Shown here one piece after another: positions 1 through 64,000 of a stretch of DNA of 64,000 bases. The stretch comes from Chitinophaga pinensis DSM 2588 (lineage in GTDB: Bacteria > Bacteroidota > Bacteroidia > Chitinophagales > Chitinophagaceae), in assembly GCF_000024005.1 (NCBI RefSeq), contig NC_013132.1, positions 8,550,001 to 8,614,000 on the forward strand. The letters are read 5' to 3'. A model generated the notes under the pieces. It was not told the origin of the DNA and ran no database searches. It saw only the letters and a list, made by a program, of their open reading frames with translations. The stretch's first letter is position 1. Each line of letters opens with the position of its first letter. The position numbers and the translations under genes were made by a program.

Positions 1-229
1 ACATAGAAATACGGGGTACGACCAGTCCGATAGTCCGGCTCTTGCTGTTACGCAAACCCGCGGCCATTGCATTGGGACGATAACCCAGCTTGTTCGCCAT
101 CTTCTTCACCTTTTCCTTTGTCTTGACACTGATATTCGGATGATTGTTCAGCGCGCGGGAAACGGTAGATATGGAGAGTTTCAGCTCTTCCGCAATGTCA
201 ACGATTGTCTTTTCAGTTCTTTTGCTCAT
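1..229 (-). CDS. LacI-family transcriptional regulator (N-terminal part, cut by window edge)
   Basis: The first 76 codons of a LacI/GalR-type repressor. The start is the ATG whose complement ends at 229. The N-terminus reads MSKRTEKTIVDIAEEL, then a classic LacI helix-turn-helix (LSISTVSRALNNHPNIS), the hinge-helix region (LGYRPNAMAAGLR) and the start of the sugar-binding domain (RTIGLVVPRIS). The rest lies left of the window. It begins 22 bp after the start-side end of kduD on the same strand, so it probably is the last gene of the kduI-DUF4861-kduD unit. LacI proteins bind CG-centred palindromes, and TGCAAACGTTTGCA palindromes occur near 3.13 kb and 6.53 kb, so I infer it is the local regulator of hexuronate genes. 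The effector cannot be told from this fragment. Confidence 0.93.
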   Translation of the reverse strand, partial: MSKRTEKTIVDIAEELKLSISTVSRALNNHPNISVKTKEKVKKMANKLGYRPNAMAAGLRNSKSRTIGLVVPRISM

Positions 230-251
230 AGATCAGTATAAAGGTGTTGTT

Positions 252-1019
252 TTAACGCCCCATCCATCCTCCGTCAACAGTCAGTATCGTGCCATGTACA
301 TAGTCAGCCGCCGCAGATGCCAGGAATACAACCGGTCCTTTAAAATCGGCTGGTTCTCCCCATCTGCCTGCAGGGATACGCTCCAATATAGAAGCACTGC
401 GTTTTTCATCTGCACGTAATGCAGCTGTATTGTCGGTAGCGATATATCCCGGTGCTATTGCATTCACATTGATCCCCTTACCTGCCCATTCATTGGCGAA
501 TGCCTTCACCAGTGAACCTACAGCTCCTTTACTGGCGGCATATCCGGGCACATTGATACCTCCCTGGAAGGTGAGTAGCGATGCTGTAAAGATAATCTTT
601 CCGCTGCCTCGTTCGATCATTCCTTTACCGATTTCACGGGTAAGAATAAACTGCGCATTCAGATTGATATTGATCACTTCATCCCAGTATTCGTCAGGAT
701 GTTCTGCCGCTGGTTTCCGGAGAATAGTGCCGGCATTATTCACCAGTATATCCACTACAGGATGATTGGTATGTACTTCTTTCACAAAGGCATAAAGCGC
801 TTCCCGGCTTCCCAGATCACACTGGTAACCGTAGAATTGCCGGCCTGTCGCCTTCACCGCTTTCTCCACTTCACTTCCTTCTTTTTCCAGTGAGGCGGAT
901 ACACCGATAACATCCGCGCCTGCTTCTGCCAGCGCTACCGCCATCCCCATACCAATGCCTCTTTTACACCCTGTTACCAGGGCGGTCTTACCTGTCAGAT
1001 CAAAAGATTGTAAGATCAT
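252..1019 (-). CDS. kduD: 2-deoxy-D-gluconate 3-dehydrogenase / 2-dehydro-3-deoxy-D-gluconate 5-dehydrogenase KduD
   Basis: A 255-residue short-chain dehydrogenase. In pectin catabolism KduD reduces 2,5-diketo-3-deoxygluconate (DKII) to 2-keto-3-deoxygluconate (KDG) with NADH. Visible SDR features are the Rossmann motif TGCKRGIG (residues 16-23), NNAG (95-98), catalytic Ser147, and YAASK with Tyr160 and Lys164. The open frame extends 53 codons further upstream, but that part runs into the neighbouring gene and looks unlike protein; MILQSFDLTGK at 1019 matches the family start. It lies between a LacI gene and a DUF4861 gene, with kduI two genes upstream, which makes the KduD assignment much firmer than a generic SDR call. 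Confidence 0.93.
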   Translation of the reverse strand: MILQSFDLTGKTALVTGCKRGIGMGMAVALAEAGADVIGVSASLEKEGSEVEKAVKATGRQFYGYQCDLGSREALYAFVKEVHTNHPVVDILVNNAGTILRKPAAEHPDEYWDEVININLNAQFILTREIGKGMIERGSGKIIFTASLLTFQGGINVPGYAASKGAVGSLVKAFANEWAGKGINVNAIAPGYIATDNTAALRADEKRSASILERIPAGRWGEPADFKGPVVFLASAAADYVHGTILTVDGGWMGR

Positions 1020-1038
1020 AAATAGCAATAGAATTTTA

Positions 1039-2178
1039 CTAGTTGATGTTAATTTCCAGTGGAGAAGCCTGTTTGGCGGCAAATGTCTGCAGATAAGCAA
1101 ACCATGCTGCCGCACTGGTATAATACCCTGCCTTATTCCATGCAGCGCCGAAATAATACACAAACGAAGCTTTCCCACTCGCCTTTGCTGTTGCCAGCAA
1201 ATGCTGATCTGTCACCTTCATATGTCCCTTCTGCACTGGTACAACCAGTCCAAGACCTGTAATACCATCAGCGCCATGTTCAGGTTCCCAGTATCCCAGG
1301 ACACCTGTCTTTTCGTCCAGCAATAAGGTGCCGGGATCAGCACGTTTTACAATACCTGCTGCTACCGATAGACTATCCCCCTGCTGCAACGTATACAACA
1401 CGCTCATTTTATTCAATTGTGCACCGGCATCCAGGGAGATCGTTTTGACTACGGCAACCGTTTTGCCGTCTACCTGCCAGGGTTCATATCCCAACTGGAA
1501 AGTACAACGTAACGGACCGCTATCCAGCACTTTCCACGTCCTGTAATTTTTGGGGAAATAGAGGGAGTCATGCAGATAAGGTGCTATATCACCGCCTCCC
1601 AGGGTCATACCTACATGATAGTAATCCAGTCCCTGACCGTTGTCATGGTGATAGTCGTTCGTCTTGTACCACCTGTTCAATACCAGATCAGGCGTACGTT
1701 TCGTCCAGACGTCTATACCATGCGCATTTTCTGCCGGGAAATTCTCCAGGGCGGCGCCATACATACGGAATGCAATGCAGTCGTTCTCCCAGGCAAAATC
1801 ATCCTTGCGCTCAGGTACATAACGTGCGTAAGTACGTGGTTTTACAACTGCCGGCTGACCAGCAACCGCCGATATAATAACACTTTTATGCGCAGGTACG
1901 CTTACCTGTACCAGCAGCAACTGTGGCTGAGGAGAACCCTCATAAGCGATCTGGTAAGGCACTTCCTTTCCGGTTTGTTTATTCACCAGTTTAAAGGCGC
2001 CCGTCAGACGGCCAAGATTTGTATAAGGTATTTCAACGATCTCCTCCATACGGGAGATCGCAGAAGTATTTTTGATGGTAATGCTTACCGGAGCTGCTTT
2101 ACCATTACCCGTAGAATTAGCCAGCAGCACGGAATGCCATCCACCTGCTGCCATTAACAGTAATAATATCCGCTTCAT
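1039..2178 (-). CDS. DUF4861-family secreted protein of the pectin/uronate operon
   Basis: A 379-residue protein with a clear signal peptide (MKRILLLLMAAGG..., cleavage likely near residue 20), so it is exported to the periplasm or cell surface. The sequence (N-terminal beta-rich region, then WKVLDSGPLRCTFQLGYEPW and a C-terminal YYFGAAWNKAGYYTSAAAWFAYLQ) looks like the DUF4861 family, which in Bacteroidota repeatedly sits beside kduI and kduD. The biochemical role is not established to my knowledge; the context suggests a step on pectin- or uronate-containing saccharides. It starts 6 bp after the kduI stop and ends 19 bp before kduD, so the three are almost certainly co-transcribed. Confidence 0.8.
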   Translation of the reverse strand: MKRILLLLMAAGGWHSVLLANSTGNGKAAPVSITIKNTSAISRMEEIVEIPYTNLGRLTGAFKLVNKQTGKEVPYQIAYEGSPQPQLLLVQVSVPAHKSVIISAVAGQPAVVKPRTYARYVPERKDDFAWENDCIAFRMYGAALENFPAENAHGIDVWTKRTPDLVLNRWYKTNDYHHDNGQGLDYYHVGMTLGGGDIAPYLHDSLYFPKNYRTWKVLDSGPLRCTFQLGYEPWQVDGKTVAVVKTISLDAGAQLNKMSVLYTLQQGDSLSVAAGIVKRADPGTLLLDEKTGVLGYWEPEHGADGITGLGLVVPVQKGHMKVTDQHLLATAKASGKASFVYYFGAAWNKAGYYTSAAAWFAYLQTFAAKQASPLEININ

Positions 2179-2184
2179 GAATGA

Positions 2185-3021
2185 CTATTTGAGATCAGGT
2201 ATTGCACATACATCCATATCCCCATAATCCAGGTTCTCGCCCGCCATCCCCCAGATGAAAGTATAGTTGCTGGTACCAGCGCCGGAGTGAACAGACCAGG
2301 GCGGAGAAATAACCGCCTGCTCATTCTGCATCCAGATATGCCGGGTTTCCTGCGGCTGGCCCCAGAAATGGCAGACAGATTGCCCCTGTGGCACTTCGAA
2401 ATAGAAATAGACTTCCATACGTCTGTCATGCGTATGTGCAGGCATGGTGTTCCATACACTGCCAGGTTTGAGTTCAGTCATCCCCATCTGCAACTGGCAG
2501 GTAGGCAATACTGTGCTGACAAGCAGCTTATTGATAGTACGGTGATTAGATGTTTCCATCGCACCAAGTGTCACTACTTCCGCATCTTTACGGGTCACAT
2601 GGCGACTCGGATATTCATGATGTGCAGGTGTTGAATTCAGGTAGAACTTCGCCGGCGCGGCACTGTCTTTACTGCTGAAAGACACTTCCTTCTTCCCTTT
2701 ACCCACATACAGCGCTTCTTTAAAGCCGATTTCAAAGGTTTCACCATCCACTGTTACCACTCCGGCACCACCCACATTGATGATCCCCAGCTCTCTCCTT
2801 TCCAGGAAATAAGCCGCCTTGAACTGATCAGGAGCAGTCAGTTGCAATGGTTTCGTAACCGGGAAAATACCACCTGTAACAAAGCGGTCATAGTGACTGT
2901 ATACCAGTTTAATCTCATCCTGTACGAACAGCTGTTCAATCAAAAGTTCCTTTCTGGTCTGGGCTGTATTCCAGCTCATTACCTCCGCCGGACTAGAGGC
3001 GTACCTGGTTTCTGCAGTCAT
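2185..3021 (-). CDS. kduI: 5-dehydro-4-deoxy-D-glucuronate isomerase KduI
   Basis: A 278-residue cupin isomerase, the normal KduI length. It converts 4-deoxy-L-threo-5-hexosulose uronate (DKI), the product of unsaturated oligogalacturonide cleavage, to DKII for KduD. The zinc ligands can be counted directly: His196 and His198 in MPAHTHDRR, Glu203, and His245 in PPWSVHSG, the same positions as in the E. coli enzyme. The start MTAETRYASSPAEV fits the family N-terminus. It is the first gene of a minus-strand unit (kduI, DUF4861, kduD, lacI) and is divergent from uxaA across a 273-bp region with a LacI-type palindrome. Confidence 0.97.
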   Translation of the reverse strand: MTAETRYASSPAEVMSWNTAQTRKELLIEQLFVQDEIKLVYSHYDRFVTGGIFPVTKPLQLTAPDQFKAAYFLERRELGIINVGGAGVVTVDGETFEIGFKEALYVGKGKKEVSFSSKDSAAPAKFYLNSTPAHHEYPSRHVTRKDAEVVTLGAMETSNHRTINKLLVSTVLPTCQLQMGMTELKPGSVWNTMPAHTHDRRMEVYFYFEVPQGQSVCHFWGQPQETRHIWMQNEQAVISPPWSVHSGAGTSNYTFIWGMAGENLDYGDMDVCAIPDLK

Positions 3022-3125
3022 ATTACGACATATTAGGTTTGGAAATGATAATAAATTATGGGGATGCTTGTATCAGTGCACCTTTTTCATAACCTGGATG
3101 AAAGATACCGCTTAATACGGAAAAT

Positions 3126-3139
3126 TGCAAACGTTTGCA
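3126..3139. promoter_or_regulatory. LacI-type operator palindrome
   Basis: The 14 bases TGCAAACGTTTGCA form a perfect palindrome centred on CG, the typical form of a LacI-family operator. The identical core recurs in front of the exuT-like gene at 6525-6538. A LacI-family gene lies in the adjacent operon. Binding by that protein is an inference. Confidence 0.75.
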
Positions 3140-3226
3140 TAAAATGCCGGCAAACCCAAAACTGCTAAACTTCTGCCGTTAAAATGTTTTAGCAAACAAT
3201 GATACTATCCTGACTGTTTCAAAGGC

Positions 3227-3252
3227 AAAATCTTATCAAGGATTAAGATTTT
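3227..3252. promoter_or_regulatory. Inverted repeat upstream of uxaA
   Basis: AAAATCTTA and TAAGATTTT form perfect 9-bp arms separated by 8 bases, about 45 bp before the uxaA start. The position fits an operator or activator site, but no second copy was found in the window. Confidence 0.35.
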
Positions 3253-3294
3253 AGTATTAACAGGCGGTATTGTTATTTCATACTTTAGCTTATT

Positions 3295-4941
3295 ATGAAC
3301 ACTTTTCTACAAATACATCCCGACGATAATGTACTGGTTGCCCTGCAGGACCTCCCTCAGGGTACAGAAGTCGGTTTTAATGGTTCCACAATTACTTTAC
3401 TCAAGGAAGTTCCCGCTAAACATAAATTCATGATCACCGACATACAAACCGGCGATCCTATTACTATGTACGGTGTACTCGTTGGTAAAGCGAATGCGCC
3501 TATCCTCAAAGGTGAACTCATCACCACCGTAAATATTCAGCATGATGCGAACGCTTTCCACGAAAAAGAAGGTAGTATAGAATGGCAAAAGCCTGACGTC
3601 AGCAAATGGAAAAACCGCACCTTTATGGGTTATCCCCGTAAAGACGGACAGGTTGGTACCCGCAACTACTGGTTGGTAATCCCTATGGTATTCTGCGAAA
3701 ACCGCAACGTCAGCGTTATCAAAACCGCCTTTGAAAAAGGATTGGGCTTCGCTCCTACCGAAGTGTACAATGATCAGGTGCAGGACCTGGTATCGCTGTA
3801 CAAAAGCGGTGACCTGAACGCCATCAAAACTTATAAAGCAACTCCCGTAACGGATAACACCAAACGTAACACCGTTTTCTCCAATATCGACGGCGTGAAA
3901 TTCCTCATGCACGAAGGTGGTTGCGGTGGTACCCGCCAGGATTCAGACGCGCTCTGTGCCCTGTTGGCCGGTTATATTCACCATCCGAACGTAGCTGGTG
4001 CAACAGTGTTAAGTCTGGGCTGTCAGCACGCACAGGTATCTATCCTGAAAGATGCATTACAGAAACTGAATCCCGCATTCGACAAACCTGTACTGGTGTT
4101 CGAACAACAGAAAAGTTCCTCAGAGTTTGATATGCTGTCCGACGCCATCAGAGATACCTTCCTGGCCCTGATAGAAGCTGATAAACAACCTCGTCAGCCA
4201 AGTCCGCTGTCCAAACTGGTAATCGGTCTGGAATGCGGTGGCTCCGACGGATTCTCCGGCATCTCTGCCAACCCGGCTGTAGGTCACACTTCCGACCTGA
4301 TCGTTGCTTTAGGCGGCGCTTCCATCCTCTCCGAGTTTCCTGAACTTTGTGGTGTGGAACAGGAACTGATCAACCGTTGTGTAGAAAAAGATACTTCTGA
4401 TAAATTCATCCGCATCATGCGGGCGTATGAAAGCCAGGCGGAATCTGTAGGCTCCGGTTTCTACATGAATCCTTCTCCGGGCAATATCAAAGACGGTCTC
4501 ATTACCGATGCGATCAAGTCAGCAGGCGCTGCCAAAAAAGGCGGTATCTCTCCTGTAGTAGACGTACTCGATTATACTGAATATGTGACCAAACCAGGTC
4601 TGAACCTGCTCTGCACACCTGGTAATGACGTGGAATCTACTTCCGCTGAAGTAGGCTCCGGCGCCAACGTAGTGCTCTTCACTACCGGTTTGGGTACGCC
4701 TACCGGCAACCCGATCGCTCCTGTCGTGAAACTGGCGACCAATACCAAACTGGCGAAGCGTATGCCGGATATCATCGATATCAATACAGGTACGATCATC
4801 AGTGGGGAAAAATCCATTGAAGAAATGGGCGAAGAGATCCTGGAATACGTTATCCGGACGGCCAGCGGTGAAGTAAAAACCAAAGCTGAACTGCTGAACC
4901 AGGACGATTTTATTCCATGGAAACGCGGTGTTAGTCTTTAG
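3295..4941 (+). CDS. uxaA: Altronate dehydratase UxaA
   Basis: A 548-residue enzyme that dehydrates D-altronate to 2-keto-3-deoxygluconate in the galacturonate branch. The N-terminal part (residues 1-90, FLQIHPDDNVLVALQDLP) is the SAF domain and the rest is the main altronate/galactarate dehydratase domain, with GYPRKDGQVGTRNYW, HEGGCGGTRQDS, LECGGSDGFSG and GNDVESTSAEVGSGANVV as landmarks. Its length matches full-length fused UxaA. The only plus-strand gene of the locus, it faces kduI. Its stop codon TAG at 4939-4941 lies inside a 10-bp-arm hairpin (4934-4956) that leads into AATTAGG repeats. Confidence 0.96.
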   Translation: MNTFLQIHPDDNVLVALQDLPQGTEVGFNGSTITLLKEVPAKHKFMITDIQTGDPITMYGVLVGKANAPILKGELITTVNIQHDANAFHEKEGSIEWQKPDVSKWKNRTFMGYPRKDGQVGTRNYWLVIPMVFCENRNVSVIKTAFEKGLGFAPTEVYNDQVQDLVSLYKSGDLNAIKTYKATPVTDNTKRNTVFSNIDGVKFLMHEGGCGGTRQDSDALCALLAGYIHHPNVAGATVLSLGCQHAQVSILKDALQKLNPAFDKPVLVFEQQKSSSEFDMLSDAIRDTFLALIEADKQPRQPSPLSKLVIGLECGGSDGFSGISANPAVGHTSDLIVALGGASILSEFPELCGVEQELINRCVEKDTSDKFIRIMRAYESQAESVGSGFYMNPSPGNIKDGLITDAIKSAGAAKKGGISPVVDVLDYTEYVTKPGLNLLCTPGNDVESTSAEVGSGANVVLFTTGLGTPTGNPIAPVVKLATNTKLAKRMPDIIDINTGTIISGEKSIEEMGEEILEYVIRTASGEVKTKAELLNQDDFIPWKRGVSL

Positions 4942-4976
4942 CCAAAGGCTAAAGACAATTAGGAATTAGGAATTAG
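4934..4976 (+). repeat. Stop-codon hairpin plus AATTAGG heptads (locus A, left arm)
   Basis: GTCTTTAGCC and GGCTAAAGAC form a perfect 10-bp hairpin with a 3-base loop (4934-4956) that contains the uxaA stop. It is followed at once by AATTAGG, AATTAGG, AATTAG (4957-4976). The same composite occurs inverted at 5061-5119. Confidence 0.85.
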
Positions 4977-4991
4977 ATTTTAATTGTCAGA

Positions 4992-5043
4992 CAATAAACA
5001 AAAGGGCTCCTTGTCAATTGACAAGGAGCCCTTTTGTTTATTG
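4992..5043. terminator. Bidirectional terminator, 52-bp perfect palindrome
   Basis: The sequence from CAATAAACAAAAGGGCTCC to its exact complement is a perfect 52-bp palindrome centred on CAATTG at 5015-5020. It has a GC-rich stem and A/T runs on both sides, so it should stop transcription from both uxaA and the convergent transporter gene. Confidence 0.9.
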
Positions 5044-5060
5044 GAATGCCTATTGGGAAT

Positions 5061-5119
5061 GAATTCTTAATTCTTAATTCCTAATTCCTAATTGACTTTA
5101 GCGCCTCCGGCGCTAAAGT
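5061..5119 (-). repeat. AATTAGG heptads plus stop-codon hairpin (locus A, right arm, inverted)
   Basis: Read on the minus strand this is a hairpin of ACTTTAGCGCC and GGCGCTAAAGT (5095-5119, 3-base loop) followed by AATTAGG, AATTAGG, AATTAAG, AATTAAG. It mirrors the left arm and contains the stop codon of the transporter gene (5113-5115). Confidence 0.85.
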
Positions 5120-6477
5120 TTCACCTGCTCCATTTTCGGTGCAAACAGATGCATAATCAGCCACGCCAGTAAGTACATTGATCCGCTTATCAGGAACAGG
5201 ATATTATACCCTGTACCAATGTTTCCCTGCTCTTTATAGTGATCCAGCAGGAAACCTGCGAATATCGGAAACAGACTGCCTCCGATAGACCCCGCCATAC
5301 CACCGATACCTACTACAGAACTCACCGCATGTTTAGGGAACATATCAGACGCTGTCGTGAAGATATTGGCGGACCATGCCTGGTGTGCTGCCGCCGCTAA
5401 ACTGATCAGGCCCACCACTACCCATATATTATTTGTACTCTTCGCAAACATGATCGGCACCACACAGATCGCAAACAACAGCATAGATGTCTTACGCGCC
5501 CTGAATACCGGCCAGCCTTTGTTAATCAGCCAGGAAGAAAGATATCCACCGCCAATACTACCCACAGTGGTGGCTGTATAGATCACGAATAACTGTAAGT
5601 TAGGCTTCTTAAAATCGAGGTTGAAAGTAGTGGCAAAGTAAGAAGGTAACCAGAACAGGAAGAACCACCAGATAGGGTCCGTCAGCAGCTTACCAAATAC
5701 AAATGCCCAGGTCTGTCTTACACCCAGCAATTTTGACCAGCTGACACTCTTCTTTTCAGGTGGTGTGCTGGCGGCGGCTACGGCAGCAGATGTAACAGGT
5801 TTTACACCATCAGGAATTTCTCCGTCTGCCACTGTATGTGCAGTGTCATCGCTATGAATATAATCAAACTCCGCCTGTGTCAGTTTCTTATGGCGTGCAG
5901 GGATCTCATACATGAATATCCAGAATACCAGCCACACAAAACCGATAATACCGGTCCATATAAAGGCATGTTGCCAGCCGTAGGTACCAGCCAGCCAGGG
6001 AACTACTATCGGCGCCACTACGGCCCCTATATTAGCCCCGGAATTGAATATACCGGTTGCCAGTGCCCGCTCCTTTTTAGGGAACCATTCTGCTACCGTT
6101 TTGATCGCCACAGGAAAGTTACCGGATTCCCCCAGTCCCAGTAATACACGGGCAATACCAAAACCCATGGTCGTCTTGGCCAGCGCATGTCCCATCGCAG
6201 CAAAACTCCATACCACAATAGATAAGATGTATCCCATCTTGGTACCGATCTTATCTACCAGACGGCCAAATACCAGCAAACCAACTGCATAGGCAGCCGA
6301 AAATGCAGACATCATTCCGCCAAAATCCTTCTCTGTCCATTCAAACTGGTCTGATAATATAGGCTTTAACAAACCAATCACCTGTCGGTCTATGTAGTTG
6401 ATAGTCGTAGCAAAAAAGAGCAATGCACAAATGCTCCAGCGATATTTGCCAATTTTAGTGGAATCCATGCCTTTCAT
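5113..6477 (-). CDS. MFS hexuronate transporter, ExuT-like (ACS family)
   Basis: A 454-residue inner-membrane carrier with about 12 hydrophobic segments. The N-terminal part (INYIDRQVIGLLKP, GRLVDKIGTKMGY) and the RVLLGLGESGNFPVAIKTVAEWFPKKERALATGIFNSG signature are typical of the anion:cation symporter family that includes ExuT. Residues about 190-245 form a long cytoplasmic loop rich in Ala, Thr and Pro. It very likely imports galacturonate and glucuronate. Start at 6477 or at the second Met (6468). A 16-bp LacI-type palindrome lies about 47 bp upstream. It is convergent with uxaA across a shared terminator. Confidence 0.9.
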   Translation of the reverse strand: MKGMDSTKIGKYRWSICALLFFATTINYIDRQVIGLLKPILSDQFEWTEKDFGGMMSAFSAAYAVGLLVFGRLVDKIGTKMGYILSIVVWSFAAMGHALAKTTMGFGIARVLLGLGESGNFPVAIKTVAEWFPKKERALATGIFNSGANIGAVVAPIVVPWLAGTYGWQHAFIWTGIIGFVWLVFWIFMYEIPARHKKLTQAEFDYIHSDDTAHTVADGEIPDGVKPVTSAAVAAASTPPEKKSVSWSKLLGVRQTWAFVFGKLLTDPIWWFFLFWLPSYFATTFNLDFKKPNLQLFVIYTATTVGSIGGGYLSSWLINKGWPVFRARKTSMLLFAICVVPIMFAKSTNNIWVVVGLISLAAAAHQAWSANIFTTASDMFPKHAVSSVVGIGGMAGSIGGSLFPIFAGFLLDHYKEQGNIGTGYNILFLISGSMYLLAWLIMHLFAPKMEQVKL

Positions 6478-6523
6478 TTTGGAATTTATAAAGTGTTATC
6501 AATTTACAACACTCTGTCGAATA

Positions 6524-6539
6524 ATGCAAACGTTTGCAT
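6524..6539. promoter_or_regulatory. LacI-type operator palindrome before the transporter gene
   Basis: ATGCAAACGTTTGCAT is a perfect 16-bp palindrome centred on CG, with the same 14-bp core as the site at 3126-3139. It lies 47 bp upstream of the transporter start. Confidence 0.78.
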
Positions 6540-6575
6540 ATAATATTGCCTGCTATACATCCTGCATATGTAGAA

Positions 6576-6596
6576 TTTATCACAAACGTTGATAAA
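6576..6596. promoter_or_regulatory. Second inverted repeat upstream of the transporter gene
   Basis: TTTATCA and TGATAAA flank the spacer CAAACGT. The spacer resembles the half site of the LacI-type palindrome located 37 bp away, so this may be an auxiliary operator. Confidence 0.4.
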
Positions 6597-6625
6597 TGAT
6601 TACTAATTAAAAGTTGAGACCTTAT

Positions 6626-6659
6626 TTTCTGCGTCTGCTCAAAGCACCAGACGCAGAAA
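6626..6659. terminator. Hairpin downstream of eda
   Basis: TTTCTGCGTCTG and CAGACGCAGAAA form a perfect 12-bp stem with a 10-base loop, 35 bp after the eda stop on the minus strand. There is no strong U-run, so termination is likely but not certain. Confidence 0.6.
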
Positions 6660-6693
6660 TAAATAATGTAAATGCCTGCTGTAAATGCTGTTA

Positions 6694-7356
6694 TCAGGCT
6701 ACTTCCCGGATCAGTTTCACCAGCGCTGTTAACTGTACTTTCAGCGCCGCCCAGTCCTTCTTATCGATCAGCTCTTTATTCAGCAGGTTGGAGCCCATCC
6801 CCACACATACCACGCCTGCATCCAGCCAGGATTTGATACTCTCTTTAGTAGGTTCTACCCCACCAGTCGGCATAAACTTCATCTTCGGAAACAAAGGCTT
6901 GATCGCTTTCACAAAACCAGGTCCTAATACGTTTCCGGGGAACAGTTTGGTTAACGGTGCTTCATATTTCTCTGCAATAGCAATTTCTGAAGGTGTCATA
7001 CAACCGGGTATCCACACAATATCCTCTTCCCGGCAACTTTCCGCCACACCGGCATCAATGATCGGACTTACAATAAAATCCGCTCCCTGACGCGCAAACG
7101 CCTTTACATCTTCCGCTACTTTGATCGTACCAATACCCAGGTACATATCAGGCATGGTCAGTATTTTATGTTCGCGCATCGCGGTAAAATTACGCTTCGC
7201 ATTTTCACCACGATTGGTAAACTCAAACACACGGATACCCGCATCGTAGCAGGCCTGTAATACCTGTATACATACGGCGGCATCATCATGATAAAATACC
7301 GGGATTGCTTTACTACGCTCAAATGCTGCAATGATCTCTGCTGCTGGTACTGCCAT
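6694..7356 (-). CDS. eda: 2-dehydro-3-deoxy-phosphogluconate (KDPG) aldolase
   Basis: A 220-residue class I aldolase that splits KDPG into pyruvate and glyceraldehyde 3-phosphate; the family also acts on 4-hydroxy-2-oxoglutarate. Glu45 in FEFTNRG and the Schiff-base Lys137 in APLTKLFPG correspond to the known catalytic pair, and FMPTGGV forms the phosphate-binding loop. It follows kdgK with only 2 bp between stop and start, so the last two steps of KDG metabolism are translationally close. It is the last gene of the uxaB-uxaC-kdgK-eda unit. Confidence 0.93.
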   Translation of the reverse strand: MAVPAAEIIAAFERSKAIPVFYHDDAAVCIQVLQACYDAGIRVFEFTNRGENAKRNFTAMREHKILTMPDMYLGIGTIKVAEDVKAFARQGADFIVSPIIDAGVAESCREEDIVWIPGCMTPSEIAIAEKYEAPLTKLFPGNVLGPGFVKAIKPLFPKMKFMPTGGVEPTKESIKSWLDAGVVCVGMGSNLLNKELIDKKDWAALKVQLTALVKLIREVA

Positions 7357-7358
7357 GT

Positions 7359-8357
7359 CTATATCAGTTTTAAGATGTCTGCTTTATCAGTTAAATTAAA
7401 ATCTCCTTTCAGGAATAATTTGGACCACGCCGCTGCTGCTGCAAATGAAATCGTCTGCTGCGCATCCATACCGCTCACCTGTCCGTGTATCAGTCCTGCC
7501 ATGAAACTATCCCCACTCCCCACACGATCCACCACTTCATTGGTTTCATACTGCTTTGATACTTTCAGTTCGCCCCCCTCATACCAGGTGGCATAATACA
7601 GATTATGTGTAAATGCATTGGAAAACCTGAACGTAAATGCTACCTGTTTACAACGCGGGAACTTCTCGGTAATTTCTTTCGCTACAGATGCGGCTTCTGC
7701 CAGGTAAGTTTCTTTCGTTGCCGTTTCCAGCGCTACCGTATTTAAGGCGGTATCCAGCATCTGATGTGCGGCCCAGATATTTCCCATCACCACATCGCAG
7801 TACTGCACCAGTTCCGGCATTACTGCGAATGGTTGTTTTCCGTATTGCCACAGCTTACTACGATAGTTCAGATCTGTGGATATCTTCAGTCCTTTTCTCG
7901 ATGCTGCTTCCAGGACTTCTTTACAAATTGCTGCGGTATTTTCATTCAATGCAGGCGTCAACGCACTCCAGTGAAACCATTCAGCGTCTCCCAGCAGACT
8001 ATCCCAATCTACTGTGCCGGGTTCCAGCTGACTGAAAGAAGAATATTTTCTATCATATACCACTCCCGCATTCTTCAGATCAGTGCCCTGTTCCAGGTAA
8101 TAAATACCAATACGGTCACCTCCTTTCAGCATACGGTCTGTCGCTACTCCAAGCGATTCCAGCTGTTCAAGCACCTGCGTGGCAATACCATTGTCAGGCG
8201 CTTTACTGATATAAGATACCGGCGTGCCCCAACGTGCGAGTGCTGCGGCCACATTGGCTTCTGCACCACCTACATACAGGGCTGCGCTGTGATTGTTCCA
8301 CTCCGGTGACAGGCGCAATAATATCTCTCCAAACGAAATAACTTTAACTGGCTTCAT
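7359..8357 (-). CDS. kdgK: 2-keto-3-deoxygluconate kinase (PfkB family)
   Basis: A 332-residue PfkB-family sugar kinase. N-terminal VISFGEILLRLSP and GGAEANVAAALARWG are the PfkB substrate-side motifs, and DRVGSGDSFMAGL near the C-terminus contains the catalytic base Asp283. The family alone does not fix the substrate; the tight placement between uxaC and eda makes KDG the clear choice, giving KDPG for the aldolase. There are 12 bp to uxaC and 2 bp to eda. Confidence 0.9.
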   Translation of the reverse strand: MKPVKVISFGEILLRLSPEWNNHSAALYVGGAEANVAAALARWGTPVSYISKAPDNGIATQVLEQLESLGVATDRMLKGGDRIGIYYLEQGTDLKNAGVVYDRKYSSFSQLEPGTVDWDSLLGDAEWFHWSALTPALNENTAAICKEVLEAASRKGLKISTDLNYRSKLWQYGKQPFAVMPELVQYCDVVMGNIWAAHQMLDTALNTVALETATKETYLAEAASVAKEITEKFPRCKQVAFTFRFSNAFTHNLYYATWYEGGELKVSKQYETNEVVDRVGSGDSFMAGLIHGQVSGMDAQQTISFAAAAAWSKLFLKGDFNLTDKADILKLI

Positions 8358-8369
8358 GCTTTGTAGGGT

Positions 8370-9764
8370 CTAAAATCCGAAATACGATCTGGCATTGTTA
8401 TAACTGATATCCTGCACCATTTTGCCCAGCCACTTAATATCTGCCGGCAGCTCTCCGTTCTCGACATCATTACCGATGAGGTTACACAAAATACGGCGAA
8501 AATATTCATGCCGGGAATAGGAAAGAAAACTTCTTGAATCCGTCAGCATCCCTACAAATCTGCTCAGTAATCCCATATTACTCAACGTATTGATCTGCTT
8601 TTCCATACCATCTTTCTGATCGAGGAACCACCAGCCGGAACCAAACTGCATCTTACCTGGTACAGTGCCATCCTGGAAATTACCGATCATCGTTGCGAAT
8701 ACTTCATTATACGCAGGATTAAGATTATACACCACCGTCTTCGCCAGTTTATCCACCTTATCCAGTCTGTCAAAAAACACAGACATCGCCTGTGCTACCT
8801 GCCAGTCGCCGATAGAATCCACACCGGCATCTGCACCTATCCGGCTTAATAAACGGCTGTTATTATTCCTGATAGCGCCGATATGGAACTGCTGTACCCA
8901 TCCGCGCTCATGGTGCCATTCGCAGATAAAATGCAAAGTGCCTGCTTTAAAGGCATCTGCTTCTTCCGGCGTCAGTGCCTGTCCTTTGCGCAGTTTTGCA
9001 TAAGCGACATTTAAACTTTCTTCTGTAAAATTTCCTGCATAAAAGGTGCTCAGTCCATGATCTGCCAGGCGACCGCCGTGTGCATGAAAGTAATCATGCC
9101 GGTTACGCAAAGCAGCAATAAACTGTGCATAAGTATCTGTATTTATACCGGCTGCCGCACCCAGTTTATCTGCATATGCATTGAAACCAGCTACGTCTTC
9201 CACACCGATCGCCTTATCCGGTCTGAAAGTAGGCAGTACGCGTACTTTAAAACCAGACTGACTGATAATTTTATGGTATTCTAATGTATCACAGGGATCA
9301 TCTGTGGTACACAATGTGTCAACTTTAAAATGTTGCAACAGCGCCTGGGTAGTCCACTGCGGCAACTGTTCCTGACAATGCCGATAGATCCGTTCCGCGC
9401 TATTGCCATCCAATAACTGCTTTACGCCAAATGGGTTCAGCAACTCCATATGCGTCCAGTGATACAGCGGATTACGCATCGTATAAGGCACCGTTTCCGC
9501 CCATCGTTTAAACTTGGTATAATCATCCGCCGCACCGGTAATATCTTCTTCTGCAACCCCGTTTGCGCGCATAGCACGCCATTTATAGTGGTCACCTCTC
9601 AGCCACATCGCAGTCAGGTTTTCAAACTGACGGTTACTGGCTATTTCATCAGGTGGCAGGTGATTATGATAGTCGATGACAGGCATCTCTTTGGCATAAT
9701 CGTGGAATAACTGTCTGGCTGTTTCTGTCTGCAACAGAAAGTCAGCATCTAAGAATTGTTTCAT
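8370..9764 (-). CDS. uxaC: Glucuronate isomerase UxaC
   Basis: A 464-residue uronate isomerase of the amidohydrolase-like fold that interconverts D-glucuronate with D-fructuronate and D-galacturonate with D-tagaturonate. The length and the N-terminal metal-site motif DYHNHLPP fit the family, as do CTTDDPCDTLEYH, VRVLPTFRPDKA and the C-terminal MLTDSRSFLSYSRHEYFRR. It lies 15 bp downstream of uxaB and 12 bp upstream of kdgK on the same strand. Confidence 0.96.
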   Translation of the reverse strand: MKQFLDADFLLQTETARQLFHDYAKEMPVIDYHNHLPPDEIASNRQFENLTAMWLRGDHYKWRAMRANGVAEEDITGAADDYTKFKRWAETVPYTMRNPLYHWTHMELLNPFGVKQLLDGNSAERIYRHCQEQLPQWTTQALLQHFKVDTLCTTDDPCDTLEYHKIISQSGFKVRVLPTFRPDKAIGVEDVAGFNAYADKLGAAAGINTDTYAQFIAALRNRHDYFHAHGGRLADHGLSTFYAGNFTEESLNVAYAKLRKGQALTPEEADAFKAGTLHFICEWHHERGWVQQFHIGAIRNNNSRLLSRIGADAGVDSIGDWQVAQAMSVFFDRLDKVDKLAKTVVYNLNPAYNEVFATMIGNFQDGTVPGKMQFGSGWWFLDQKDGMEKQINTLSNMGLLSRFVGMLTDSRSFLSYSRHEYFRRILCNLIGNDVENGELPADIKWLGKMVQDISYNNARSYFGF

Positions 9765-9779
9765 AAACGTTCTGGTTCC

Positions 9780-11285
9780 TTATAATACTTTACTGTAGCT
9801 GTCTGCATATGACTTTACCCCCTCCTGCAACATGCCTTGCAGATGCGCAGTGACGGTATCTGCAAACCCTGGTATCTGCGACAGGTCAGCTTCCCACAAA
9901 CGCTGATCTGCACTGATGGCCTGTACCATCTCCGCGATAGCGTCTCCCCCTCTGCCGGTTACCTGTGACCAGTACTCCGCAAAGATGGCGATATTATCGT
10001 CTGTAATGGTATAGTATTCTTCTCCCCGCTGTCCGGAGTATTGTCCGTTATCCAGCTTTTCCGGACGCAGGAACAGCAGCATCGCCGCAAACCCCAGACA
10101 CATACTGGCCGGCAATGCCTGGAACTTTTCGTAATAACGCACGATCGTCTTCACATTCCTGGCATTCATCTTCATACTTTCCTGGAAAGTAATGCTCAGC
10201 AGTTTATGTGCAATATTCGGATTAGCAAAACGATCCAGTACGTCTTCTGCGAATGCAGGCGCCTGCGGACAAATATCCTTTATCGTCGGTAAGATCTCTT
10301 CCAGTATAACGGTACGGAAAAAGGCGCGCATATTAGCGTCTTCCATACATTCCAGTACGATGTTCAATCCGCTCAGGTATCCCAGCGGCACAGATATCGT
10401 ATGACTCCCGTTCAGGATACGCAGCTTCTGTTCACGGAACGGTGTGATATCTCTGGCAATCAGCATCCTGCTGTCCGTCTGATGGAAGCCCAGGATGTCT
10501 TTCACCCTGTCATCCCCTTCTATCGCCCATAACAGGTAAGGCTCCGTATCTATCCACAATCCATCTGTATAACCCGCCTTCTCTTCCAATACTGCCAGTT
10601 CCTTCGGTTTACCCGGAACGATCCTGTCCACCAGGGAACTACAAAAATGGTTATCCTCTTCTATCCATTGCAGGAAAGTAGCCGGCAAACGGTTATAAGC
10701 CGCCAGTTTCAGCACGATTTCCTTTAGCAGCTGACCATTATTCACCACCAGCTCTGTCGGTACGATGACAAAACCGGTGTGAGAGGCGCCCTTAAAGTAC
10801 TGGAAACGCTCCCAGAGTACTGCCAGCAGTTTTCCGGGGAATGAGGACGGTACGCCGTCTATTTTCTCCTCAACGTATTGTATACCTACCTCTGTTGTAT
10901 TCGATATGATTGTCTGCAGGGCTGGTTGCCGGACAGCCTGTAATACAAATTCCCAATCTGCATTCGATTGCAGAACCCGGCTAATAGAAGCATTGATCAG
11001 TACCTGATTCACCAGTTCTCCCTGTGAGACGCCTTTTATATTGGTTGTGAACAGGTTATCCTGTTTGCTAAACTCAGTTGTATCGCCTCCGGTGGACTTC
11101 ACGACCACGATCCGCCCCTGATAAAGACCCTGTTTATTGGCTTTATCCACCAGGTAATCCACCAGGCCCCTCAGCAAAACACCGGTCCCGAACTGTAAAA
11201 TTCTCTCCGGATAGTCGAAATAGCCCGCTGACACCCCCAACTCAGGATGCTTCAATACATGAGCCTTATTTAAAATAGGTAACAT
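9780..11285 (-). CDS. uxaB: Tagaturonate reductase UxaB
   Basis: A 501-residue NAD-dependent oxidoreductase of the mannitol dehydrogenase family that reduces D-tagaturonate to D-altronate, the UxaA substrate. Landmarks are ILQFGTGVLLRGLVDYLVDKAN near the N-terminus, VPTELVVNNG, and FREQKLRILNGSHT, the catalytic-lysine region of the family. The frame is open upstream to 11399, but the extra 38 residues look non-native; MLPILNKAH at 11285 is the likely start. It is the promoter-proximal gene of uxaB-uxaC-kdgK-eda. I saw no copy of the LacI palindrome in front of it, so its regulation may differ from that of uxaA and the transporter. Confidence 0.93.
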   Translation of the reverse strand: MLPILNKAHVLKHPELGVSAGYFDYPERILQFGTGVLLRGLVDYLVDKANKQGLYQGRIVVVKSTGGDTTEFSKQDNLFTTNIKGVSQGELVNQVLINASISRVLQSNADWEFVLQAVRQPALQTIISNTTEVGIQYVEEKIDGVPSSFPGKLLAVLWERFQYFKGASHTGFVIVPTELVVNNGQLLKEIVLKLAAYNRLPATFLQWIEEDNHFCSSLVDRIVPGKPKELAVLEEKAGYTDGLWIDTEPYLLWAIEGDDRVKDILGFHQTDSRMLIARDITPFREQKLRILNGSHTISVPLGYLSGLNIVLECMEDANMRAFFRTVILEEILPTIKDICPQAPAFAEDVLDRFANPNIAHKLLSITFQESMKMNARNVKTIVRYYEKFQALPASMCLGFAAMLLFLRPEKLDNGQYSGQRGEEYYTITDDNIAIFAEYWSQVTGRGGDAIAEMVQAISADQRLWEADLSQIPGFADTVTAHLQGMLQEGVKSYADSYSKVL

Positions 11286-11436
11286 ATTAGGTTTTTTAAT
11301 AAACGCAGAACTCTGATCACTAAATATAAAACGAATCCCTGATAGTCCATAACCATTACTCAATACTCCCGAAGATTTCCTCTTTCCGATTCGTGTCATA
11401 ATATCCCCTTCAGGGAGGTGTCTCGACTAATTTCTG

Positions 11437-11444
11437 TAATTTTG
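11437..11444 (+). promoter_or_regulatory. -7 promoter box for mnmA
   Basis: TAATTTTG matches the Bacteroidota -7 consensus TAnnTTTG and lies 21 bp before the mnmA ATG, predicting a leader of roughly 15 bases. Confidence 0.6.
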
Positions 11445-11464
11445 CGCACTTAATATTATTAACA

Positions 11465-12565
11465 ATGAGCAGACATGGTAAAGTTCTGGTAGCAATGAGC
11501 GGCGGTATAGATAGTACCGTTACCGCCCTGATGCTGCATGAACAAGGGTATGAAGTGGTGGGTATCACCATGAAAACCTGGGACTACGCATCTGCCGGCT
11601 CCAGCAAGAAAGAAACCGGGTGCTGTAACCTGGATTCCTTTAATGATGCCCGTGCAGCCGCCGTACACCACGGTTTTCCGCACTTCGTACTCGATATCAG
11701 AGACGAGTTCGGGGATTTTGTTATTAATAACTTTGTTGACGAATACATAGCAGGCCGCACACCAAATCCTTGCGTTCTGTGCAATACCCATATTAAATGG
11801 CGTGCGCTGATGAAGCGTGCCGACGCCATGGACTGTGCCTTTATTGCAACAGGACACTACGCTCAGATCAGAGAGCAGGATGGCCGCCACATACTCAGCA
11901 AAGGTATTGATGACCTGAAAGATCAGAGCTACGTATTATGGGGCTTACAGCAGGACGTGCTGGCCCGTACAATACTTCCTTTAGGACAATACCGTAAAAC
12001 CGAGATCCGCCAGATGGCCTTCGACTTCGGTTATCCGGAACTGGCGAAAAAAGCAGAGAGCTATGAGATCTGCTTTGTGCCTGACAATGACTACCGCGGA
12101 TTCCTGAAACGCAAAGTAGATGGTTTAGAAGAACAGGTGAACGGTGGTAACTTCGTACTCAGAGACGGTACGATCGTTGGTCATCATAAAGGTTATCCTT
12201 TCTATACCATCGGTCAGCGTAAAGGTCTGGACATCGCATTAGGTCGACCGGTGTTTGTTACAGAAATCATCCCGGAAACGAATACCGTTGTATTGGGGAA
12301 TGAAGATGAACTGAACAGAAATGAAATGACTGTTGCGGGTCTGAACATGATCAAATACGATCATATTCCTGAAGGAATGGAAGCGATCACGAAGATCCGT
12401 TATAAAGATAAAGGTGCGTTAAGCAACCTGTATAACGTTGATGGTAAGGTGAAGGTGAACTTCTATGAACATGTGAAGGGAATTGCACCCGGACAGTCTG
12501 CCGTTTTCTATGAAGGCGATGATGTGATTGCAGGTGGTATTATACAGAGAGCTGTGACGCTGTAA
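11465..12565 (+). CDS. mnmA: tRNA-specific 2-thiouridylase MnmA
   Basis: A 366-residue PP-loop ATPase that thiolates U34 of tRNA-Lys, -Glu and -Gln at the wobble position. The PP-loop MSGGIDS is at residues 11-17. The catalytic cysteine pair is Cys103 in NPCVLC and Cys203 in SYEICFVPD, as in E. coli MnmA. TGCCNLDSFNDA and the C-terminal beta-barrel with IGQRKGLDIALG complete the family pattern. It stands alone, divergent from uxaB, and ends in a very strong palindromic terminator. Confidence 0.97.
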   Translation: MSRHGKVLVAMSGGIDSTVTALMLHEQGYEVVGITMKTWDYASAGSSKKETGCCNLDSFNDARAAAVHHGFPHFVLDIRDEFGDFVINNFVDEYIAGRTPNPCVLCNTHIKWRALMKRADAMDCAFIATGHYAQIREQDGRHILSKGIDDLKDQSYVLWGLQQDVLARTILPLGQYRKTEIRQMAFDFGYPELAKKAESYEICFVPDNDYRGFLKRKVDGLEEQVNGGNFVLRDGTIVGHHKGYPFYTIGQRKGLDIALGRPVFVTEIIPETNTVVLGNEDELNRNEMTVAGLNMIKYDHIPEGMEAITKIRYKDKGALSNLYNVDGKVKVNFYEHVKGIAPGQSAVFYEGDDVIAGGIIQRAVTL

Positions 12566-12580
12566 TATTTTAAACCGCTA

Positions 12581-12624
12581 TAAATAAAAAAGTCTGACCA
12601 GATCTGGTCAGACTTTTTTATTTA
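12581..12624. terminator. Terminator, 44-bp perfect palindrome
   Basis: From TAAATAAAAAAGTCTGACCA to its exact complement, centred on AGATCT at 12600-12605. GC-rich stem flanked by six A and six T. It ends mnmA and would also work from the other side. Confidence 0.92.
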
Positions 12625-12755
12625 GTTAACCCATCAAAAACTGTATTTTTTTTTTTTCATGGTTATCCACATGAACAGAAAAGTATTCAATCTTTATGAT
12701 AAAAGTGCATAATAAGAATAATTTATCGTCTCAATCATTTACTTCATATTTTCTA

Positions 12756-12763
12756 TAGCTTTG
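12756..12763 (+). promoter_or_regulatory. -7 promoter box for the YhcG-like gene
   Basis: TAGCTTTG matches TAnnTTTG. It overlaps the upstream GTG at 12763, which therefore cannot be the start codon; the first usable start is the ATG at 12784. Confidence 0.6.
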
Positions 12764-12783
12764 TGTTCCCAAAAAAGTATCAC

Positions 12784-13791
12784 ATGTTAACCAACCAGAC
12801 TTTACTATCAGATATTAGAACAATAATTTCCAACGCTAAAGAAAAAGCTATCCGATCAGTAGATCATGAACGTACGTTGATGTACTGGCACATTGGCCGA
12901 CGTATTTTCGAAGAAGAACAGGCAGGATTAGATCGAGCTAATTATGGTAATTATCTTACTACATTCATTGCTGAGCAATTAGAGCCTGAATATGGAAGTG
13001 GTTTTTCTAAGAGGCAAGTCGAGCTGTTCCGACAATTTTATAGAACGTTTCCAATTGCGAATACACTGTATTCGCAATTGAGCTGGAGTCAATACAAAAT
13101 CTTGATCAGAATTGATAATCAACATAAAAGAGAATTTTATATTGTAGAAACAATGAAAAATAACTGGACGGTACGCCAGCTAGAACGTCAAATTCATAGT
13201 AATTTATGGGAACACTTATTACTCAGTAATGACAAAGAAAACATTTTGTCCATAACCAGAGATGAAGAACACTTATCTGATGCAAAACAAATAATCAAGG
13301 ACCCAATGTATCTGGAATTTCTGGGCCTACATCGAGAAGCATCCTATTATGAAAAAGATTTGGAACAAGCTATCATTACCCATTTGCAGGATTTTCTATT
13401 AGAACTTGGTAATGGATTTGCCTTTGTTGCCAGACAAAAAAGACTTCACATTGAAGGAGATGAGTTTTTTATTGATCTGGTCTTTTACAATCGCCTGTTA
13501 CGATGTTTTGTCATTGTGGAAATAAAATCGAGTAAGCTTACGCACCAGGATTTAGGTCAGCTACAGATGTATGTTAACTATTACGATCGTTTCGAAAAAA
13601 AAGATTTCGAAAATCCAACTATTGGTATCTTACTCTGTGCCGAAAAAAACAATGCTGTTGTAAAAATATCACTACCTGAAAATAATAAAACAATAATAGC
13701 CAGTGAATATAAACTATACCTACCGACTGAAAAACAACTTATTGAAGAAGTAAACAAAGAGATTGAAAAACGTGAGAATGAACTTGTCTAA
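12784..13791 (+). CDS. YhcG/DUF1016-family PDDEXK nuclease
   Basis: A 335-residue protein. Residues 10-145 are the N-terminal DUF1016 helical domain (AKEKAIRSVDHERTLMYWHIGRRI, GYGSGFSKRQVELFRQFY-like segment, LSWSQYKILIRI). Residues about 170-325 are the PDDEXK nuclease domain: Asp231 in FFIDLVFY, Glu246 and Lys248 in VIVEIKS, and the downstream DLGQLQMYV glutamines, so the active site looks intact. The family is common in accessory regions, often near restriction or defence genes, but no partner is visible here. The gene is markedly more AT-rich than both neighbours by eye, which suggests recent acquisition. The exact cellular role is unknown. Confidence 0.88.
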   Translation: MLTNQTLLSDIRTIISNAKEKAIRSVDHERTLMYWHIGRRIFEEEQAGLDRANYGNYLTTFIAEQLEPEYGSGFSKRQVELFRQFYRTFPIANTLYSQLSWSQYKILIRIDNQHKREFYIVETMKNNWTVRQLERQIHSNLWEHLLLSNDKENILSITRDEEHLSDAKQIIKDPMYLEFLGLHREASYYEKDLEQAIITHLQDFLLELGNGFAFVARQKRLHIEGDEFFIDLVFYNRLLRCFVIVEIKSSKLTHQDLGQLQMYVNYYDRFEKKDFENPTIGILLCAEKNNAVVKISLPENNKTIIASEYKLYLPTEKQLIEEVNKEIEKRENELV

Positions 13792-13809
13792 ACACGCTAC
13801 AATATCCTC

Positions 13810-14151
13810 ATGAACGCATTAGAAGACTTCTATCAACAACAGCAGGAACCTGATAAGAGCTGTCTGCTGGCATTGCGGAGCATCATCCTCGATCAGCATA
13901 AAGACATTACTGCCACTTGGAAATACGGCATGCCTGTATTCTGCTTCAAAGGCAAAATGCTCTGCTATCTCTGGATACATAAGAAGTACAAAGTGCCTTA
14001 TCTGGGTATTGTAAAAGGGAAGGATTTTGATGAACCATTTCTCATACAGGAAGCACGTGCACGTATGAAGATCATGTTGCTGGATCCTAATGAAGATCTT
14101 CCATTAGAGACTATAGAAAAGATTATTCAGAAAGCAATTACCCTGTATTAA
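13810..14151 (+). CDS. DUF1801 (YdhG-like) protein
   Basis: A 113-residue soluble protein. The N-terminal helices (LRSIILDQHKDITATWKYGMPVFCFKGKMLCYLWIHKK) carry the conserved W-KYGMP-F-hydrophobic pattern of the DUF1801/YdhG fold. Function is not established. It starts 18 bp after the YhcG-like gene but has the base composition of the core genome, so the two may not be functionally linked. Convergent with the next gene with only 9 bp between. Confidence 0.8.
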   Translation: MNALEDFYQQQQEPDKSCLLALRSIILDQHKDITATWKYGMPVFCFKGKMLCYLWIHKKYKVPYLGIVKGKDFDEPFLIQEARARMKIMLLDPNEDLPLETIEKIIQKAITLY

Positions 14152-14160
14152 ACAATAGTC

Positions 14161-15051
14161 TTAATTATACACCACCTTCCTTGTCGTCACTGACTTCCAT
14201 CCTTTACCTAACTGCTCTTCCGTCTTACTGGTCCAGTTGCCTTTACTATCATAGATATACGCGGTATTAAAGCTGGCTTTCAGATTGACACTGTCTGCCT
14301 TGTCCGCTATATTGTCTTTTCTATGAAACTGTTTCCATACAATACTATTGCCTTTTTCATTGTACTGTAAAGACAGTTTATAGTTCACGGTATCAGATTG
14401 CAGTTCCACTCTTTCCATTAACTGACAGGCAGGATTGTATTGTTCGATCACAGTTCTCCAGGGCATTTCCACAGGCATGATAAGTCTGGATACTTCCAGC
14501 GGACCACCTTTTTCAGCAATAGTGATCAATTCTTTTCTGTCTCCCGGCTGACGTGTGATCCAGATGGAATCGCCCTTAGGACTGTATTTATATTTACTGC
14601 TGCTTTCTATGCTGTAGAAACGATTCACTTTTTCGATACGCCTGCCATTCGCATCATACCTGAATTTATCCGTGTTATAAGTACTGTGATTATCAGAGTA
14701 AATCAGGGCCAGTATCCTGCCGGCCGTATCATATCGTATTGTCAGTGTATCATGACGCATCCTGCGGGTAGCAACGGCGATCTGATGCAGACGGCCATCG
14801 CGGAACAGGTATTCACGGGAGATAGTATCCTTATAGGTATAATCGCTTCCTTTGGTTTCAGTATAAGTCTTCTCTGAAATGTGTTCGATAGTTCCTTCCA
14901 GTTGCTCCGGACGGAAAACAGTGGTAATATCTTCGTTGAGGAGTTGCGCAGTAATCACTGCGACCCTGTCCTTTTTTTCTACAGTTACTTTAGACGTGGT
15001 GGATGATTTACATGCTGCCAGTACCAGCAACAAACATAACGATCTTCTCAT
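14161..15051 (-). CDS. Predicted lipoprotein, unknown function
   Basis: A 296-residue protein with a short signal peptide and lipobox (LLVLAAC, Cys14), so it should be a membrane-anchored lipoprotein. The body shows loose YD/RHS-like repeats: IRYDTAGRI, FRYDANGRRIEK, YIYDSKGNWTSK, spaced as in Bacteroidota beta-strand repeat proteins. I do not recognise a specific family. It follows the RNA methyltransferase gene on the same strand, 17 bp downstream. Confidence 0.75.
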   Translation of the reverse strand: MRRSLCLLLVLAACKSSTTSKVTVEKKDRVAVITAQLLNEDITTVFRPEQLEGTIEHISEKTYTETKGSDYTYKDTISREYLFRDGRLHQIAVATRRMRHDTLTIRYDTAGRILALIYSDNHSTYNTDKFRYDANGRRIEKVNRFYSIESSSKYKYSPKGDSIWITRQPGDRKELITIAEKGGPLEVSRLIMPVEMPWRTVIEQYNPACQLMERVELQSDTVNYKLSLQYNEKGNSIVWKQFHRKDNIADKADSVNLKASFNTAYIYDSKGNWTSKTEEQLGKGWKSVTTRKVVYN

Positions 15052-15068
15052 AGGGCAATTTAAGCGTT

Positions 15069-16253
15069 TTATTGCTTTATCAGTTTCACGGCAAACATTG
15101 AGTCCGCCCGATGTGCATAACCGGCTATTACGCCTCCTTCCTGCTGTTTCAGACCACTTCCTTTTTCCAGGAACGCAACGACTTCCTCATTCTCCTGCCT
15201 GAATACAGAACAGGTGATATATATCAGCGTACCGCCCGGTTTGAGTAAGTGTACAATATTCGCAGCTATCTTCTGTTGCAGCTGCTGGTATTCTGTAATC
15301 TGTTTTTCGGTAAAGAAGGACATATTTTCTGGTGTACGTCCCCAGGTACCTGAACCGGAGCAAGGTGCATCCAGTATAATATGATCGAAAAGACGGTCTT
15401 TGATGGCGGATGAAGTAACCGGCGCCGTCAGGTCCATCACAATACTTTCATACTGACGGATGCCTGCTTCTTTAAAACGTTGATGCAGGTTCTGGATGAT
15501 ACTGGCTCTTACATCGCTTACCAGCAGTTTTACGCCTGGTTGTTTGTCCAGTAAAAGGATAGATTTCCCACCACTGGCTGCACAACTATCCCACCACAGT
15601 TCTCCTGCTTTTGGTGTGAATAAAGCGCCTACCTGCTGTGAAGAGGCATCCTGTATCTCATACCAGCTTTTATCGGTAATAACTGTATCTATTTTCGTAC
15701 TGTTAGGCAACGCAATCGTATCCTCGCCGATAACGGTATAAGGAATATCCGCCTTTTCCAGCTGACGCAGGATGGCTGATTGTCTGTTATGCCGTGTTCT
15801 GATAAACAGGTCCGGTTGTATAAAAAAGGATTGATTGAAAGCGACACCGTCAATACCTGCTGATAATGCAGCCGTGAATGGAAATACGGTGGTTGTTTCG
15901 GTGATATCTAGAAAAGCCAGCTTTTCCGCAACCGGCAGACTGACTTTTTCATTCAGCTCAGGACGGAAAAACTGTAAGAGATCACTGCTTTCTTTTTCGC
16001 AGAGGAAAGTGCCCAGCAGTATCCGCTCTGCCATACTCTTTTCCTGCTGCCACAACTGGCCCAGACGGTAGTACTGGTATACCAGTTGGGAGATCTGACG
16101 GCGGTCACGACTACCCATGTAAGGATGCTGTTTAAAGAATCCTTTCAGGAAGTGATGTAAAGGCAGACTCCCATCATAACTCACGATGATCTTTTCTGCG
16201 GAGGCGATATAATTTTCCCAGCGGGTCATATTTGGAGGATGCGGAGGTATCAA
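15069..16253 (-). CDS. RsmB/NOP2/Sun-family RNA cytosine-C5 methyltransferase
   Basis: A 394-residue SAM-dependent methyltransferase, probably of 16S rRNA. The N-terminal region (LPLHHFLKGFFKQHPYMGSRDRRQI) is the NusB-like segment of RsmB. The catalytic domain shows DSCAASGGKS (SAM site), DAPCSGSGTWGR and TCSVFRQENEEVV; the two cysteines are the catalytic and release cysteines. The start at 16253 or the internal Met at 16229 (MTRWENY) are both possible. A terminator with AACGCnn heptads lies just upstream. Confidence 0.88.
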   Translation of the reverse strand: MIPPHPPNMTRWENYIASAEKIIVSYDGSLPLHHFLKGFFKQHPYMGSRDRRQISQLVYQYYRLGQLWQQEKSMAERILLGTFLCEKESSDLLQFFRPELNEKVSLPVAEKLAFLDITETTTVFPFTAALSAGIDGVAFNQSFFIQPDLFIRTRHNRQSAILRQLEKADIPYTVIGEDTIALPNSTKIDTVITDKSWYEIQDASSQQVGALFTPKAGELWWDSCAASGGKSILLLDKQPGVKLLVSDVRASIIQNLHQRFKEAGIRQYESIVMDLTAPVTSSAIKDRLFDHIILDAPCSGSGTWGRTPENMSFFTEKQITEYQQLQQKIAANIVHLLKPGGTLIYITCSVFRQENEEVVAFLEKGSGLKQQEGGVIAGYAHRADSMFAVKLIKQ

Positions 16254-16256
16254 AAA

Positions 16257-16333
16257 GCGAAACGCCTAACGCGATTGGCAATAAGGCAATCAGGCGTTAA
16301 GCGTTTCGCATTATGCGTTCCGCGTTTAGCGTT
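16257..16333 (-). terminator. Terminator of the odhB transcript built from 7-bp repeats
   Basis: Read on the minus strand, six 7-base units of consensus AACGCnn (plus coordinates 16292-16333, with one AATGCnn variant) start right after the odhB stop. They fold with two more units at 16260-16273 into a hairpin (16257-16309, inner GATTG/CAATC stem) followed by TTTTTG. It is thus an intrinsic terminator whose stem is heptad repeat. Confidence 0.8.
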
Positions 16334-16335
16334 AA

Positions 16336-17910
16336 TTAGAGTTTCAGTAATGCTTTCAGTGGATCTTTACCGAACAGTAACTGCTCAGGGCTTTCCAGCA
16401 TTTCTTTCACACGTACCAGGAAGCTTACAGACTCACGACCATCAATGATACGGTGGTCATAGCTGAGTGCCAGGTACATCATCGGACGGATTACTACCTG
16501 TCCGTTAACAGCCATCGGGCGTTCCTGAATTTTGTGCATACCCAGGATAGCAGACTGCGGGATATTGATGATCGGAGTACTCATCAGGGAACCGAATACA
16601 CCACCGTTGGTGATGGTGAAGGTACCACCGGTCATTTCATCCATGGTGAGTTTGTTGTCACGGGCTTTTGTAGCCAGTTCTACAACTTTCTTCTCGATCT
16701 GTGCCATATCCAGGCTTTCCGCGTTACGGATCACCGGTACTACCAGCCCTTTCGGTGCAGATACTGCGATGGATACATCACAGTAGTCGTGGAATACCAG
16801 TTCTTCGCCATCGATATATGCATTCACAGAAGGGAATTCCTTCAGTGCGAAACAAACCGCTTTAGTGAAGAAGCTCATGAAGCCCAGGTTCACCTCGTGT
16901 TGTTTCTTGAAGATCTCTTTGTATTTAGCACGCAGTTCCATGATTGCTGTCATATCTACCTCGTTGAAGGTAGTCAGCATCGCCGTGGTGTTTTTCGCTT
17001 CTACCAGACGGCGGGAAACGGTCTTACGCAGGTTGCTCATTTTCTCGCGACGTTCTGCGCGGGTGAACATTTCCTGACCGATAGCCACACCCGGGTTCTG
17101 CAGCGCAGCAAAAACATCATCTTTCATGATTTTGCCATGAGCGCCGGTACCCTTGATAGAGGACGGATCTACGTGTTTGTCGGCGATTACTGCGGCTGCT
17201 ACCGGACTTGCTTTCACATCGTTCGGGATAGCGGTTACAGGCGCCTGTTGTACCTGTGGGGCAGCCTGTGGTGTCGCAGCCGGAGCAGCAGCCGCTGCCG
17301 GTTGTGCTTTACCTGCAGGGCGTCCTACACTGGTATCTATTTTAGCGATAGGATCACCTACCTTTAATACATCTCCTTCTTTACCTAAAGTCTGTAATGC
17401 ACCAGCTTCTTCTGCGTTCAGTTCGAAAGTAGCTTTTTCAGATTCCAGTTCGCAGATCACTTCATCACGCTCTACAAACTCGCCGTCTTTCTTCAGCCAC
17501 TTGATCAATGTCACTTCGCTGATGGATTCGCCCACAGTAGGCACTTTCATCTCAATCGTTCCTTTGTTCACCGCCGGTGCTGCAGGAGCTTCTGCCGCCG
17601 GCGCCGGTGTTTCTGCTACAGGAGCTGGCGCTGCAGGTGCAGCAGCTGGTGCTGATCCGCCTGCCGGAGCCGCAGCATCCGTATCAATTGAACAAGCAAT
17701 ATCGCCTACTTTTAAAGTAGCGCCTTCCGGAGCCAGTATTTTCAGGACCCCTGCTTTTTCTGCATTCAGTTCAAAGGTGGCTTTTTCAGATTCCATTTCA
17801 CAGATCACCTCATCCTGCTGTACATAATCTCCGTCTTTCTTCAACCACTTTGCAATTGTTACCTCGCTAATAGATTCTCCTACCGTAGGAACTTTGATTT
17901 CGATAGCCAT
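16336..17910 (-). CDS. odhB: 2-oxoglutarate dehydrogenase E2, dihydrolipoyl succinyltransferase, with two lipoyl domains
   Basis: A 524-residue E2 component of the TCA-cycle 2-oxoglutarate dehydrogenase. Domains in order: lipoyl domain 1 (1-77, Lys43 in ESEKATF), Ala/Pro linker, lipoyl domain 2 (119-194, Lys159 in ESEKATF), Ala/Pro/Gln linker, E1/E3-binding domain (about 238-272, [16 protein letters not shown]), and the catalytic domain with [11 protein letters not shown] (His486, Asp490). E. coli E2o has a single lipoyl domain; here two near-identical ones are present. Start [13 protein letters not shown] at 17910; the 7-codon longer reading is unlikely. It follows sucA by 67 bp on the same strand. 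Confidence 0.94.
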
Positions 17911-17977
17911 ATTTCTAATTTCTGTGTGCAATCAATGTTTAAAAGTGAAAACGCGCTTCACTTGATTCTCAATTCGT

Positions 17978-20728
17978 CTAAATGTTAAATGCAGTTTCGA
18001 TGATCTCCAGCTGCTCTCTTGCGTGAACTTTCGCAAAACCTGTTGCAGTAGCTGCACTTGGATTACGACTGATCACACCATAGTTGATCTGTTTCAGGTT
18101 CATCTGCAGATAAGATGCAGCACCCATGTTCAGCGGCTCTTCCTGTACCCAGAACCATGTAGCAGCTTTGTACTTCTGGTTCAGCGCCTCCAGTTGTGTA
18201 ACCGGCAGCGGATACAGTTGCTCGAGTCTTACGATGGCAACATCTTTTCTGTTTTCCTTCTGCTGTTTTTCGCTCAGATCGAAATACATCTTACCTGTAC
18301 ACAGCAATACTTTCTTCACTTTAGACGGATCATCCACAAATTCGTCATCCAGTACTTCTTTAAATCCACCCTCAGTGAATGCTGAAATAGGTGAATAAGA
18401 ACCGATATGCCTTAAATTGGCTTTCGGTGCGAAGTTAACCAACGGTTTACGGAACTGCCATGTCAGCTGACGACGCAGCGCATGGAAGAAGTTAGCCGAT
18501 GTGGTGATATTCGTGACGATCATATTGTATTCGGCACATGCCTGCAGGAATCTTTCCGGACGGGCATTGGAGTGGTCAGGTCCACCACCTTCGTAACCGT
18601 GTGGCAGTAACATGACCAGACCATTCTGTGTTGTCCATTTCTGTTCTGCACTGCTTACATACTGGTCGATCACTGTCTGGGCGCCGTTGGCGAAGTCGCC
18701 GTATTGCGCTTCCCACAGTACCAGCGTGTTCGGATTAGCCATTGCATAACCATATTCAAAACCAAGTACCGCAAATTCACTCAGCAGGGAGTTGTAAATA
18801 CGGAACTGACCTTGTTTATCCTGCAATGAACCCAGTCTGCTGTAAGTAGCGTTGGTGTTCTCGTCAAACAGGATCGCGTGACGGTGAGAGAAAGTACCTC
18901 TCTTCACGTCTTCACCGCTCATACGCACGTCTTTGCCTTCAGCCAGCAGACTTGCATACGCCAGCAGCTCACCGGTTGCCCAGTCCAGCTTACCTTCAGT
19001 CTCGAACAGTTTTATTTTATCCTGTAACAGTTTTTCCACTTTACGTAATGGCACAAATTCTTTTGGCCATTCCATCAGTTTACCGAACAGGCGTTTTACT
19101 TCTTCTTCGTTGATGGCCGTTACCGGAGACTGTTCAAAATCTTCCGGCTGAGACTTGCGCAATGCAGCCCACCATTCTTCCGGTTTCTGATAGTTGTAAG
19201 GCAGCGGATTCTGTCTTACTTCATCCAGACGCTCCTGGAGATCAGCCCAGAAGCTCTTTTCCATTTGCTTCGCCAGTTCCTGTACTTCCACTTCACCTGC
19301 CTGGAGCAGTTTCTGGGTGTACACTTCGCGCGGATTAGGATGTTTATCGATCAGTGCATACAGGCTTGGCTGGGTAAACTTAGGTTCGTCGCCTTCGTTA
19401 TGGCCATGTTTACGGTAGCACAGTAAGTCGATGAAGATATCAGAGTTGAATTCCTGTCTGTAACGGGCAGAGATCTCAGCTACTTTTACCACTGCTTCCG
19501 CATCGTCGCCATTCACATGGAATACCGGCGCCTGTACGGTTGAAGCAATACTGGTACAATAGTCGGAAGAACGGGCATCGTCAAAGTCAGTCGTGAAACC
19601 GATCTGGTTATTGATCACCAGGTGCATGGTACCACCGGTGTAGTAACCTTTCAGGTTGCTCATCTGAAGGAGCTCATATATTACACCCTGTCCTGCTACC
19701 GCGGCATCACCGTGGATCAGGATAGGCAGTATTTTATCGTAATCGCTGCCATAGATAACGTCCGCTTTACTGCGGGCAAAACCTGTTACCAACGGATCCA
19801 CCACTTCCAGGTGGGAAGGGTTTGGCAGGAGCTGCAGGTTGACTTTTTTACCAGATGGTGTTGTAACGATGGAACGGAAACCCAGGTGGTATTTCACGTC
19901 GCCGCTACCCATGGTCAGGTCTGGTACGGCATGACCTTCAAACTCATTGAAGATCTGCTCATACGTTTTACCGAGAATATTAGCCAGTACGTTCAGACGG
20001 CCACGGTGCGCCATACCAATTACTGCTTCCTGTACGCCGGCGTCAGCAGCAGTGTTGATGATAGCGTCCAGGGCAGGGATGGTGTTTTCACCACCTTCCA
20101 GACCAAAACGTTTCTGACCGATATATTTTGTGTGAAGGAATCTTTCGAACATGACACCCTGGTTCAATTTGAGCAGGATGCGTTTTTTGCTTTCCAGGGT
20201 AGTCGGCTGCTGGAAAGTGGTTTCCATTTCTTTCTGTAACCACTCGACTTTCTTCGCGTCGTTGATGTATGTGAATTCCAGTCCTACTGACGCAGCGTAT
20301 ACCTGCTTCAGACGGTTCACGATAGTTTCCAGGGAGGTCTTACCCAATCCCAGGACCTGACCGGCATAGAATTCTGTTTTCAGATCTGCCTCACCAAGGC
20401 CGTAAAAAGAAATATCCAGGTTGGCTTGCCTATCCTTCCTTTCACGGATAGGATTCGTCTTAGAGATCAGATGCCCCTTTTTACGGTAGGCCTGTATCAG
20501 TCTGTAAACATTGAGTTCCTTTGTTAACTGATCACTGCTAACCGGTAAACCGGCGCCCGCCGCTCCCGGCGCTCCTGCTTTTCCATTAACGTTATTTACC
20601 GCAAAGTCAAATCCTTCAAAAAACTTGCTCCACTCCGGGTCTACTGCGCCAGGGTCTTTACGGTAATCCTGGTATAAAGATTCAATGTAGGCAGGATGTG
20701 AGTTGGTAACAAATGAGAAGTCCTTCAT
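17978..20728 (-). CDS. sucA: 2-oxoglutarate dehydrogenase E1 component
   Basis: A 916-residue thiamine-diphosphate enzyme that decarboxylates 2-oxoglutarate and succinylates the E2 lipoyl group. The N-terminal E2-binding segment (SFVTNSHPAYIESLYQDYRKDPGAVDPEW), GMAHRGRLNVLANILGK, HGDAAVAGQGVIYE, YRKHGHNEGDEP, and LWEAQYGDFANGAQ are all present, and the length is normal. It is upstream of odhB. The third component (E3) is not in the window. Confidence 0.97.
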   Translation of the reverse strand: MKDFSFVTNSHPAYIESLYQDYRKDPGAVDPEWSKFFEGFDFAVNNVNGKAGAPGAAGAGLPVSSDQLTKELNVYRLIQAYRKKGHLISKTNPIRERKDRQANLDISFYGLGEADLKTEFYAGQVLGLGKTSLETIVNRLKQVYAASVGLEFTYINDAKKVEWLQKEMETTFQQPTTLESKKRILLKLNQGVMFERFLHTKYIGQKRFGLEGGENTIPALDAIINTAADAGVQEAVIGMAHRGRLNVLANILGKTYEQIFNEFEGHAVPDLTMGSGDVKYHLGFRSIVTTPSGKKVNLQLLPNPSHLEVVDPLVTGFARSKADVIYGSDYDKILPILIHGDAAVAGQGVIYELLQMSNLKGYYTGGTMHLVINNQIGFTTDFDDARSSDYCTSIASTVQAPVFHVNGDDAEAVVKVAEISARYRQEFNSDIFIDLLCYRKHGHNEGDEPKFTQPSLYALIDKHPNPREVYTQKLLQAGEVEVQELAKQMEKSFWADLQERLDEVRQNPLPYNYQKPEEWWAALRKSQPEDFEQSPVTAINEEEVKRLFGKLMEWPKEFVPLRKVEKLLQDKIKLFETEGKLDWATGELLAYASLLAEGKDVRMSGEDVKRGTFSHRHAILFDENTNATYSRLGSLQDKQGQFRIYNSLLSEFAVLGFEYGYAMANPNTLVLWEAQYGDFANGAQTVIDQYVSSAEQKWTTQNGLVMLLPHGYEGGGPDHSNARPERFLQACAEYNMIVTNITTSANFFHALRRQLTWQFRKPLVNFAPKANLRHIGSYSPISAFTEGGFKEVLDDEFVDDPSKVKKVLLCTGKMYFDLSEKQQKENRKDVAIVRLEQLYPLPVTQLEALNQKYKAATWFWVQEEPLNMGAASYLQMNLKQINYGVISRNPSAATATGFAKVHAREQLEIIETAFNI

Positions 20729-21044
20729 TTACAACGAGTTTTGCTAAAGCTTCGATTCAAATTGCTATTCTGTTGAATGCCCCTTATATAATATATGGGA
20801 TTGCAAATATCGTTGCTTTTTTGTGAAAGAAAAACGGAAAAATCGGGAAGGTTTAAAGCTTAATCCGAAACACTTAAACTGCAATTCTTATATTAACCGC
20901 TTTTTACCTGATTTTAACGACTTTTAATTAAATTTGCAGGCACTCAGCAAGGGATATGATCAAATATTCAGGGTAACTTCCTTTTTATTTGTTTTCTATA
21001 GAAGTAATTCCTACCTTTGCCGTCCGAAACTTGAAATTTAAACA
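20729..21044. promoter_or_regulatory. Divergent sucA/rpsT intergenic region
   Basis: A 316-bp region without coding signal. Besides the rpsT promoter, a second plus-strand TAnnTTTG match (TAAATTTG, 20929-20936) lies about 110 bp upstream of rpsT and might start a longer leader or a small RNA. I saw no clear sucA promoter. Confidence 0.5.
20988..21019 (+). promoter_or_regulatory. Promoter of rpsT
   Basis: TTTG at 20988-20991 and TACCTTTG at 21012-21019, 20 bp apart, fit the Bacteroidota -33/-7 promoter. Transcription would start near 21026. Confidence 0.75.
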
Positions 21045-21299
21045 ATGGCAAACCATAAAGCAACGAAAAAAGACGTACGTCAGAGCAAAAAACGGAATGA
21101 GCGTAACCGTTATTACGGTAAAACTACCCGTAACGCTATCCGTGATCTGAAGAAATTGACTGAAAAGGCGGCTGCTGACGAGAAGTTGTCTGACGTGATC
21201 TCTATGATCGACAAGTTGGCTAAACGTAATGTTATTCACAAAAACAAAGCGGCTAACCTGAAGAGCAAACTTTCTAAGAAAGTAAACACTATCGCGTAA
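21045..21299 (+). CDS. rpsT: 30S ribosomal protein S20
   Basis: An 84-residue, strongly basic ribosomal protein that binds 16S rRNA. MANHKATKKDVRQSKKRNERNR and the helical AIRDLKKLTEKAAADEK and DKLAKRNVIHKNKAANLKSKLSKKV segments are the S20 pattern. Monocistronic, with its own promoter and terminator. Confidence 0.97.
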   Translation: MANHKATKKDVRQSKKRNERNRYYGKTTRNAIRDLKKLTEKAAADEKLSDVISMIDKLAKRNVIHKNKAANLKSKLSKKVNTIA

Positions 21300-21331
21300 G
21301 CGCTTTAGTCCGAAAATAATTGATACAACAG

Positions 21332-21360
21332 GCTCTTCCTGCAACCAGGAAGGGCTTTTT
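21332..21360 (+). terminator. rpsT terminator
   Basis: GCTCTTCCTG pairs with CAGGAAGGGC (one G-T pair, 4-base loop) and is followed by TTTTT. Confidence 0.85.
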
Positions 21361-21790
21361 GTTGTCTATACCTTAGCAATCTGAAGAGATTGCTGCCAGT
21401 GGTGAGCTGTATGCCAGCAAAGGAACCTTATCCCGTTGTTGGTATATGCCCACAGCGTTATACAGTTGCTGTCCGGCATTCTAACTCTCAATCAGTTAGC
21501 TGCATCAAGCCGGTATCTGGTGCATCTCTGCGCTATCATTCTTCAATAGATGATTCCCGGACGACTCCTATCCCCACGCTCCATCCATTGATATGTATTT
21601 TAATTATTACACTAAGTGACAGATATTTAGAAGATGTCTGGCTTGATGATTATCAATAAGATATCTGCGTCAGGTCTACCTTATCTCCATCTCATCTTCA
21701 TCCCTGCTACTCCCCTGGCACCTGTATTCCCCTGACAATCAATTGATAGACGGCTGTACATCAATATACTCACCCCTTATCATTATCACT

Positions 21791-21911
21791 GTTCCACGAA
21801 GGTTCCACAGTTGTTTCACAAAATGTTCCACAACCATACCATCAGTGTTCCACACAGGCACAACAATAGTTTCGCGGTCGTTCCACGTTTGTTCCACAAG
21901 GTTCCACGAAA
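21791..21911 (+). repeat. 11-bp-period array of GTTCCACnnnn
   Basis: Seven exact GTTCCAC copies start at 21791, 21802, 21825, 21847, 21880, 21891 and 21901, with variants GTTTCAC at 21813 and GTTTCGC at 21869. Successive starts differ by 11, 11, 12, 22, 22, 11, 11 and 10 bp, so about eleven units fit one 11-bp register with two badly decayed. An 11-bp unit shifts reading frame, so it is not a coding repeat. Confidence 0.85.
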
Positions 21912-22273
21912 AATATATAAAATCTGTTTTTGCAAATCCAGATAACACGATTCATTTGCCAAGATTTCCCGGAAGCATTCATCACAGCTCCCAAAGCTCG
22001 ACTTACCCATAGGACCAATAACTACATAAAGCAATAATTAACAATGTTTTATCTATCACAACGGACCATTTCTGACCATATTACCTAAACCTTTCCACAA
22101 CTTCCTCCTTTTTACCTGTCATTTCCCTAATTTAGTACCTGGCTCCGGCATAGATACTCCCTATATACTCCGTGTATAGTTCGTGTCTGGCCTAAATTTC
22201 AATCCAATAAGGGGCATTTGCGCCAAACACTCCGGAAGTTTCCTTTTTCATCTTCATACTGATGCCGTTCCAG

Positions 22274-22335
22274 TATTCATTATCCTACGTTAATCCTACG
22301 TTCGGGAACGTAAGATTAACGTAGGATAATGAATA
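22274..22335. repeat. 62-bp near-perfect inverted repeat
   Basis: Arms 22274-22303 and 22306-22335 pair over 30 bp with one mismatch and a 2-base centre. It contains CCTACGTTAATC and its complement. There is no U-run on either strand, so it is not a normal terminator. Confidence 0.85.
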
Positions 22336-22496
22336 TTAAACCGACATCAAAACCTTGCTTTACAAGCCAAAAAATCCGTTTTTTTACGCTTTCTTTCTTC
22401 ATCACTATAAAATAACTTTACTTACTGGTTGAAACTCAGTCAATCATTCCGTGAATATTATTAATTAACTAAAATCACAATACGTATCTTATTTAG

Positions 22497-24230
22497 ATGA
22501 AAAAACTCTTCCATATCGCCGTAATCATCTGTTGCTGCTACTCCGCTGCCGCACAGCACATGACCACCCGTTTTGAAAAAACACGGGGACAGGAAACGGC
22601 CACCTATGCAGAATGTATCGCCTACTATCAACAGCTCGATAAACGTTTTCCACAGATCCTGGTGAAGGAAATGGGAAATACAGATGCCGGTCTGCCATTA
22701 CACCTGGTCATCTACTCTCCTTCCAAAGATTTCAATTTTACCAGCCTTCGTCAGAAAAACAAGCGTATTATACTGGTTAACAATGGTATTCACTCCGGCG
22801 AACCAGACGGTATTGACGCATCCATGATGTTGCTGCGCGACCTGGCGCTTGGTAAAAAGAAACTGCCGGACAACATCGTGCTGGCGGTTATCCCCGTGTA
22901 TAACATCGGCGGCGCCCTGAACCGCAGCACCGATTACCGGGTGGACCAGAATGGTCCCGCTGCTTTCGGCTCCCGTGGGAATGCCCGTAACTATGACCTG
23001 AACCGCGACTTTATAAAAGCCGACTCCCGCAACGCCCGCTCTTTCCAGCAGATCTATCAGCTGACGGATCCGGACGTCTTTATTGACAACCACGTCAGCA
23101 ACGGAGCCGACTACCAGCATATTATGACGCTCTTATCCACAGAGCATAATAAAATGGGCGGCGCCATGGGCAATTTCCTGCACAAGGAATTTGAACCCGG
23201 CATCTACCGGCTCATGAAAGAAAAAGGATATGACCTGGTTCCCTACGTCAACCACTTTGGTGAGACACCGGAAAACGGATGGATCACGTATGCGGATGGT
23301 CCGCGTTATTCCAGCGGCTACACCACCCTTTTCCACACCTTCGGTTTCGTGCCCGAAACACATATGCTGAAACCTTATCCGCAAAGGGTACAGGCTACCT
23401 ACGCCCTGATGGAATCGTTCATCAGCTTCGTCAGCCAGCACAGCGAAGAAATCAAAACCCTGCGCGCACAAACAAAAGAGCAGGAAAAAACACAGGAACG
23501 TTTTCCCCTGGAGTGGAATGTGGATACCACACACTACAGCATGATCAACTTCAAAGGATATGCAGCCATACACAAACCCAGCGAAATCTCCGGAGAACCC
23601 CGCCTGTTTTACGATCGTAGCAAGCCTTTTGAAAAACAGGTAAAGTTCTATGACAACGTAGTAGCGGGTAACTTCGTGCAGAAACCAACCGCCTATATCA
23701 TCCCGCAAGGCTGGTGGAACGTAGTGGATCTCCTGAAAAATAACGCCGTACTAATGCGACGTCTTTCACAGGATACCACCCTCCTGGTAGAAACGTATCA
23801 TATCGCCGACTACAAAACAGCACAACGTCCTTATGAAGGTCATTACCTGCATAACAGCGTAAAGCTGACTGTTACGCAGGACAGTATCCACTTCCGCAAA
23901 GGAGATTATTACATCCCGATGAACCAGGTAGCCAACCGTTACCTGATGGAGACACTGGAACCAACTGGTGGCGATTCTTTCTTTGCATGGAACTTCTTCG
24001 ATCCGATCCTGGCACGTAAAGAAGGCTATTCGCCTTATGTGTTTGAAGATATCGCAGCAGCCTATCTGCAATCCAATCCTGCATTACAGGAAGAGATGAA
24101 ACAAAAAAGAGCGGCAGACAGCACTTTCGCTAAAAGCGGAGAAGCACAATTGAGATATGTATATGAACATTCTCCGTATGCAGAACCAGGATATATGAGA
24201 TACCCGGTGTTTAGAATAATTAGGAATTAG
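22497..24230 (+). CDS. M14-family zinc carboxypeptidase, secreted
   Basis: A 577-residue exported metallopeptidase. The signal peptide is MKKLFHIAVIICCCYSAAAQ. The M14 zinc ligands can be placed at His99 and Glu102 (NNGIHSGEPDG) and His199 (FIDNHVSNG); Glu287 in FVPETHM is a candidate catalytic glutamate. The C-terminal half (about 330-577) is an extra domain typical of the large Bacteroidota members. The substrate cannot be told. The last codons and the stop (ATT AGG AAT TAG) are part of the AATTAGG repeat that follows. Confidence 0.85.
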   Translation: MKKLFHIAVIICCCYSAAAQHMTTRFEKTRGQETATYAECIAYYQQLDKRFPQILVKEMGNTDAGLPLHLVIYSPSKDFNFTSLRQKNKRIILVNNGIHSGEPDGIDASMMLLRDLALGKKKLPDNIVLAVIPVYNIGGALNRSTDYRVDQNGPAAFGSRGNARNYDLNRDFIKADSRNARSFQQIYQLTDPDVFIDNHVSNGADYQHIMTLLSTEHNKMGGAMGNFLHKEFEPGIYRLMKEKGYDLVPYVNHFGETPENGWITYADGPRYSSGYTTLFHTFGFVPETHMLKPYPQRVQATYALMESFISFVSQHSEEIKTLRAQTKEQEKTQERFPLEWNVDTTHYSMINFKGYAAIHKPSEISGEPRLFYDRSKPFEKQVKFYDNVVAGNFVQKPTAYIIPQGWWNVVDLLKNNAVLMRRLSQDTTLLVETYHIADYKTAQRPYEGHYLHNSVKLTVTQDSIHFRKGDYYIPMNQVANRYLMETLEPTGGDSFFAWNFFDPILARKEGYSPYVFEDIAAAYLQSNPALQEEMKQKRAADSTFAKSGEAQLRYVYEHSPYAEPGYMRYPVFRIIRN

Positions 24231-24242
24231 GAATTAGGAATT
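24218..24242 (+). repeat. AATTAGG heptads (locus B, left arm)
   Basis: Three AATTAGG units plus AATT. The peptidase stop codon (24228-24230) is formed by the repeat. Confidence 0.85.
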
Positions 24243-24261
24243 TATTTATCAATAAACTTTA

Positions 24262-24308
24262 TATACAACAAGAGGCGCCCACTTAATATGGACGCCTCTT
24301 GTTGTATA
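24262..24308. terminator. Bidirectional terminator between convergent genes
   Basis: TATACAACAAGAGGCG and its complement form a 16-bp perfect stem around a 15-base loop. It serves the M14 peptidase gene and the end of the Dar cluster. Confidence 0.85.
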
Positions 24309-24330
24309 GCAGCTACTGTAATCTCCAATG

Positions 24331-24362
24331 AATTCCTAATTCGTAATTCCTAATTCCTAATT
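24331..24362 (-). repeat. AATTAGG heptads (locus B, right arm, inverted)
   Basis: On the minus strand: AATTAGG, AATTAGG, AATTACG, AATTAGG, AATT. The first unit supplies the stop codon TAG (24357-24359) of the chain-length-factor-like gene. Confidence 0.85.
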
Positions 24363-25421
24363 AACTTTATGCAGCAACATAAAGCTATGCTGCTCTCCAA
24401 AGAAATGATTGTAAATAAGCACATGCTTCAATCTCCGTGGTTGTTCTTTTAACATCGGAAACCATTGTACCGGCACCTGTTGCCGCTTCAGTATAGAAGC
24501 GCCCATCCATAATGCAAAAGCACTTGCCGTTTCATAATCTCCGCAGAGATGTTTGAATGGTAATTGCGTCTGCAAAGCATAACTGTTCAATACATCATAA
24601 TAATGCAGGTGATTGCTGTCAGCGTTTGCACCACTCAGTACTATATCTATATCCTCTGCCTGTAATCCATGCTGCTTCAGGAATTGCCCCAACGCTGTAT
24701 GCAGCTTTTCAGGAGATGGTTTGTATAACATCTGCAAACCGCCTAATTGTGCATAACTCTGTTCCCTGGCCTCCGGGGCCAGTAAGAAGAATGCTGCACC
24801 TTCACCGGAAATCGTACCGGGAGAAACATGGCCGTATAATGTATCATTGGAAATCGTTTCCTTCTTCCAATGTCCTATTCTTCCTTTTATGAAAAAATGC
24901 TCCGTTGTGATTTCATCGAATGCGCCTGCCAGTACGTCCGGTTTACCTTCAGACAATAACAGCATACTGTCCAGCAACGCATGTTCAAAAGAGAAGCCAC
25001 GATGTACAAATGTATTGTTGTACTGTGTGCATTTCTGTTGTAATGCGATCAATCCGTTTACTGCATTGTAGGTAGACTGAATGAAAGGCGTCGGATTCAA
25101 TGCACGTTCTTCGAAGTCGCGTATTTCTTTGATGAAACGCTCTGTATCCTGCAAACTTCCTTTACCGGTACCGGTCACGATAGCACCGGGGACAGCGACA
25201 CCGCTTTCCTGTAAACATTTCAGGGAAGCGGTCAATCCCATTTTCAATACACGCGTCATACGACGCAGACTATTAGGAGCTATAAATGCACGGTAATCCG
25301 GTTCCACACAGGAAAGCATATTCCCCTGGGTCACGGCCATCGGCTGCGACAGCAGATCTCCATCAAACGTATGCTGGGGAGAAATTGCAGCCATTCCTTG
25401 TATGTAACACTTACCCTTCAT
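24357..25421 (-). CDS. Ketosynthase-like protein without catalytic residues (chain-length-factor-like)
   Basis: A 354-residue thiolase-fold protein related to beta-ketoacyl-ACP synthases. Aligned with its active neighbour, the nucleophilic elbow TACSSS is replaced by HRGFSF around residue 142, the HGT motif by a GANADS segment, and GHT by GDYETAS, so all three catalytic residues are gone. This is the pattern of chain-length factors that pair with an active ketosynthase in polyketide and aryl-polyene systems. Its start overlaps the end of the active ketosynthase gene by 11 bp, which suggests equimolar, coupled synthesis of a heterodimer. The product it helps to make is inferred from neighbours only. 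Confidence 0.8.
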   Translation of the reverse strand: MKGKCYIQGMAAISPQHTFDGDLLSQPMAVTQGNMLSCVEPDYRAFIAPNSLRRMTRVLKMGLTASLKCLQESGVAVPGAIVTGTGKGSLQDTERFIKEIRDFEERALNPTPFIQSTYNAVNGLIALQQKCTQYNNTFVHRGFSFEHALLDSMLLLSEGKPDVLAGAFDEITTEHFFIKGRIGHWKKETISNDTLYGHVSPGTISGEGAAFFLLAPEAREQSYAQLGGLQMLYKPSPEKLHTALGQFLKQHGLQAEDIDIVLSGANADSNHLHYYDVLNSYALQTQLPFKHLCGDYETASAFALWMGASILKRQQVPVQWFPMLKEQPRRLKHVLIYNHFFGEQHSFMLLHKVN

Positions 25422-26625
25422 ATTTACTGATCAGCAGGGAGGCATTGTTGCCACCAAAACCGAATGAGTTGGATAACACATGACGCACCGGATAATCTTC
25501 CAGCAGACTGGTTTCCGGTGTGATGTATAATTCCTCCATTTTATCTTTGAAATGGAGATTAGGAAATATTAACTGATGCTGGATAGCCAGTACGGAATAG
25601 ATGGCTTCTATACCGCCGGCTGCGGCCAGTGTATGACCGGTAAAAGGTTTCGTACTGCTGAACTTAGGGGGCTGCTCTCCGAATAAACGTTGTAAAGCCA
25701 TGCCTTCTGCCACATCATTACTGAGGGTAGCAGTGCCGTGTACATTTACATACTGAATATCCGCAGGTACACATCCGCCCATTTCCATCGCACTTTTCAT
25801 AGCCGCATAGGCGCCATCCCCTTCGGGAGAAGGAGCGGTAGGATGGAAGGCTTCATTGGTGTTGGCATAACCATCTAATGCGGCCAGGATTGTTGCGTTG
25901 CGCTCTTTTACCAGCGACTCGCTTTCCAATACAAGATAGGCGGCTCCTTCACCCAGATTCAGTCCGTTACGGTCCTGATCAAAAGGCATACAGGGGCGCT
26001 TATCAATATTTTTAAGTGAATTGAAACCATTGAGGGTAAAACGGGTCAGCGCTTCCGTACCACCGCAGATTACGCGGCGCGCCATACCAGCTTTGATCAG
26101 TCTGGCGCCATACATCAATGCATTCGCAGAAGATGAACAGGCCGTGCTGATCGTGGCTATATGCCCTTCTATGCCCACAGTATCCGCAATACGCTGGGTA
26201 CAATCGGCACAGTCGAGGGTATCGATAAATCTGATGAAATCTCCTGTCTTGGCGGGATCAGCAATATCAAAATAAACATTCTCGGTATCACACATGCCAC
26301 CTACGGTAGATGCGTTGATAAAACCGGTCAGTTCATCCTGTACATGGGTAATACCTGCATTCCGTAAAGCTTCCTGCATCGCAATCAGTCCCAGTAACGC
26401 GGTACGGGTATAGCCTTCTTTTCCGGCTACGCCTGCCATTTCACTGAGTTCCGGCGTGGTATGCTTTACCTCTGCTACGGGTAGTACGTCTTTATAAATA
26501 GTAGTCAGCTGCCTGGTGTAATCCAGACCGCTCTGTTGCGCACGCAGACTACGAAGATTGCCGGCAACATCATCACCTATGGCGGTGATCATTCCTATTC
26601 CTGTTATAAACACACGTTCCGCCAT
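25411..26625 (-). CDS. Beta-ketoacyl-ACP synthase (FabF-like, catalytic partner)
   Basis: A 404-residue KAS I/II-type condensing enzyme with an intact triad: Cys163 in STACSSS, His296 in VNVHGTAT and His331 in FTGHTLAAAGG; the glycine-rich NSFGFGGNN is at the C-terminus. It would extend an acyl chain carried by the ACP encoded 12 bp upstream. The 11-bp overlap with the next gene, a ketosynthase lacking its catalytic residues, indicates a KS/CLF pair. Confidence 0.9.
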   Translation of the reverse strand: MAERVFITGIGMITAIGDDVAGNLRSLRAQQSGLDYTRQLTTIYKDVLPVAEVKHTTPELSEMAGVAGKEGYTRTALLGLIAMQEALRNAGITHVQDELTGFINASTVGGMCDTENVYFDIADPAKTGDFIRFIDTLDCADCTQRIADTVGIEGHIATISTACSSSANALMYGARLIKAGMARRVICGGTEALTRFTLNGFNSLKNIDKRPCMPFDQDRNGLNLGEGAAYLVLESESLVKERNATILAALDGYANTNEAFHPTAPSPEGDGAYAAMKSAMEMGGCVPADIQYVNVHGTATLSNDVAEGMALQRLFGEQPPKFSSTKPFTGHTLAAAGGIEAIYSVLAIQHQLIFPNLHFKDKMEELYITPETSLLEDYPVRHVLSNSFGFGGNNASLLISKYEG

Positions 26626-26637
26626 GCCGGGTACTGC

Positions 26638-26895
26638 TTACGCAGGTTGTTTGGATTGGATGAATTCTGCCATGGATTGTACAGACTGCAAAATCTTTCT
26701 TCCTTCACGTGGATCTTCAACTTTAATCTGATAATATCTTTCCAGTAATACCATCAGTTCCAGGGAATCAATGCTGTCGAGTCCCAGACCATCGCCAAAC
26801 AGCGGCGCATTATCATCAATGTCTTCAGGACGGGTATCCTGCAGGTTCAACGCCTCGATAATCTGAACTTTCAATTTTTGTTTTAACTCTTCCAT
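26638..26895 (-). CDS. Acyl carrier protein
   Basis: An 85-residue acidic helical protein with the phosphopantetheine site GLDSIDSLEL (Ser41). It lies directly upstream of the KS/CLF pair in a specialised cluster and so is probably a dedicated carrier protein rather than the housekeeping AcpP. Confidence 0.92.
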   Translation of the reverse strand: MEELKQKLKVQIIEALNLQDTRPEDIDDNAPLFGDGLGLDSIDSLELMVLLERYYQIKVEDPREGRKILQSVQSMAEFIQSKQPA

Positions 26896-27032
26896 AGTTT
26901 GTTGCAGGTTTATACTTCCATCTTATTTTCAGGAAGCCCGGGCCTCCATGAGCAATTTTTTTGCCAGGGTAGCCGTAAAAATACAGTTTTACCGTCAATA
27001 GTCAATGTGTGGCTTACGCACACATCGTTTCA

Positions 27033-28325
27033 TTAGCTGAGTCGTCGTTTCTCGATGGTTGCTGCTATACATAACAGTACTGCTGCAAACACAACCAACT
27101 TACTCACATCGCCCCATATGTAACCCACTCCCACATTCCTCAGGTAAATATCGTTGATCGCATCCAATCCCCAGCTTAACGGTGATAAATGCCCTATCAG
27201 CTGCATATGTGGCGGCATGATCTCCAAGGGAATCCAGATACCACCGATAGCAGAAAGGATCACGATAGAAATAGCGCCGAAATTCAATGCCTGGTTAGGT
27301 GTTTTAAACACCGTACCAACCAGTATACCATAAGAAGTAGCTGCCAGTCCGATACCGATAGCCACCACCAATGCGGCCAGAAAACTCTGTCCCAGTGTCA
27401 GCTGTGGCAATCCCAGTAATGGCAGGAGGTAAATACCTACCTGCATCATCAGATAAAATTGTACCACACAAACGCCTACAAAGAACAGCATCTTTCCTGC
27501 CAGAATCGCGAGATAGGAACCAGGGATCAGTTTCATCCGCAGCATACTGCCATCTTCTCTTTCCCTGATCATATTACCTGCTATCGGAATCACGATAAAG
27601 AACATTGCAAAAATGCTCCAGGCAGGCACATTATGCTGCACAGAGTTGGATATCACATCGAGTTCCTGCGAAGGCCCTGTCAGCTGTTCTTTTAATCCGA
27701 CAGCCTTCAGCTGTATGTTCATAGAATCATTCTCTTCTGCTACCTCCTTCCGCTTCAGCTGTTTCTTAATTCTCTCCAGCAGCATATCTGTTTCTATCTG
27801 CGTCAGGAAATTATCCAATGCCTGATGGATGGCACTTTTAAAAGCTTTTTTAGAGGCAGGATCAAAATACACGGTTACATGCAGCGAATCTTTCCTGTTG
27901 CTGACAGGCAATATATTCTCCGGCATCCCCATCCTGCGGGAAATATCATTCACGATTTTATTGGCATTGCTGACAATCGCGCCGGTAGCGCCTTTGGGAA
28001 TAATGATACAGATCTGATAATTGCCTTCATTCACCAATGCCCTGGCCTGTTGCTCCGTTACCGGTGCGCCCTGTATAGAATCTATCACGTTGAATTGCTT
28101 CGTCTCTCCTAGTCCCTCTTTAATATATTTTCCAAGACGTCCGCCATCATTATCCACTGTCAGGATATCAAATTTCAGTTCCTGGTAATCACGGAAAGGT
28201 GCATCTTCAATCAATGCCATTACCGTGATCAATACGACCGGCATAGCAAAGAGCAGGGTCAACCCTGTTCTGTCGCGTAACAGTAACAACCATTCTTTCC
28301 GTATAGTAGCCAGTAATCGTAACAT
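27033..28325 (-). CDS. ABC-2 type transporter permease
   Basis: A 430-residue membrane protein: one N-terminal membrane helix (about 22-40), a large extracytoplasmic domain (about 45-235) and five C-terminal helices (about 235-425), the usual layout of ABC-2 permeases of the YhhJ/drug-export type. FIVIPIAGNMIREREDGSMLRMKL is a family-typical cytoplasmic coupling region. It pairs with the ATPase gene that ends 10 bp upstream. In this cluster it likely exports a lipid or pigment toward the outer membrane. Confidence 0.88.
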   Translation of the reverse strand: MLRLLATIRKEWLLLLRDRTGLTLLFAMPVVLITVMALIEDAPFRDYQELKFDILTVDNDGGRLGKYIKEGLGETKQFNVIDSIQGAPVTEQQARALVNEGNYQICIIIPKGATGAIVSNANKIVNDISRRMGMPENILPVSNRKDSLHVTVYFDPASKKAFKSAIHQALDNFLTQIETDMLLERIKKQLKRKEVAEENDSMNIQLKAVGLKEQLTGPSQELDVISNSVQHNVPAWSIFAMFFIVIPIAGNMIREREDGSMLRMKLIPGSYLAILAGKMLFFVGVCVVQFYLMMQVGIYLLPLLGLPQLTLGQSFLAALVVAIGIGLAATSYGILVGTVFKTPNQALNFGAISIVILSAIGGIWIPLEIMPPHMQLIGHLSPLSWGLDAINDIYLRNVGVGYIWGDVSKLVVFAAVLLCIAATIEKRRLS

Positions 28326-28335
28326 CCCGTTCTTA

Positions 28336-29082
28336 TTAGTCTCTTAATGCATGTCCTGTATAATGCAGGAACACGTCTTCCAGGTTACGGCAATCGTCAT
28401 GCCTTGCAATCAGTTCTTCCGTACCGCCCTGTACCACTGCTTTTCCTTCATCGATGATCACCACCTCACTACAGATCGTCTGCGCTTCATCCAGCAGATG
28501 TGAAGTATACACAATACTTACGCCCTGCTGATTGTACTCACGCAGGAACTGCAGGATCATAGTGCGCGATTGTACATCCACACCGGCAGTCGGTTCATCC
28601 AGTATCAGTAAACGAGGCTGGTGTAAGATCGCCGCGATGATATTGGTACGGCGTTTCATCCCTCCTGAATAATGATGTACCTGTTTATGAGCCGCTTTTT
28701 CCAGTCCGAACGCCTGCAGGTACTGATCAATAAGGCTGCGCAGGGGCTTGCCTTTCAGTCCGTACAGGTTACCGAAATACACCAGATTTTCAATCGCTGT
28801 AAGGTGTGGAAATAATGCGATCTGCTGTGGCACGACGCCTATCAGTTTTTTGATCGTTTCGCGGTTGGCAGTATTTTGCTGTTGATCAAATATCTTTACC
28901 TGACCTGCATCTGCTTTTACCAATCCGCACAGGATGGATATCGTAGTCGTCTTTCCCGCTCCGTTGGGTCCAAGCAAGCCGACGATGCTTCCTTCGGGGA
29001 AGCTGAATGAAAGGCCTTTCAGAGATGGTTCCAGCGCTCCTTTATATGTTTTGTGCAGATCCTGCACCAGCATGCTGGTCAT
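28336..29082 (-). CDS. ABC transporter ATP-binding protein
   Basis: A 248-residue ABC ATPase with Walker A GPNGAGKT (38-45), signature YSGGM (138-142) and Walker B LLILDEP (158-164). Its ATG shares a base with the stop of the BtrH-like gene (TAATG), so translation is probably coupled. It energises the following permease. Confidence 0.93.
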   Translation of the reverse strand: MTSMLVQDLHKTYKGALEPSLKGLSFSFPEGSIVGLLGPNGAGKTTTISILCGLVKADAGQVKIFDQQQNTANRETIKKLIGVVPQQIALFPHLTAIENLVYFGNLYGLKGKPLRSLIDQYLQAFGLEKAAHKQVHHYSGGMKRRTNIIAAILHQPRLLILDEPTAGVDVQSRTMILQFLREYNQQGVSIVYTSHLLDEAQTICSEVVIIDEGKAVVQGGTEELIARHDDCRNLEDVFLHYTGHALRD

Positions 29083-30107
29083 TATAATTTCACTTTCGAC
29101 AATTTCCGGAATAATACTTCTTCTTCAGCAGCACATTGCATCAGCATTTCACTCAGTTCGCCATATGATACGTTATTCGCGCTTCTGCTCTTGCACACCC
29201 TGCCTGCATTGAATGCAAAGGTGCGCCAGGTATCACCGATACGGGTCAGCTCTGCTGACAATTCAGATAGTTCTTCTCTTCTGAGAATACCGGCTGCTTC
29301 CTGTAAGAAGGCGGCATACATAAACCGGAAACCTGCACCACCGGTGCCTATTTCCTCCTGCATACGGATAATATTCCCCAGGTATAAAACGGCTTTTCTA
29401 TCCCCTACTTTCTCCGGATAATACTTCAGTCGTTTCGCCAGGAAACGCATCCCTTTCACCCCAAACATCGGCAGCGGAATATTCAGCATATCACTGCAAG
29501 CCTGTTTGATACCATCACGGATCGGCTGTTCAAAAGAAATTTCTTTAGGTACTTCTACAGGGTAATACATCTTTCCTTTAGGAGCCGGGAATCCTTTCGC
29601 GAAGCGGGCTTCGGCCAGACTCTTTGGATCGATCTCTGTCACCTGCTCCATGATAGGATCGCTGATAAGATAGTTATCTTCATCCTTTCCATAAGCGACC
29701 AGGTTATGCGCGTTAAAATGGAAACGATAAGCAGGTGGAAAATATGGGAGGTAGTATACGCTGGATAACAGCCCTACGGGTCTGCCCTGTTCCAGTACGC
29801 GATCAAGTGCTTCCATTCCTTTCTGAGGATTAGAGAAGGTCTGTGATGCTATTTTCACCCCCAGGCGTTTGCTCACTCTTTTGAAGATAGCACCTGGTAC
29901 CACACGATAGGTAGTACCTGGTACACCGTTCACCTTTACAAAGGGCAGGTGACCAAAGAAGATACCGGCGCCTATACCGAAGGCCATCGGTTCACTGATC
30001 TCTAATCCGTAGTGACGGAATATATTGGAAATGACGCCACTCTCACAGTGAGCTGTCTGCGCGTGATGAAACTGCGTATCACTCATAACTTCCAGTACCT
30101 CATCCAT
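29082..30107 (-). CDS. BtrH N-terminal domain / DUF4872-like acyltransferase
   Basis: A 341-residue protein. The N-terminal half (HAQTAHCESGVISNIFRHYGLEISEPMAFGIGAGIFFGH) matches the cysteine-peptidase-like BtrH N-terminal domain, with the Cys in HCESG, a His in FNAHNLVAYG and an Asp in YLISDP as a plausible catalytic set. BtrH transfers an ACP-bound acyl group in butirosin biosynthesis. By analogy this protein may move an ACP-bound acyl chain onto an acceptor such as a resorcinol hydroxyl; that is inference. It overlaps the ATPase start by one base. Confidence 0.75.
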   Translation of the reverse strand: MDEVLEVMSDTQFHHAQTAHCESGVISNIFRHYGLEISEPMAFGIGAGIFFGHLPFVKVNGVPGTTYRVVPGAIFKRVSKRLGVKIASQTFSNPQKGMEALDRVLEQGRPVGLLSSVYYLPYFPPAYRFHFNAHNLVAYGKDEDNYLISDPIMEQVTEIDPKSLAEARFAKGFPAPKGKMYYPVEVPKEISFEQPIRDGIKQACSDMLNIPLPMFGVKGMRFLAKRLKYYPEKVGDRKAVLYLGNIIRMQEEIGTGGAGFRFMYAAFLQEAAGILRREELSELSAELTRIGDTWRTFAFNAGRVCKSRSANNVSYGELSEMLMQCAAEEEVLFRKLSKVKL

Positions 30108-30152
30108 TTGGGTAATAATTTATATTGGCTGGTCCGGCGGTGCCGGCACTGC

Positions 30153-30551
30153 CTATTTTATATTTTGCAATTCCTGTAGGGTGATCTTAAATGCTGCTGC
30201 ATACTTCCGCAGCATACCCTCACTCAGTTTGTTAAATACGGCTGGTTTCATATGGCGTTTTACCTGCCATTGAAACTTACCCACATAGCTGGCCAGTAAA
30301 GGCAGGTCCATGATGGTTTTTTCCATGTAGTATGCTACCGGACTGATCTCGCCGGCCAGCACACGGGCACGGGCCTGTTGCACACGTTCATTGATCTCTT
30401 CCCACGCCTGTTGCATAGCGACGTTTTCGGGTTCCCAGCCTACACTGGTTACCGGTACGTACTGGCCTGCGTTGTCAGTCGCGTAGAACAACTGCTTGAA
30501 ACTGCCTTCATGCATATTGTTGCCATCCTGGGGAACATCTTCTTTTTTCAT
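30153..30551 (-). CDS. Hypothetical protein of the Dar cluster
   Basis: A 132-residue protein starting MKKEDVPQDGNNMHEGSFKQLFYATD; the longer reading from 30593 runs into a palindrome and repeat and is unlikely. It has a helical C-terminal region (FNKLSEGMLRKYAAAFKITLQELQNIK) and no signal peptide or membrane helix. I do not recognise the family. Its place between darB and the BtrH-like gene, 45 bp before the latter, implies a role in the same pathway. Confidence 0.7.
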   Translation of the reverse strand: MKKEDVPQDGNNMHEGSFKQLFYATDNAGQYVPVTSVGWEPENVAMQQAWEEINERVQQARARVLAGEISPVAYYMEKTIMDLPLLASYVGKFQWQVKRHMKPAVFNKLSEGMLRKYAAAFKITLQELQNIK

Positions 30552-30568
30552 GTGTCTGTATTTATGCA

Positions 30569-30590
30569 AAAAGGAGCATATGCTCCTTTT
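30569..30590. terminator. 22-bp perfect palindrome before the hypothetical gene
   Basis: AAAAGGAGCA followed by its exact complement, with an extra T on the minus-strand 3' side. It lies only 17 bp upstream of the start codon of the next gene, so it could be a terminator, an attenuator or a start-proximal structure. Confidence 0.6.
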
Positions 30591-30591
30591 C

Positions 30592-30618
30592 AATTAGGAA
30601 TTAACAATTAAGAATTAG
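30592..30618 (+). repeat. AATTAGG-type heptads (locus C, one arm)
   Basis: AATTAGG, AATTAAC, AATTAAG, AATTAG in register, next to the 22-bp palindrome. Confidence 0.75.
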
Positions 30619-30702
30619 TTCTGTAATTGAATTACTCGTTCTAAATGATCCTAACATTTTTATAGTCAGATTAAGTGAAGGTAAGAGGCTTAAACCACCA
30701 GC

Positions 30703-30734
30703 AATTCCTAATTCTTAATTCCTAATTCCTAATT
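30703..30734 (-). repeat. AATTAGG-type heptads (locus C, other arm, inverted)
   Basis: On the minus strand: AATTAGG, AATTAGG, AATTAAG, AATTAGG, AATT, starting 10 bp after the darB stop. The 84 bp between the arms has no hairpin terminator that I can see. Confidence 0.8.
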
Positions 30735-30744
30735 TCTTTCTAAA

Positions 30745-31881
30745 CTATACTACCGTAATGTGCGCATACGCATACGAGAACCTTGCACTCTCCGGCACCA
30801 TCATTACAATTGTCTGACCTTTCTTCAGCATATCGTTGTTCAGCAGTTCTTCCAGCATCAGATAAGGAGATGCGGTACCTACGTTACCTACTTTAGTCAG
30901 GTTGGTAAACCATTTTTCCTGTGGAATAGGTACGCCCAGTCGGGTAATCTCTTCATCGATCTTAAAGCGGAAGAATTCTGAAGACAGGTGCGGCAGGAAG
31001 TAGTCCAGTTTGTCCAGGTCAATATTATAACGCTCAACCAGTTCTTTCCACATTTTTGCGCCGGACGGAACAATGTTTGCGCCCAGCAGGCGGGTATCCT
31101 GTTTGAAAGAGAATACGCTGTGCTGTGCCCATTCGTCCGGTGTCATATCGATCCAGCCTGTAGTGCTGCCGTCTTCATTTTTGATAGAACCTGCATACAT
31201 ACAGGTTTCCAGTTCATGTGCATAGGAGGCAATTTCTACCCAGTCTACACGCAGGGACAGACCTTCTTCATTTGGTTTATCCTGGAAGAGGGCTGCACTG
31301 GCGCCGTCGGAGAGCATCCAGCGGAGAAAATCTTTTTCGAAAGCAATGATCGGATTGCTTTCCAGTTGCTTCAGGTTTTCTGCTTCGGGCTCGAATTTCT
31401 CTGCCAGCATCCAGCTGGAGAATTTCTCAGAACCAGAGCTGACAGCGTTGTTGGTATTACCACATTTGATGGACATCCAGGCATATTTAAATGCCTGCAT
31501 ACCGGCAGCGCATGCACCTGTAGCAGCAATCAGTTCAACCGGCTGGCATTTCAGCAAACCATGCACCATAGCGGCGTGGTTTGGCAGCAGCTGATCAGGG
31601 GAAGTAGTTCCACAAGCCAGCAGTTGCAGTTGACTCAGGGGGAATTTATCATCAAACAGACTGTTTACAGCCGTGGCTGTCATTTCAGCATTTGAGTGAG
31701 TAGATTTACCTTCTTTATCCAGTGAATAATAACGGGTCTTGATTTTATTATTTCCCAGAATTCTCAAACGGGCACGGGAAGGCTTTCCGTCCACCAAACC
31801 CAAAATGCTTTCCATTTCATCATTCCCTACTGGTTCATTTGGCAAAAACTTAGCAAGCCTTGTAATATAAACTTCCTTCAT
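30745..31881 (-). CDS. darB: DarB-type beta-ketoacyl-ACP synthase III (dialkylresorcinol synthesis)
   Basis: A 378-residue KAS III-like enzyme. Cys124 in ATGACAAGMQ is the nucleophile; the His in YFLPHLSSEF and the Asn in KVGNVGTASP complete the triad. In dialkylresorcinol and flexirubin pathways DarB joins two beta-keto acyl precursors into a cyclohexanedione, which DarA aromatises. The DarA gene lies 299 bp upstream on the same strand, which supports the assignment over a general FabH role. Confidence 0.85.
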   Translation of the reverse strand: MKEVYITRLAKFLPNEPVGNDEMESILGLVDGKPSRARLRILGNNKIKTRYYSLDKEGKSTHSNAEMTATAVNSLFDDKFPLSQLQLLACGTTSPDQLLPNHAAMVHGLLKCQPVELIAATGACAAGMQAFKYAWMSIKCGNTNNAVSSGSEKFSSWMLAEKFEPEAENLKQLESNPIIAFEKDFLRWMLSDGASAALFQDKPNEEGLSLRVDWVEIASYAHELETCMYAGSIKNEDGSTTGWIDMTPDEWAQHSVFSFKQDTRLLGANIVPSGAKMWKELVERYNIDLDKLDYFLPHLSSEFFRFKIDEEITRLGVPIPQEKWFTNLTKVGNVGTASPYLMLEELLNNDMLKKGQTIVMMVPESARFSYAYAHITVV

Positions 31882-32180
31882 TTGAAATAGATTCCTGTTT
31901 TATTATAAGTAGACGCCTATCCTCCATTTAAAGACTGGCTATTGATTGTTAACCTTTTATATTTCCGTTGCAGGCTCCTCGGTCTTTCAGCTGATAGGTC
32001 ATCCCACCTGGTTATGTCAATTATACTAATGTCCGGTTTGCCCCTTTTCACGACTTTTTCACACACAAACGCCCGTAAATATAGAATACTCTACGGAAAT
32101 TACCGTAAAACAGTCGTTTACATGTTGTCCCCTTTCAATAATTGTACGATAAGTTTGATTACATGACCAATCCCGAAGAC
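31882..32180. other. 299-bp darA/darB intergenic region
   Basis: No gene seen. It contains an inverted repeat TACGG-N6-CCGTA at 32092-32107, a candidate operator. The length suggests that darB has its own promoter rather than being simply coupled to darA. Confidence 0.45.
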
Positions 32181-33101
32181 TTAGCGCAGATGTATGCCTT
32201 TATAGTACTTTACATCTTCCTGGAGCTTACCCTTATTTAACGCGAGCTTGAATATGGATGTTATCTTGGCGATAGGTGATAATACGAATATGCCGATCAA
32301 TAATAATCCTCTGTACATGGACACCCTGCCCTGACGCTCAGGAGCGCCCGGACCACCTTTCGCACTGATAAACTTTGACCAGTAGCGGAATGCCCTGATA
32401 CCCCTGTCTTCCAGCAGGATCAGGTTAGGCAGTAAGTCTACCGCTCCCTGTTCCAGCAGGCGGGGTTGCAATGCGTCCCACTGTCTGTCTTCCAGCACTT
32501 TAGCGATCGGTTCTGCAAAACGCGCGGATGCAATAATATCAGCTTCCTGTACACCTGCGGGCGGTAACAGGGAGGTTGCTTCTTTCTTTCCTTTGAACTG
32601 CCATCTTAATACCGTGATCAGGGCGACCAGGTTAGGCGATTTATCCACCAATACAATGTTGCCTACCAGGTGTGCACCTGCCTTATGCAGGTATTGCTTT
32701 ACGCTCTCCTGTGCATTCAGCCACATATTACGACATCCCATCAGCGTGATTACAGGTTTACCTTTCAGCAAACGTGCTGCTGATTCACTCTGCAAAAATG
32801 CTGCCGTAGGCTGTGAAGGAGAAAGGAACCAGGGTTGATAAGCCAGGATAACAAGGTCAAAATGCTCATCCGGGTTCACTTTCAGCGGAGCAATGGCACT
32901 GGGTTTACCTAATACCGTTTCCGGCATCGTATCATAAAAAACCTGCTTCTTCCACGGGAACTCGAATGGTTTCACTGGTTTCAATTCTTCGTATACGATG
33001 GTTGCTTTATCCTGTAAAGGGCCTAATACCGTATCGACGATTCGCTTTAATTGTCCTGTTTGCGTATAATATACAACCAGGATCTTAGGTCGTTCAATCA
33101 T
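32181..33101 (-). CDS. darA: DarA-type dialkylresorcinol condensing/aromatising enzyme
   Basis: A 306-residue protein. The N-terminal part (KILVVYYTQTGQLKRIVDTVLGPL, LVILAYQPWFLSPSQPTAAFL) has a flavodoxin-like layout; a hydrophobic stretch (LLLIGIFVLSPIAKITSIF) near the C-terminus may associate with membrane. The overall sequence is the pattern annotated as DarA in flexirubin-producing Bacteroidota, where DarA acts with DarB to give the dialkylresorcinol. It is the first gene of the minus-strand cluster that runs to 24357. Confidence 0.82.
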   Translation of the reverse strand: MIERPKILVVYYTQTGQLKRIVDTVLGPLQDKATIVYEELKPVKPFEFPWKKQVFYDTMPETVLGKPSAIAPLKVNPDEHFDLVILAYQPWFLSPSQPTAAFLQSESAARLLKGKPVITLMGCRNMWLNAQESVKQYLHKAGAHLVGNIVLVDKSPNLVALITVLRWQFKGKKEATSLLPPAGVQEADIIASARFAEPIAKVLEDRQWDALQPRLLEQGAVDLLPNLILLEDRGIRAFRYWSKFISAKGGPGAPERQGRVSMYRGLLLIGIFVLSPIAKITSIFKLALNKGKLQEDVKYYKGIHLR

Positions 33102-33201
33102 AAAAGGAATAGGAGGTTCAACAATTGAAGCCGTAAACTTACGAAAAACAACTGTAGGTAAAAGATATTTTTTTGTTATATGAATAGCTGTAATCCTTAA
33201 T

Positions 33202-33242
33202 AAAAACGCCCGCCGGAATGTGTTGACACGTTCCGACGGGCG
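33202..33242 (-). terminator. Intrinsic terminator on the minus strand
   Basis: Stem 33207-33222 with 33227-33242 (one mismatch, one G-T pair, 4-base loop), followed on the minus strand by TTTTT. It would end a transcript coming from the methyltransferase gene or the small open frame. Confidence 0.82.
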
Positions 33243-33279
33243 CCGTAAAATATGAAGAAGTATTTAATTCAATAGAAAT

Positions 33280-33369
33280 TTAACAAGGCAGCTGTACCGG
33301 ATCTGCTCTGGGATCATCCTCCTTTGCCATGTCTTGTGCCCTAGCCAGGTACTGCCATATCCTCTGCAT
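33280..33369 (-). CDS. Possible 29-residue small protein
   Basis: MQRIWQYLARAQDMAKEDD, then PRADPVQLPC and a stop. The peptide has an amphipathic N-terminal helix, a charged middle and a C-terminal Cys; it sits 38 bp before an intrinsic terminator on the same strand and 105 bp after the methyltransferase stop. Nothing identifies a family, and chance cannot be excluded. Confidence 0.3.
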   Translation of the reverse strand: MQRIWQYLARAQDMAKEDDPRADPVQLPC

Positions 33370-33474
33370 TTGTTTACAGCAGTACCGTGGCCAAAGGACT
33401 TAATAAGTTGTATAACAGTTACAAAGATGCTGAAAGAATGCTATCTGAACCGTAAGATAAATGTTAAAGAGTAC

Positions 33475-34143
33475 TTAAATTTTGATTCCCCGTAAACAAA
33501 TATTCTCCAGCTGAACAGTAGCACCGCCACCCTGTGGAATTTTGGCTTCTTCCGTTGCCGTTATCACTTCAGCGATAGCAAAACCATTTTCCTGCAAGAG
33601 GGCTTCTGCATCCTCCACACTATATAAAGTAAACCCGTGCGCACTGAATGGCAGCTGCATCATGGACTCTGCCGAACGGATCGCCAGTATCAGCTCCCCG
33701 CCTGTTTCCAGTACCCGGTAGATGGCCCTTAACGCCACCGAAGGTTCATCCCAGAAGTACAGCACATTCGCAGCGAATACCTTTGTAAATGAACCATCTG
33801 CGAAAGGCATGGCTTCTGCTTTGCCCAGGTGCAGTTCTACAGTGCCGTCCACGATCCGTGCATCATTTGCACGGGTAGCTTCCTCGACCATCAGGTCAGA
33901 CATATCCAGTCCCGTGTAACGGATAGCCGCTTCTTTTTCAAATAATGCCGGGATGAAATAGCCATTCCCGAAACCGATCTCCAGTACCTTGTCCCCCGGT
34001 TTCAGTCCTAAGAAGTCGAGTACCATATTATATAATGCGGCATTGGACTTATTCATAGCCAAGCCTACCTTAACACCGTCTTCACCTGCCGGTTCGCGCA
34101 GCTGACGTGCTACATCGGCGGCATTCATTGCTGGTTTTTCCAT
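33475..34143 (-). CDS. Class I SAM-dependent methyltransferase
   Basis: A 222-residue methyltransferase. Motif I is VLEIGFGNGYF, followed by YTGLDMSDLMVEEA (motif II), LGKAEAMPFADGSFTKVFAANVLYFW (motif III/IV) and a ubiE-like arrangement. Substrate unknown; the upstream position relative to the Dar cluster might hint at quinone or pigment methylation, but a terminator separates them. The start MEKPAMNAADVARQL at 34143 is preferred over a 19-codon longer reading. Confidence 0.85.
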   Translation of the reverse strand: MEKPAMNAADVARQLREPAGEDGVKVGLAMNKSNAALYNMVLDFLGLKPGDKVLEIGFGNGYFIPALFEKEAAIRYTGLDMSDLMVEEATRANDARIVDGTVELHLGKAEAMPFADGSFTKVFAANVLYFWDEPSVALRAIYRVLETGGELILAIRSAESMMQLPFSAHGFTLYSVEDAEALLQENGFAIAEVITATEEAKIPQGGGATVQLENICLRGIKI

Positions 34144-34200
34144 TGTATCGCTATTAATAAATGAGGAGTTATTAACATTTCGTCCTTCGCTTAAAAACAA

Positions 34201-34243
34201 AAGCCAGACAGGCTATCACGTTGAACGCTACCCTGTCTGGCTT
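34201..34243. terminator. Hairpin between DUF2807 and methyltransferase genes
   Basis: AAGCCAGACAGG and CCTGTCTGGCTT form a perfect 12-bp stem with a 19-base loop, 22 bp after the DUF2807 stop on the minus strand. Confidence 0.75.
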
Positions 34244-34265
34244 CCTTATTAAAAATTTGTCGCTG

Positions 34266-34985
34266 TTAATCCTTGTGTACAGACCCTGAGCCGGCAATAC
34301 TGGAGGTCACTTCAGGACTTCCCTTATAGCTCACATCTCCCGATCCAACGATCTTCGCATTCAGTTTCACGCTGGCATGAACATCCGCGTTACCGCTACC
34401 GGCTATGGTCACTTTGGTCGTTTCTGTATGCAGCTCACCGCCTTCAAAATTACCGCTTCCTGCCATACTTACCTCCAGATCTTTTGTTTCACCTTTCAGT
34501 TTAATGTCGCCGGAACCAGCAGAAGAAGCAATGACCTGCGGACTATTCACCGTTGCGTCCACATTACCTGCACCGGATAACTTAAAGCGCACCGGTTCTG
34601 TACTTTCCAGGGTATTGGTAACTATAATATTACCACTTCCTGCCAGAGACAGTTCATAAACGTCAGGGGCTGTTAATTTTATCTTGATGCCGTGATGCGA
34701 CTTGATAGAGATATCGTCTTTCATATCCACCACCAGCTCATCGTCATGCACAGCCAGTTCGATATACGGCAGGATATTGTCATCCGCTTCAATAATGGCC
34801 GCCTGGGCAGGTCCCTGGGTAAATTCCACATCCATGGACCCCTTCAGGGCTACTTTACTATAAGATCCTCCGATTGAACGGGTTTCCGTAGAGACGTTAC
34901 CGCTGCCTTTCAGGCGACGGCCTCCGCAGCTCTGCAGGGCAAACAATAAAAGGGTTAATCCTGAAACATAAAGGACTTTCTTCAT
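34266..34985 (-). CDS. Head-GIN / DUF2807 domain lipoprotein
   Basis: A 239-residue lipoprotein: signal peptide and lipobox ALQSC, then a beta-helix repeat with GSGN/GAGN turns at regular spacing (LKGSGNVS, SLAGSGNI, LSGAGNVD, SSAGSGDI, SMAGSGNF, TIAGSGNA, KIVGSGDV, SIAGSGSV). This is the auto-transporter-adhesin-like DUF2807 fold common in Bacteroidota cell envelopes. Function unknown. Confidence 0.88.
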   Translation of the reverse strand: MKKVLYVSGLTLLLFALQSCGGRRLKGSGNVSTETRSIGGSYSKVALKGSMDVEFTQGPAQAAIIEADDNILPYIELAVHDDELVVDMKDDISIKSHHGIKIKLTAPDVYELSLAGSGNIIVTNTLESTEPVRFKLSGAGNVDATVNSPQVIASSAGSGDIKLKGETKDLEVSMAGSGNFEGGELHTETTKVTIAGSGNADVHASVKLNAKIVGSGDVSYKGSPEVTSSIAGSGSVHKD

Positions 34986-35083
34986 ACTGGTTGATATTTA
35001 GTTGAGTTTTAAAATGGCGATTAAAAAACATGTGTCCCGCGAATATAAGAACAAACCCTTACAGACTATTCGCATTTTCAAAC

Positions 35084-35113
35084 TTGGGATTTCATATTTG
35101 GCCGTTATCTTTG
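35084..35113 (+). promoter_or_regulatory. Promoter of guaA, predicting a very short leader
   Basis: TTG at 35084-35086 and TATCTTTG at 35106-35113, 19 bp apart. The ATG is at 35121, only 7 bp after the -7 box, so the mRNA is probably leaderless or nearly so. Confidence 0.7.
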
Positions 35114-35120
35114 CACCACC

Positions 35121-36659
35121 ATGACAGAAAAGATACTTATACTCGACTTTGGTTCCCAGTACACGCAGCTGATTGCCCGCAGTATCAGGGAGTTGAACAT
35201 TTATTGTGAGATCAAGCCTTGTCTCGCACCTATTCAGTGGGACGATACGGTGAAAGGCATTATTCTCTCCGGTAGTCCGTTTTCGGTAAACGATGCCGGT
35301 GCTCCGACCGTTGACATAGCTGCCATGGCGGCAAAAGTACCGGTGCTGGGTGTGTGCTATGGCGCTCAGCTGACAGCCAAAGTATTTGGCGGTGAAGTAG
35401 CTAAAAGCTCCATCCGTGAATACGGTCGCGCCTTTATGGACCACGGTAACAAGGAGGAAAAGCTCCTGTATGATATCTCTTCCCGTAGCCAGGTATGGAT
35501 GAGCCACTCAGATACCATCGTCAGAATGCCTGAAGGTTTTGAGATCATCGCTCATACCGACAATATCCCGGTTGCTGCTTTCAAATCTGAAACAGTTGCC
35601 AAACACCCTATCCTCGGTCTGCAGTTCCACCCGGAAGTAACGCATTCCCTGGAAGGTAAACAGTTGCTGCGCAACTTCCTGGTACACATCTGTGGATGTG
35701 CACAGGACTGGACACCTGCAGCTTTTGTACAGGAAACGATCGAAAAGATCAAAGCACAGGTAGGCGATAAGAAAGTAGTAATGGCGCTGAGCGGTGGTGT
35801 TGACTCCACTGTAGCGGCAGAACTGATTCACAAAGCCATCGGCAGCAACCTGTATTGCATATTCGTAGATAACGGCCTGCTCCGTAAAAACGAATTTGAA
35901 AACGTACTGGATTCCTATAAACATATGGGCCTGAACGTAAAGGGCGTGAACGCAAAAGATCTCTTCTTCGGAGAACTGAAAGGCGTAAGCGATCCTGAAA
36001 AGAAACGTAAGATCATCGGTCGTCTCTTCATCGAGGTATTCCAGCAGGAAGCTACCCTCCTGACAGATATCTCCTTCCTGGGTCAGGGTACTATCTATCC
36101 TGATGTGATCGAATCTGTTTCTGTAAATGGTCCTTCCGTAACCATCAAATCCCACCACAACGTAGGTGGTTTACCAGAGAAAATGAACATGGGACTGGTC
36201 GAGCCACTGCGCTTCCTCTTCAAAGATGAAGTAAGACGCGTAGGTCGCGAGATCGGTATCAGCGAAATATTCCTGGGCCGTCATCCTTTCCCTGGTCCGG
36301 GTCTGGCTATCCGTATCCTGGGTGAGATCACCCCGGAGAAAGTAGCCATGCTCCAGGAAGCAGACGCGGTATATATCGACGGACTGCGTGAAGCAGAACT
36401 CTACGATAAAGTATGGCAGGCAGGTACCATCCTGTTGCCGGTACAGAGCGTAGGTGTAATGGGAGATGAAAGAACTTACGAATTCACCGTTGCACTCCGT
36501 GCCGTGACTTCTGTAGATGGTATGACTGCCGACTGGGCACATCTGCCATATGAGTTCCTGGCAAAAATGTCAAACGATATTATCAATAAAGTGAAAGGGA
36601 TTAACCGTGTGGTGTACGATATCAGTTCAAAACCACCGGCTACCATCGAATGGGAATAA
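35121..36659 (+). CDS. guaA: GMP synthase (glutamine-hydrolysing)
   Basis: A 512-residue two-domain enzyme that aminates XMP to GMP. Residues 1-190 are the class I glutamine amidotransferase with the nucleophile Cys79 in GVCYGAQ and the His-Glu pair in QFHPEV. The PP-loop ATPase follows ([12 protein letters not shown]), then the dimerisation domain ending KPPATIEWE. Normal length. It is monocistronic between a divergent DUF2807 gene and a terminator. Confidence 0.98.
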
Positions 36660-36677
36660 AGCCTTTACACCGTATTT

Positions 36678-36733
36678 AGAAACGCTTAATGCTGAGGCAC
36701 TTATATATGTAAGCCGCAGCATTAAGCGTTTCT
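36678..36733. terminator. guaA terminator with AACGCTT-type heptads
   Basis: A perfect 17-bp stem (36678-36694 with 36717-36733) and an inner GGC/GCC pair. The arms contain AACGCTT-AATGCTG and the inverse, the same 7-bp family as at 16257-16333. Confidence 0.78.
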
Positions 36734-36765
36734 TATGCTGTATACAGGAACGATTTTTGTAATTA

Positions 36766-38097
36766 ATGATCGCTATGAGTAAATCCAAAATATGCAGTCT
36801 GACAGTCACTGCCTGTGCACTGACCGTCCTGCTGTCTGCCTGTTCGCTATTCAAGAGCAGCACCAGCAGCCCTACTGCGCCGCCAACAACTGTCACAAAG
36901 CCTAAAGAAGAAGAGAAGAAAAAGGAAGAGAAAAAGAAGGAAGAAAAAGCAGCGCCATTTAATGTACCTGCCTTCGCCCGCGAAGTAAAGAAAGATGTGT
37001 ATAACGTTGCACTCTTCGCCCCTCTCTATCTTGATTCTGTATTCACCAATGGTACCGAAATTCCCGGTCGTACACTGCCACGTTACGTGCTGTCTGGCCT
37101 CGATTTTTACGAAGGTGCACAGCTTGCGCTGGATAGCCTGCAACAGCAGGGGGTGAAACTCAACGTGTTCGTTTATGACAGCAAATCCAAGACAAATGAT
37201 ATCGGTGACCTGAAGAAAAACAAGGCATTCGATAATACAGATCTGATTATCGCTGCCGTAAGTGCTCCCGAAATCCAGGAACTCAGCAACATCGCGAAAG
37301 ACAAACAAATCAACCTGGTATCTGCCACCTATCCGAATGACGGCGGTATCTCTGAAAACCCGTTCCTGCTGATCACCAACAGCATGCTCAGAACACACGG
37401 AGAAGCCCTGCACCGTTATCTGCAGGAGGCATTCGCCAATAAGAATATCCTGCTGTTCCATAAGAATAGCGCTTTCGAAAAACGCCTTGCGGCCGACTTC
37501 AAAGCAGACTATGACAAAATGCAGAACGGTAAAAAATCACGTATCCGGGAAGTGGTATGGAGTGATGCAATGACTGACGGCGAACTGTCACAGTTCCTGC
37601 TCACCGATCGCCCTAACCTTTGCGTGGTAACTGCACTGGATGAAACCAATGCAAAAGCTATCCTTCGCAAACTGAGCGTACAGACAGCCACCTACCCTAT
37701 CCAGGTATATGGTATGCCTACCTGGGATGTGATGAAGTTCAAAGAACCTGAACTGAAGGATATGCAGATCTATTACACCTCTCCGTATTTCAACGATAAA
37801 ACGGATGCCTACAGCCGCTATATCACAGATTACTTCAAACGCGTCTACAAATCCCGCCCCTCCGATATGGCCTTCAAAGGATTTGAACTGACCTGGTACT
37901 TTGTGAAGCAGCTGACCGATAAAGGTGTGTACTTCAACGGAAGCATCAACGATCCTTCCAAAAAAGTGTTCAATAACTTAAACTATCAGCCGGTATACCT
38001 GAAAGAAGGTGCTACCTCTCCTGATTACTTTGAGAACAAGAACATCAATATCATTCAGAAGAATGACAGTGCAGACGTGAGGATGAATTTTAATTAG
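36766..38097 (+). CDS. Periplasmic-binding-protein-like lipoprotein
   Basis: A 443-residue lipoprotein. Signal peptide with lipobox LLSACS, then a low-complexity Lys/Glu linker (KPKEEEKKKEEKKK, about 47-62) and a type 1 periplasmic-binding fold (YNVALFAPLYLDSVF, LDFYEGAQLALDSL, DLIIAAVSAPEIQELSNIAKDKQINLVSA). This resembles amino-acid ABC-type receptors and LpoA-like folds. No ABC permease is adjacent, so transport is doubtful; a cell-envelope role is as likely. An ATG at 36775 is an alternative start. The stop codon TAG (38095-38097) is formed by AATTAGG repeat. Confidence 0.82.
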   Translation: MIAMSKSKICSLTVTACALTVLLSACSLFKSSTSSPTAPPTTVTKPKEEEKKKEEKKKEEKAAPFNVPAFAREVKKDVYNVALFAPLYLDSVFTNGTEIPGRTLPRYVLSGLDFYEGAQLALDSLQQQGVKLNVFVYDSKSKTNDIGDLKKNKAFDNTDLIIAAVSAPEIQELSNIAKDKQINLVSATYPNDGGISENPFLLITNSMLRTHGEALHRYLQEAFANKNILLFHKNSAFEKRLAADFKADYDKMQNGKKSRIREVVWSDAMTDGELSQFLLTDRPNLCVVTALDETNAKAILRKLSVQTATYPIQVYGMPTWDVMKFKEPELKDMQIYYTSPYFNDKTDAYSRYITDYFKRVYKSRPSDMAFKGFELTWYFVKQLTDKGVYFNGSINDPSKKVFNNLNYQPVYLKEGATSPDYFENKNINIIQKNDSADVRMNFN

Positions 38098-38130
38098 GAA
38101 TTAGGAATTAGGAATTAAGAATTAAGAATT
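38092..38130 (+). repeat. AATTAGG heptads (locus D, left arm)
   Basis: AATTAGG three times, AATTAAG twice, then AATT; it contains the stop codon of the preceding lipoprotein gene. Confidence 0.88.
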
Positions 38131-38197
38131 GGTTAGCCTACCTGCTAATAAGCATCGGCTATAAAAACACATTCTTCTTCGATATTATATTAAATAC

Positions 38198-38238
38198 AAT
38201 TAAAAGGGGCGTTTCTTACAGGAACGCCCCTTTTAATT
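38198..38238. terminator. Terminator at locus D
   Basis: AATTAAAAGGGGCGTT and AACGCCCCTTTTAATT form a 16-bp stem with a 9-base loop, followed by TT. Confidence 0.88.
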
Positions 38239-38257
38239 TTTAAAGTCCTATCACTCA

Positions 38258-38300
38258 AATTCTTAATTCTTAATTCTTAATTCCTAATTCCTAATTCTTA
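38258..38300 (-). repeat. AATTAGG heptads (locus D, right arm, inverted)
   Basis: On the minus strand: TAAGAATT, AGGAATT, AGGAATT, AAGAATT, AAGAATT, AAGAATT. It pairs with the left arm over nearly its whole length. It ends 36 bp before the start of the exonuclease gene, which is on the same strand as the lipoprotein gene, so here the element is not between convergent genes. Confidence 0.88.
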
Positions 38301-38336
38301 TTGCCTTCCTTGCACGAAAATTGCTCCTTCCTTCAA

Positions 38337-39359
38337 ATGGTACTCCAATTCACCGACAAAGGCATTTACTGTCCGGCAGGCGACTTCTACATCGACCCCT
38401 GGCAGCCCGTGGAAAGGGCCGTTATCACCCATGCACACTCCGACCATGCCCGTTATGGCAGCAAACATTATCTCTGTCAGCACGACAGCGTTTACCTGTT
38501 GCAGCTCAGACTTGGCCAGGATATCAGCGTACAGGGAGTCGCCTTCGGCGAAGTCGTACGGTATAATGGGGTCAGTATTTCCCTGCATCCCGCCGGACAT
38601 ATCATCGGCTCAGCACAGGTAAGGGTACAACAGGGCAATGAAGTATGGGTATTCAGCGGGGATTATAAAGTGGAAAATGATGGTATCTCCGGGCAATTTG
38701 AACCCGTGCCCTGCAATACGTTTATTACAGAATGCACCTTTGGTCTGCCGATATACAACTGGCAACCACAGGCCGTTATTTTCAGCAATATCCGGCAGTG
38801 GGTACAGGACAACCAGGCAGCGGGCAAAAACAGCGTCATACTGGGGTATAGTCTTGGGAAAGCGCAACGCCTGTTATACCATCTGCGTGACGTAACAGAA
38901 CAGATCTGGGCGCATGGCGCGATTTACATCCCCCATCAGTTACTACGGGAGAAAGGCTGGGATTTACCGGAGATACATCGGATCACCCCGGAAACGCCGA
39001 CAGCTGCCTATAAAAATAACCTGATTATAGGACCACCATCTGCGGCTGACACCTCCTGGATGCGGCGATTTAATCCATATGCACTGGGCGTATGCAGCGG
39101 ATGGATGCAGGTACGCGGAAATATGCGCCGGCGGAATGCAGACGCCGGATTTGCCCTCTCCGATCATGCCGACTGGACGGGTCTTTTACAGGCAGTCAGA
39201 GCCACAGGGGCAGAGAAAGTGTATACCACCCATGGTTTCAGCAGCGCCTTCGCCCGCTATCTGACTGAAAACGGGATTCCCGCACAGGAAGTAAAGACAG
39301 AATATGGCGATACTGACGAAGAACTCAATATACCGGAAACCACTCCCAATGAGCAATAA
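38337..39359 (+). CDS. Ligase-associated DNA exonuclease (MBL fold)
   Basis: A 340-residue metallo-beta-lactamase/beta-CASP nuclease. The metal motif THAHSDHARYG (HxHxDH), the HPAGHIIGSAQV histidine, FSGDYK aspartate and ALSDHADWTGL are visible. This family is encoded with an ATP-dependent ligase, an Lhr-type helicase and a phosphoesterase in bacterial DNA repair clusters. The ligase follows after 9 bp; the helicase and phosphoesterase lie 5.6 kb downstream. The ATG at 38337 (MVLQFTDKGIYC) is the first usable start; codons upstream begin within the repeat. Confidence 0.9.
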   Translation: MVLQFTDKGIYCPAGDFYIDPWQPVERAVITHAHSDHARYGSKHYLCQHDSVYLLQLRLGQDISVQGVAFGEVVRYNGVSISLHPAGHIIGSAQVRVQQGNEVWVFSGDYKVENDGISGQFEPVPCNTFITECTFGLPIYNWQPQAVIFSNIRQWVQDNQAAGKNSVILGYSLGKAQRLLYHLRDVTEQIWAHGAIYIPHQLLREKGWDLPEIHRITPETPTAAYKNNLIIGPPSAADTSWMRRFNPYALGVCSGWMQVRGNMRRRNADAGFALSDHADWTGLLQAVRATGAEKVYTTHGFSSAFARYLTENGIPAQEVKTEYGDTDEELNIPETTPNEQ

Positions 39360-39368
39360 AGCCTGGTT

Positions 39369-40961
39369 ATGAAAGAATTTGCCACACTCATCAGAATATT
39401 GAGCAACAGCACCAAGACGAATGAGAAACTGGATGCCCTCAGTAAGTACATGGCGACTGCCGATGCTGCCGACCGGCTGTGGGTACTGGCGCTCTTTACA
39501 GGTCGCCGGCCGAAACGTACCGTGAATGCAACACAACTCAGTACCTGGTGCTTACAGATGACCGGTTTACCCGCCTGGCTCTATGAAGAGTGTTATCATA
39601 CTGTCGGGGATCTGGCAGAAACCATCGCACTGCTGCTGCCTCCCGGTAAAAGCATTTCCGTGCATCCCCTGCATTACTGGATCGATCAACTGATACAGCT
39701 GGAAAAAGCCGATGAAACGACCAAACAAACCTTCATCCTCAAAGCCTGGGAAGAACTGGATACCAGCGAACGCTTTGTATTCAATAAACTGATTACAGGG
39801 GGCTTCCGTATCGGTGTATCACAGAAGATGATGGTCAATGCCCTGGCAGATACGTATGATATTCCGGCGGCGACCATCTCACATATGATCAGCGGTAACT
39901 GGGATCCACAGAAAACCACTATAGAGGCATTATTAAGCGAAAATATTACCGAAGCCGATGCTTCCAAACCTTTTCCGTTTTACCTCGCCTATGCCCTTGA
40001 AACTGGCCCTGCTGAACTGGGTACGCCGGAACAATGGCAGGCGGAATGGAAATGGGATGGTATCCGCGGACAGATCATCAAGCGTAATGGACAGCTGTTT
40101 GTATGGTCACGCGGAGAAGAACTGATAACGGAGAAGTTCCCTGAATATCAGCCACTCCTGGAACTATTACCTGAAGGTACAGTGCTGGACGGAGAGATCC
40201 TGACTTTCGCAGATGGCTTTCCCTTACCTTTTCAAACCCTGCAGACACGTATCGGCAGGAAGAACGTTACCAAGAAACAATTACAGGAAGCGCCCGTCGC
40301 CTTCCTGAGTTATGACCTGCTGGAATGGGAAGGACAGGATATCCGGACTACCGCCCTCCAGGAACGCCGGGTACTGCTGGAACAACTGGTGGAAAAGATC
40401 AATCATCCTACCCTTCGCCTCTCTCCTGCCATTACCTTTCATGACTGGGAAGAACTGGCGGCATTCCGCTTACAGGCCAGAGAAAAAGGGAGCGAAGGAC
40501 TGATGCTGAAGAAACTGGATTCTGCCTACCAGGTGGGTCGTAAGAGAGGCGACTGGTGGAAATGGAAAATAGATCCGCTGACAATAGACGCTGTCATGAT
40601 ATATGCCCAGAAAGGACACGGCCGGCGGTCGAACTTATACACAGATTATACTTTTGCCGTCCGGGACGGGGAACAGCTGGTGTCGTTTACAAAGGCTTAT
40701 TCCGGCTTGACGGACAAAGAGATCAACGAAGTGGATAACTGGGTAAAACGGAATTCTATTGAGAAGTTTGGTCCGGTGAGGACCGTGAAACCGGAGCTGG
40801 TATTTGAAATCGGTTTTGAGGGCATCGCAGCTTCCAACAGGCATAAATCAGGCGTAGCCCTACGTTTTCCCCGGATATTACGCTGGCGGAAGGATAAACC
40901 GGTAACAGAGATCAACACACTCACTGATTTACAGCAACTACTGCAAATGCACAAACAATAA
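39369..40961 (+). CDS. ATP-dependent DNA ligase of the Lhr-associated repair cluster
   Basis: A 530-residue ligase. Residues 1-200 are the N-terminal DNA-binding domain; the adenylation domain carries motif I AEWKWDGIRG (Lys228), DGEILTF (motif III), SEGLMLKKLDSAYQVGRKRGDWWKWK (motifs IV-V) and a C-terminal OB domain (VEKFGPVRTVKPELVFEIGFEG-like). It seals nicks with ATP. It forms an operon with the exonuclease gene. It would act beside, not instead of, the NAD-dependent ligase, which is not in the window. Confidence 0.93.
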   Translation: MKEFATLIRILSNSTKTNEKLDALSKYMATADAADRLWVLALFTGRRPKRTVNATQLSTWCLQMTGLPAWLYEECYHTVGDLAETIALLLPPGKSISVHPLHYWIDQLIQLEKADETTKQTFILKAWEELDTSERFVFNKLITGGFRIGVSQKMMVNALADTYDIPAATISHMISGNWDPQKTTIEALLSENITEADASKPFPFYLAYALETGPAELGTPEQWQAEWKWDGIRGQIIKRNGQLFVWSRGEELITEKFPEYQPLLELLPEGTVLDGEILTFADGFPLPFQTLQTRIGRKNVTKKQLQEAPVAFLSYDLLEWEGQDIRTTALQERRVLLEQLVEKINHPTLRLSPAITFHDWEELAAFRLQAREKGSEGLMLKKLDSAYQVGRKRGDWWKWKIDPLTIDAVMIYAQKGHGRRSNLYTDYTFAVRDGEQLVSFTKAYSGLTDKEINEVDNWVKRNSIEKFGPVRTVKPELVFEIGFEGIAASNRHKSGVALRFPRILRWRKDKPVTEINTLTDLQQLLQMHKQ

Positions 40962-41042
40962 GAAAAAGGCAGGGATTATTGAATCAAATTAGTATATTGT
41001 ACTTAATATTGCATTCTAATTGGAACATTATTCTATACTGAT

Positions 41043-41546
41043 ATGAACAACCTGGGCAATAACAAAAAAGATAGTGCCACCGACAACATTGCACTGGATG
41101 AAAAGGACATAGCAATTCTGCAATTGCTGGAGGAAGATGCAAAAATGACTATCCGTGACCTGGCAGCAAAGCTGAACCTGAGTGCCACCCCTGTCTATGA
41201 ACGCATTCGTAAAATGGAACAGGCTGGCGTAATCAGGCAATATGCCGCTATCGTTGACCCCAGCAAGATCGATAAAGCCCTTACCGTACTATGTTATATT
41301 TCCCTTAAAGAGCATGGTAAAAAGGCAGGTTCAAAATTCATCAAGGAGATCACTTCTTTCCCGGAAGTAATGGAGTGTCTGAATATCTCCGGTCAGTTCG
41401 ATTTCATGCTCAAAGTGCAGGTAAAAGACATGCTCGCCTACCATGAGTTTAATGTCAACAAGCTAGGCGAGCTGGATAATATCCGTCATATGGAGAGTGT
41501 GTTTGTAATGTCAGTCATCAAAGCAACACACAGAGTGGTATATTAA
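41043..41546 (+). CDS. Lrp/AsnC-family transcriptional regulator
   Basis: A 167-residue regulator. N-terminal winged helix-turn-helix (LDEKDIAILQLLEEDAKMTIRDLAAKLNLSATPVYERIRKME) and a C-terminal RAM ligand-binding domain (VMECLNISGQFDFMLKVQVKDM). Such proteins sense amino acids. No obvious amino-acid operon is adjacent, so the target is unknown. Its stop overlaps that of the convergent next gene by 4 bp. Confidence 0.93.
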   Translation: MNNLGNNKKDSATDNIALDEKDIAILQLLEEDAKMTIRDLAAKLNLSATPVYERIRKMEQAGVIRQYAAIVDPSKIDKALTVLCYISLKEHGKKAGSKFIKEITSFPEVMECLNISGQFDFMLKVQVKDMLAYHEFNVNKLGELDNIRHMESVFVMSVIKATHRVVY

Positions 41547-42136
41547 TTTTGCAATTGTCTGAGGCCTTCATACCCGGGGAAGAGGATATAAGCATTCACA
41601 TTTTCTCCCCTGGGATGTACCGTAATGGCAGAACAGGTTTCTTTTTTGCCTTTCTCTGTCGTCATTTCAAAAGCGATTCCGGAATTACGGACATCATATA
41701 CAGTGATCTTCTTTCCTCTTACCCTGTCTTCATACTGTGCCACTACTTTTATAGCAGGGAATAATTTTTTGATCTCGATATAAGAGCTCCCAACCTTTAA
41801 TCCTTTTGACGTTTTAAAGGAGGCAGTGTTCACGCGTACCTGTTTTACGATCATTGGTCCCATACCGTCCACTTCCTGTCTTACAGAGTAAACAGCCAGG
41901 AATCTGGAGGAGTCTATACTATCATCTTTTTTGCGACTGTACCAGAAGCTCCAGGCTTTCCCCATAGCAGCATCTCCGCCATCAGCATTGCCTAGCTCTT
42001 TGGACATCTCTTCTACTTTTTCACCCAGTTTTGTATTCCCGATATATTCACCGGGCTGGATCTTCCAGGCGTTCTGTGCAAAGGCCGGCGCCGTCATGAG
42101 CATACATGCCAGCGCAAGAAAGTAAAGGTGTTTCAT
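41543..42136 (-). CDS. Secreted protein of unknown function
   Basis: A 197-residue exported protein: signal peptide MKHLYFLALACMLMTAPAFAQ, then a small mixed alpha/beta domain (IQPGEYIGNTKLGEKVEEMSKELG and VGSSYIEIKKLFPAIKVVA), the latter resembling the repeated LGxxxxxVxxxLG units of small Bacteroidota periplasmic proteins. I do not recognise a family. The ATG at 42136 gives the best signal peptide. Confidence 0.75.
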   Translation of the reverse strand: MKHLYFLALACMLMTAPAFAQNAWKIQPGEYIGNTKLGEKVEEMSKELGNADGGDAAMGKAWSFWYSRKKDDSIDSSRFLAVYSVRQEVDGMGPMIVKQVRVNTASFKTSKGLKVGSSYIEIKKLFPAIKVVAQYEDRVRGKKITVYDVRNSGIAFEMTTEKGKKETCSAITVHPRGENVNAYILFPGYEGLRQLQN

Positions 42137-42208
42137 AGTTCTTCTTTTACACAAAGAAAGACAAAAAACAGGCCACTTCCTTATTCAAATAATGCTTACT
42201 TTACTGGT

Positions 42209-43255
42209 ATGAATCGCAAACACTTTCTGTCAGCGCTGGCCACTACTGCGGGCCTTACTACCTTCCCCGCGCTGACACGTTTACAACAGGCCGCTGCAGC
42301 GTTGCCACTACATGAAGAAAGACTGCTGATCCCTCCCTATCTGAAACCGGGTGACCTGATCGGTATTACCTGCCCCGCCGGACATATTACACTGGAAGAA
42401 ATTAAACCAGCCATCCGTATTATGGAAAGCTGGGGATTTAAAATACGTGTAGGTAATACCGTTAATAGAGCTGACTTCAGTTTTGGTGGCACCGATAAGG
42501 AGCGCCAACAGGATATGCAGACCATGCTCGATGATCCATCCATAAAAGCGATCATGTGCGCACGGGGTGGTTATGGCAGCGCACGCATCGTAGACCAGCT
42601 TGACTTTTCTCACTTTATACAACAACCTAAATGGGTGATCGGCTTTAGCGACGTCACCGTATTGCATTGCCATATCAATCGCCTGTATGGCATTGCAACC
42701 TTACATTCTAAAATGTGCAACAGCTTTCCTGACGACTACAATAAAGCCGAACCCATTGTACAACAAACCATCTCTTCTATCAAAGATGCATTGATCGGGC
42801 AACAACTGCACTATACCACTTTCTCTGATTCCCGCAACAGAACAGGTAGCACCAAAGGCATACTGATAGGCGGCAACCTTTCCATGATCCAAAGCGTACT
42901 GGCAACTAACTCTGAACCCGATACTATCGGGAAAATACTATTCCTCGAAGAGGTAGGCGAATACCTCTACAGTCTTGACCGTATGCTTAACAGTCTGCAA
43001 CGCGCGCATAAACTGGATAATCTCGCAGGACTGATCATCGGAGGTTTCAACCGTATCAAACCAGATGATCCGGGAGAGGAATTCGGACGCACCGTATATG
43101 ATATCGTGATGGAGAAAGTCAAGGATACCACCTACCCCGTTTGCTTTGGATTTCCGGTAGGACACCAGAAAGATAATTATGCGCTGAAGTGTGGTATTAT
43201 GCATCAGCTACAGGTGAGTAAAGAGGAAGTGCAGTTGCATGAACTCAGAGGATAA
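42209..43255 (+). CDS. LD-carboxypeptidase (peptidase family S66)
   Basis: A 348-residue enzyme that trims tetrapeptides of peptidoglycan for recycling. The nucleophile is Ser124 in CARGGYGSAR; the Glu in LEEVGEYLYSLDRML and His in FGFPVGHQKDNYAL complete the S66 triad. The N-terminus (MNRKHFLSALATTAGLTTFPAL) looks like an export signal, somewhat Tat-like but without a twin Arg. The start at 42209 is chosen because the 27 codons before it overlap the promoter side of the divergent gene. Confidence 0.92.
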   Translation: MNRKHFLSALATTAGLTTFPALTRLQQAAAALPLHEERLLIPPYLKPGDLIGITCPAGHITLEEIKPAIRIMESWGFKIRVGNTVNRADFSFGGTDKERQQDMQTMLDDPSIKAIMCARGGYGSARIVDQLDFSHFIQQPKWVIGFSDVTVLHCHINRLYGIATLHSKMCNSFPDDYNKAEPIVQQTISSIKDALIGQQLHYTTFSDSRNRTGSTKGILIGGNLSMIQSVLATNSEPDTIGKILFLEEVGEYLYSLDRMLNSLQRAHKLDNLAGLIIGGFNRIKPDDPGEEFGRTVYDIVMEKVKDTTYPVCFGFPVGHQKDNYALKCGIMHQLQVSKEEVQLHELRG

Positions 43256-43315
43256 AGAAGAGGATACCCTGATCGTGCAACACAATTACACAAAATTTTA
43301 TAAACAATAATACCT

Positions 43316-44032
43316 ATGAGAAAGTTGTTAGCTCTTATCTGTTGTGCGTTGATATTATGCGCCTGCAAAAAAGATAAATCCGAACTAATCGTCTCCGGCA
43401 CTTATGAAAGTTCAAACAAAATAGAATTAAGCACCGTAGTGTTGTACAGCAAGAATATGAAGATCACTGACACTGCTTTTATTAAAGCATTCATTGAACG
43501 ACAGAATATGTCATTACCACTTTTTAATTTAACAGGAAGCACCGGTCAGTTAGACTATGGCATTAGCATTAATTACGTGAATGACGACAGTGTTACAGTC
43601 CGTTATTCCGGTAGCCGCAACTACCAGGCTACCAAAAAAGGCACACTGGTCAGCGTGAATGATGATATCGTACTGTTCAGAGAAAAAGATTCCAGTGCTA
43701 TTCAAAATTATACAGGCGGCGAACTGGGATGTAACAATGTGCCACTGCTGGTAAGAAAGTATGCACCCACATCTTATTGCTACACGGTACCTTGTAGCAG
43801 TGGCTTTTGCACCATCTGTAAGACCGCACAACAATTCACATTAGAAAGAGTTGGGAATGATCTGACACTGCCGCTTATTTCCTATGTGTTTACAACAGCT
43901 GTTGACCGCAATGATTGTCAGGTCGCACAGTGGAATATACAGGATATATTTAATCCGGATGTACTGAATACGATACATACGCAGGATACACTGGTAGTGC
44001 AGACAGGTAGAGTGAGGTTTATAAAGAAATAA
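43316..44032 (+). CDS. Predicted lipoprotein, unknown function
   Basis: A 238-residue protein with signal peptide and lipobox LILCAC (Cys17), so it should be membrane-anchored. A cysteine cluster (SYCYTVPCSSGFCTIC) near residue 160 may bind metal or form disulphides. The family is not recognised. Composition becomes more AT-rich here and continues so into the next gap. Confidence 0.72.
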   Translation: MRKLLALICCALILCACKKDKSELIVSGTYESSNKIELSTVVLYSKNMKITDTAFIKAFIERQNMSLPLFNLTGSTGQLDYGISINYVNDDSVTVRYSGSRNYQATKKGTLVSVNDDIVLFREKDSSAIQNYTGGELGCNNVPLLVRKYAPTSYCYTVPCSSGFCTICKTAQQFTLERVGNDLTLPLISYVFTTAVDRNDCQVAQWNIQDIFNPDVLNTIHTQDTLVVQTGRVRFIKK

Positions 44033-44106
44033 CAATGTTGGCTAACATTAATGTAGATAAGACGGCTAAAGTTGGGTATTACGTTGATCCAATTGTTACA
44101 AACTAT

Positions 44107-44460
44107 CTAACAAGATATTCCATCAATATGAAACTTGTCGTGAACGCTCTTGACCAAACTGAGGTTAGGAGCCTTCCGACCACTCAGAATTTCTGAAAAC
44201 TGAGACTTAGATATTTCCAGTTCAATCGCAAGCTATACCTGATTAAAGTAAAGTCATGTAGTCCATGATATGAATCAGTATAGCTTAAAATCAGGCTTGA
44301 TAGGCATAGGGTATTCTTTCATCTCCCATATTTCTGCTGCTTTGGACAACTCATTTAAATGACTATCCTCTTCTCCTGAAAGATTAGAAAGCCCCATTTG
44401 CAAATATGCCTCTATCGCAGTAATCGCCTCATAGTATTGTTGTTTGGTTTCTATTTTCAT
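44107..44460 (-). pseudogene. Decayed HigA-type antitoxin
   Basis: An intact N-terminal part (from MKIETKQQYYEAITAIEAYL at 44460, through YPMPIKPDFKLY) ends in a stop at 44275. Downstream on the same strand the rest can be read in pieces: a +1 segment LIHIMDYMTLL, then after a second shift and a TAG, LAIELEISKSQFSEILSGRK followed by APNLSLVKSVHDKFHIDG, a typical HigA helix-turn-helix, ending at a stop at 44107. At least two frameshifts and a nonsense codon separate the halves. No HigB toxin gene was found beside it. The first half could still be translated as a short protein (71 codons from 44490). Confidence 0.82.
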
Positions 44461-44490
44461 GTGCATATATTGAATAACAAAGTCACCCAT

Positions 44491-44960
44491 TTTTTTTATT
44501 CTTTATTATTATGTTCGCTATACTGTGCATGAGTCGATAGTCTATCTTATATAGAAGTTCTACTTTTAAAAATGAATAATGCTGTAGAAGTTAATCATTA
44601 TCACTCATGTTAAATACATATCTGTCGTTACCAGTAGCACACACAAATTGAATGTTTTTACCAATTCACTAAAACTACTCCTGTATACCTCTTTGTTTTT
44701 TTGTGCCGTCATTCAACAACAGAATAATCAGATGATAATATGCGTCAAATGCATTATCTCGTTCAATGCAATAATAATCATTGTTAATTACACTTAGCAA
44801 ATTGATTGTTATTATGATTGACCTGCCGACAGTTACCCTTTACACCGTCACAAACATAGTAAACGTCGCTTATTGCAAATAAAAATAATTTACAAAAGAG
44901 CACTATTTACATAATTTGAAACCACAGTTTTTCTCCTTTTTTCATTAATTTCATCAACTG
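44491..44960. other. 470-bp AT-rich gap
   Basis: No gene seen on either strand. The place upstream of the higA remnant is where a toxin gene would be expected, but no HigB-like peptide can be read. The promoter of the helicase gene must lie near its end; no clear TAnnTTTG match was found. Confidence 0.5.
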
Positions 44961-47423
44961 ATGAAAAACAAAGCGCGCGGATGGCAGGTGATCATAGAAT
45001 GGCTGGCTGCAAGAGACAGAAAGCCCTTTACATTCCAGGAAGAAGCCTGGAAACATTACATGCAGGGCAAATCAGGCCTTGTCAACGCCCCTACCGGTTA
45101 CGGTAAAACCTTCTCACTTTTCCTGGGTGTTGTAATCGACTGGATCAATAAACATCCGGATGATTACCAAGAGAAAACAAAGAACGGTCTGCAAATGCTG
45201 TGGATCACTCCGCTACGTGCACTGGCAAAAGATATTGCCCGCGCCATGGAGGAAGTACTGCAGGAACTCAATATGCCCTGGCAGGTAGGCATCCGCAGTG
45301 GAGATACGCCCATATCTACCCGGCAGCAGCAAAAGAAGATGATGCCGGAGATCCTGCTTATTACACCGGAAAGTCTGCACCTCCTGATGGGGCAAAAAGA
45401 ATATCCCAAGGTATTTACACACCTGACGACCGTCGTGGCGGATGAATGGCATGAATTGCTGGGCAGCAAACGCGGCGTTATGGTGGAACTGGGTCTCAGC
45501 AGACTCCGTGGACTGGCGAAAAAGGCAGGTCGTCCGCCACTGAAGGTATGGGGTATATCTGCAACGATTGGCAACCTGGATGAAGCGCTGGATGTACTGC
45601 TCGGTCAGCCGGATCCGGAAGCTGTCATTATACGCGCCAAACTGGATAAGAAGATCGAACTACAGAGCATCTTACCCGATGAAATTGAGAAATTCCCTTG
45701 GGCAGGTCACTTAGGCACCAAGCTGCTGTATAAAGCGCTGCCGGTGATCATGAACAGCAAAACGACACTTATATTCACCAATGTCCGTTCCCAGACGGAG
45801 ATCTGGTACCAGGAAATTTTAAGGCAATGCCCCGAACTGGCAGGCGCTATTGCGATTCACCATGGTTCCATTGATATGGAACTACGTGTGTGGGTGGAAG
45901 AAGCGCTGCATACCGGCGTACTGAAAGCGGTGGTGTGTACCTCCAGCCTTGACCTGGGCGTAGACTTCCGTCCGGTAGATACCGTTATCCAGGTCGGCAG
46001 TCCGAAAGGAGTTGCCCGTTTCCTCCAACGCGCAGGCCGAAGCGGTCACCAGCCAGGAGCTACCAGTAAAATATGGTTCCTTCCCACCCACAGTCTTGAA
46101 CTGGTAGAAGCCGCAGCACTGAAAGCTGCCATGGAAGAACAGCTGGTGGAAAGCCGTATACCCATCGTGCTTGCTTACGACGTATTGTTGCAATACCTGA
46201 TGACATTAGGCATTTCTGATGGCTTCCATGCAACTGAAATATGGGAGGAAATTACCAACACCTTTTGCTTCCGCGATGTAACAGAAGATGAATGGGCCTG
46301 GATGCTGGCATTTCTAAGCACCGGCGGAGATGCACTTTACAGCTACGATGAATTCAAAAAGCTGGAAAGAGAAGGCGACTTTTTCATCTGTCGCAGCCGT
46401 ATGCTGGCGATGCGCCACCGACTGCATATCGGTACGATTGTAAGCGACGCCATGCTGAAAGTAAAATTTATGAGCGGCGGTTTCATCGGCATGATAGAAG
46501 AATGGTTTGTTGCCCGTCTGCAGCCCGGAGATGCCTTCAGTCTGGGCGGACGCACACTGGAATTTGCCATGATCAAAGACATGACGGTACTGGTGCGTAA
46601 ATCCAATGCCAAACGTGCCATTGTACCCAGCTGGATGGGAGGACGTTTACCCCTTTCTGCCAATCTGGGTAAAATGCTGCGCCGCACTTATAACGAAGCA
46701 TTATCCGGCAAATCAGATATGCCGGAGATCAAAATATTACAGCCCTTATTCGACTTACAGGAACGGCTTTCTCACATACCCAAGGACAATGAACTGCTGA
46801 TCGAAATGATCACTACCCGTGATGGTTATCACATGTTTGTCTATCCTTTTGAAGGGCGACTGGTACACGAAGTAATGGCGGCACTGCTGGCTTACCGTAT
46901 CAGTAAACGGCAGCCGATCACTTTCTCCATGGCCATGAATGACTATGGTTTTGAATTGCTGTCAGATCAGCCGATTCCGGTAAGTGAAGGAGATGTACAC
47001 GATCTTTTCTCTCTGGAAAATCTGACTATTGATCTACAGGCCAGTGTCAACTCAACAGAGATGGCCCGCAGGAAATTCAGGGATATAGCAGTTATCGCAG
47101 GACTGATCTTCCAGGGGTATCCCGGCAAACATAAAGCCAGCCGGCACCTGCAATCATCAGCCTCATTACTGTTCAATGTATTCAAGGATTATGATCCGCA
47201 GAACCTGTTGTTACGACAGGCATTCAATGAAGCCTTTTTCTATCAGATGGAAGAAGCCAGGTTACGGGAAAGCCTGGACCGTATTTACAACAGCAATATC
47301 ATCATTACGGAACCTGAAAGCCTGACACCTTTCTGTTTCCCGATAAAAGTAGATAGTTTAAGGGAAAACCTGACCAGCGAAAAACTGGAGGACAGAATCA
47401 AAAAAATGCGTCCGCAGTTTTAG
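44961..47423 (+). CDS. Ligase-associated DEXH-box helicase (Lhr-core-like)
   Basis: An 820-residue superfamily 2 helicase. Walker A APTGYGKT (43-50), ITPLRALAKD (Ia), ITPESLH, motif II DEWH (161-164), SATIG (III), and in RecA domain 2 TNVRSQTE, TSSLDLGVDF and QRAGRSGHQPG. A winged-helix and the Lhr-core C-terminal region follow. It lacks the long extra C-terminal domain of full Lhr. It is the helicase of the exonuclease/ligase/phosphoesterase repair set, here 4 kb away from the ligase and exonuclease genes, and is followed by pdeM after 32 bp. Confidence 0.94.
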   Translation: MKNKARGWQVIIEWLAARDRKPFTFQEEAWKHYMQGKSGLVNAPTGYGKTFSLFLGVVIDWINKHPDDYQEKTKNGLQMLWITPLRALAKDIARAMEEVLQELNMPWQVGIRSGDTPISTRQQQKKMMPEILLITPESLHLLMGQKEYPKVFTHLTTVVADEWHELLGSKRGVMVELGLSRLRGLAKKAGRPPLKVWGISATIGNLDEALDVLLGQPDPEAVIIRAKLDKKIELQSILPDEIEKFPWAGHLGTKLLYKALPVIMNSKTTLIFTNVRSQTEIWYQEILRQCPELAGAIAIHHGSIDMELRVWVEEALHTGVLKAVVCTSSLDLGVDFRPVDTVIQVGSPKGVARFLQRAGRSGHQPGATSKIWFLPTHSLELVEAAALKAAMEEQLVESRIPIVLAYDVLLQYLMTLGISDGFHATEIWEEITNTFCFRDVTEDEWAWMLAFLSTGGDALYSYDEFKKLEREGDFFICRSRMLAMRHRLHIGTIVSDAMLKVKFMSGGFIGMIEEWFVARLQPGDAFSLGGRTLEFAMIKDMTVLVRKSNAKRAIVPSWMGGRLPLSANLGKMLRRTYNEALSGKSDMPEIKILQPLFDLQERLSHIPKDNELLIEMITTRDGYHMFVYPFEGRLVHEVMAALLAYRISKRQPITFSMAMNDYGFELLSDQPIPVSEGDVHDLFSLENLTIDLQASVNSTEMARRKFRDIAVIAGLIFQGYPGKHKASRHLQSSASLLFNVFKDYDPQNLLLRQAFNEAFFYQMEEARLRESLDRIYNSNIIITEPESLTPFCFPIKVDSLRENLTSEKLEDRIKKMRPQF

Positions 47424-47455
47424 TTTAACAGGGATAATGTAGTTTTACCGAAGAT

Positions 47456-48103
47456 ATGGAGGATGTGATTTACAGGTACCAGGACCAGACCTGGCATTTA
47501 TCGCCACACAGGGCTATTTTCTGGCAGGAAGAACAGGCGTTGATCGTATCAGATCTGCACCTGGGCAAAGGCACACATTTCAGGAAAGCAGGAATCGCCG
47601 TTCCTGCCAATATCGGGCAGAATGACCTGTACCGGCTGCAACTACTGATCACTGCTTACAATCCTTCACAGATCATCATTGTAGGCGATATGTTTCACAG
47701 TCGTGAGAACAATGACGTCGCTTATTTCAGACTCTGGCGACAACAGTTTGCCAATATCTCTTTCAAACTGGTAAAAGGTAATCACGATATATTACCTGAT
47801 GCAATATACGCCACTTTGAATCTTGAAGTGTTTGATACACTCTGCATCCGCGACATACATTTCGTACATGAGCCCTGCGAAGAGGGAGATGCGCCAGGAT
47901 ACACCTTTTCCGGTCACCTGCACCCGAGTGTAGTAGTCGCCGGCGCTGGCAGACAACGACTACGTCTGCCCTGCTTCTACTTCGGAAAACATTGCAGCAT
48001 ATTGCCTGCTTTTGGCCGTTTTACGGGCCTCGCTACCTTAGAACCTGCACTGGATGAGGCAGTATTTGTTATTGCTGAAAACAGCGTCTTAAAAGTCAAT
48101 TAA
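47456..48103 (+). CDS. pdeM: Ligase-associated DNA damage response phosphoesterase PdeM
   Basis: A 215-residue calcineurin-like metallophosphoesterase. The metal motifs are SDLHLGKG (Asp33, His35), VGDMFHSREN, VKGNHDI and FSGHLHPS. In characterised clusters this protein is a manganese-dependent nuclease/phosphodiesterase acting with the Lhr-core helicase. Its stop shares a base with the ATG of the next gene (TAATG). Confidence 0.93.
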   Translation: MEDVIYRYQDQTWHLSPHRAIFWQEEQALIVSDLHLGKGTHFRKAGIAVPANIGQNDLYRLQLLITAYNPSQIIIVGDMFHSRENNDVAYFRLWRQQFANISFKLVKGNHDILPDAIYATLNLEVFDTLCIRDIHFVHEPCEEGDAPGYTFSGHLHPSVVVAGAGRQRLRLPCFYFGKHCSILPAFGRFTGLATLEPALDEAVFVIAENSVLKVN

Positions 48104-49002
48104 TGCTGGTTGCCTACGATCCCATATTTGCACATCCGCTTCCTGAAGGACACCGCTTTCCGATGGTCAAGTATGAACTGATTCCCGCACAATTGTTACG
48201 GGAAGGTATTATCAGCGAACAGCAACTACATATACCAGCTCCGGCTGAGGAATCTACTATCCTGCTCACACACACCGCACATTACTGGCAACAATTACAA
48301 CACCAGACATTATCTGATAAAGAACAAAGACGTATTGGTCTGCCGCAATCACCGGCATTGACCTTGAGAGAAATCGTGATCAGTCAGGGTACAATCGACT
48401 GTGCATTACATGCCATGGAACATGGTGTTGCCCTGAATGTAGCCGGTGGTACGCATCACGCATTTGCAGATCGTGGAGAAGGCTTCTGTTTGCTGAATGA
48501 CTTTGCCATTGCCGCAAACTATCTGTTACATCAGCAACTGGTGAAAAAAGTATTGATCATTGATCTCGATGTACACCAGGGAAATGGCACTGCTGCCTTA
48601 TTTGAAGGCAGACCGGAAGTCTATACTTTCAGTATGCATGGCGCACACAATTATCCATTTCACAAAGAAGTATCCGACTGGGATGTGCCCTTACCGGATG
48701 GTATGAACGATGTTGATTACCTGCGTACGCTCGGTGAATGTCTTCCCGTGTTGATCAATAAAGTAAAACCTGATATTGTATTTTATCTGTCGGGTGTGGA
48801 TATCCTGCAAACCGACCGTTATGGCAAATTGCAGGTAACACATGAAGGTTGCCGTAAGCGGGATGAAATGGTCTTTCATACCTTAAAGCAGCATGGTATT
48901 CCTTGTACAGTAGCTATGGGCGGTGGATATTCCACACAGATCAGGGACATTGTAAATGCGCATTGTAATACATTCAGAACAGCAGCGGAAATCTGGGGAT
49001 AA
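48103..49002 (+). CDS. Histone deacetylase-family (class IIa/AcuC-like) deacetylase
   Basis: A 299-residue arginase-fold hydrolase. GGTHHAFADRGEGFCLLNDFAIAA contains the tandem His pair, VLIIDLDVHQGNGTA the zinc Asp and His, and YLSGVDILQTDRYGKL the second Asp; the C-terminal GGGYS glycine loop is present. The active site looks complete. Bacterial members remove acetyl groups from small amines or proteins. Translation is probably coupled to pdeM through the TAATG overlap. Confidence 0.92.
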   Translation: MLVAYDPIFAHPLPEGHRFPMVKYELIPAQLLREGIISEQQLHIPAPAEESTILLTHTAHYWQQLQHQTLSDKEQRRIGLPQSPALTLREIVISQGTIDCALHAMEHGVALNVAGGTHHAFADRGEGFCLLNDFAIAANYLLHQQLVKKVLIIDLDVHQGNGTAALFEGRPEVYTFSMHGAHNYPFHKEVSDWDVPLPDGMNDVDYLRTLGECLPVLINKVKPDIVFYLSGVDILQTDRYGKLQVTHEGCRKRDEMVFHTLKQHGIPCTVAMGGGYSTQIRDIVNAHCNTFRTAAEIWG

Positions 49003-49210
49003 TTTTGCTTTGCAACCATCATTTAATATCACATTCTCCGGTAAAATTGTTTGCACATGTATGCCTCATTTTCAGCGAATCATTTATCACCGGTATACAC
49101 ATATGTAAATAGCCAGAAAGCTACTATCTGTACAGATTATGCACATTATCCACATCATGAAACCCGCTCTCATTGCTGGAAATACACTTATATCTTCGTT
49201 GCATACCCTT

Positions 49211-49280
49211 ATTACGCCGTTATTACACCCATATTTCTTCGATCAGGAACGGACAAATATGGGCATAATAACGGCGTAAT
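49211..49280. repeat. Long inverted repeat, 26-bp arms
   Basis: Arms 49211-49236 and 49255-49280 pair at 24 of 26 positions around an 18-base loop. They contain ATTACGCCGTTATT and its complement. No U-run follows on either strand. Confidence 0.82.
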
Positions 49281-49600
49281 GACGGTATAATCGGCCATTC
49301 AGACACTTGACAACGGGCACTTACTGAATTAACAAATAACTAATTGAAAATCAGCCTTAAGCAACACAACAACAAACCCTTTAAGTAAGATATTCCCCGG
49401 GTATTCCGCAGCCCTGTTAATCTTTGTAATAGCTAAACGATACTTCCTGTTAATCAAGGCATAACATCCCAAACATATTGCACATCATAACGCCTTTCTC
49501 TTACCAGAAAACACACCTGTACTAATACTTGGCAATATCTAAACAACACCTCACTATTGCTTACACACGCTATTCACACCATTCCAGCAACAAACAAAAC

Positions 49601-49636
49601 GGCGAATGATCATCTGTATCCAGATAACCATTCGCC
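49601..49636 (-). terminator. Terminator of the S24 regulator gene
   Basis: GGCGAATG and CATTCGCC, with further pairing inside (ATCTG-GATA-CAGAT on the minus strand), followed on the minus strand by GTTTTGTTTG. Confidence 0.72.
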
Positions 49637-49711
49637 ATTAATATTTTTAACGAATCATTTCACAAGCTGTGGGGGGACTACGAACATTGCTGTTGAAAGA
49701 TCAAAAGATCA

Positions 49712-50464
49712 TCAGTCTTTAATACGCTTCTTCAGCATACTCACCTGATCCTGCAGGTGGCTTACCATATCAGCAAGATGATTCACACTAAGACGGCTCT
49801 GCTGACCACTTTTGCTGATAACAGCGTCTGACTGCCAGAGTTCCAGTACATCTTCCATACCTACCGCATAAGGTTCATACTGCGGATTATCAGAAACAAG
49901 CGTGATCTTACTTTTACTACGGTTGGTCTTGAGGATACGTTTATACACAATACCCTCGCGGTTAGTCACAACGATATAAGCTTCATTGTTGCGGATCTCA
50001 TCCCAGCCATCTACTTTGTGACATACGATCACGGAACCGGAAGGTGTTGGCAGCATGGAATCCCCAGCTATTTCAAACGCCCTGTAATTACCGGCGCCCA
50101 TCATCGGCAAAGTAAAGGTGTTCAGCTCTTCGATGAATTCATCATCATTATAGCCGGCGAGATAACCAGCGGCTGCTTTTACGGGGACGAACTCAATGAC
50201 CTGCCGGTCGCTGCCCATTTTCTGCTGCCTGCGTTTCTCCAGGAAACTTTCCTTCTGAGAGCCTACATCGCGACGTAACAAATCATCAATGGATATACGG
50301 AACATGTCACTGACCAGTTCCAATACTTCTGTGCGGGGTTCTGCGCGTTCTTCTTCGTAAGCACCGAGCAGGGAGCGTTTGATACCTAATTTATCAGCAA
50401 ACTCCTGCTGCGTCCAGCCCTTCTGCTTGCGCAGGAACTTCAGATTGCGGCATACTATGGACAT
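49712..50464 (-). CDS. HTH/S24-peptidase regulator, LexA-like
   Basis: A 250-residue regulator. Residues 5-60 are an XRE-type helix-turn-helix (LRKQKGWTQQEFADKLGIKRSLLGAYEEERAEP). The C-terminal half is a LexA/UmuD-type S24 peptidase with the Ser136/Lys175 dyad (AGDSMLPT, VYKRI). KAAAGY around 97-101 offers an Ala-Gly (99-100) bond as the probable self-cleavage site. A short coiled-coil tail ends the protein. It carries paired CTAA-N5-TTAG sites over its own promoter, and the same pair lies on the dinB promoter, so it is probably the damage-responsive repressor of both. The stress signal is inferred. Confidence 0.9.
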   Translation of the reverse strand: MSIVCRNLKFLRKQKGWTQQEFADKLGIKRSLLGAYEEERAEPRTEVLELVSDMFRISIDDLLRRDVGSQKESFLEKRRQQKMGSDRQVIEFVPVKAAAGYLAGYNDDEFIEELNTFTLPMMGAGNYRAFEIAGDSMLPTPSGSVIVCHKVDGWDEIRNNEAYIVVTNREGIVYKRILKTNRSKSKITLVSDNPQYEPYAVGMEDVLELWQSDAVISKSGQQSRLSVNHLADMVSHLQDQVSMLKKRIKD

Positions 50465-50467
50465 AAT

Positions 50468-50500
50468 CTAAATAATTTAGTACATTACTAACAAAATTAG
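50468..50500. promoter_or_regulatory. Paired CTAA-N5-TTAG operators on the S24 regulator promoter
   Basis: CTAAATAATTTAG (50468-50480) and CTAACAAAATTAG (50488-50500) start 20 bp apart, two helical turns. On the minus strand the second site contains the -7 box TAATTTTG (50492-50499), so occupation would block transcription: autorepression. Confidence 0.78.
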
Positions 50501-50545
50501 CATATAATTTTTATAATTACCAAATATATTCCGGTCAGCTTAACT

Positions 50546-50553
50546 TATTTTTG
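50546..50553 (+). promoter_or_regulatory. -7 box of the membrane protein gene
   Basis: TATTTTTG matches TAnnTTTG, 36 bp before the ATG at 50590. It does not overlap the CTAA/TTAG sites. Confidence 0.5.
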
Positions 50554-50589
50554 CCCCGTAAAATCGTAAAATCCAACTCAATATTTATT

Positions 50590-51048
50590 ATGGACACCTT
50601 GGTAACTATTCACTCCCTGTTAAGATGGGCAATTGTGCTGACCGGTATATGGGCAATTATCCGCGCAATCAGAGGCGTTAGTGGCAACTCAGCTTACACC
50701 GCCGCTGATAAAAAAGCAGGCCTTTTCTTTATGATCTCTCTCGATATTCAGTTACTCGTAGGGATCGTACTGTATTTCATCAGCCCAATGGCGATGAAAG
50801 CATTTCAGTCTATGGGTGGAGAAGTAATGCGCCAGGCGCCATACCGCTACTTCGCTGTAGAACACGCCTTCGCTGCTATCATCGCGATTGCACTGGTACA
50901 CATCGGCCGTTCTAAAGTAAAGAAAGCAGGTTCCGATGCTCAGCGACATAAACTGTCCCTGATATTCTTTCTGCTTGCACTGGTAATACTGGCTGCACGC
51001 GTTCCATGGCCATGGACGGCAATGGGTGCTGGCAGAGGATGGTTCTAA
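50590..51048 (+). CDS. Small four-helix membrane protein
   Basis: A 152-residue inner-membrane protein with four hydrophobic segments (about 8-28, 43-63, 85-103, 115-135) and several intramembrane-edge histidines (IHSLLRW, VEHAFAA, LVHIGR), a layout seen in heme-b-binding or cytochrome b561-like small proteins. Not identified further. The ATG at 50590 is used; upstream codons lie in the promoter. Divergent from the S24 regulator. Confidence 0.75.
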   Translation: MDTLVTIHSLLRWAIVLTGIWAIIRAIRGVSGNSAYTAADKKAGLFFMISLDIQLLVGIVLYFISPMAMKAFQSMGGEVMRQAPYRYFAVEHAFAAIIAIALVHIGRSKVKKAGSDAQRHKLSLIFFLLALVILAARVPWPWTAMGAGRGWF

Positions 51049-51067
51049 TCTGAAAGCAATACAAAAC

Positions 51068-51117
51068 ATAAAAGCAGAAGCCGCCTCCAACTATCAGGAG
51101 GCGGCTTCTGCTTTTAT
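51068..51117. terminator. Strong bidirectional terminator
   Basis: A 21-bp perfect stem (51068-51088 with 51097-51117), 8-base loop, GC-rich core CCGCCTCC and T/A runs on both sides. It serves the membrane protein gene and the convergent SdpI-like gene. Confidence 0.9.
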
Positions 51118-51137
51118 TTGTAGACCACTTTTTGCTG

Positions 51138-51815
51138 CTATCCTTTGTCCGTGTAAAAAAGACGATATGAATAAATATAAGGCAAGGCCGCCAGTATCCC
51201 CCCGATAAAAATCAACAGGAAAGTACCCGTTACCACCGGCAGGAAGAATCCAGCTATAATGGTCGCCGCACCTGTACATACCCACAGCGTACCCGCAAAT
51301 GCATGCGTTTCCCGCCATATTTCTTCGCTTTTTAATGTCCAGGGTGTTCTTACCCCGACAAAGTAGTTAGGCTCCACCTTGCGCAGGAAAAGGCCGATTA
51401 CGCCGATCAGCAGTCCCGTTCCCGTAAATACCCAACGCTCTATCACAAAAGGATGTCCCTGGCTGGCCATAAAGATAATGGCAGCCGTAAAGATCGCCAG
51501 ATAGATGTGGATCATAAACCGGATCTGATAGTACTTTCGCTGAAATAACGTCATTTCCTGTTGATGGATCTCCGCCTCGTCTTCCACGTGCGGAATGTAC
51601 CTGAACAAAAAGTATAACAATAGATTAGTGAGGAATAAAAAGGTCATCAGTAAAAGAAAGTCCCCCTTGCTGCCAACACGGTCTGCCACTCCATTTACAC
51701 TGAAGTTAGTCGGCATAATGCTCGGTAGGGAAGGCCAGATGATTCCCAGATAAACCATCGGCAGCACCAATAATAACAATAACAGCAGTTCCTGGCCAAT
51801 ATCAGGCTTTTTCAT
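51138..51815 (-). CDS. SdpI-family membrane protein (DUF1648 + SdpI)
   Basis: A 225-residue protein with about six membrane helices. The N-terminal DUF1648 segment (LPSIMPTNFSVNGVADRVGSK) is followed by the SdpI signature (EPNYFVGVRTPWTLKSEEIWRETHAFAG). SdpI of B. subtilis is the immunity/signal protein of the SdpC toxin; most other members have unknown function. No toxin gene is visible. Start at 51815 (MKKPDIGQELL). Confidence 0.85.
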   Translation of the reverse strand: MKKPDIGQELLLLLLLVLPMVYLGIIWPSLPSIMPTNFSVNGVADRVGSKGDFLLLMTFLFLTNLLLYFLFRYIPHVEDEAEIHQQEMTLFQRKYYQIRFMIHIYLAIFTAAIIFMASQGHPFVIERWVFTGTGLLIGVIGLFLRKVEPNYFVGVRTPWTLKSEEIWRETHAFAGTLWVCTGAATIIAGFFLPVVTGTFLLIFIGGILAALPYIYSYRLFYTDKG

Positions 51816-51924
51816 GAGAAAGTGTTTTGTTTGAAAGTATCGTGACAAATAGCGTACCCGCTTGTGGCACTCATATAGTTAATAACCATTATCCCCGCCA
51901 ATTTGTTATTAATTGTTAATCCTG

Positions 51925-51964
51925 CTAATAAAATTAGTATCAACTAAATTTATTAGTAAATTTG
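51925..51964 (+). promoter_or_regulatory. Paired CTAA-N5-TTAG operators and -7 box of dinB
   Basis: CTAATAAAATTAG (51925-51937) and CTAAATTTATTAG (51944-51956) start 19 bp apart; the second directly abuts the -7 box TAAATTTG (51957-51964). The layout matches the pair on the S24 regulator promoter and fits repression of the translesion operon. Confidence 0.78.
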
Positions 51965-52016
51965 TATGACGGGAGGGTTCACAGGGATCATCTTTTCATG
52001 ACCATTATTAACTTCT

Positions 52017-53231
52017 ATGATTTCTTTGCAACACAGGTCCATCGCTCATTTCGACATGGATAGCTTCTTCGTATCAGTGGAATGCAGGGACGATAACAGC
52101 CTGAAAGGAAAACCACTGCTTGTCGGCGGTATGAGTGACCGGGGCGTTGTAGCTGCCTGCAGTTACGAAGCCCGCCGCTATGGGATTCATTCGGCCATGC
52201 CCATGAAGGTTGCACTTAAATTGTGCCCGCACGCCATCGTCAGAAGAGGCGACGTGGAAAAATACAGCCAGATCTCCCGTGAAGTAACCGGACTCATAGC
52301 TGATAAAGCCCCCCTCTACGAGAAATCATCCATAGATGAATTCTATCTCGACCTCACCGGTATGGACAAATTCTTCGGTTCTATGAAATGGACCACCGAA
52401 CTACGCCAGTATATTATGCGGGAAACACAACTGCCGGTTTCCTTCGGGCTCGCCTCCAACAAAATGATCTCTAAAGTGGCTACCAACGAGGCTAAACCCA
52501 ATGGTCAGCTGGAAATACTCTTTGGCAATGAAAAATCTTTCCTCGCTCCTATGCCGGTGGAAAAACTCCCCATGGTGGGTAAGGAAACAGCCAGCCAGCT
52601 GCGCCGTCGCGGAGTAGAAACCGTAAAAACCCTGAGCGAAATACCGCTCTCCCTGCTGGAAGCCTGGCTGGGGAAGAATGGTATCTCCCTCTGGAACAAA
52701 GCCAATGGTATTGACGAGTCTCCCGTTGTGCCCTACCATGAACAAAAGTCTATCTCTACCGAAAACACCTTCCATACCGACACCATCGATATGCAGTTCA
52801 TACATGCGGAACTCGTGCGTATGACGGAAAAAATCGCCTTCGAACTCAGACAACAGGATAAACTCACCGGTTGTGTCACCGTCAAAATCCGCTATTCTGA
52901 TTTTGAAACCGTAACAAAACAGATGACCATACCCTATTCCAGCAGCGATCATGTGCTATTGGAAAAGGTAAAAGAACTATTTACTAAACTATATGACAGA
53001 AGACTCCTTATCCGTCTGATAGGGGTACGCTTCAGTCACCTGGTACATGGTAACCATCAGATCAGCCTCTTTGATGATACACAGGAAATGATCTCCCTTT
53101 ACCAGGCCATAGACAATATAAAAAACCGCTTCGGATGGCAATACCTGATGCGGGGTACCAACGCCGCTCCCCAGTCAAAAAAAGGGGACATAAAACAGCG
53201 GGATATCATGCCGTATCCAAAAGTGAGATAA
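52017..53231 (+). CDS. dinB: Y-family DNA polymerase IV (DinB)
   Basis: A 404-residue translesion polymerase. The catalytic acidic residues are Asp13 in HFDMDSFF and Asp107-Glu108 in SSIDEFYLD. Steric-gate region, thumb (PMVGKETASQLRRRGV) and little-finger domain are present; QISLFDD (348-354) is a beta-clamp-binding motif. It starts an operon with a DnaE2-like polymerase after 10 bp, and its promoter carries the S24-type operators. Damage-inducible mutagenic synthesis is the likely role. Confidence 0.94.
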   Translation: MISLQHRSIAHFDMDSFFVSVECRDDNSLKGKPLLVGGMSDRGVVAACSYEARRYGIHSAMPMKVALKLCPHAIVRRGDVEKYSQISREVTGLIADKAPLYEKSSIDEFYLDLTGMDKFFGSMKWTTELRQYIMRETQLPVSFGLASNKMISKVATNEAKPNGQLEILFGNEKSFLAPMPVEKLPMVGKETASQLRRRGVETVKTLSEIPLSLLEAWLGKNGISLWNKANGIDESPVVPYHEQKSISTENTFHTDTIDMQFIHAELVRMTEKIAFELRQQDKLTGCVTVKIRYSDFETVTKQMTIPYSSSDHVLLEKVKELFTKLYDRRLLIRLIGVRFSHLVHGNHQISLFDDTQEMISLYQAIDNIKNRFGWQYLMRGTNAAPQSKKGDIKQRDIMPYPKVR

Positions 53232-53241
53232 ACCAACGCTT

Positions 53242-56190
53242 ATGTATCTGAATTGCAAAACTTTCTTCAGCCTCCGTTACGGCACCATCGATACAAAAGA
53301 ACTGGTGAAAACAGCACGGCAGATGGGCATCACCTCACTGGCGCTCACTAATATCAATATCACTTCAGATACCTGGAACTTTGTGAAGGAATGCCAGGAT
53401 AATGGGATCAAACCCATTATCGGACTGGAATGCAGAAACAATCACGACCTTAAATACATCCTGCTGGCCCGTAATATGGAAGGTTGGTTTTATATCAACA
53501 GATTTCTGTCAGATCATCTGCATAAAGACCTCCCCTTTCCTGATCGCGCACCCGCTTTCCCGGGCGTATTTGCTATCTATACCTGGAATACCGTTCCGCT
53601 CCAGGATCTCTACGAACATGAACTCGTCGGCATCCGCAAGCGGGATATCAACAAACTATTCCGGGTAGATACCTTATGCTGTCAGGATAAACTCGTCATC
53701 CTTCACCCTGTTACTTTTCAGAATGCAGACTACTATCACCTCCATCGCATCCTACGCGCTGTCGATCAGAATATCCTGATCAGCCAGTTGCAGGATCATA
53801 CGGCCGCACATACAGATGAAATGTTCATATCGCCCGGCGACTTATTCGACAGCTTTGAACAATATCCGCATATTATCAGCAATACAGTGCGTGTCATGGA
53901 CGCCTGTCAGATCAGCTTCGACTTTAAATCTCCGCGTAATAAAAAGTACTTCACCACCAGCGAAGCAGAAGACCATGCACTCCTGCGGAAACTCGCATAT
54001 GAAGGCATGCTCGAACGTTACGGACCGGATAACACAGAAGCAAAAGAGCGTATAGAAAAAGAACTGGATGTAGTACAAGGCCAGCATTTCAATGGTTATT
54101 TTCTCATTACCTGGGATATCATCCGTTATGCACAGGAACGTGGATTCTTCTATGTAGGCCGGGGTAGCGGCGCTAATTCCATCATCGCATATTGCCTGAA
54201 AATAACTGACGTCGATCCCATAGAACTGAATCTTTATTTTGAAAGATTCCTCAATCCTTATCGTAGCTCTCCGCCTGATTTTGACATTGATTTCTCCTGG
54301 AAAGACAGAGATGAAATCATTGCATATGTATTCAAAAAATATGGCACTGCACATACTGCGCTTTTAGGCACCGTCACTACATTCCAGCAGAATGCCACGA
54401 TACGTGAACTAGGTAAGGTATACGGTTTGCCCAAGCAGGAAATAGATAAGATCCTGGATACACCATTTAATCCTGATCTCTCCGGCGATAGCGTACAGCA
54501 GAAAATCCTGCGCTATAGTCAGCTGATGTCCAATGATAACAAAGCTTTCCCTAATCACCTCAGCATTCATGCCGGAGGTATACTTATCAGTGAAGCGCCT
54601 ATTCATCAGCATTGCAGCACCTATCTTCCACCTAAAGGATTCAGCACCGCACAACTGGACATGCACCAGGCAGAAGCCATCGGGTTATTTAAATTCGATA
54701 TTCTGAGTCAGCGGGGTCTCGGACATATACGTGATGCCATCAGCATTATCCGGGAAAACAAAGGTGATGATATCGATATCCACAATGTAAAAGCATTCAT
54801 GCGCGATGAACGTGTTAAACATGCCCTACAGACTGTTAATACCATCGGCTGTTTCTATATCGAATCGCCTGCTATGCGGCAGCTACTCCTGAAACTTGAA
54901 TGCCATGATTATCTGACACTGGTAGCTGCCAGTTCAGTCATACGTCCCGGCGTAGCGCAATCAGGTATGATGCGGCAATATGTGCATAACTACCGTCATC
55001 AGGACCAGGTTGTTTATCTCCATGAGATCGTGAAAGAAGTATTGAGTGAAACCTTCGGCATCATGGTCTACCAGGAAGATGTAATTAAGATTGTCAGCAG
55101 GTATGCAAATATGGACCTGGCAGATGCAGACATCTTACGCAGGGCGATGGCTGGTAAATACCGTGGTCAGGGAGATTTTCAGAAAATAGAACAACAATTT
55201 TTCAATAACTGTAAAAAACTCGGCCGACCAGATGCTGTCACAGCAGAGCTCTGGCGACAGATCGCCAGCTTTTCCGGTTTCTCTTTTTCAAAAGCACACT
55301 CTGCGAGTTTTGCGGTGGAGAGCTATCAGAGCCTGTACCTGAAAACATATTATCCGGCAGAGTTCATGGTTGCAGTGATTAATAACTTCGGCGGCTTTTA
55401 TAACAGGGAACTGTATTTCCGGGAGCTACAGAAGACCGGTGTGACCATTAAACCGCCCTGTATCAATAACAGCGATTATTACACGCGTATAAACGACGAC
55501 ATTGTATATACAGGTTTTATTCATGTCGAAGGACTGGAAGTAAAGTGGATGGAACGGGTATTGGAAGAACGCGGTCAATATGGCCCTTATGCCAGTCTGG
55601 AAGACTTCGCTACCCGCATAGCACCTCCGCCGGAACAACTGGATATTCTCATCAGAATAGGCGCCTTTAGCTTCGATACTTATACAAAGAAAGAATTACT
55701 GTGGAAAAGCAGCCTGTTATTGAAAGCGAAGTCGCCGCATGCCGAGCATATACAGCCCTTATTCCGCGAGGAATTACCAGACTGTCAGTTACCCATGCTG
55801 GCCTATACGGCACATGAAAATGCCTTTGAAGAAATTGCACTGCTGGGATTTCCATTGTGCTCTCCTTTCACCATTCTGCAACATGATCAAAGCAGGTATA
55901 TTACTGCGAATAATTTCAGGCAGTACACCGGACAAACGATCAATGCACTGGGTTATCTCGTCTGTACCAAAGGGATCCATACCAGCAAAGGTATTCCTAT
56001 GAGTTTCGGAACCTTTATGGACGCAAACGGAGACTTTATCGATACCGTACATTTCCCGGATATCCTGCGCAAATACCCCTTCCAGAAAGGCGGATTTTAC
56101 ATGTTACAGGGAAAGGTTACAGAAGAATATGGGGTGTTCTCTATAGAGATCGGCTATATGCGGAAGATCGGTTACTTTGAAGACAAATAA
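53242..56190 (+). CDS. DnaE2-like error-prone DNA polymerase III alpha subunit
   Basis: A 982-residue C-family polymerase, shorter than replicative DnaE (about 1160). The palm has GRGSGANSIIAYCLKITDVDP and PPDFDIDF (Asp348 and Asp350), and the fingers region SKAHSASFAVESYQSLYLKTYYPAEF is intact. The N-terminal PHP domain is degenerate: the usual YxxLHxHS is NCKTFFS and ALTDH is ALTNI, so the metal-dependent activity is lost. The C-terminal tau-binding part of DnaE is missing. It is the last gene of dinB-dnaE2. In other bacteria DnaE2 works with ImuA/ImuB; no imuA is in the window and dinB takes the place of imuB. Confidence 0.9.
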   Translation: MYLNCKTFFSLRYGTIDTKELVKTARQMGITSLALTNINITSDTWNFVKECQDNGIKPIIGLECRNNHDLKYILLARNMEGWFYINRFLSDHLHKDLPFPDRAPAFPGVFAIYTWNTVPLQDLYEHELVGIRKRDINKLFRVDTLCCQDKLVILHPVTFQNADYYHLHRILRAVDQNILISQLQDHTAAHTDEMFISPGDLFDSFEQYPHIISNTVRVMDACQISFDFKSPRNKKYFTTSEAEDHALLRKLAYEGMLERYGPDNTEAKERIEKELDVVQGQHFNGYFLITWDIIRYAQERGFFYVGRGSGANSIIAYCLKITDVDPIELNLYFERFLNPYRSSPPDFDIDFSWKDRDEIIAYVFKKYGTAHTALLGTVTTFQQNATIRELGKVYGLPKQEIDKILDTPFNPDLSGDSVQQKILRYSQLMSNDNKAFPNHLSIHAGGILISEAPIHQHCSTYLPPKGFSTAQLDMHQAEAIGLFKFDILSQRGLGHIRDAISIIRENKGDDIDIHNVKAFMRDERVKHALQTVNTIGCFYIESPAMRQLLLKLECHDYLTLVAASSVIRPGVAQSGMMRQYVHNYRHQDQVVYLHEIVKEVLSETFGIMVYQEDVIKIVSRYANMDLADADILRRAMAGKYRGQGDFQKIEQQFFNNCKKLGRPDAVTAELWRQIASFSGFSFSKAHSASFAVESYQSLYLKTYYPAEFMVAVINNFGGFYNRELYFRELQKTGVTIKPPCINNSDYYTRINDDIVYTGFIHVEGLEVKWMERVLEERGQYGPYASLEDFATRIAPPPEQLDILIRIGAFSFDTYTKKELLWKSSLLLKAKSPHAEHIQPLFREELPDCQLPMLAYTAHENAFEEIALLGFPLCSPFTILQHDQSRYITANNFRQYTGQTINALGYLVCTKGIHTSKGIPMSFGTFMDANGDFIDTVHFPDILRKYPFQKGGFYMLQGKVTEEYGVFSIEIGYMRKIGYFEDK

Positions 56191-56394
56191 CATCTAATCA
56201 AGCCAATATAGTAATGATTATATTTAATACAATATACTAGTAATTATTTTTTTACTATTTTTATTCCGCAGATCAGTATTCACGAAGAGGACAATATTTA
56301 ATTCGAAAGGCAGGCCCTTAATTAATATTCTTATCATGCTGCATAAGAGTATTTATTCCCTATACCGCAGCATGAGCAAACGACCTATCAACCT
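56191..56394. other. 204-bp AT-rich intergenic region
   Basis: No gene or clear hairpin seen. It separates dnaE2 from the following gene, whose promoter must lie here. Confidence 0.4.
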
Positions 56395-57999
56395 ATGCAC
56401 AAAATTTTCATTGTAACTGTATTACTGTTACTAAGCCTTCGTCTGTCTGCACAACAGCCAGGCCCCGTTTCTGAACGTCCTGCTTATTTTGTCTATGCAG
56501 CCGGCGAGCGCACTGATAAAAAGCTGAAGGTACTTCTGATAAGTACCTATATTTATCGCGCTAAAAATTTCTCCTTTCCATTTGACAAAATCAGTATTGG
56601 CATGTCGCTGGATTTTAGCAATACCATACTCCAGATTGAACGGGATGAAAAGTTCTTTCCTGCCGATTATGACAATATAACATTCAGCGCTGTCAAGGTA
56701 AACGACTTATATGGTAATTATCAGCAGTGGAATACTACACATCAGTACCATGATGAAGTAACACAGCATGATAACTCTCTCAGCGCGCTGGAGAAAATAC
56801 GTGTTGCACTTATAAAAGATTATCAGAAAAACGGGTACCGCGTGTATCAGGTGAATTTTAGTCCGCTGATTAACGGCGCTAATCAAACCAGCTATAGCTT
56901 ATATGATGAAAAAGCAGGTACCTACCTAAAAACTGAATTCGACAACCTGGAACCATTATCTCCACTTTGGATACCTCCATTCAAAAAAGGCGATATCAAA
57001 GACCAACTTGCGCGCATTGGCGGTAGCGTCAGCAGTAGTGCAGGTGTGCTGGTAATTGAAAGTAGCGCTAAATCGCAGCAAAATACCTCCAAATCCAACA
57101 AGAGTACATCGTCCGGTAGTTCGTCTTCAGCAGACCCCGATAAATGGAAAAGGGAAGCTGATGCAAGAATGTGGGAAGCCGCAATGTTAGAAGCAAAAGG
57201 AGACACCCTGTACAATATGGGCACCTTGTTTTACATGCAGGCACTTGAACAATACAATGCTGCACAACGTGCTTTTCCTTCAGCAAGAGTACAGGCCAAA
57301 ATCGATAACATCAATGCGCTGGCCAATTTTGCCAAGGCGTTGAATAATGGTATGAAACAGGTAGACGAAGGCGTCGAAAAACTCGATCCTCATAAGAAAA
57401 CCCGGCACGCCTATGGCTTTGTTAATTATACGGGGTTACTATCTTCCTATAACAAGATTGCAAATCCAAATGACCATGCAGCTATGGGTATCTTTTTAGG
57501 AGTAACCGGTCATCGCACGTTTTTCAGCTTTGAAGCCAGACTGGGTTATGTAGTTTCTCCGGTATATGAATATAATGTCATAGATGTTGAGAAACGACCT
57601 GCGGCAAATACGGTACGCATACAGCAGAATAGTGCAGCCATCGGCCTTTCCCTCGGATTGAATATTCCTATCCGGAACCTGGTTGTATATGGCATGTATG
57701 GGTTCGATTGTATGATGACTACCGGTCAGAAGATACTAACTGAAAACTATCATGTTGACGAAACGCCTACTTATCCATACCTGCTGACGAAATTCACCTT
57801 TGGTACTATTTTCCGCATTCCCCGTACAAAGATCGGAATAGGTGTTCAATATAACCTGAACAGCATAACCGGGGAAGATGATGGTGCTTCAGCCATCATA
57901 GATGAGAAGGCACCAACTGAGCACTATTATCTGCATTCAACCACAAACGAAAAATATAAATTCAATAACGGCGGCATCAGTTTTTGCTGGTCGCTTTAA
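56395..57999 (+). CDS. Exported protein with predicted C-terminal beta-barrel
   Basis: A 534-residue protein. Signal peptide MHKIFIVTVLLLLSLRLSAQ; an N-terminal domain (about 25-210); a Ser-rich linker (about 220-245, with a run of SSGSSSS type); a helical segment with a TPR-like helix pair (about 250-320); and a C-terminal region with alternating strands ending in NNGGISFCWSL, as in outer-membrane beta-barrels of Bacteroidota. I do not recognise a family. It is monocistronic. Confidence 0.72.
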   Translation: MHKIFIVTVLLLLSLRLSAQQPGPVSERPAYFVYAAGERTDKKLKVLLISTYIYRAKNFSFPFDKISIGMSLDFSNTILQIERDEKFFPADYDNITFSAVKVNDLYGNYQQWNTTHQYHDEVTQHDNSLSALEKIRVALIKDYQKNGYRVYQVNFSPLINGANQTSYSLYDEKAGTYLKTEFDNLEPLSPLWIPPFKKGDIKDQLARIGGSVSSSAGVLVIESSAKSQQNTSKSNKSTSSGSSSSADPDKWKREADARMWEAAMLEAKGDTLYNMGTLFYMQALEQYNAAQRAFPSARVQAKIDNINALANFAKALNNGMKQVDEGVEKLDPHKKTRHAYGFVNYTGLLSSYNKIANPNDHAAMGIFLGVTGHRTFFSFEARLGYVVSPVYEYNVIDVEKRPAANTVRIQQNSAAIGLSLGLNIPIRNLVVYGMYGFDCMMTTGQKILTENYHVDETPTYPYLLTKFTFGTIFRIPRTKIGIGVQYNLNSITGEDDGASAIIDEKAPTEHYYLHSTTNEKYKFNNGGISFCWSL

Positions 58000-58009
58000 C
58001 CGGACATGC

Positions 58010-58059
58010 TATAAAGAACAATGCCGTCTCAGATTACTGAGACGGCATTGTTCTTTATA
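58010..58059. terminator. Bidirectional terminator, 23-bp stem
   Basis: 58010-58032 pairs perfectly with 58037-58059 around ATTA. It serves the preceding gene and the convergent lysC. Confidence 0.92.
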
Positions 58060-58073
58060 AAGTAGTAAGCTTA

Positions 58074-59396
58074 TTAACCCAGGTTGAACAAACCTTTGTT
58101 CAGCAGCTGTAATGTTTTCTCTTTGTGTTGTCCACCGATCAGGATGGAGATGTTGTGACGGCTGCCACCATAAGAGATCATCCGCAAAGGCACTTCGTTC
58201 AGTGAATCGAAGATCTTCTTCAGGATAGAAGGCGTAGCTGCTACTTCATTACCAACAATAGATACGATGGTCTGGTGGTGATCCAGTTCAACAGAACCGA
58301 ATGGCTGTAATTCTTTCAGCAGCTGGTCCAGCTGAGGCGTGTTTTCTATTGTCAGGGAAACCGCTACTTCAGAAGTAGTGATCATGTCAATAGGTACGCG
58401 ATATTTCTCAAACACTTCAAAGATCTTACGGAGGAAACCGTAAGCCAGCAGCATACGGCTGGATTTGATCTTGATAGCGATGATACCGTCTTTGGCAGCG
58501 ATTGCCTTCACACCGTCGCCGCTTGGCAGTTCGGTAATGATGGTACCTTTCGCTTCCGGCTGCATCGTGTTCAGCAGTTTCACCGGAATGTTGAAGTGCT
58601 GTGCAGGCCATATAGATGCCGGATGGAGGATCTTAGCGCCGAAGTAAGCCAGTTCAGCTGCTTCGTCGAAAGACAGCTGCTCGATCGGGAAGGTCTTTTT
58701 CACCACTCTCGGATCGTTATTGTGCATACCGTCGATATCTGTCCAGATCTGTACTTCACTAGCCTGGATAGCTGCGCCGATCAGCGATGCTGAATAGTCG
58801 CTACCACCACGTTTCAGGTTGTCTATCTCGCCTCTTGAGTTGCGGCAGATATATCCCTGGGTAATGAATACAGTCTCATTTTTATGTTTTTCCAGCAGGT
58901 TACCCAGCTTGATCTTGATCTTTGGAATTTCAGGCTCCTCATATTCATCGATGCTCATGAAATCCAGTGCTGACAGCATTACGGATTGCACGCCTGCTTC
59001 TTCCAGGTATACGCTGAACAGACGGGTTGACAGTAATTCACCTTGCGCCAGTATATCCTTATTCAGCGCTTCGTTGAAAGATATCTTAAGAATGATGTTC
59101 AGGAATTCGAAATGCTCGTCAACAACAGCGGTCGCCTTTGCACGGGTAGCGTCCAGCTTGACCAGGGCTTCGCAAAAAGTCCTGTAATGTGCTTCCAGCT
59201 TATCTATCTGGCCCTTTGCCTGTTCCTTCTTACCCTCAGAAAGGGATTGTCCGATTTCTACCAAAGCGTTGGTAGTACCGGATAACGCGGATAATACCAC
59301 GATCTTGGGCGCGGTATCGGCAGTTACCAGACTGGCCACGGCATGCATACGTTCCGGTTTACCTACGGAAGTGCCACCAAATTTTAAGATCTTCAT
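58074..59396 (-). CDS. lysC: Aspartate kinase
   Basis: A 440-residue monofunctional aspartokinase, the first step of lysine, methionine and threonine synthesis. N-terminal KILKFGGTSVG is the phosphate-binding motif; FITQGYICRNSRGEIDNLKRGGSDYSA and QIWTDIDGMHNNDPRVV bind aspartate and nucleotide; two ACT domains follow (about 300-440), with VAVSLTIENT and SIVGNEVAATP, implying feedback control by an amino acid. No other genes of the pathway are adjacent. Confidence 0.96.
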   Translation of the reverse strand: MKILKFGGTSVGKPERMHAVASLVTADTAPKIVVLSALSGTTNALVEIGQSLSEGKKEQAKGQIDKLEAHYRTFCEALVKLDATRAKATAVVDEHFEFLNIILKISFNEALNKDILAQGELLSTRLFSVYLEEAGVQSVMLSALDFMSIDEYEEPEIPKIKIKLGNLLEKHKNETVFITQGYICRNSRGEIDNLKRGGSDYSASLIGAAIQASEVQIWTDIDGMHNNDPRVVKKTFPIEQLSFDEAAELAYFGAKILHPASIWPAQHFNIPVKLLNTMQPEAKGTIITELPSGDGVKAIAAKDGIIAIKIKSSRMLLAYGFLRKIFEVFEKYRVPIDMITTSEVAVSLTIENTPQLDQLLKELQPFGSVELDHHQTIVSIVGNEVAATPSILKKIFDSLNEVPLRMISYGGSRHNISILIGGQHKEKTLQLLNKGLFNLG

Positions 59397-59473
59397 TACT
59401 GTTGAATTGTTATATGTTTGACTGGTACAAGATTGAGCGTAAAAAGCCGCAAGTTCGTGCCTTTATGTCGACT

Positions 59474-60547
59474 TTAAAAATCCAATTTAAATTTTCCCGC
59501 TACTTCCTGCAGATCTTTCACTACCGGATCCAGTAAAGGAATACCAGATACTCTCCGCTCTTTCTCCATTTCCCGCTCAGGATCTCCTGGTATCAGTACC
59601 TGTTCACCGGCTACAGGCGTCGCCTGGCGGAAACGGGTGATCCATTTGTCCATGTGCTCCTTGAATTCATCTGCCGGACGGAAAGCATCTACCCTCATGG
59701 CTCCCAGGAAATGCCCCAGCCCTTCTCCTACCGGATCCGGCGCCAGTGGCAGGAAGCTGACAAAAGGAGGCGCCCAGGGACCATAATTGGCGCCTGACAA
59801 TACCGCTGAGAAGATATCTACAATCGCTCCCAGACAGTAGCCTTTGTGGCTGCCGTGGTCACGATCGCCACCCAGTGGCAACAATGCACCACCGGATTTA
59901 AGCTCGTGCGGATTAGTACTGGAATGCCCGTCTTTATCCTGGATCCAGCCTGTAGGCGCTTCCTGGCTTTTGCGCTGGAGTATTTCCAGTTTGCCGTTAG
60001 CAGCCGTCGTCGTAGCAAAATCTGCCACAAATGCCGGTTGCTCTTTCGCCGGAATAGCTACCGCTATCGGATTGGTACCCAGCATACGCTCAGTGGCGAA
60101 TGTCGGTGCTACCAGCGGACTGGCATTTGTCATTGCCATCCCGATCATATCCTTCTCCAGGGCCATCATCGCATGTTGACCCGCTATACCGAAGTGATTG
60201 GAATTCCTGACACTCACCCAGCCGCTACCTACAGCAGCCGCCTTTTCGATGGCTACTTTCATCGCAAATGGCGCTACGACCAGTCCGAGACCGGCATCAC
60301 CATCCACTACAGCCGTGCTGGGTGTTTCATATACCACACGTACATTCGGTGTAGCATTGATCCTCCCGGCTTCCCACAGACGTACATATCCGCTCAGGCG
60401 GGCTACACCATGAGAATCAATACCCCTGAGGTCAGCTGATAACAATACCTCGCTGGCAGTTTCAGCGTCCTGCGGAGGACAACCCATTTTTATAAAAACC
60501 GCTCTGGTAAATTCCCGTAATTGGGGATAAGAGACTATCTGGCTCAT
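59474..60547 (-). CDS. Ldh-family (malate/L-lactate/ureidoglycolate) dehydrogenase
   Basis: A 357-residue NAD(P)-dependent oxidoreductase of the Ldh_2 family. LRGIDSHGVARLSGY (His46) and VRNSNHFGIAGQHAMMAL (His118) are the conserved active-site motifs, LGTNPIAVAIPA binds the cofactor and GDRDHGSHKGYCLGAIVDIFSAVLSGA is characteristic. The substrate cannot be assigned: members act on malate, L-lactate, ureidoglycolate or sugar acids. It lies 55 bp downstream of the DUF3467 gene. Confidence 0.88.
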   Translation of the reverse strand: MSQIVSYPQLREFTRAVFIKMGCPPQDAETASEVLLSADLRGIDSHGVARLSGYVRLWEAGRINATPNVRVVYETPSTAVVDGDAGLGLVVAPFAMKVAIEKAAAVGSGWVSVRNSNHFGIAGQHAMMALEKDMIGMAMTNASPLVAPTFATERMLGTNPIAVAIPAKEQPAFVADFATTTAANGKLEILQRKSQEAPTGWIQDKDGHSSTNPHELKSGGALLPLGGDRDHGSHKGYCLGAIVDIFSAVLSGANYGPWAPPFVSFLPLAPDPVGEGLGHFLGAMRVDAFRPADEFKEHMDKWITRFRQATPVAGEQVLIPGDPEREMEKERRVSGIPLLDPVVKDLQEVAGKFKLDF

Positions 60548-60603
60548 GATTCGATTATCCTGTTTCCTGTATGCTGACCGTACAGCCTGTTCAATAATGT
60601 GGA

Positions 60604-60918
60604 TTAAGCCTGCGCTGTAGGTCCGCCGAAATTCAATGGCATAGAAACCGGTTCCTGGTCCTGAATGGCGCCATGTGCGGCTTCGTACTTCTTGATATTA
60701 TCTACCATCGCTCTCATGAAACGTTTGGCATGCTGAGGAGTCAGTATGATACGGGACTTTACTTTGGCTTTAGGCAGACCGGGCATTACATTCACAAAAT
60801 CCACCACAAACTCTGCGTTGGAATGGGTAATAATGGCCAGGTTGGCATAAATACCTTCTGCTATTTCCTCTGTCAGCTCAATATTGAGCTGCGCCTGTTC
60901 TTCCTGCTGATTTTCCAT
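60604..60918 (-). CDS. DUF3467 protein
   Basis: A 104-residue small protein. The core (LNIELTEEIAEGIYANLAIITHSNAEFVVDFVNVMPGLPKAKVKSRIILTPQHAKRF) matches DUF3467, a widespread family without known function. A TAnnTTTG box 21 bp upstream gives it its own promoter. Confidence 0.9.
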   Translation of the reverse strand: MENQQEEQAQLNIELTEEIAEGIYANLAIITHSNAEFVVDFVNVMPGLPKAKVKSRIILTPQHAKRFMRAMVDNIKKYEAAHGAIQDQEPVSMPLNFGGPTAQA

Positions 60919-60938
60919 AATTTTTCGCTTTTGCGGTA

Positions 60939-60946
60939 CAAATGTA
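60939..60946 (-). promoter_or_regulatory. -7 box of the DUF3467 gene
   Basis: On the minus strand TACATTTG, a TAnnTTTG match, lies right after the SusD-operon terminator and 21 bp before the start codon. Confidence 0.6.
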
Positions 60947-60978
60947 AAAAAGAGACCTTAAAATAAAGGTCTCTTTTT
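60947..60978. terminator. Terminator of the susCD operon
   Basis: AAAAAGAGACCTT and AAGGTCTCTTTTT form a 13-bp stem with a 6-base loop, 34 bp after the SusD stop. Confidence 0.88.
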
Positions 60979-61011
60979 AAAACATCGTCCACTGAGCGTT
61001 CCATATAGCTG

Positions 61012-62352
61012 TTACTGCGCGTCCCACCATATACGGCGGGTCAGCCTGGTATTGGCTGGCGTATTGTTGTTGTAGCGTACTTCACTGCTTGGATAATACA
61101 AGGACCGTGGCAGCGCACCGCCCAATACGTTACCATCCGGAGCTGTCAACTGAGGGAAGCCTGTCCTGCGCCAGTCAGTCCATGTTTCAGGACTCAGGAA
61201 CAGGGCGATATATTTCTGGGTGATAATGTCCTTCATGGTGATTGTCAGCGCCGTTTTGGATACCGTAGGCAGATAGGACGTATTATTGATCGTCCTTTGC
61301 AGATTGGCCCGCACAGCTTCATTATAAGCTGTCGCTGCTGCTACGTTATTACTTGCCCGGAACTGTAATTCCGCTTCTATGAACTTCTGTTCATCGTATG
61401 ACAGAAAGTAAACAGGCGAATTCGCAGAACCATACAATGCGCCCAAGGCACTCGCATCAGAAGGATCATAATACACCGCATACCTCGGATCTTTGGCGTT
61501 TTTCATCAAAGTATTCAGGTAGCCCGTGAAGATGATATCCGCACGCTGGGTATTGAACTGGTACCAGGGCGCTTGTGTAGTGGTCGCGCTGCTACCGACA
61601 AACTTCACAAAAGCAGCTTCCCCGGCTTCAAACCCATTGGCCAGCTGCGCCAGCGCTTTGGCTTGTGCCGTAGCGTCCACCTTGACGGTATGCAGGTAGA
61701 ACTTGGCTTTCAGTGCATGAGCAAACTTTATCCACATATCCAGGTCGCCCTCAAAGAGGATATCGTCGTTTGACCCTGGCTGGAATTCACTGCCATCATC
61801 CTTTCCCAGATCAGTGATCGCTTCATCCAGCAAGGTATGCAGACGGGCATAAATGGCCTGCTGGTTGTCATACTTCGGCTGGGTATTGTTCAATCCCTGG
61901 AAAGCTTCGGAATAAGGCACATCTCCCCAGAAATCAGTCACCTGACCCAGGTCATTCGCCATCAGGATCTTACCCACTGCGGCATAATGCAGCTGACCAG
62001 CCGCTGTAGCAACCGCGATCAGGGTGTCGATATTTGTCATAATAGACCCATAAAAGCCGGCATACCACATGTTATCCACATCATCAGGAGTGATGTTGTA
62101 GATATTGGCGCTGGCTGACTGGTTTGCATCGCCGGTTACCTGTTGCATGAAAATAGAAGGGAAACGGGACGCATCCCCTCCCCAGGTATAGGCACTCTGT
62201 AAAATAACACCCGGCAGCAGGGAAGACGCTGTTGGATTCTTCAGCTGTGAAGGGTCGTCGTTAATACCATTATAGAAATAATCCTTCCGGCAACTCTGCG
62301 AGAGGATCAGTAAAAACAGTAAGGGCAATATATATTTGGTTATCCGTAACAT
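61012..62352 (-). CDS. SusD/RagB-family nutrient-binding lipoprotein
   Basis: A 446-residue surface lipoprotein with lipobox ILSQSC and the TPR-rich SusD fold: NDDPSQLKNPTASSLLPG at the N-terminus, MANDLGQVTDFWGDVPYSEAFQG, and a C-terminal ETWTDWRRTGFPQL and NTRLTRRIWWD. It resembles the SusD-like subgroup 2 (SusD_2). It pairs with the SusC-like receptor encoded 20 bp upstream, to import an oligosaccharide or peptide. No degrading enzymes are in view, so the substrate is open. Confidence 0.94.
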   Translation of the reverse strand: MLRITKYILPLLFLLILSQSCRKDYFYNGINDDPSQLKNPTASSLLPGVILQSAYTWGGDASRFPSIFMQQVTGDANQSASANIYNITPDDVDNMWYAGFYGSIMTNIDTLIAVATAAGQLHYAAVGKILMANDLGQVTDFWGDVPYSEAFQGLNNTQPKYDNQQAIYARLHTLLDEAITDLGKDDGSEFQPGSNDDILFEGDLDMWIKFAHALKAKFYLHTVKVDATAQAKALAQLANGFEAGEAAFVKFVGSSATTTQAPWYQFNTQRADIIFTGYLNTLMKNAKDPRYAVYYDPSDASALGALYGSANSPVYFLSYDEQKFIEAELQFRASNNVAAATAYNEAVRANLQRTINNTSYLPTVSKTALTITMKDIITQKYIALFLSPETWTDWRRTGFPQLTAPDGNVLGGALPRSLYYPSSEVRYNNNTPANTRLTRRIWWDAQ

Positions 62353-62372
62353 GGTGATTCGTTTTTAAAGGG

Positions 62373-64000
62373 TTAGAATTTAAACTTGAAGTTCAGACCG
62401 AAGCTGGCAGTACCCGGCATATTGAAATAATCAATACCCTGGGCATTGGTAGCTCCTGTTAAACTGGTTTCAGGATCTATCCCCTTGTATGGCGTCCATA
62501 TAATGATGTTACGTGCAAATGCGTTCACATTAATACCTTTGACAAACCTGGAATCTTTGAAAATACTGCCTGGAATGTCATAAGACAGTGTAATCTCACG
62601 CAGTTTTACGAAAGAACCATCGTCAATAAAAGTCTCTGTCTGCGCACCGAATCCGCCACCATTACCCAGGTACCAGTCTTCATCCAGCGGTACGGAGGTC
62701 GTATTTACCGGACCTCCACCTGGTTTCTCAGCGCCCCCTTCGTTATGTACTACCTCTCCCGCGTCATTCAGGTGTCCCATCACGCCTGGAAATACCTGCA
62801 TTTTTCCTCTGTCCAGTGTATAGGCAGATGTTCCGATCGCCTGCAGGGAACCACGGGTACCATTCCAGAGATCTCCTTTATGTTTCCAGTCAACCAGGAA
62901 ATACAGGGAGAATCCCTTATAAGCGAATGTGTTACCAATACCCATCAGGAATACCGGGTTTGGATTACCTACCCTGGTCTGTACATTGGATACCACCGGA
63001 TAACCAAAGTCGCCGCTGTTATCGCTGATCACGATCCGGCCCTGTGCATCACGCTGCCATCCATAAGCGTAAATAATACCCGCCGGCTGATCAGGCAGAT
63101 GTGCGATCACCGTACCGGTAAATCCATTCACGGTAATCTGATTGATACCAGGCGCTAAAGCCAGCACTTTACTACGGTTCATACTGTAGTTCACAAACAG
63201 GTCCCAGGTAAAGGCATGTCCGGTCAGTGGTTTTGCGCTCAGGGTCATTTCCAGACCATTATTCCTGATAGAAGCCGCGTTCAGGTTTACGTACTGGTAA
63301 CCTGCAGAACCGGCCATCGGAGACCTTACCAGCAGATCGGTACCTTTTGAATGGTAGGCTGTCGCATCCAGTCCGATCCTGTTATCCAGGAACTGTAACT
63401 GTAAGCCGGCTTCATAAGAAACAGTCTTCTCAGGTTTCAGGTTAGGATTACCCAGCACATTATTCAGCGAGAAACTACCTTTTCCGTCATATGGGAAGGA
63501 AACACCGGTAGTATATCCATCAGGATAGGTAGTAGGTACAGAGAAGGATTTTGTCAGGAAAGCACCCGGGTCTTTACCCACCTGTGCAGCTGATAACCTG
63601 ATCTTACCAAAACTCAGCACTTTACCATCTTTCAGTCCTTCCAGCTCTGTAAAGACAAATCCAAGGCTGGCAGATGGATAGAAGAAACTGTTGCTTTTAG
63701 GTGGTAATGTGGAAGTCCAGTCATTACGTCCCGTGATTTCCAGGAATAACATGGATTTCAGATCCAGGTTGATATCGAAGTAACCGGAGATCCTTCTGTA
63801 AGGAGTGACGTAATTGTAGGATTTCTGTACAGTGGCATTACTGATGTTGTCATAACCAGGAGAGGTCAGACCATCACCCTGTACATACAGTTCATCCATT
63901 CTGCGGGAATAAAGGTTATTACCCACCTTTACATCCATCCTGAAATCTTTGGAGATCTGCCTTGCCCAGGTAATGATCGCATCTGAGTTGACACTCTTAT
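62373..64000 (-). CDS. SusC/RagA-family TonB-dependent receptor (C-terminal part, cut by window edge)
   Basis: The last 542 codons of a TonB-linked outer-membrane protein; the frame is open to position 64000 without a start. Visible barrel motifs are ITGRNDWTSTLPPKSNSFFYPSASLGFVF, NLKPEKTVSYEAGLQLQFLDNRIGLDATAYHSKGTDLL and the terminal strand FGLNFKFKF ending in Phe as in Omp85-inserted barrels. The N-terminal plug and the carboxypeptidase-like domain lie outside the window. It is followed 20 bp later by its SusD partner. Confidence 0.94.
   Translation of the reverse strand, partial: KSVNSDAIITWARQISKDFRMDVKVGNNLYSRRMDELYVQGDGLTSPGYDNISNATVQKSYNYVTPYRRISGYFDINLDLKSMLFLEITGRNDWTSTLPPKSNSFFYPSASLGFVFTELEGLKDGKVLSFGKIRLSAAQVGKDPGAFLTKSFSVPTTYPDGYTTGVSFPYDGKGSFSLNNVLGNPNLKPEKTVSYEAGLQLQFLDNRIGLDATAYHSKGTDLLVRSPMAGSAGYQYVNLNAASIRNNGLEMTLSAKPLTGHAFTWDLFVNYSMNRSKVLALAPGINQITVNGFTGTVIAHLPDQPAGIIYAYGWQRDAQGRIVISDNSGDFGYPVVSNVQTRVGNPNPVFLMGIGNTFAYKGFSLYFLVDWKHKGDLWNGTRGSLQAIGTSAYTLDRGKMQVFPGVMGHLNDAGEVVHNEGGAEKPGGGPVNTTSVPLDEDWYLGNGGGFGAQTETFIDDGSFVKLREITLSYDIPGSIFKDSRFVKGINVNAFARNIIIWTPYKGIDPETSLTGATNAQGIDYFNMPGTASFGLNFKFKF

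Follow-up and report, generated by a model that had tools for sequence, protein, structure and literature searches.

A 64-kb window of the Chitinophaga pinensis chromosome, the whole stretch of DNA analysed here, holds a gene for a helix-turn-helix (HTH) S24-peptidase regulator and a dinB operon whose promoters each carry two copies of the inverted repeat CTAA-N5-TTAG. This raises the question of whether the two promoters form an SOS-type switch, and to what wider system it might belong. The preliminary description had proposed a compact two-promoter switch built on an operator for which it knew of no description in Bacteroidota. The core of this proposal is borne out: conservation and regulon content strongly support the window protein as a predicted self-cleaving LexA-like repressor, with autorepression and control of a translesion operon. 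The word compact has to be dropped, as the two promoters are part of a genome-wide SOS regulon that includes recA, uvrA, radC, imuA and others, and the operator is the motif published for the non-canonical LexA proteins (PMC8565304).

All four exact matches to CTAA-N5-TTAG in the window lie in the promoters of the S24 gene and dinB, exactly where they had first been reported (Table 1). This count of four compares with 0.96 expected, and was reached or exceeded in 1 of 100 shuffles; two sites in one promoter were found in none of 20,000 dinucleotide shuffles, for the S24-gene and the dinB promoter each. Following the promoter consensus, we presume TAnnTTTG and TTTG to be the -7 and -33 boxes. 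One site in each promoter does overlap or abut a TAnnTTTG box as described earlier, the S24-gene site containing TAATTTTG and the dinB site abutting TAAATTTG.

Table 1. Features of the regulator and dinB region, in window coordinates.
Feature	Position	Strand	Remarks
Predicted non-canonical LexA of Bacteroidota (S24 gene), HTH_3 + S24 peptidase, 250 aa	49712..50464	minus	Pfam
Operator CTAAATAATTTAG	50468..50480	no strand	directly ahead of S24-gene start codon; exact motif match
Operator CTAACAAAATTAG	50488..50500	no strand	holds presumed -7 box of S24 gene; exact motif match
Presumed -7 box TAATTTTG of S24 gene	50492..50499	minus	read from sequence
Presumed -33 box TTTG of S24 gene	50524-50521	minus	21 bp upstream of presumed -7 box
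Protein of 165-aa ORF, divergent from S24 gene	50590..51048	plus	matches in 50/80 loci (best 80 of 142)
SdpI/DUF1648 family protein, divergent from dinB	51138..51848	minus	Pfam SdpI 1.3e-21; matches in 50/80 loci (best 80 of 142)
Operator CTAATAAAATTAG	51925..51937	no strand	upstream of dinB; exact motif match
Operator CTAAATTTATTAG	51944..51956	no strand	upstream of dinB, abuts presumed -7 box; exact motif match
Presumed -7 box TAAATTTG of dinB-dnaE	51957..51964	plus	read from sequence
dinB, Y-family	52017..53231	plus	Pfam IMS 2e-46; catalytic motifs HFDMDSFF, SIDE
dnaE-like C-family polymerase, 982 aa	53242..56190	plus	Pfam DNA_pol3_alpha 1.3e-67

Pfam matched the regulator to HTH_3 (PF01381, 1.6e-13) and Peptidase_S24 (PF00717, 6.5e-10), whereas the winged HTH of LexA (PF01726), the mark of a canonical LexA, was absent from its matches at E ≤ 0.001. 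The Ser136/Lys175 dyad and Ala99-Gly100 bond that had been picked out as suited to self-cleavage were confirmed, and when the window protein was aligned with the best 80 of 142 relatives Ala99, Gly100 and Ser136 were present in 81 of 81 sequences and Lys175 in 80 of 81; the sole exception (L095) falls within a stretch that looks frameshifted. Sequence comparison with solved structures gave short HTH matches only. The AlphaFold2 model, a modest one (pLDDT 71, pTM 0.42), places a helix at residues 227-249; in the published family an extra C-terminal helix, missing from LexA and CI, has been described (PMC8565304). A search of the 9.13 Mb genome for the S24 family returned, besides the window protein, one protein of 111 aa that is too short to hold an HTH domain as well, making the window protein the sole HTH-S24 candidate in the genome.

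The system is already described. Sanchez-Osuna et al. (Nucleic Acids Res. 2021, PMC8565304), applying motif discovery to the regions ahead of UmuD and DinB/UmuC genes, obtained CTAA-N5-TTAG as one of two motifs, and defined the non-canonical LexA of Bacteroidetes as a protein with a CI-type HTH, an S24 domain and conserved Ala-Gly and Ser-Lys residues. The Pontibacter actiniarum protein bound CTAA-N5-TTAG in gel shifts, binding being abolished by an altered dyad or spacer length, and mitomycin C induced the regulator gene together with predicted SOS genes. Chitinophagaceae are listed there among the families with large CTAA regulons, several promoters with two or more sites are noted, and a phage origin is proposed for the family. 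The Chitinophaga system shares with it the domains, the cleavage residues, the motif with its 5-bp spacer and autoregulation, as well as multi-site promoters and occurrence in Chitinophagaceae; regulon genes common to both are dinB, recA, imuA-imuB-dnaE2, radC, topoisomerase IV and the UDG-linked gene pair. No difference of kind was found against the parts of PMC8565304 used here, and the assignment of the HTH-S24 gene as the Chitinophaga member of this family, made from sequence, is strongly supported. Some differences of detail appear: those parts of the paper place the dinB + polymerase III alpha operon under its other motif, GGA-N5-TCC, whereas here it stands under CTAA-N5-TTAG; uvrA, which has a single site here, is unnamed in them; and they give no spacing for paired sites (supplementary tables aside), which was measured here.

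Across the genome, single copies of the motif are not informative by number. There are 63 CTAA-N5-TTAG sites, compared with 153 for a reversed control pattern, which means no enrichment of the motif taken singly. Close pairs behave differently, with five in the genome, none for the reversed pattern, and about 0.006 expected by density. The five close pairs precede lexA (the S24 gene), dinB-dnaE, imuA-imuB-dnaE2 and two radical SAM genes, one of the PA0069 family and the other UDG-linked; at a distance of 91-112 bp, the imuA pair precedes a divergent AraC-type gene too. A single site lies ahead of each of the following: recA, uvrA, dinB2-dnaE, a gyrB/parE-like gene, a SNF2-associated-domain gene and a 2OG-Fe(II) oxygenase gene (presumably AlkB-like). 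At radC a single site overlaps the start as called. Further sites precede genes without a known repair link (malate:quinone oxidoreductase, MarR and AraC regulators, GH16 and others), many of the 63 fall within called ORFs, and seven sit in an AATTCCT-type heptamer tract, with 17-23 of 30 period-7 matches. A lone site is therefore weak evidence, and single genome sites were not counted as operators by themselves. The heptamer tract (loci L134, L136, L138, L142, L164, L172 and L177) has CTAATTGAATTAG at its end and mimics the operator.

Genes around the genome sites were called by a simple longest-ORF script, and their start positions are thus approximate. Pfam was run on 30 neighbouring proteins, a subset of the neighbouring ORFs, and NCBIfam on seven of these 30 (from L137, L139, L157, L158 and L168, with imuA and dinB2 under the L188 and L189 coordinates) and additionally on imuB, the imu DnaE and the DnaE of the second dinB operon. 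The first gene product of the imu operon, of 244 aa, matched nothing in either Pfam or NCBIfam and was named ImuA from named homologues.

Scanning a genome collection for relatives yielded 142, and the best 80 of these served as orthologous loci for assessing conservation; they are mostly Chitinophaga, then Segetibacter, Sediminibacterium and broadly named MAGs. Every one of these best 80 of 142 carries exactly two sites within 350 bp ahead of the S24 start, including L100, whose sequence reaches just 38 bp upstream. The start-to-start spacing (n = 80) was 20 bp in 34 loci, 21 in two, 22 in 10, 23 in 23 and 24 in 11. Among the same best 80 of 142 loci there are 39 distinct operator regions, in which spacers and linkers drift while every operator arm matches the exact pattern. 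A dinB match was present in 47 of the 80 (best 80 of 142), and in 46 of these 47 two sites precede it, the exception (L091) having one; here the starts are 18 bp (31 loci) or 19 bp (15 loci) apart. A lack of conservation upstream of the S24 and dinB orthologues had been named in advance as grounds for abandoning the proposal, and the opposite is seen at both promoters. Two Chitinophaga-type loci without dinB (L059, L062) have a second close pair, of 19 bp spacing, some 1.5-1.7 kb from lexA; another locus without dinB (L067) is also without a second pair.

The presumed promoter boxes are less constant than the operators. At 50 of the best 80 of 142 loci TAnnTTTG begins within site 1 of the S24 promoter, and an exact TAnnTTTG lies immediately 3' of site 2 in 28 of the 46 paired dinB promoters among them. 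In loci outside Chitinophaga the exact box is mostly absent and TAAATTGC-like linkers separate the two sites, so that any -7 element located between them would be a putative one.

In each of 36 genus genomes there are three to six close pairs (gaps of 2-14 bp), 158 in all, with none for the reversed control; when the gap is 15-45 bp, these genomes contain 17 pairs, with six for the control. Outside the genus a close pair was found in four of 23 genomes, and the reversed control gave two, both in one outside genome (G037). At 30 pair loci, one per genome, the start spacing was always 18-23 bp, the pattern permitting 15-27. An imuA match was found in 42 of 60 genus genomes; at the 30 imuA loci examined at least one site was present in all 30, two sites in 17 and one exact site in 13, the paired starts being 21 bp (15 loci) or 23 bp (two loci) apart. 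At class level a homologue of the regulator at E ≤ 1e-20 was present in 174 of 247 genomes. Sites were checked in the 29 best-scoring of these loci besides our own: at least one lay within 300 bp upstream in 21, and eight had no exact site in that interval. Only three of the 29 had a close pair, with spacings of 23, 23 and 17 bp; three of the 29 are same-family genomes, two with a pair and one (L198) with a single site. Given this low number beside all 36 genus genomes, the close pair looks like a trait of Chitinophaga and near relatives and not of the whole repressor family. Across the class the close pair is not general. A wider pair, with starts 55-56 bp apart, recurs in 23 of 60 Chitinophaga genomes, mostly with TATTTTTGCA beside one site.

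Taken together, we consider it highly probable that a non-canonical LexA of the published type represses lexA, dinB-dnaE and other SOS genes, and that damage-triggered self-cleavage releases them. A regulator dimer would bind each CTAA-N5-TTAG palindrome, as others found for the Pontibacter protein, and two dimers, spaced by roughly two turns of the helix and sitting over and next to the -7 box, would exclude RNA polymerase. On DNA damage a RecA filament would form and promote cleavage at Ala99-Gly100 by Ser136/Lys175, as the conserved residues suggest, and cleavage should lift repression from lexA, dinB-dnaE and the rest of the SOS genes together.

Other readings of these sites were weighed against this model. 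As HTH_3 and S24 are the domains of phage repressors, and the proposal in PMC8565304 of a phage origin for the family points the same way, the S24 protein might be a CI-type repressor of a prophage and the sites its phage operators. We regard this as very unlikely and reject it: the two neighbouring membrane-type genes have matches at 50 of the best 80 of 142 loci, and dinB at 47, the homologues extend over 174 of 247 class genomes, phage-like genes were absent among the neighbours examined, and the sites are dispersed over chromosomal repair genes. The sites could also be chance palindromes in AT-rich intergenic DNA, given their AT-rich spacers and flanks, the seven of 63 in the heptamer repeat and the unenriched pattern (63 against 153 reversed), but to this we give almost no credence. 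The dinucleotide shuffles of either promoter (0 of 20,000 with two sites), the close pairs in the own genome (five against none reversed, about 0.006 expected) and the two sites at every one of the best 80 of 142 loci, which have 39 distinct operator regions among them, led us to reject it.

A third proposal refines the LexA-type model and does not compete with it: the close double operator would act as a cooperative unit, in which dimers touch as those of lambda CI do, giving a sharper switch, with promoter-specific spacing tuning its strength. It is favoured by the spacings, 20-24 bp at lexA (n = 80, best 80 of 142), 18-19 at dinB (n = 46) and 21 or 23 at imuA (n = 17), by the confinement of the 30 pair loci to 18-23 bp of the 15-27 permitted, and by the excess in the 36 genus genomes of pairs at short gaps (158) over those at 15-45 bp (17). 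On the other hand, 18-24 bp is a wide range for strict helical phasing and one class-level pair is at 17 bp, the positions of the -7 box and the start codon may equally well fix the spacing at each promoter, and only a single exact site is present at 13 of the 30 imuA loci. We hold cooperativity to be possible, at somewhat less than an even chance. The LexA of E. coli has a different DNA-binding domain and motif from the Chitinophaga regulator. Its lexA promoter is likewise autorepressed through a double LexA operator, for which, in the parts of PMC7440846 used here, cooperativity is not evidenced and the role is termed unclear. In Chitinophaga, unlike that promoter taken by itself, the dinB, imuA and two radical SAM promoters are double too.

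The regulated polymerases are of more than one type. In the window, dinB and dnaE are separated by 10 bp and the operon is without imuA and imuB, while imuA-imuB-dnaE2 lies at 4.14 Mb. Against PRK05672 (error-prone DnaE, cut-off 939 bits) the window DnaE scored 484, the DnaE of the second dinB operon 467 and the imu-operon DnaE 1385. The name dnaE2 used in the preliminary description accordingly fails in the ImuC sense, the score being below the cut-off and imuA/imuB absent from the operon, and holds in the wider DnaE2B sense. Timinskas and Venclovas (2019, PMC6511836) describe for Bacteroidetes a Y-family + DnaE2 pair (PolY2-DnaE2) of two apparently active polymerases. The window Y-family polymerase has the motifs HFDMDSFF, SIDE and PDFDIDF with DnaE downstream, the arrangement of an active PolY2-DnaE2B operon, and from operon and phylum the window DnaE is right as a DnaE2 only in this wider sense, tied to an active Y-family polymerase. 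A DnaE2B-PolY-RecA module of Bacteroidetes has also been described (NAR 2026, PMC12926913); the coexistence of ImuABC and PolY-DnaE types in C. pinensis runs contrary to a general statement in the parts of that paper used here.

Three translesion operons bearing CTAA sites are present in the one genome: imuA-imuB-dnaE2 (4.14 Mb, L188), dinB2-dnaE (3.99 Mb, L189) and the window operon (52017-56190). The DnaE proteins of the two dinB-dnaE operons are 55% identical. Of 60 genus genomes, 59 have a dinB of the type seen in the window or of the dinB2 type (at least 52% identity), the exception (G073) having only a short 68% dinB fragment; with ImuA in 42 of 60, 41 genus genomes hold both, as counted from ImuA and dinB. 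A fourth Y-family polymerase, of the Pol IV type, lies at 8.96 Mb (L191) directly downstream of a gene that we take to be cryptochrome/photolyase-like, and the genome-wide list has no exact CTAA site near it.

With the best 80 of 142 loci and one whole genome, the Bacteroidota SOS model of 2021 fits Chitinophaga, and our addition is a modest one: the double-operator layout, with starts 18-24 bp apart, persists in Chitinophaga and its closest relatives even as the linkers change. We tentatively suggest, with more doubt than confidence, that these close double operators, their spacing set per promoter (lexA 20-24, dinB 18-19, imuA 21/23), make repressor contact or two-sided occlusion of the -7 box part of the switch, that the repressor would be the second one known from SOS systems to need two operators at its own promoter, its DNA-binding domain being unrelated, and that one lexA would preside over three parallel translesion operons of the ImuABC and PolY-DnaE2B types. 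So strictly kept a double operator offers a natural test case for the purpose of the second lexA operator, the point termed unclear for E. coli in the parts of PMC7440846 used here.

Near lexA the window also holds ligase-associated DNA damage response genes (39369-48103; ATP-dependent ligase, DEXH helicase and PdeM), none of which has its own exact CTAA site. Between lexA and dinB lie the SdpI-family protein (51138-51848) and a family-less protein (50590-51048), with zero matches in Pfam or NCBIfam; the latter, judged by eye from its sequence, is a probable membrane protein.
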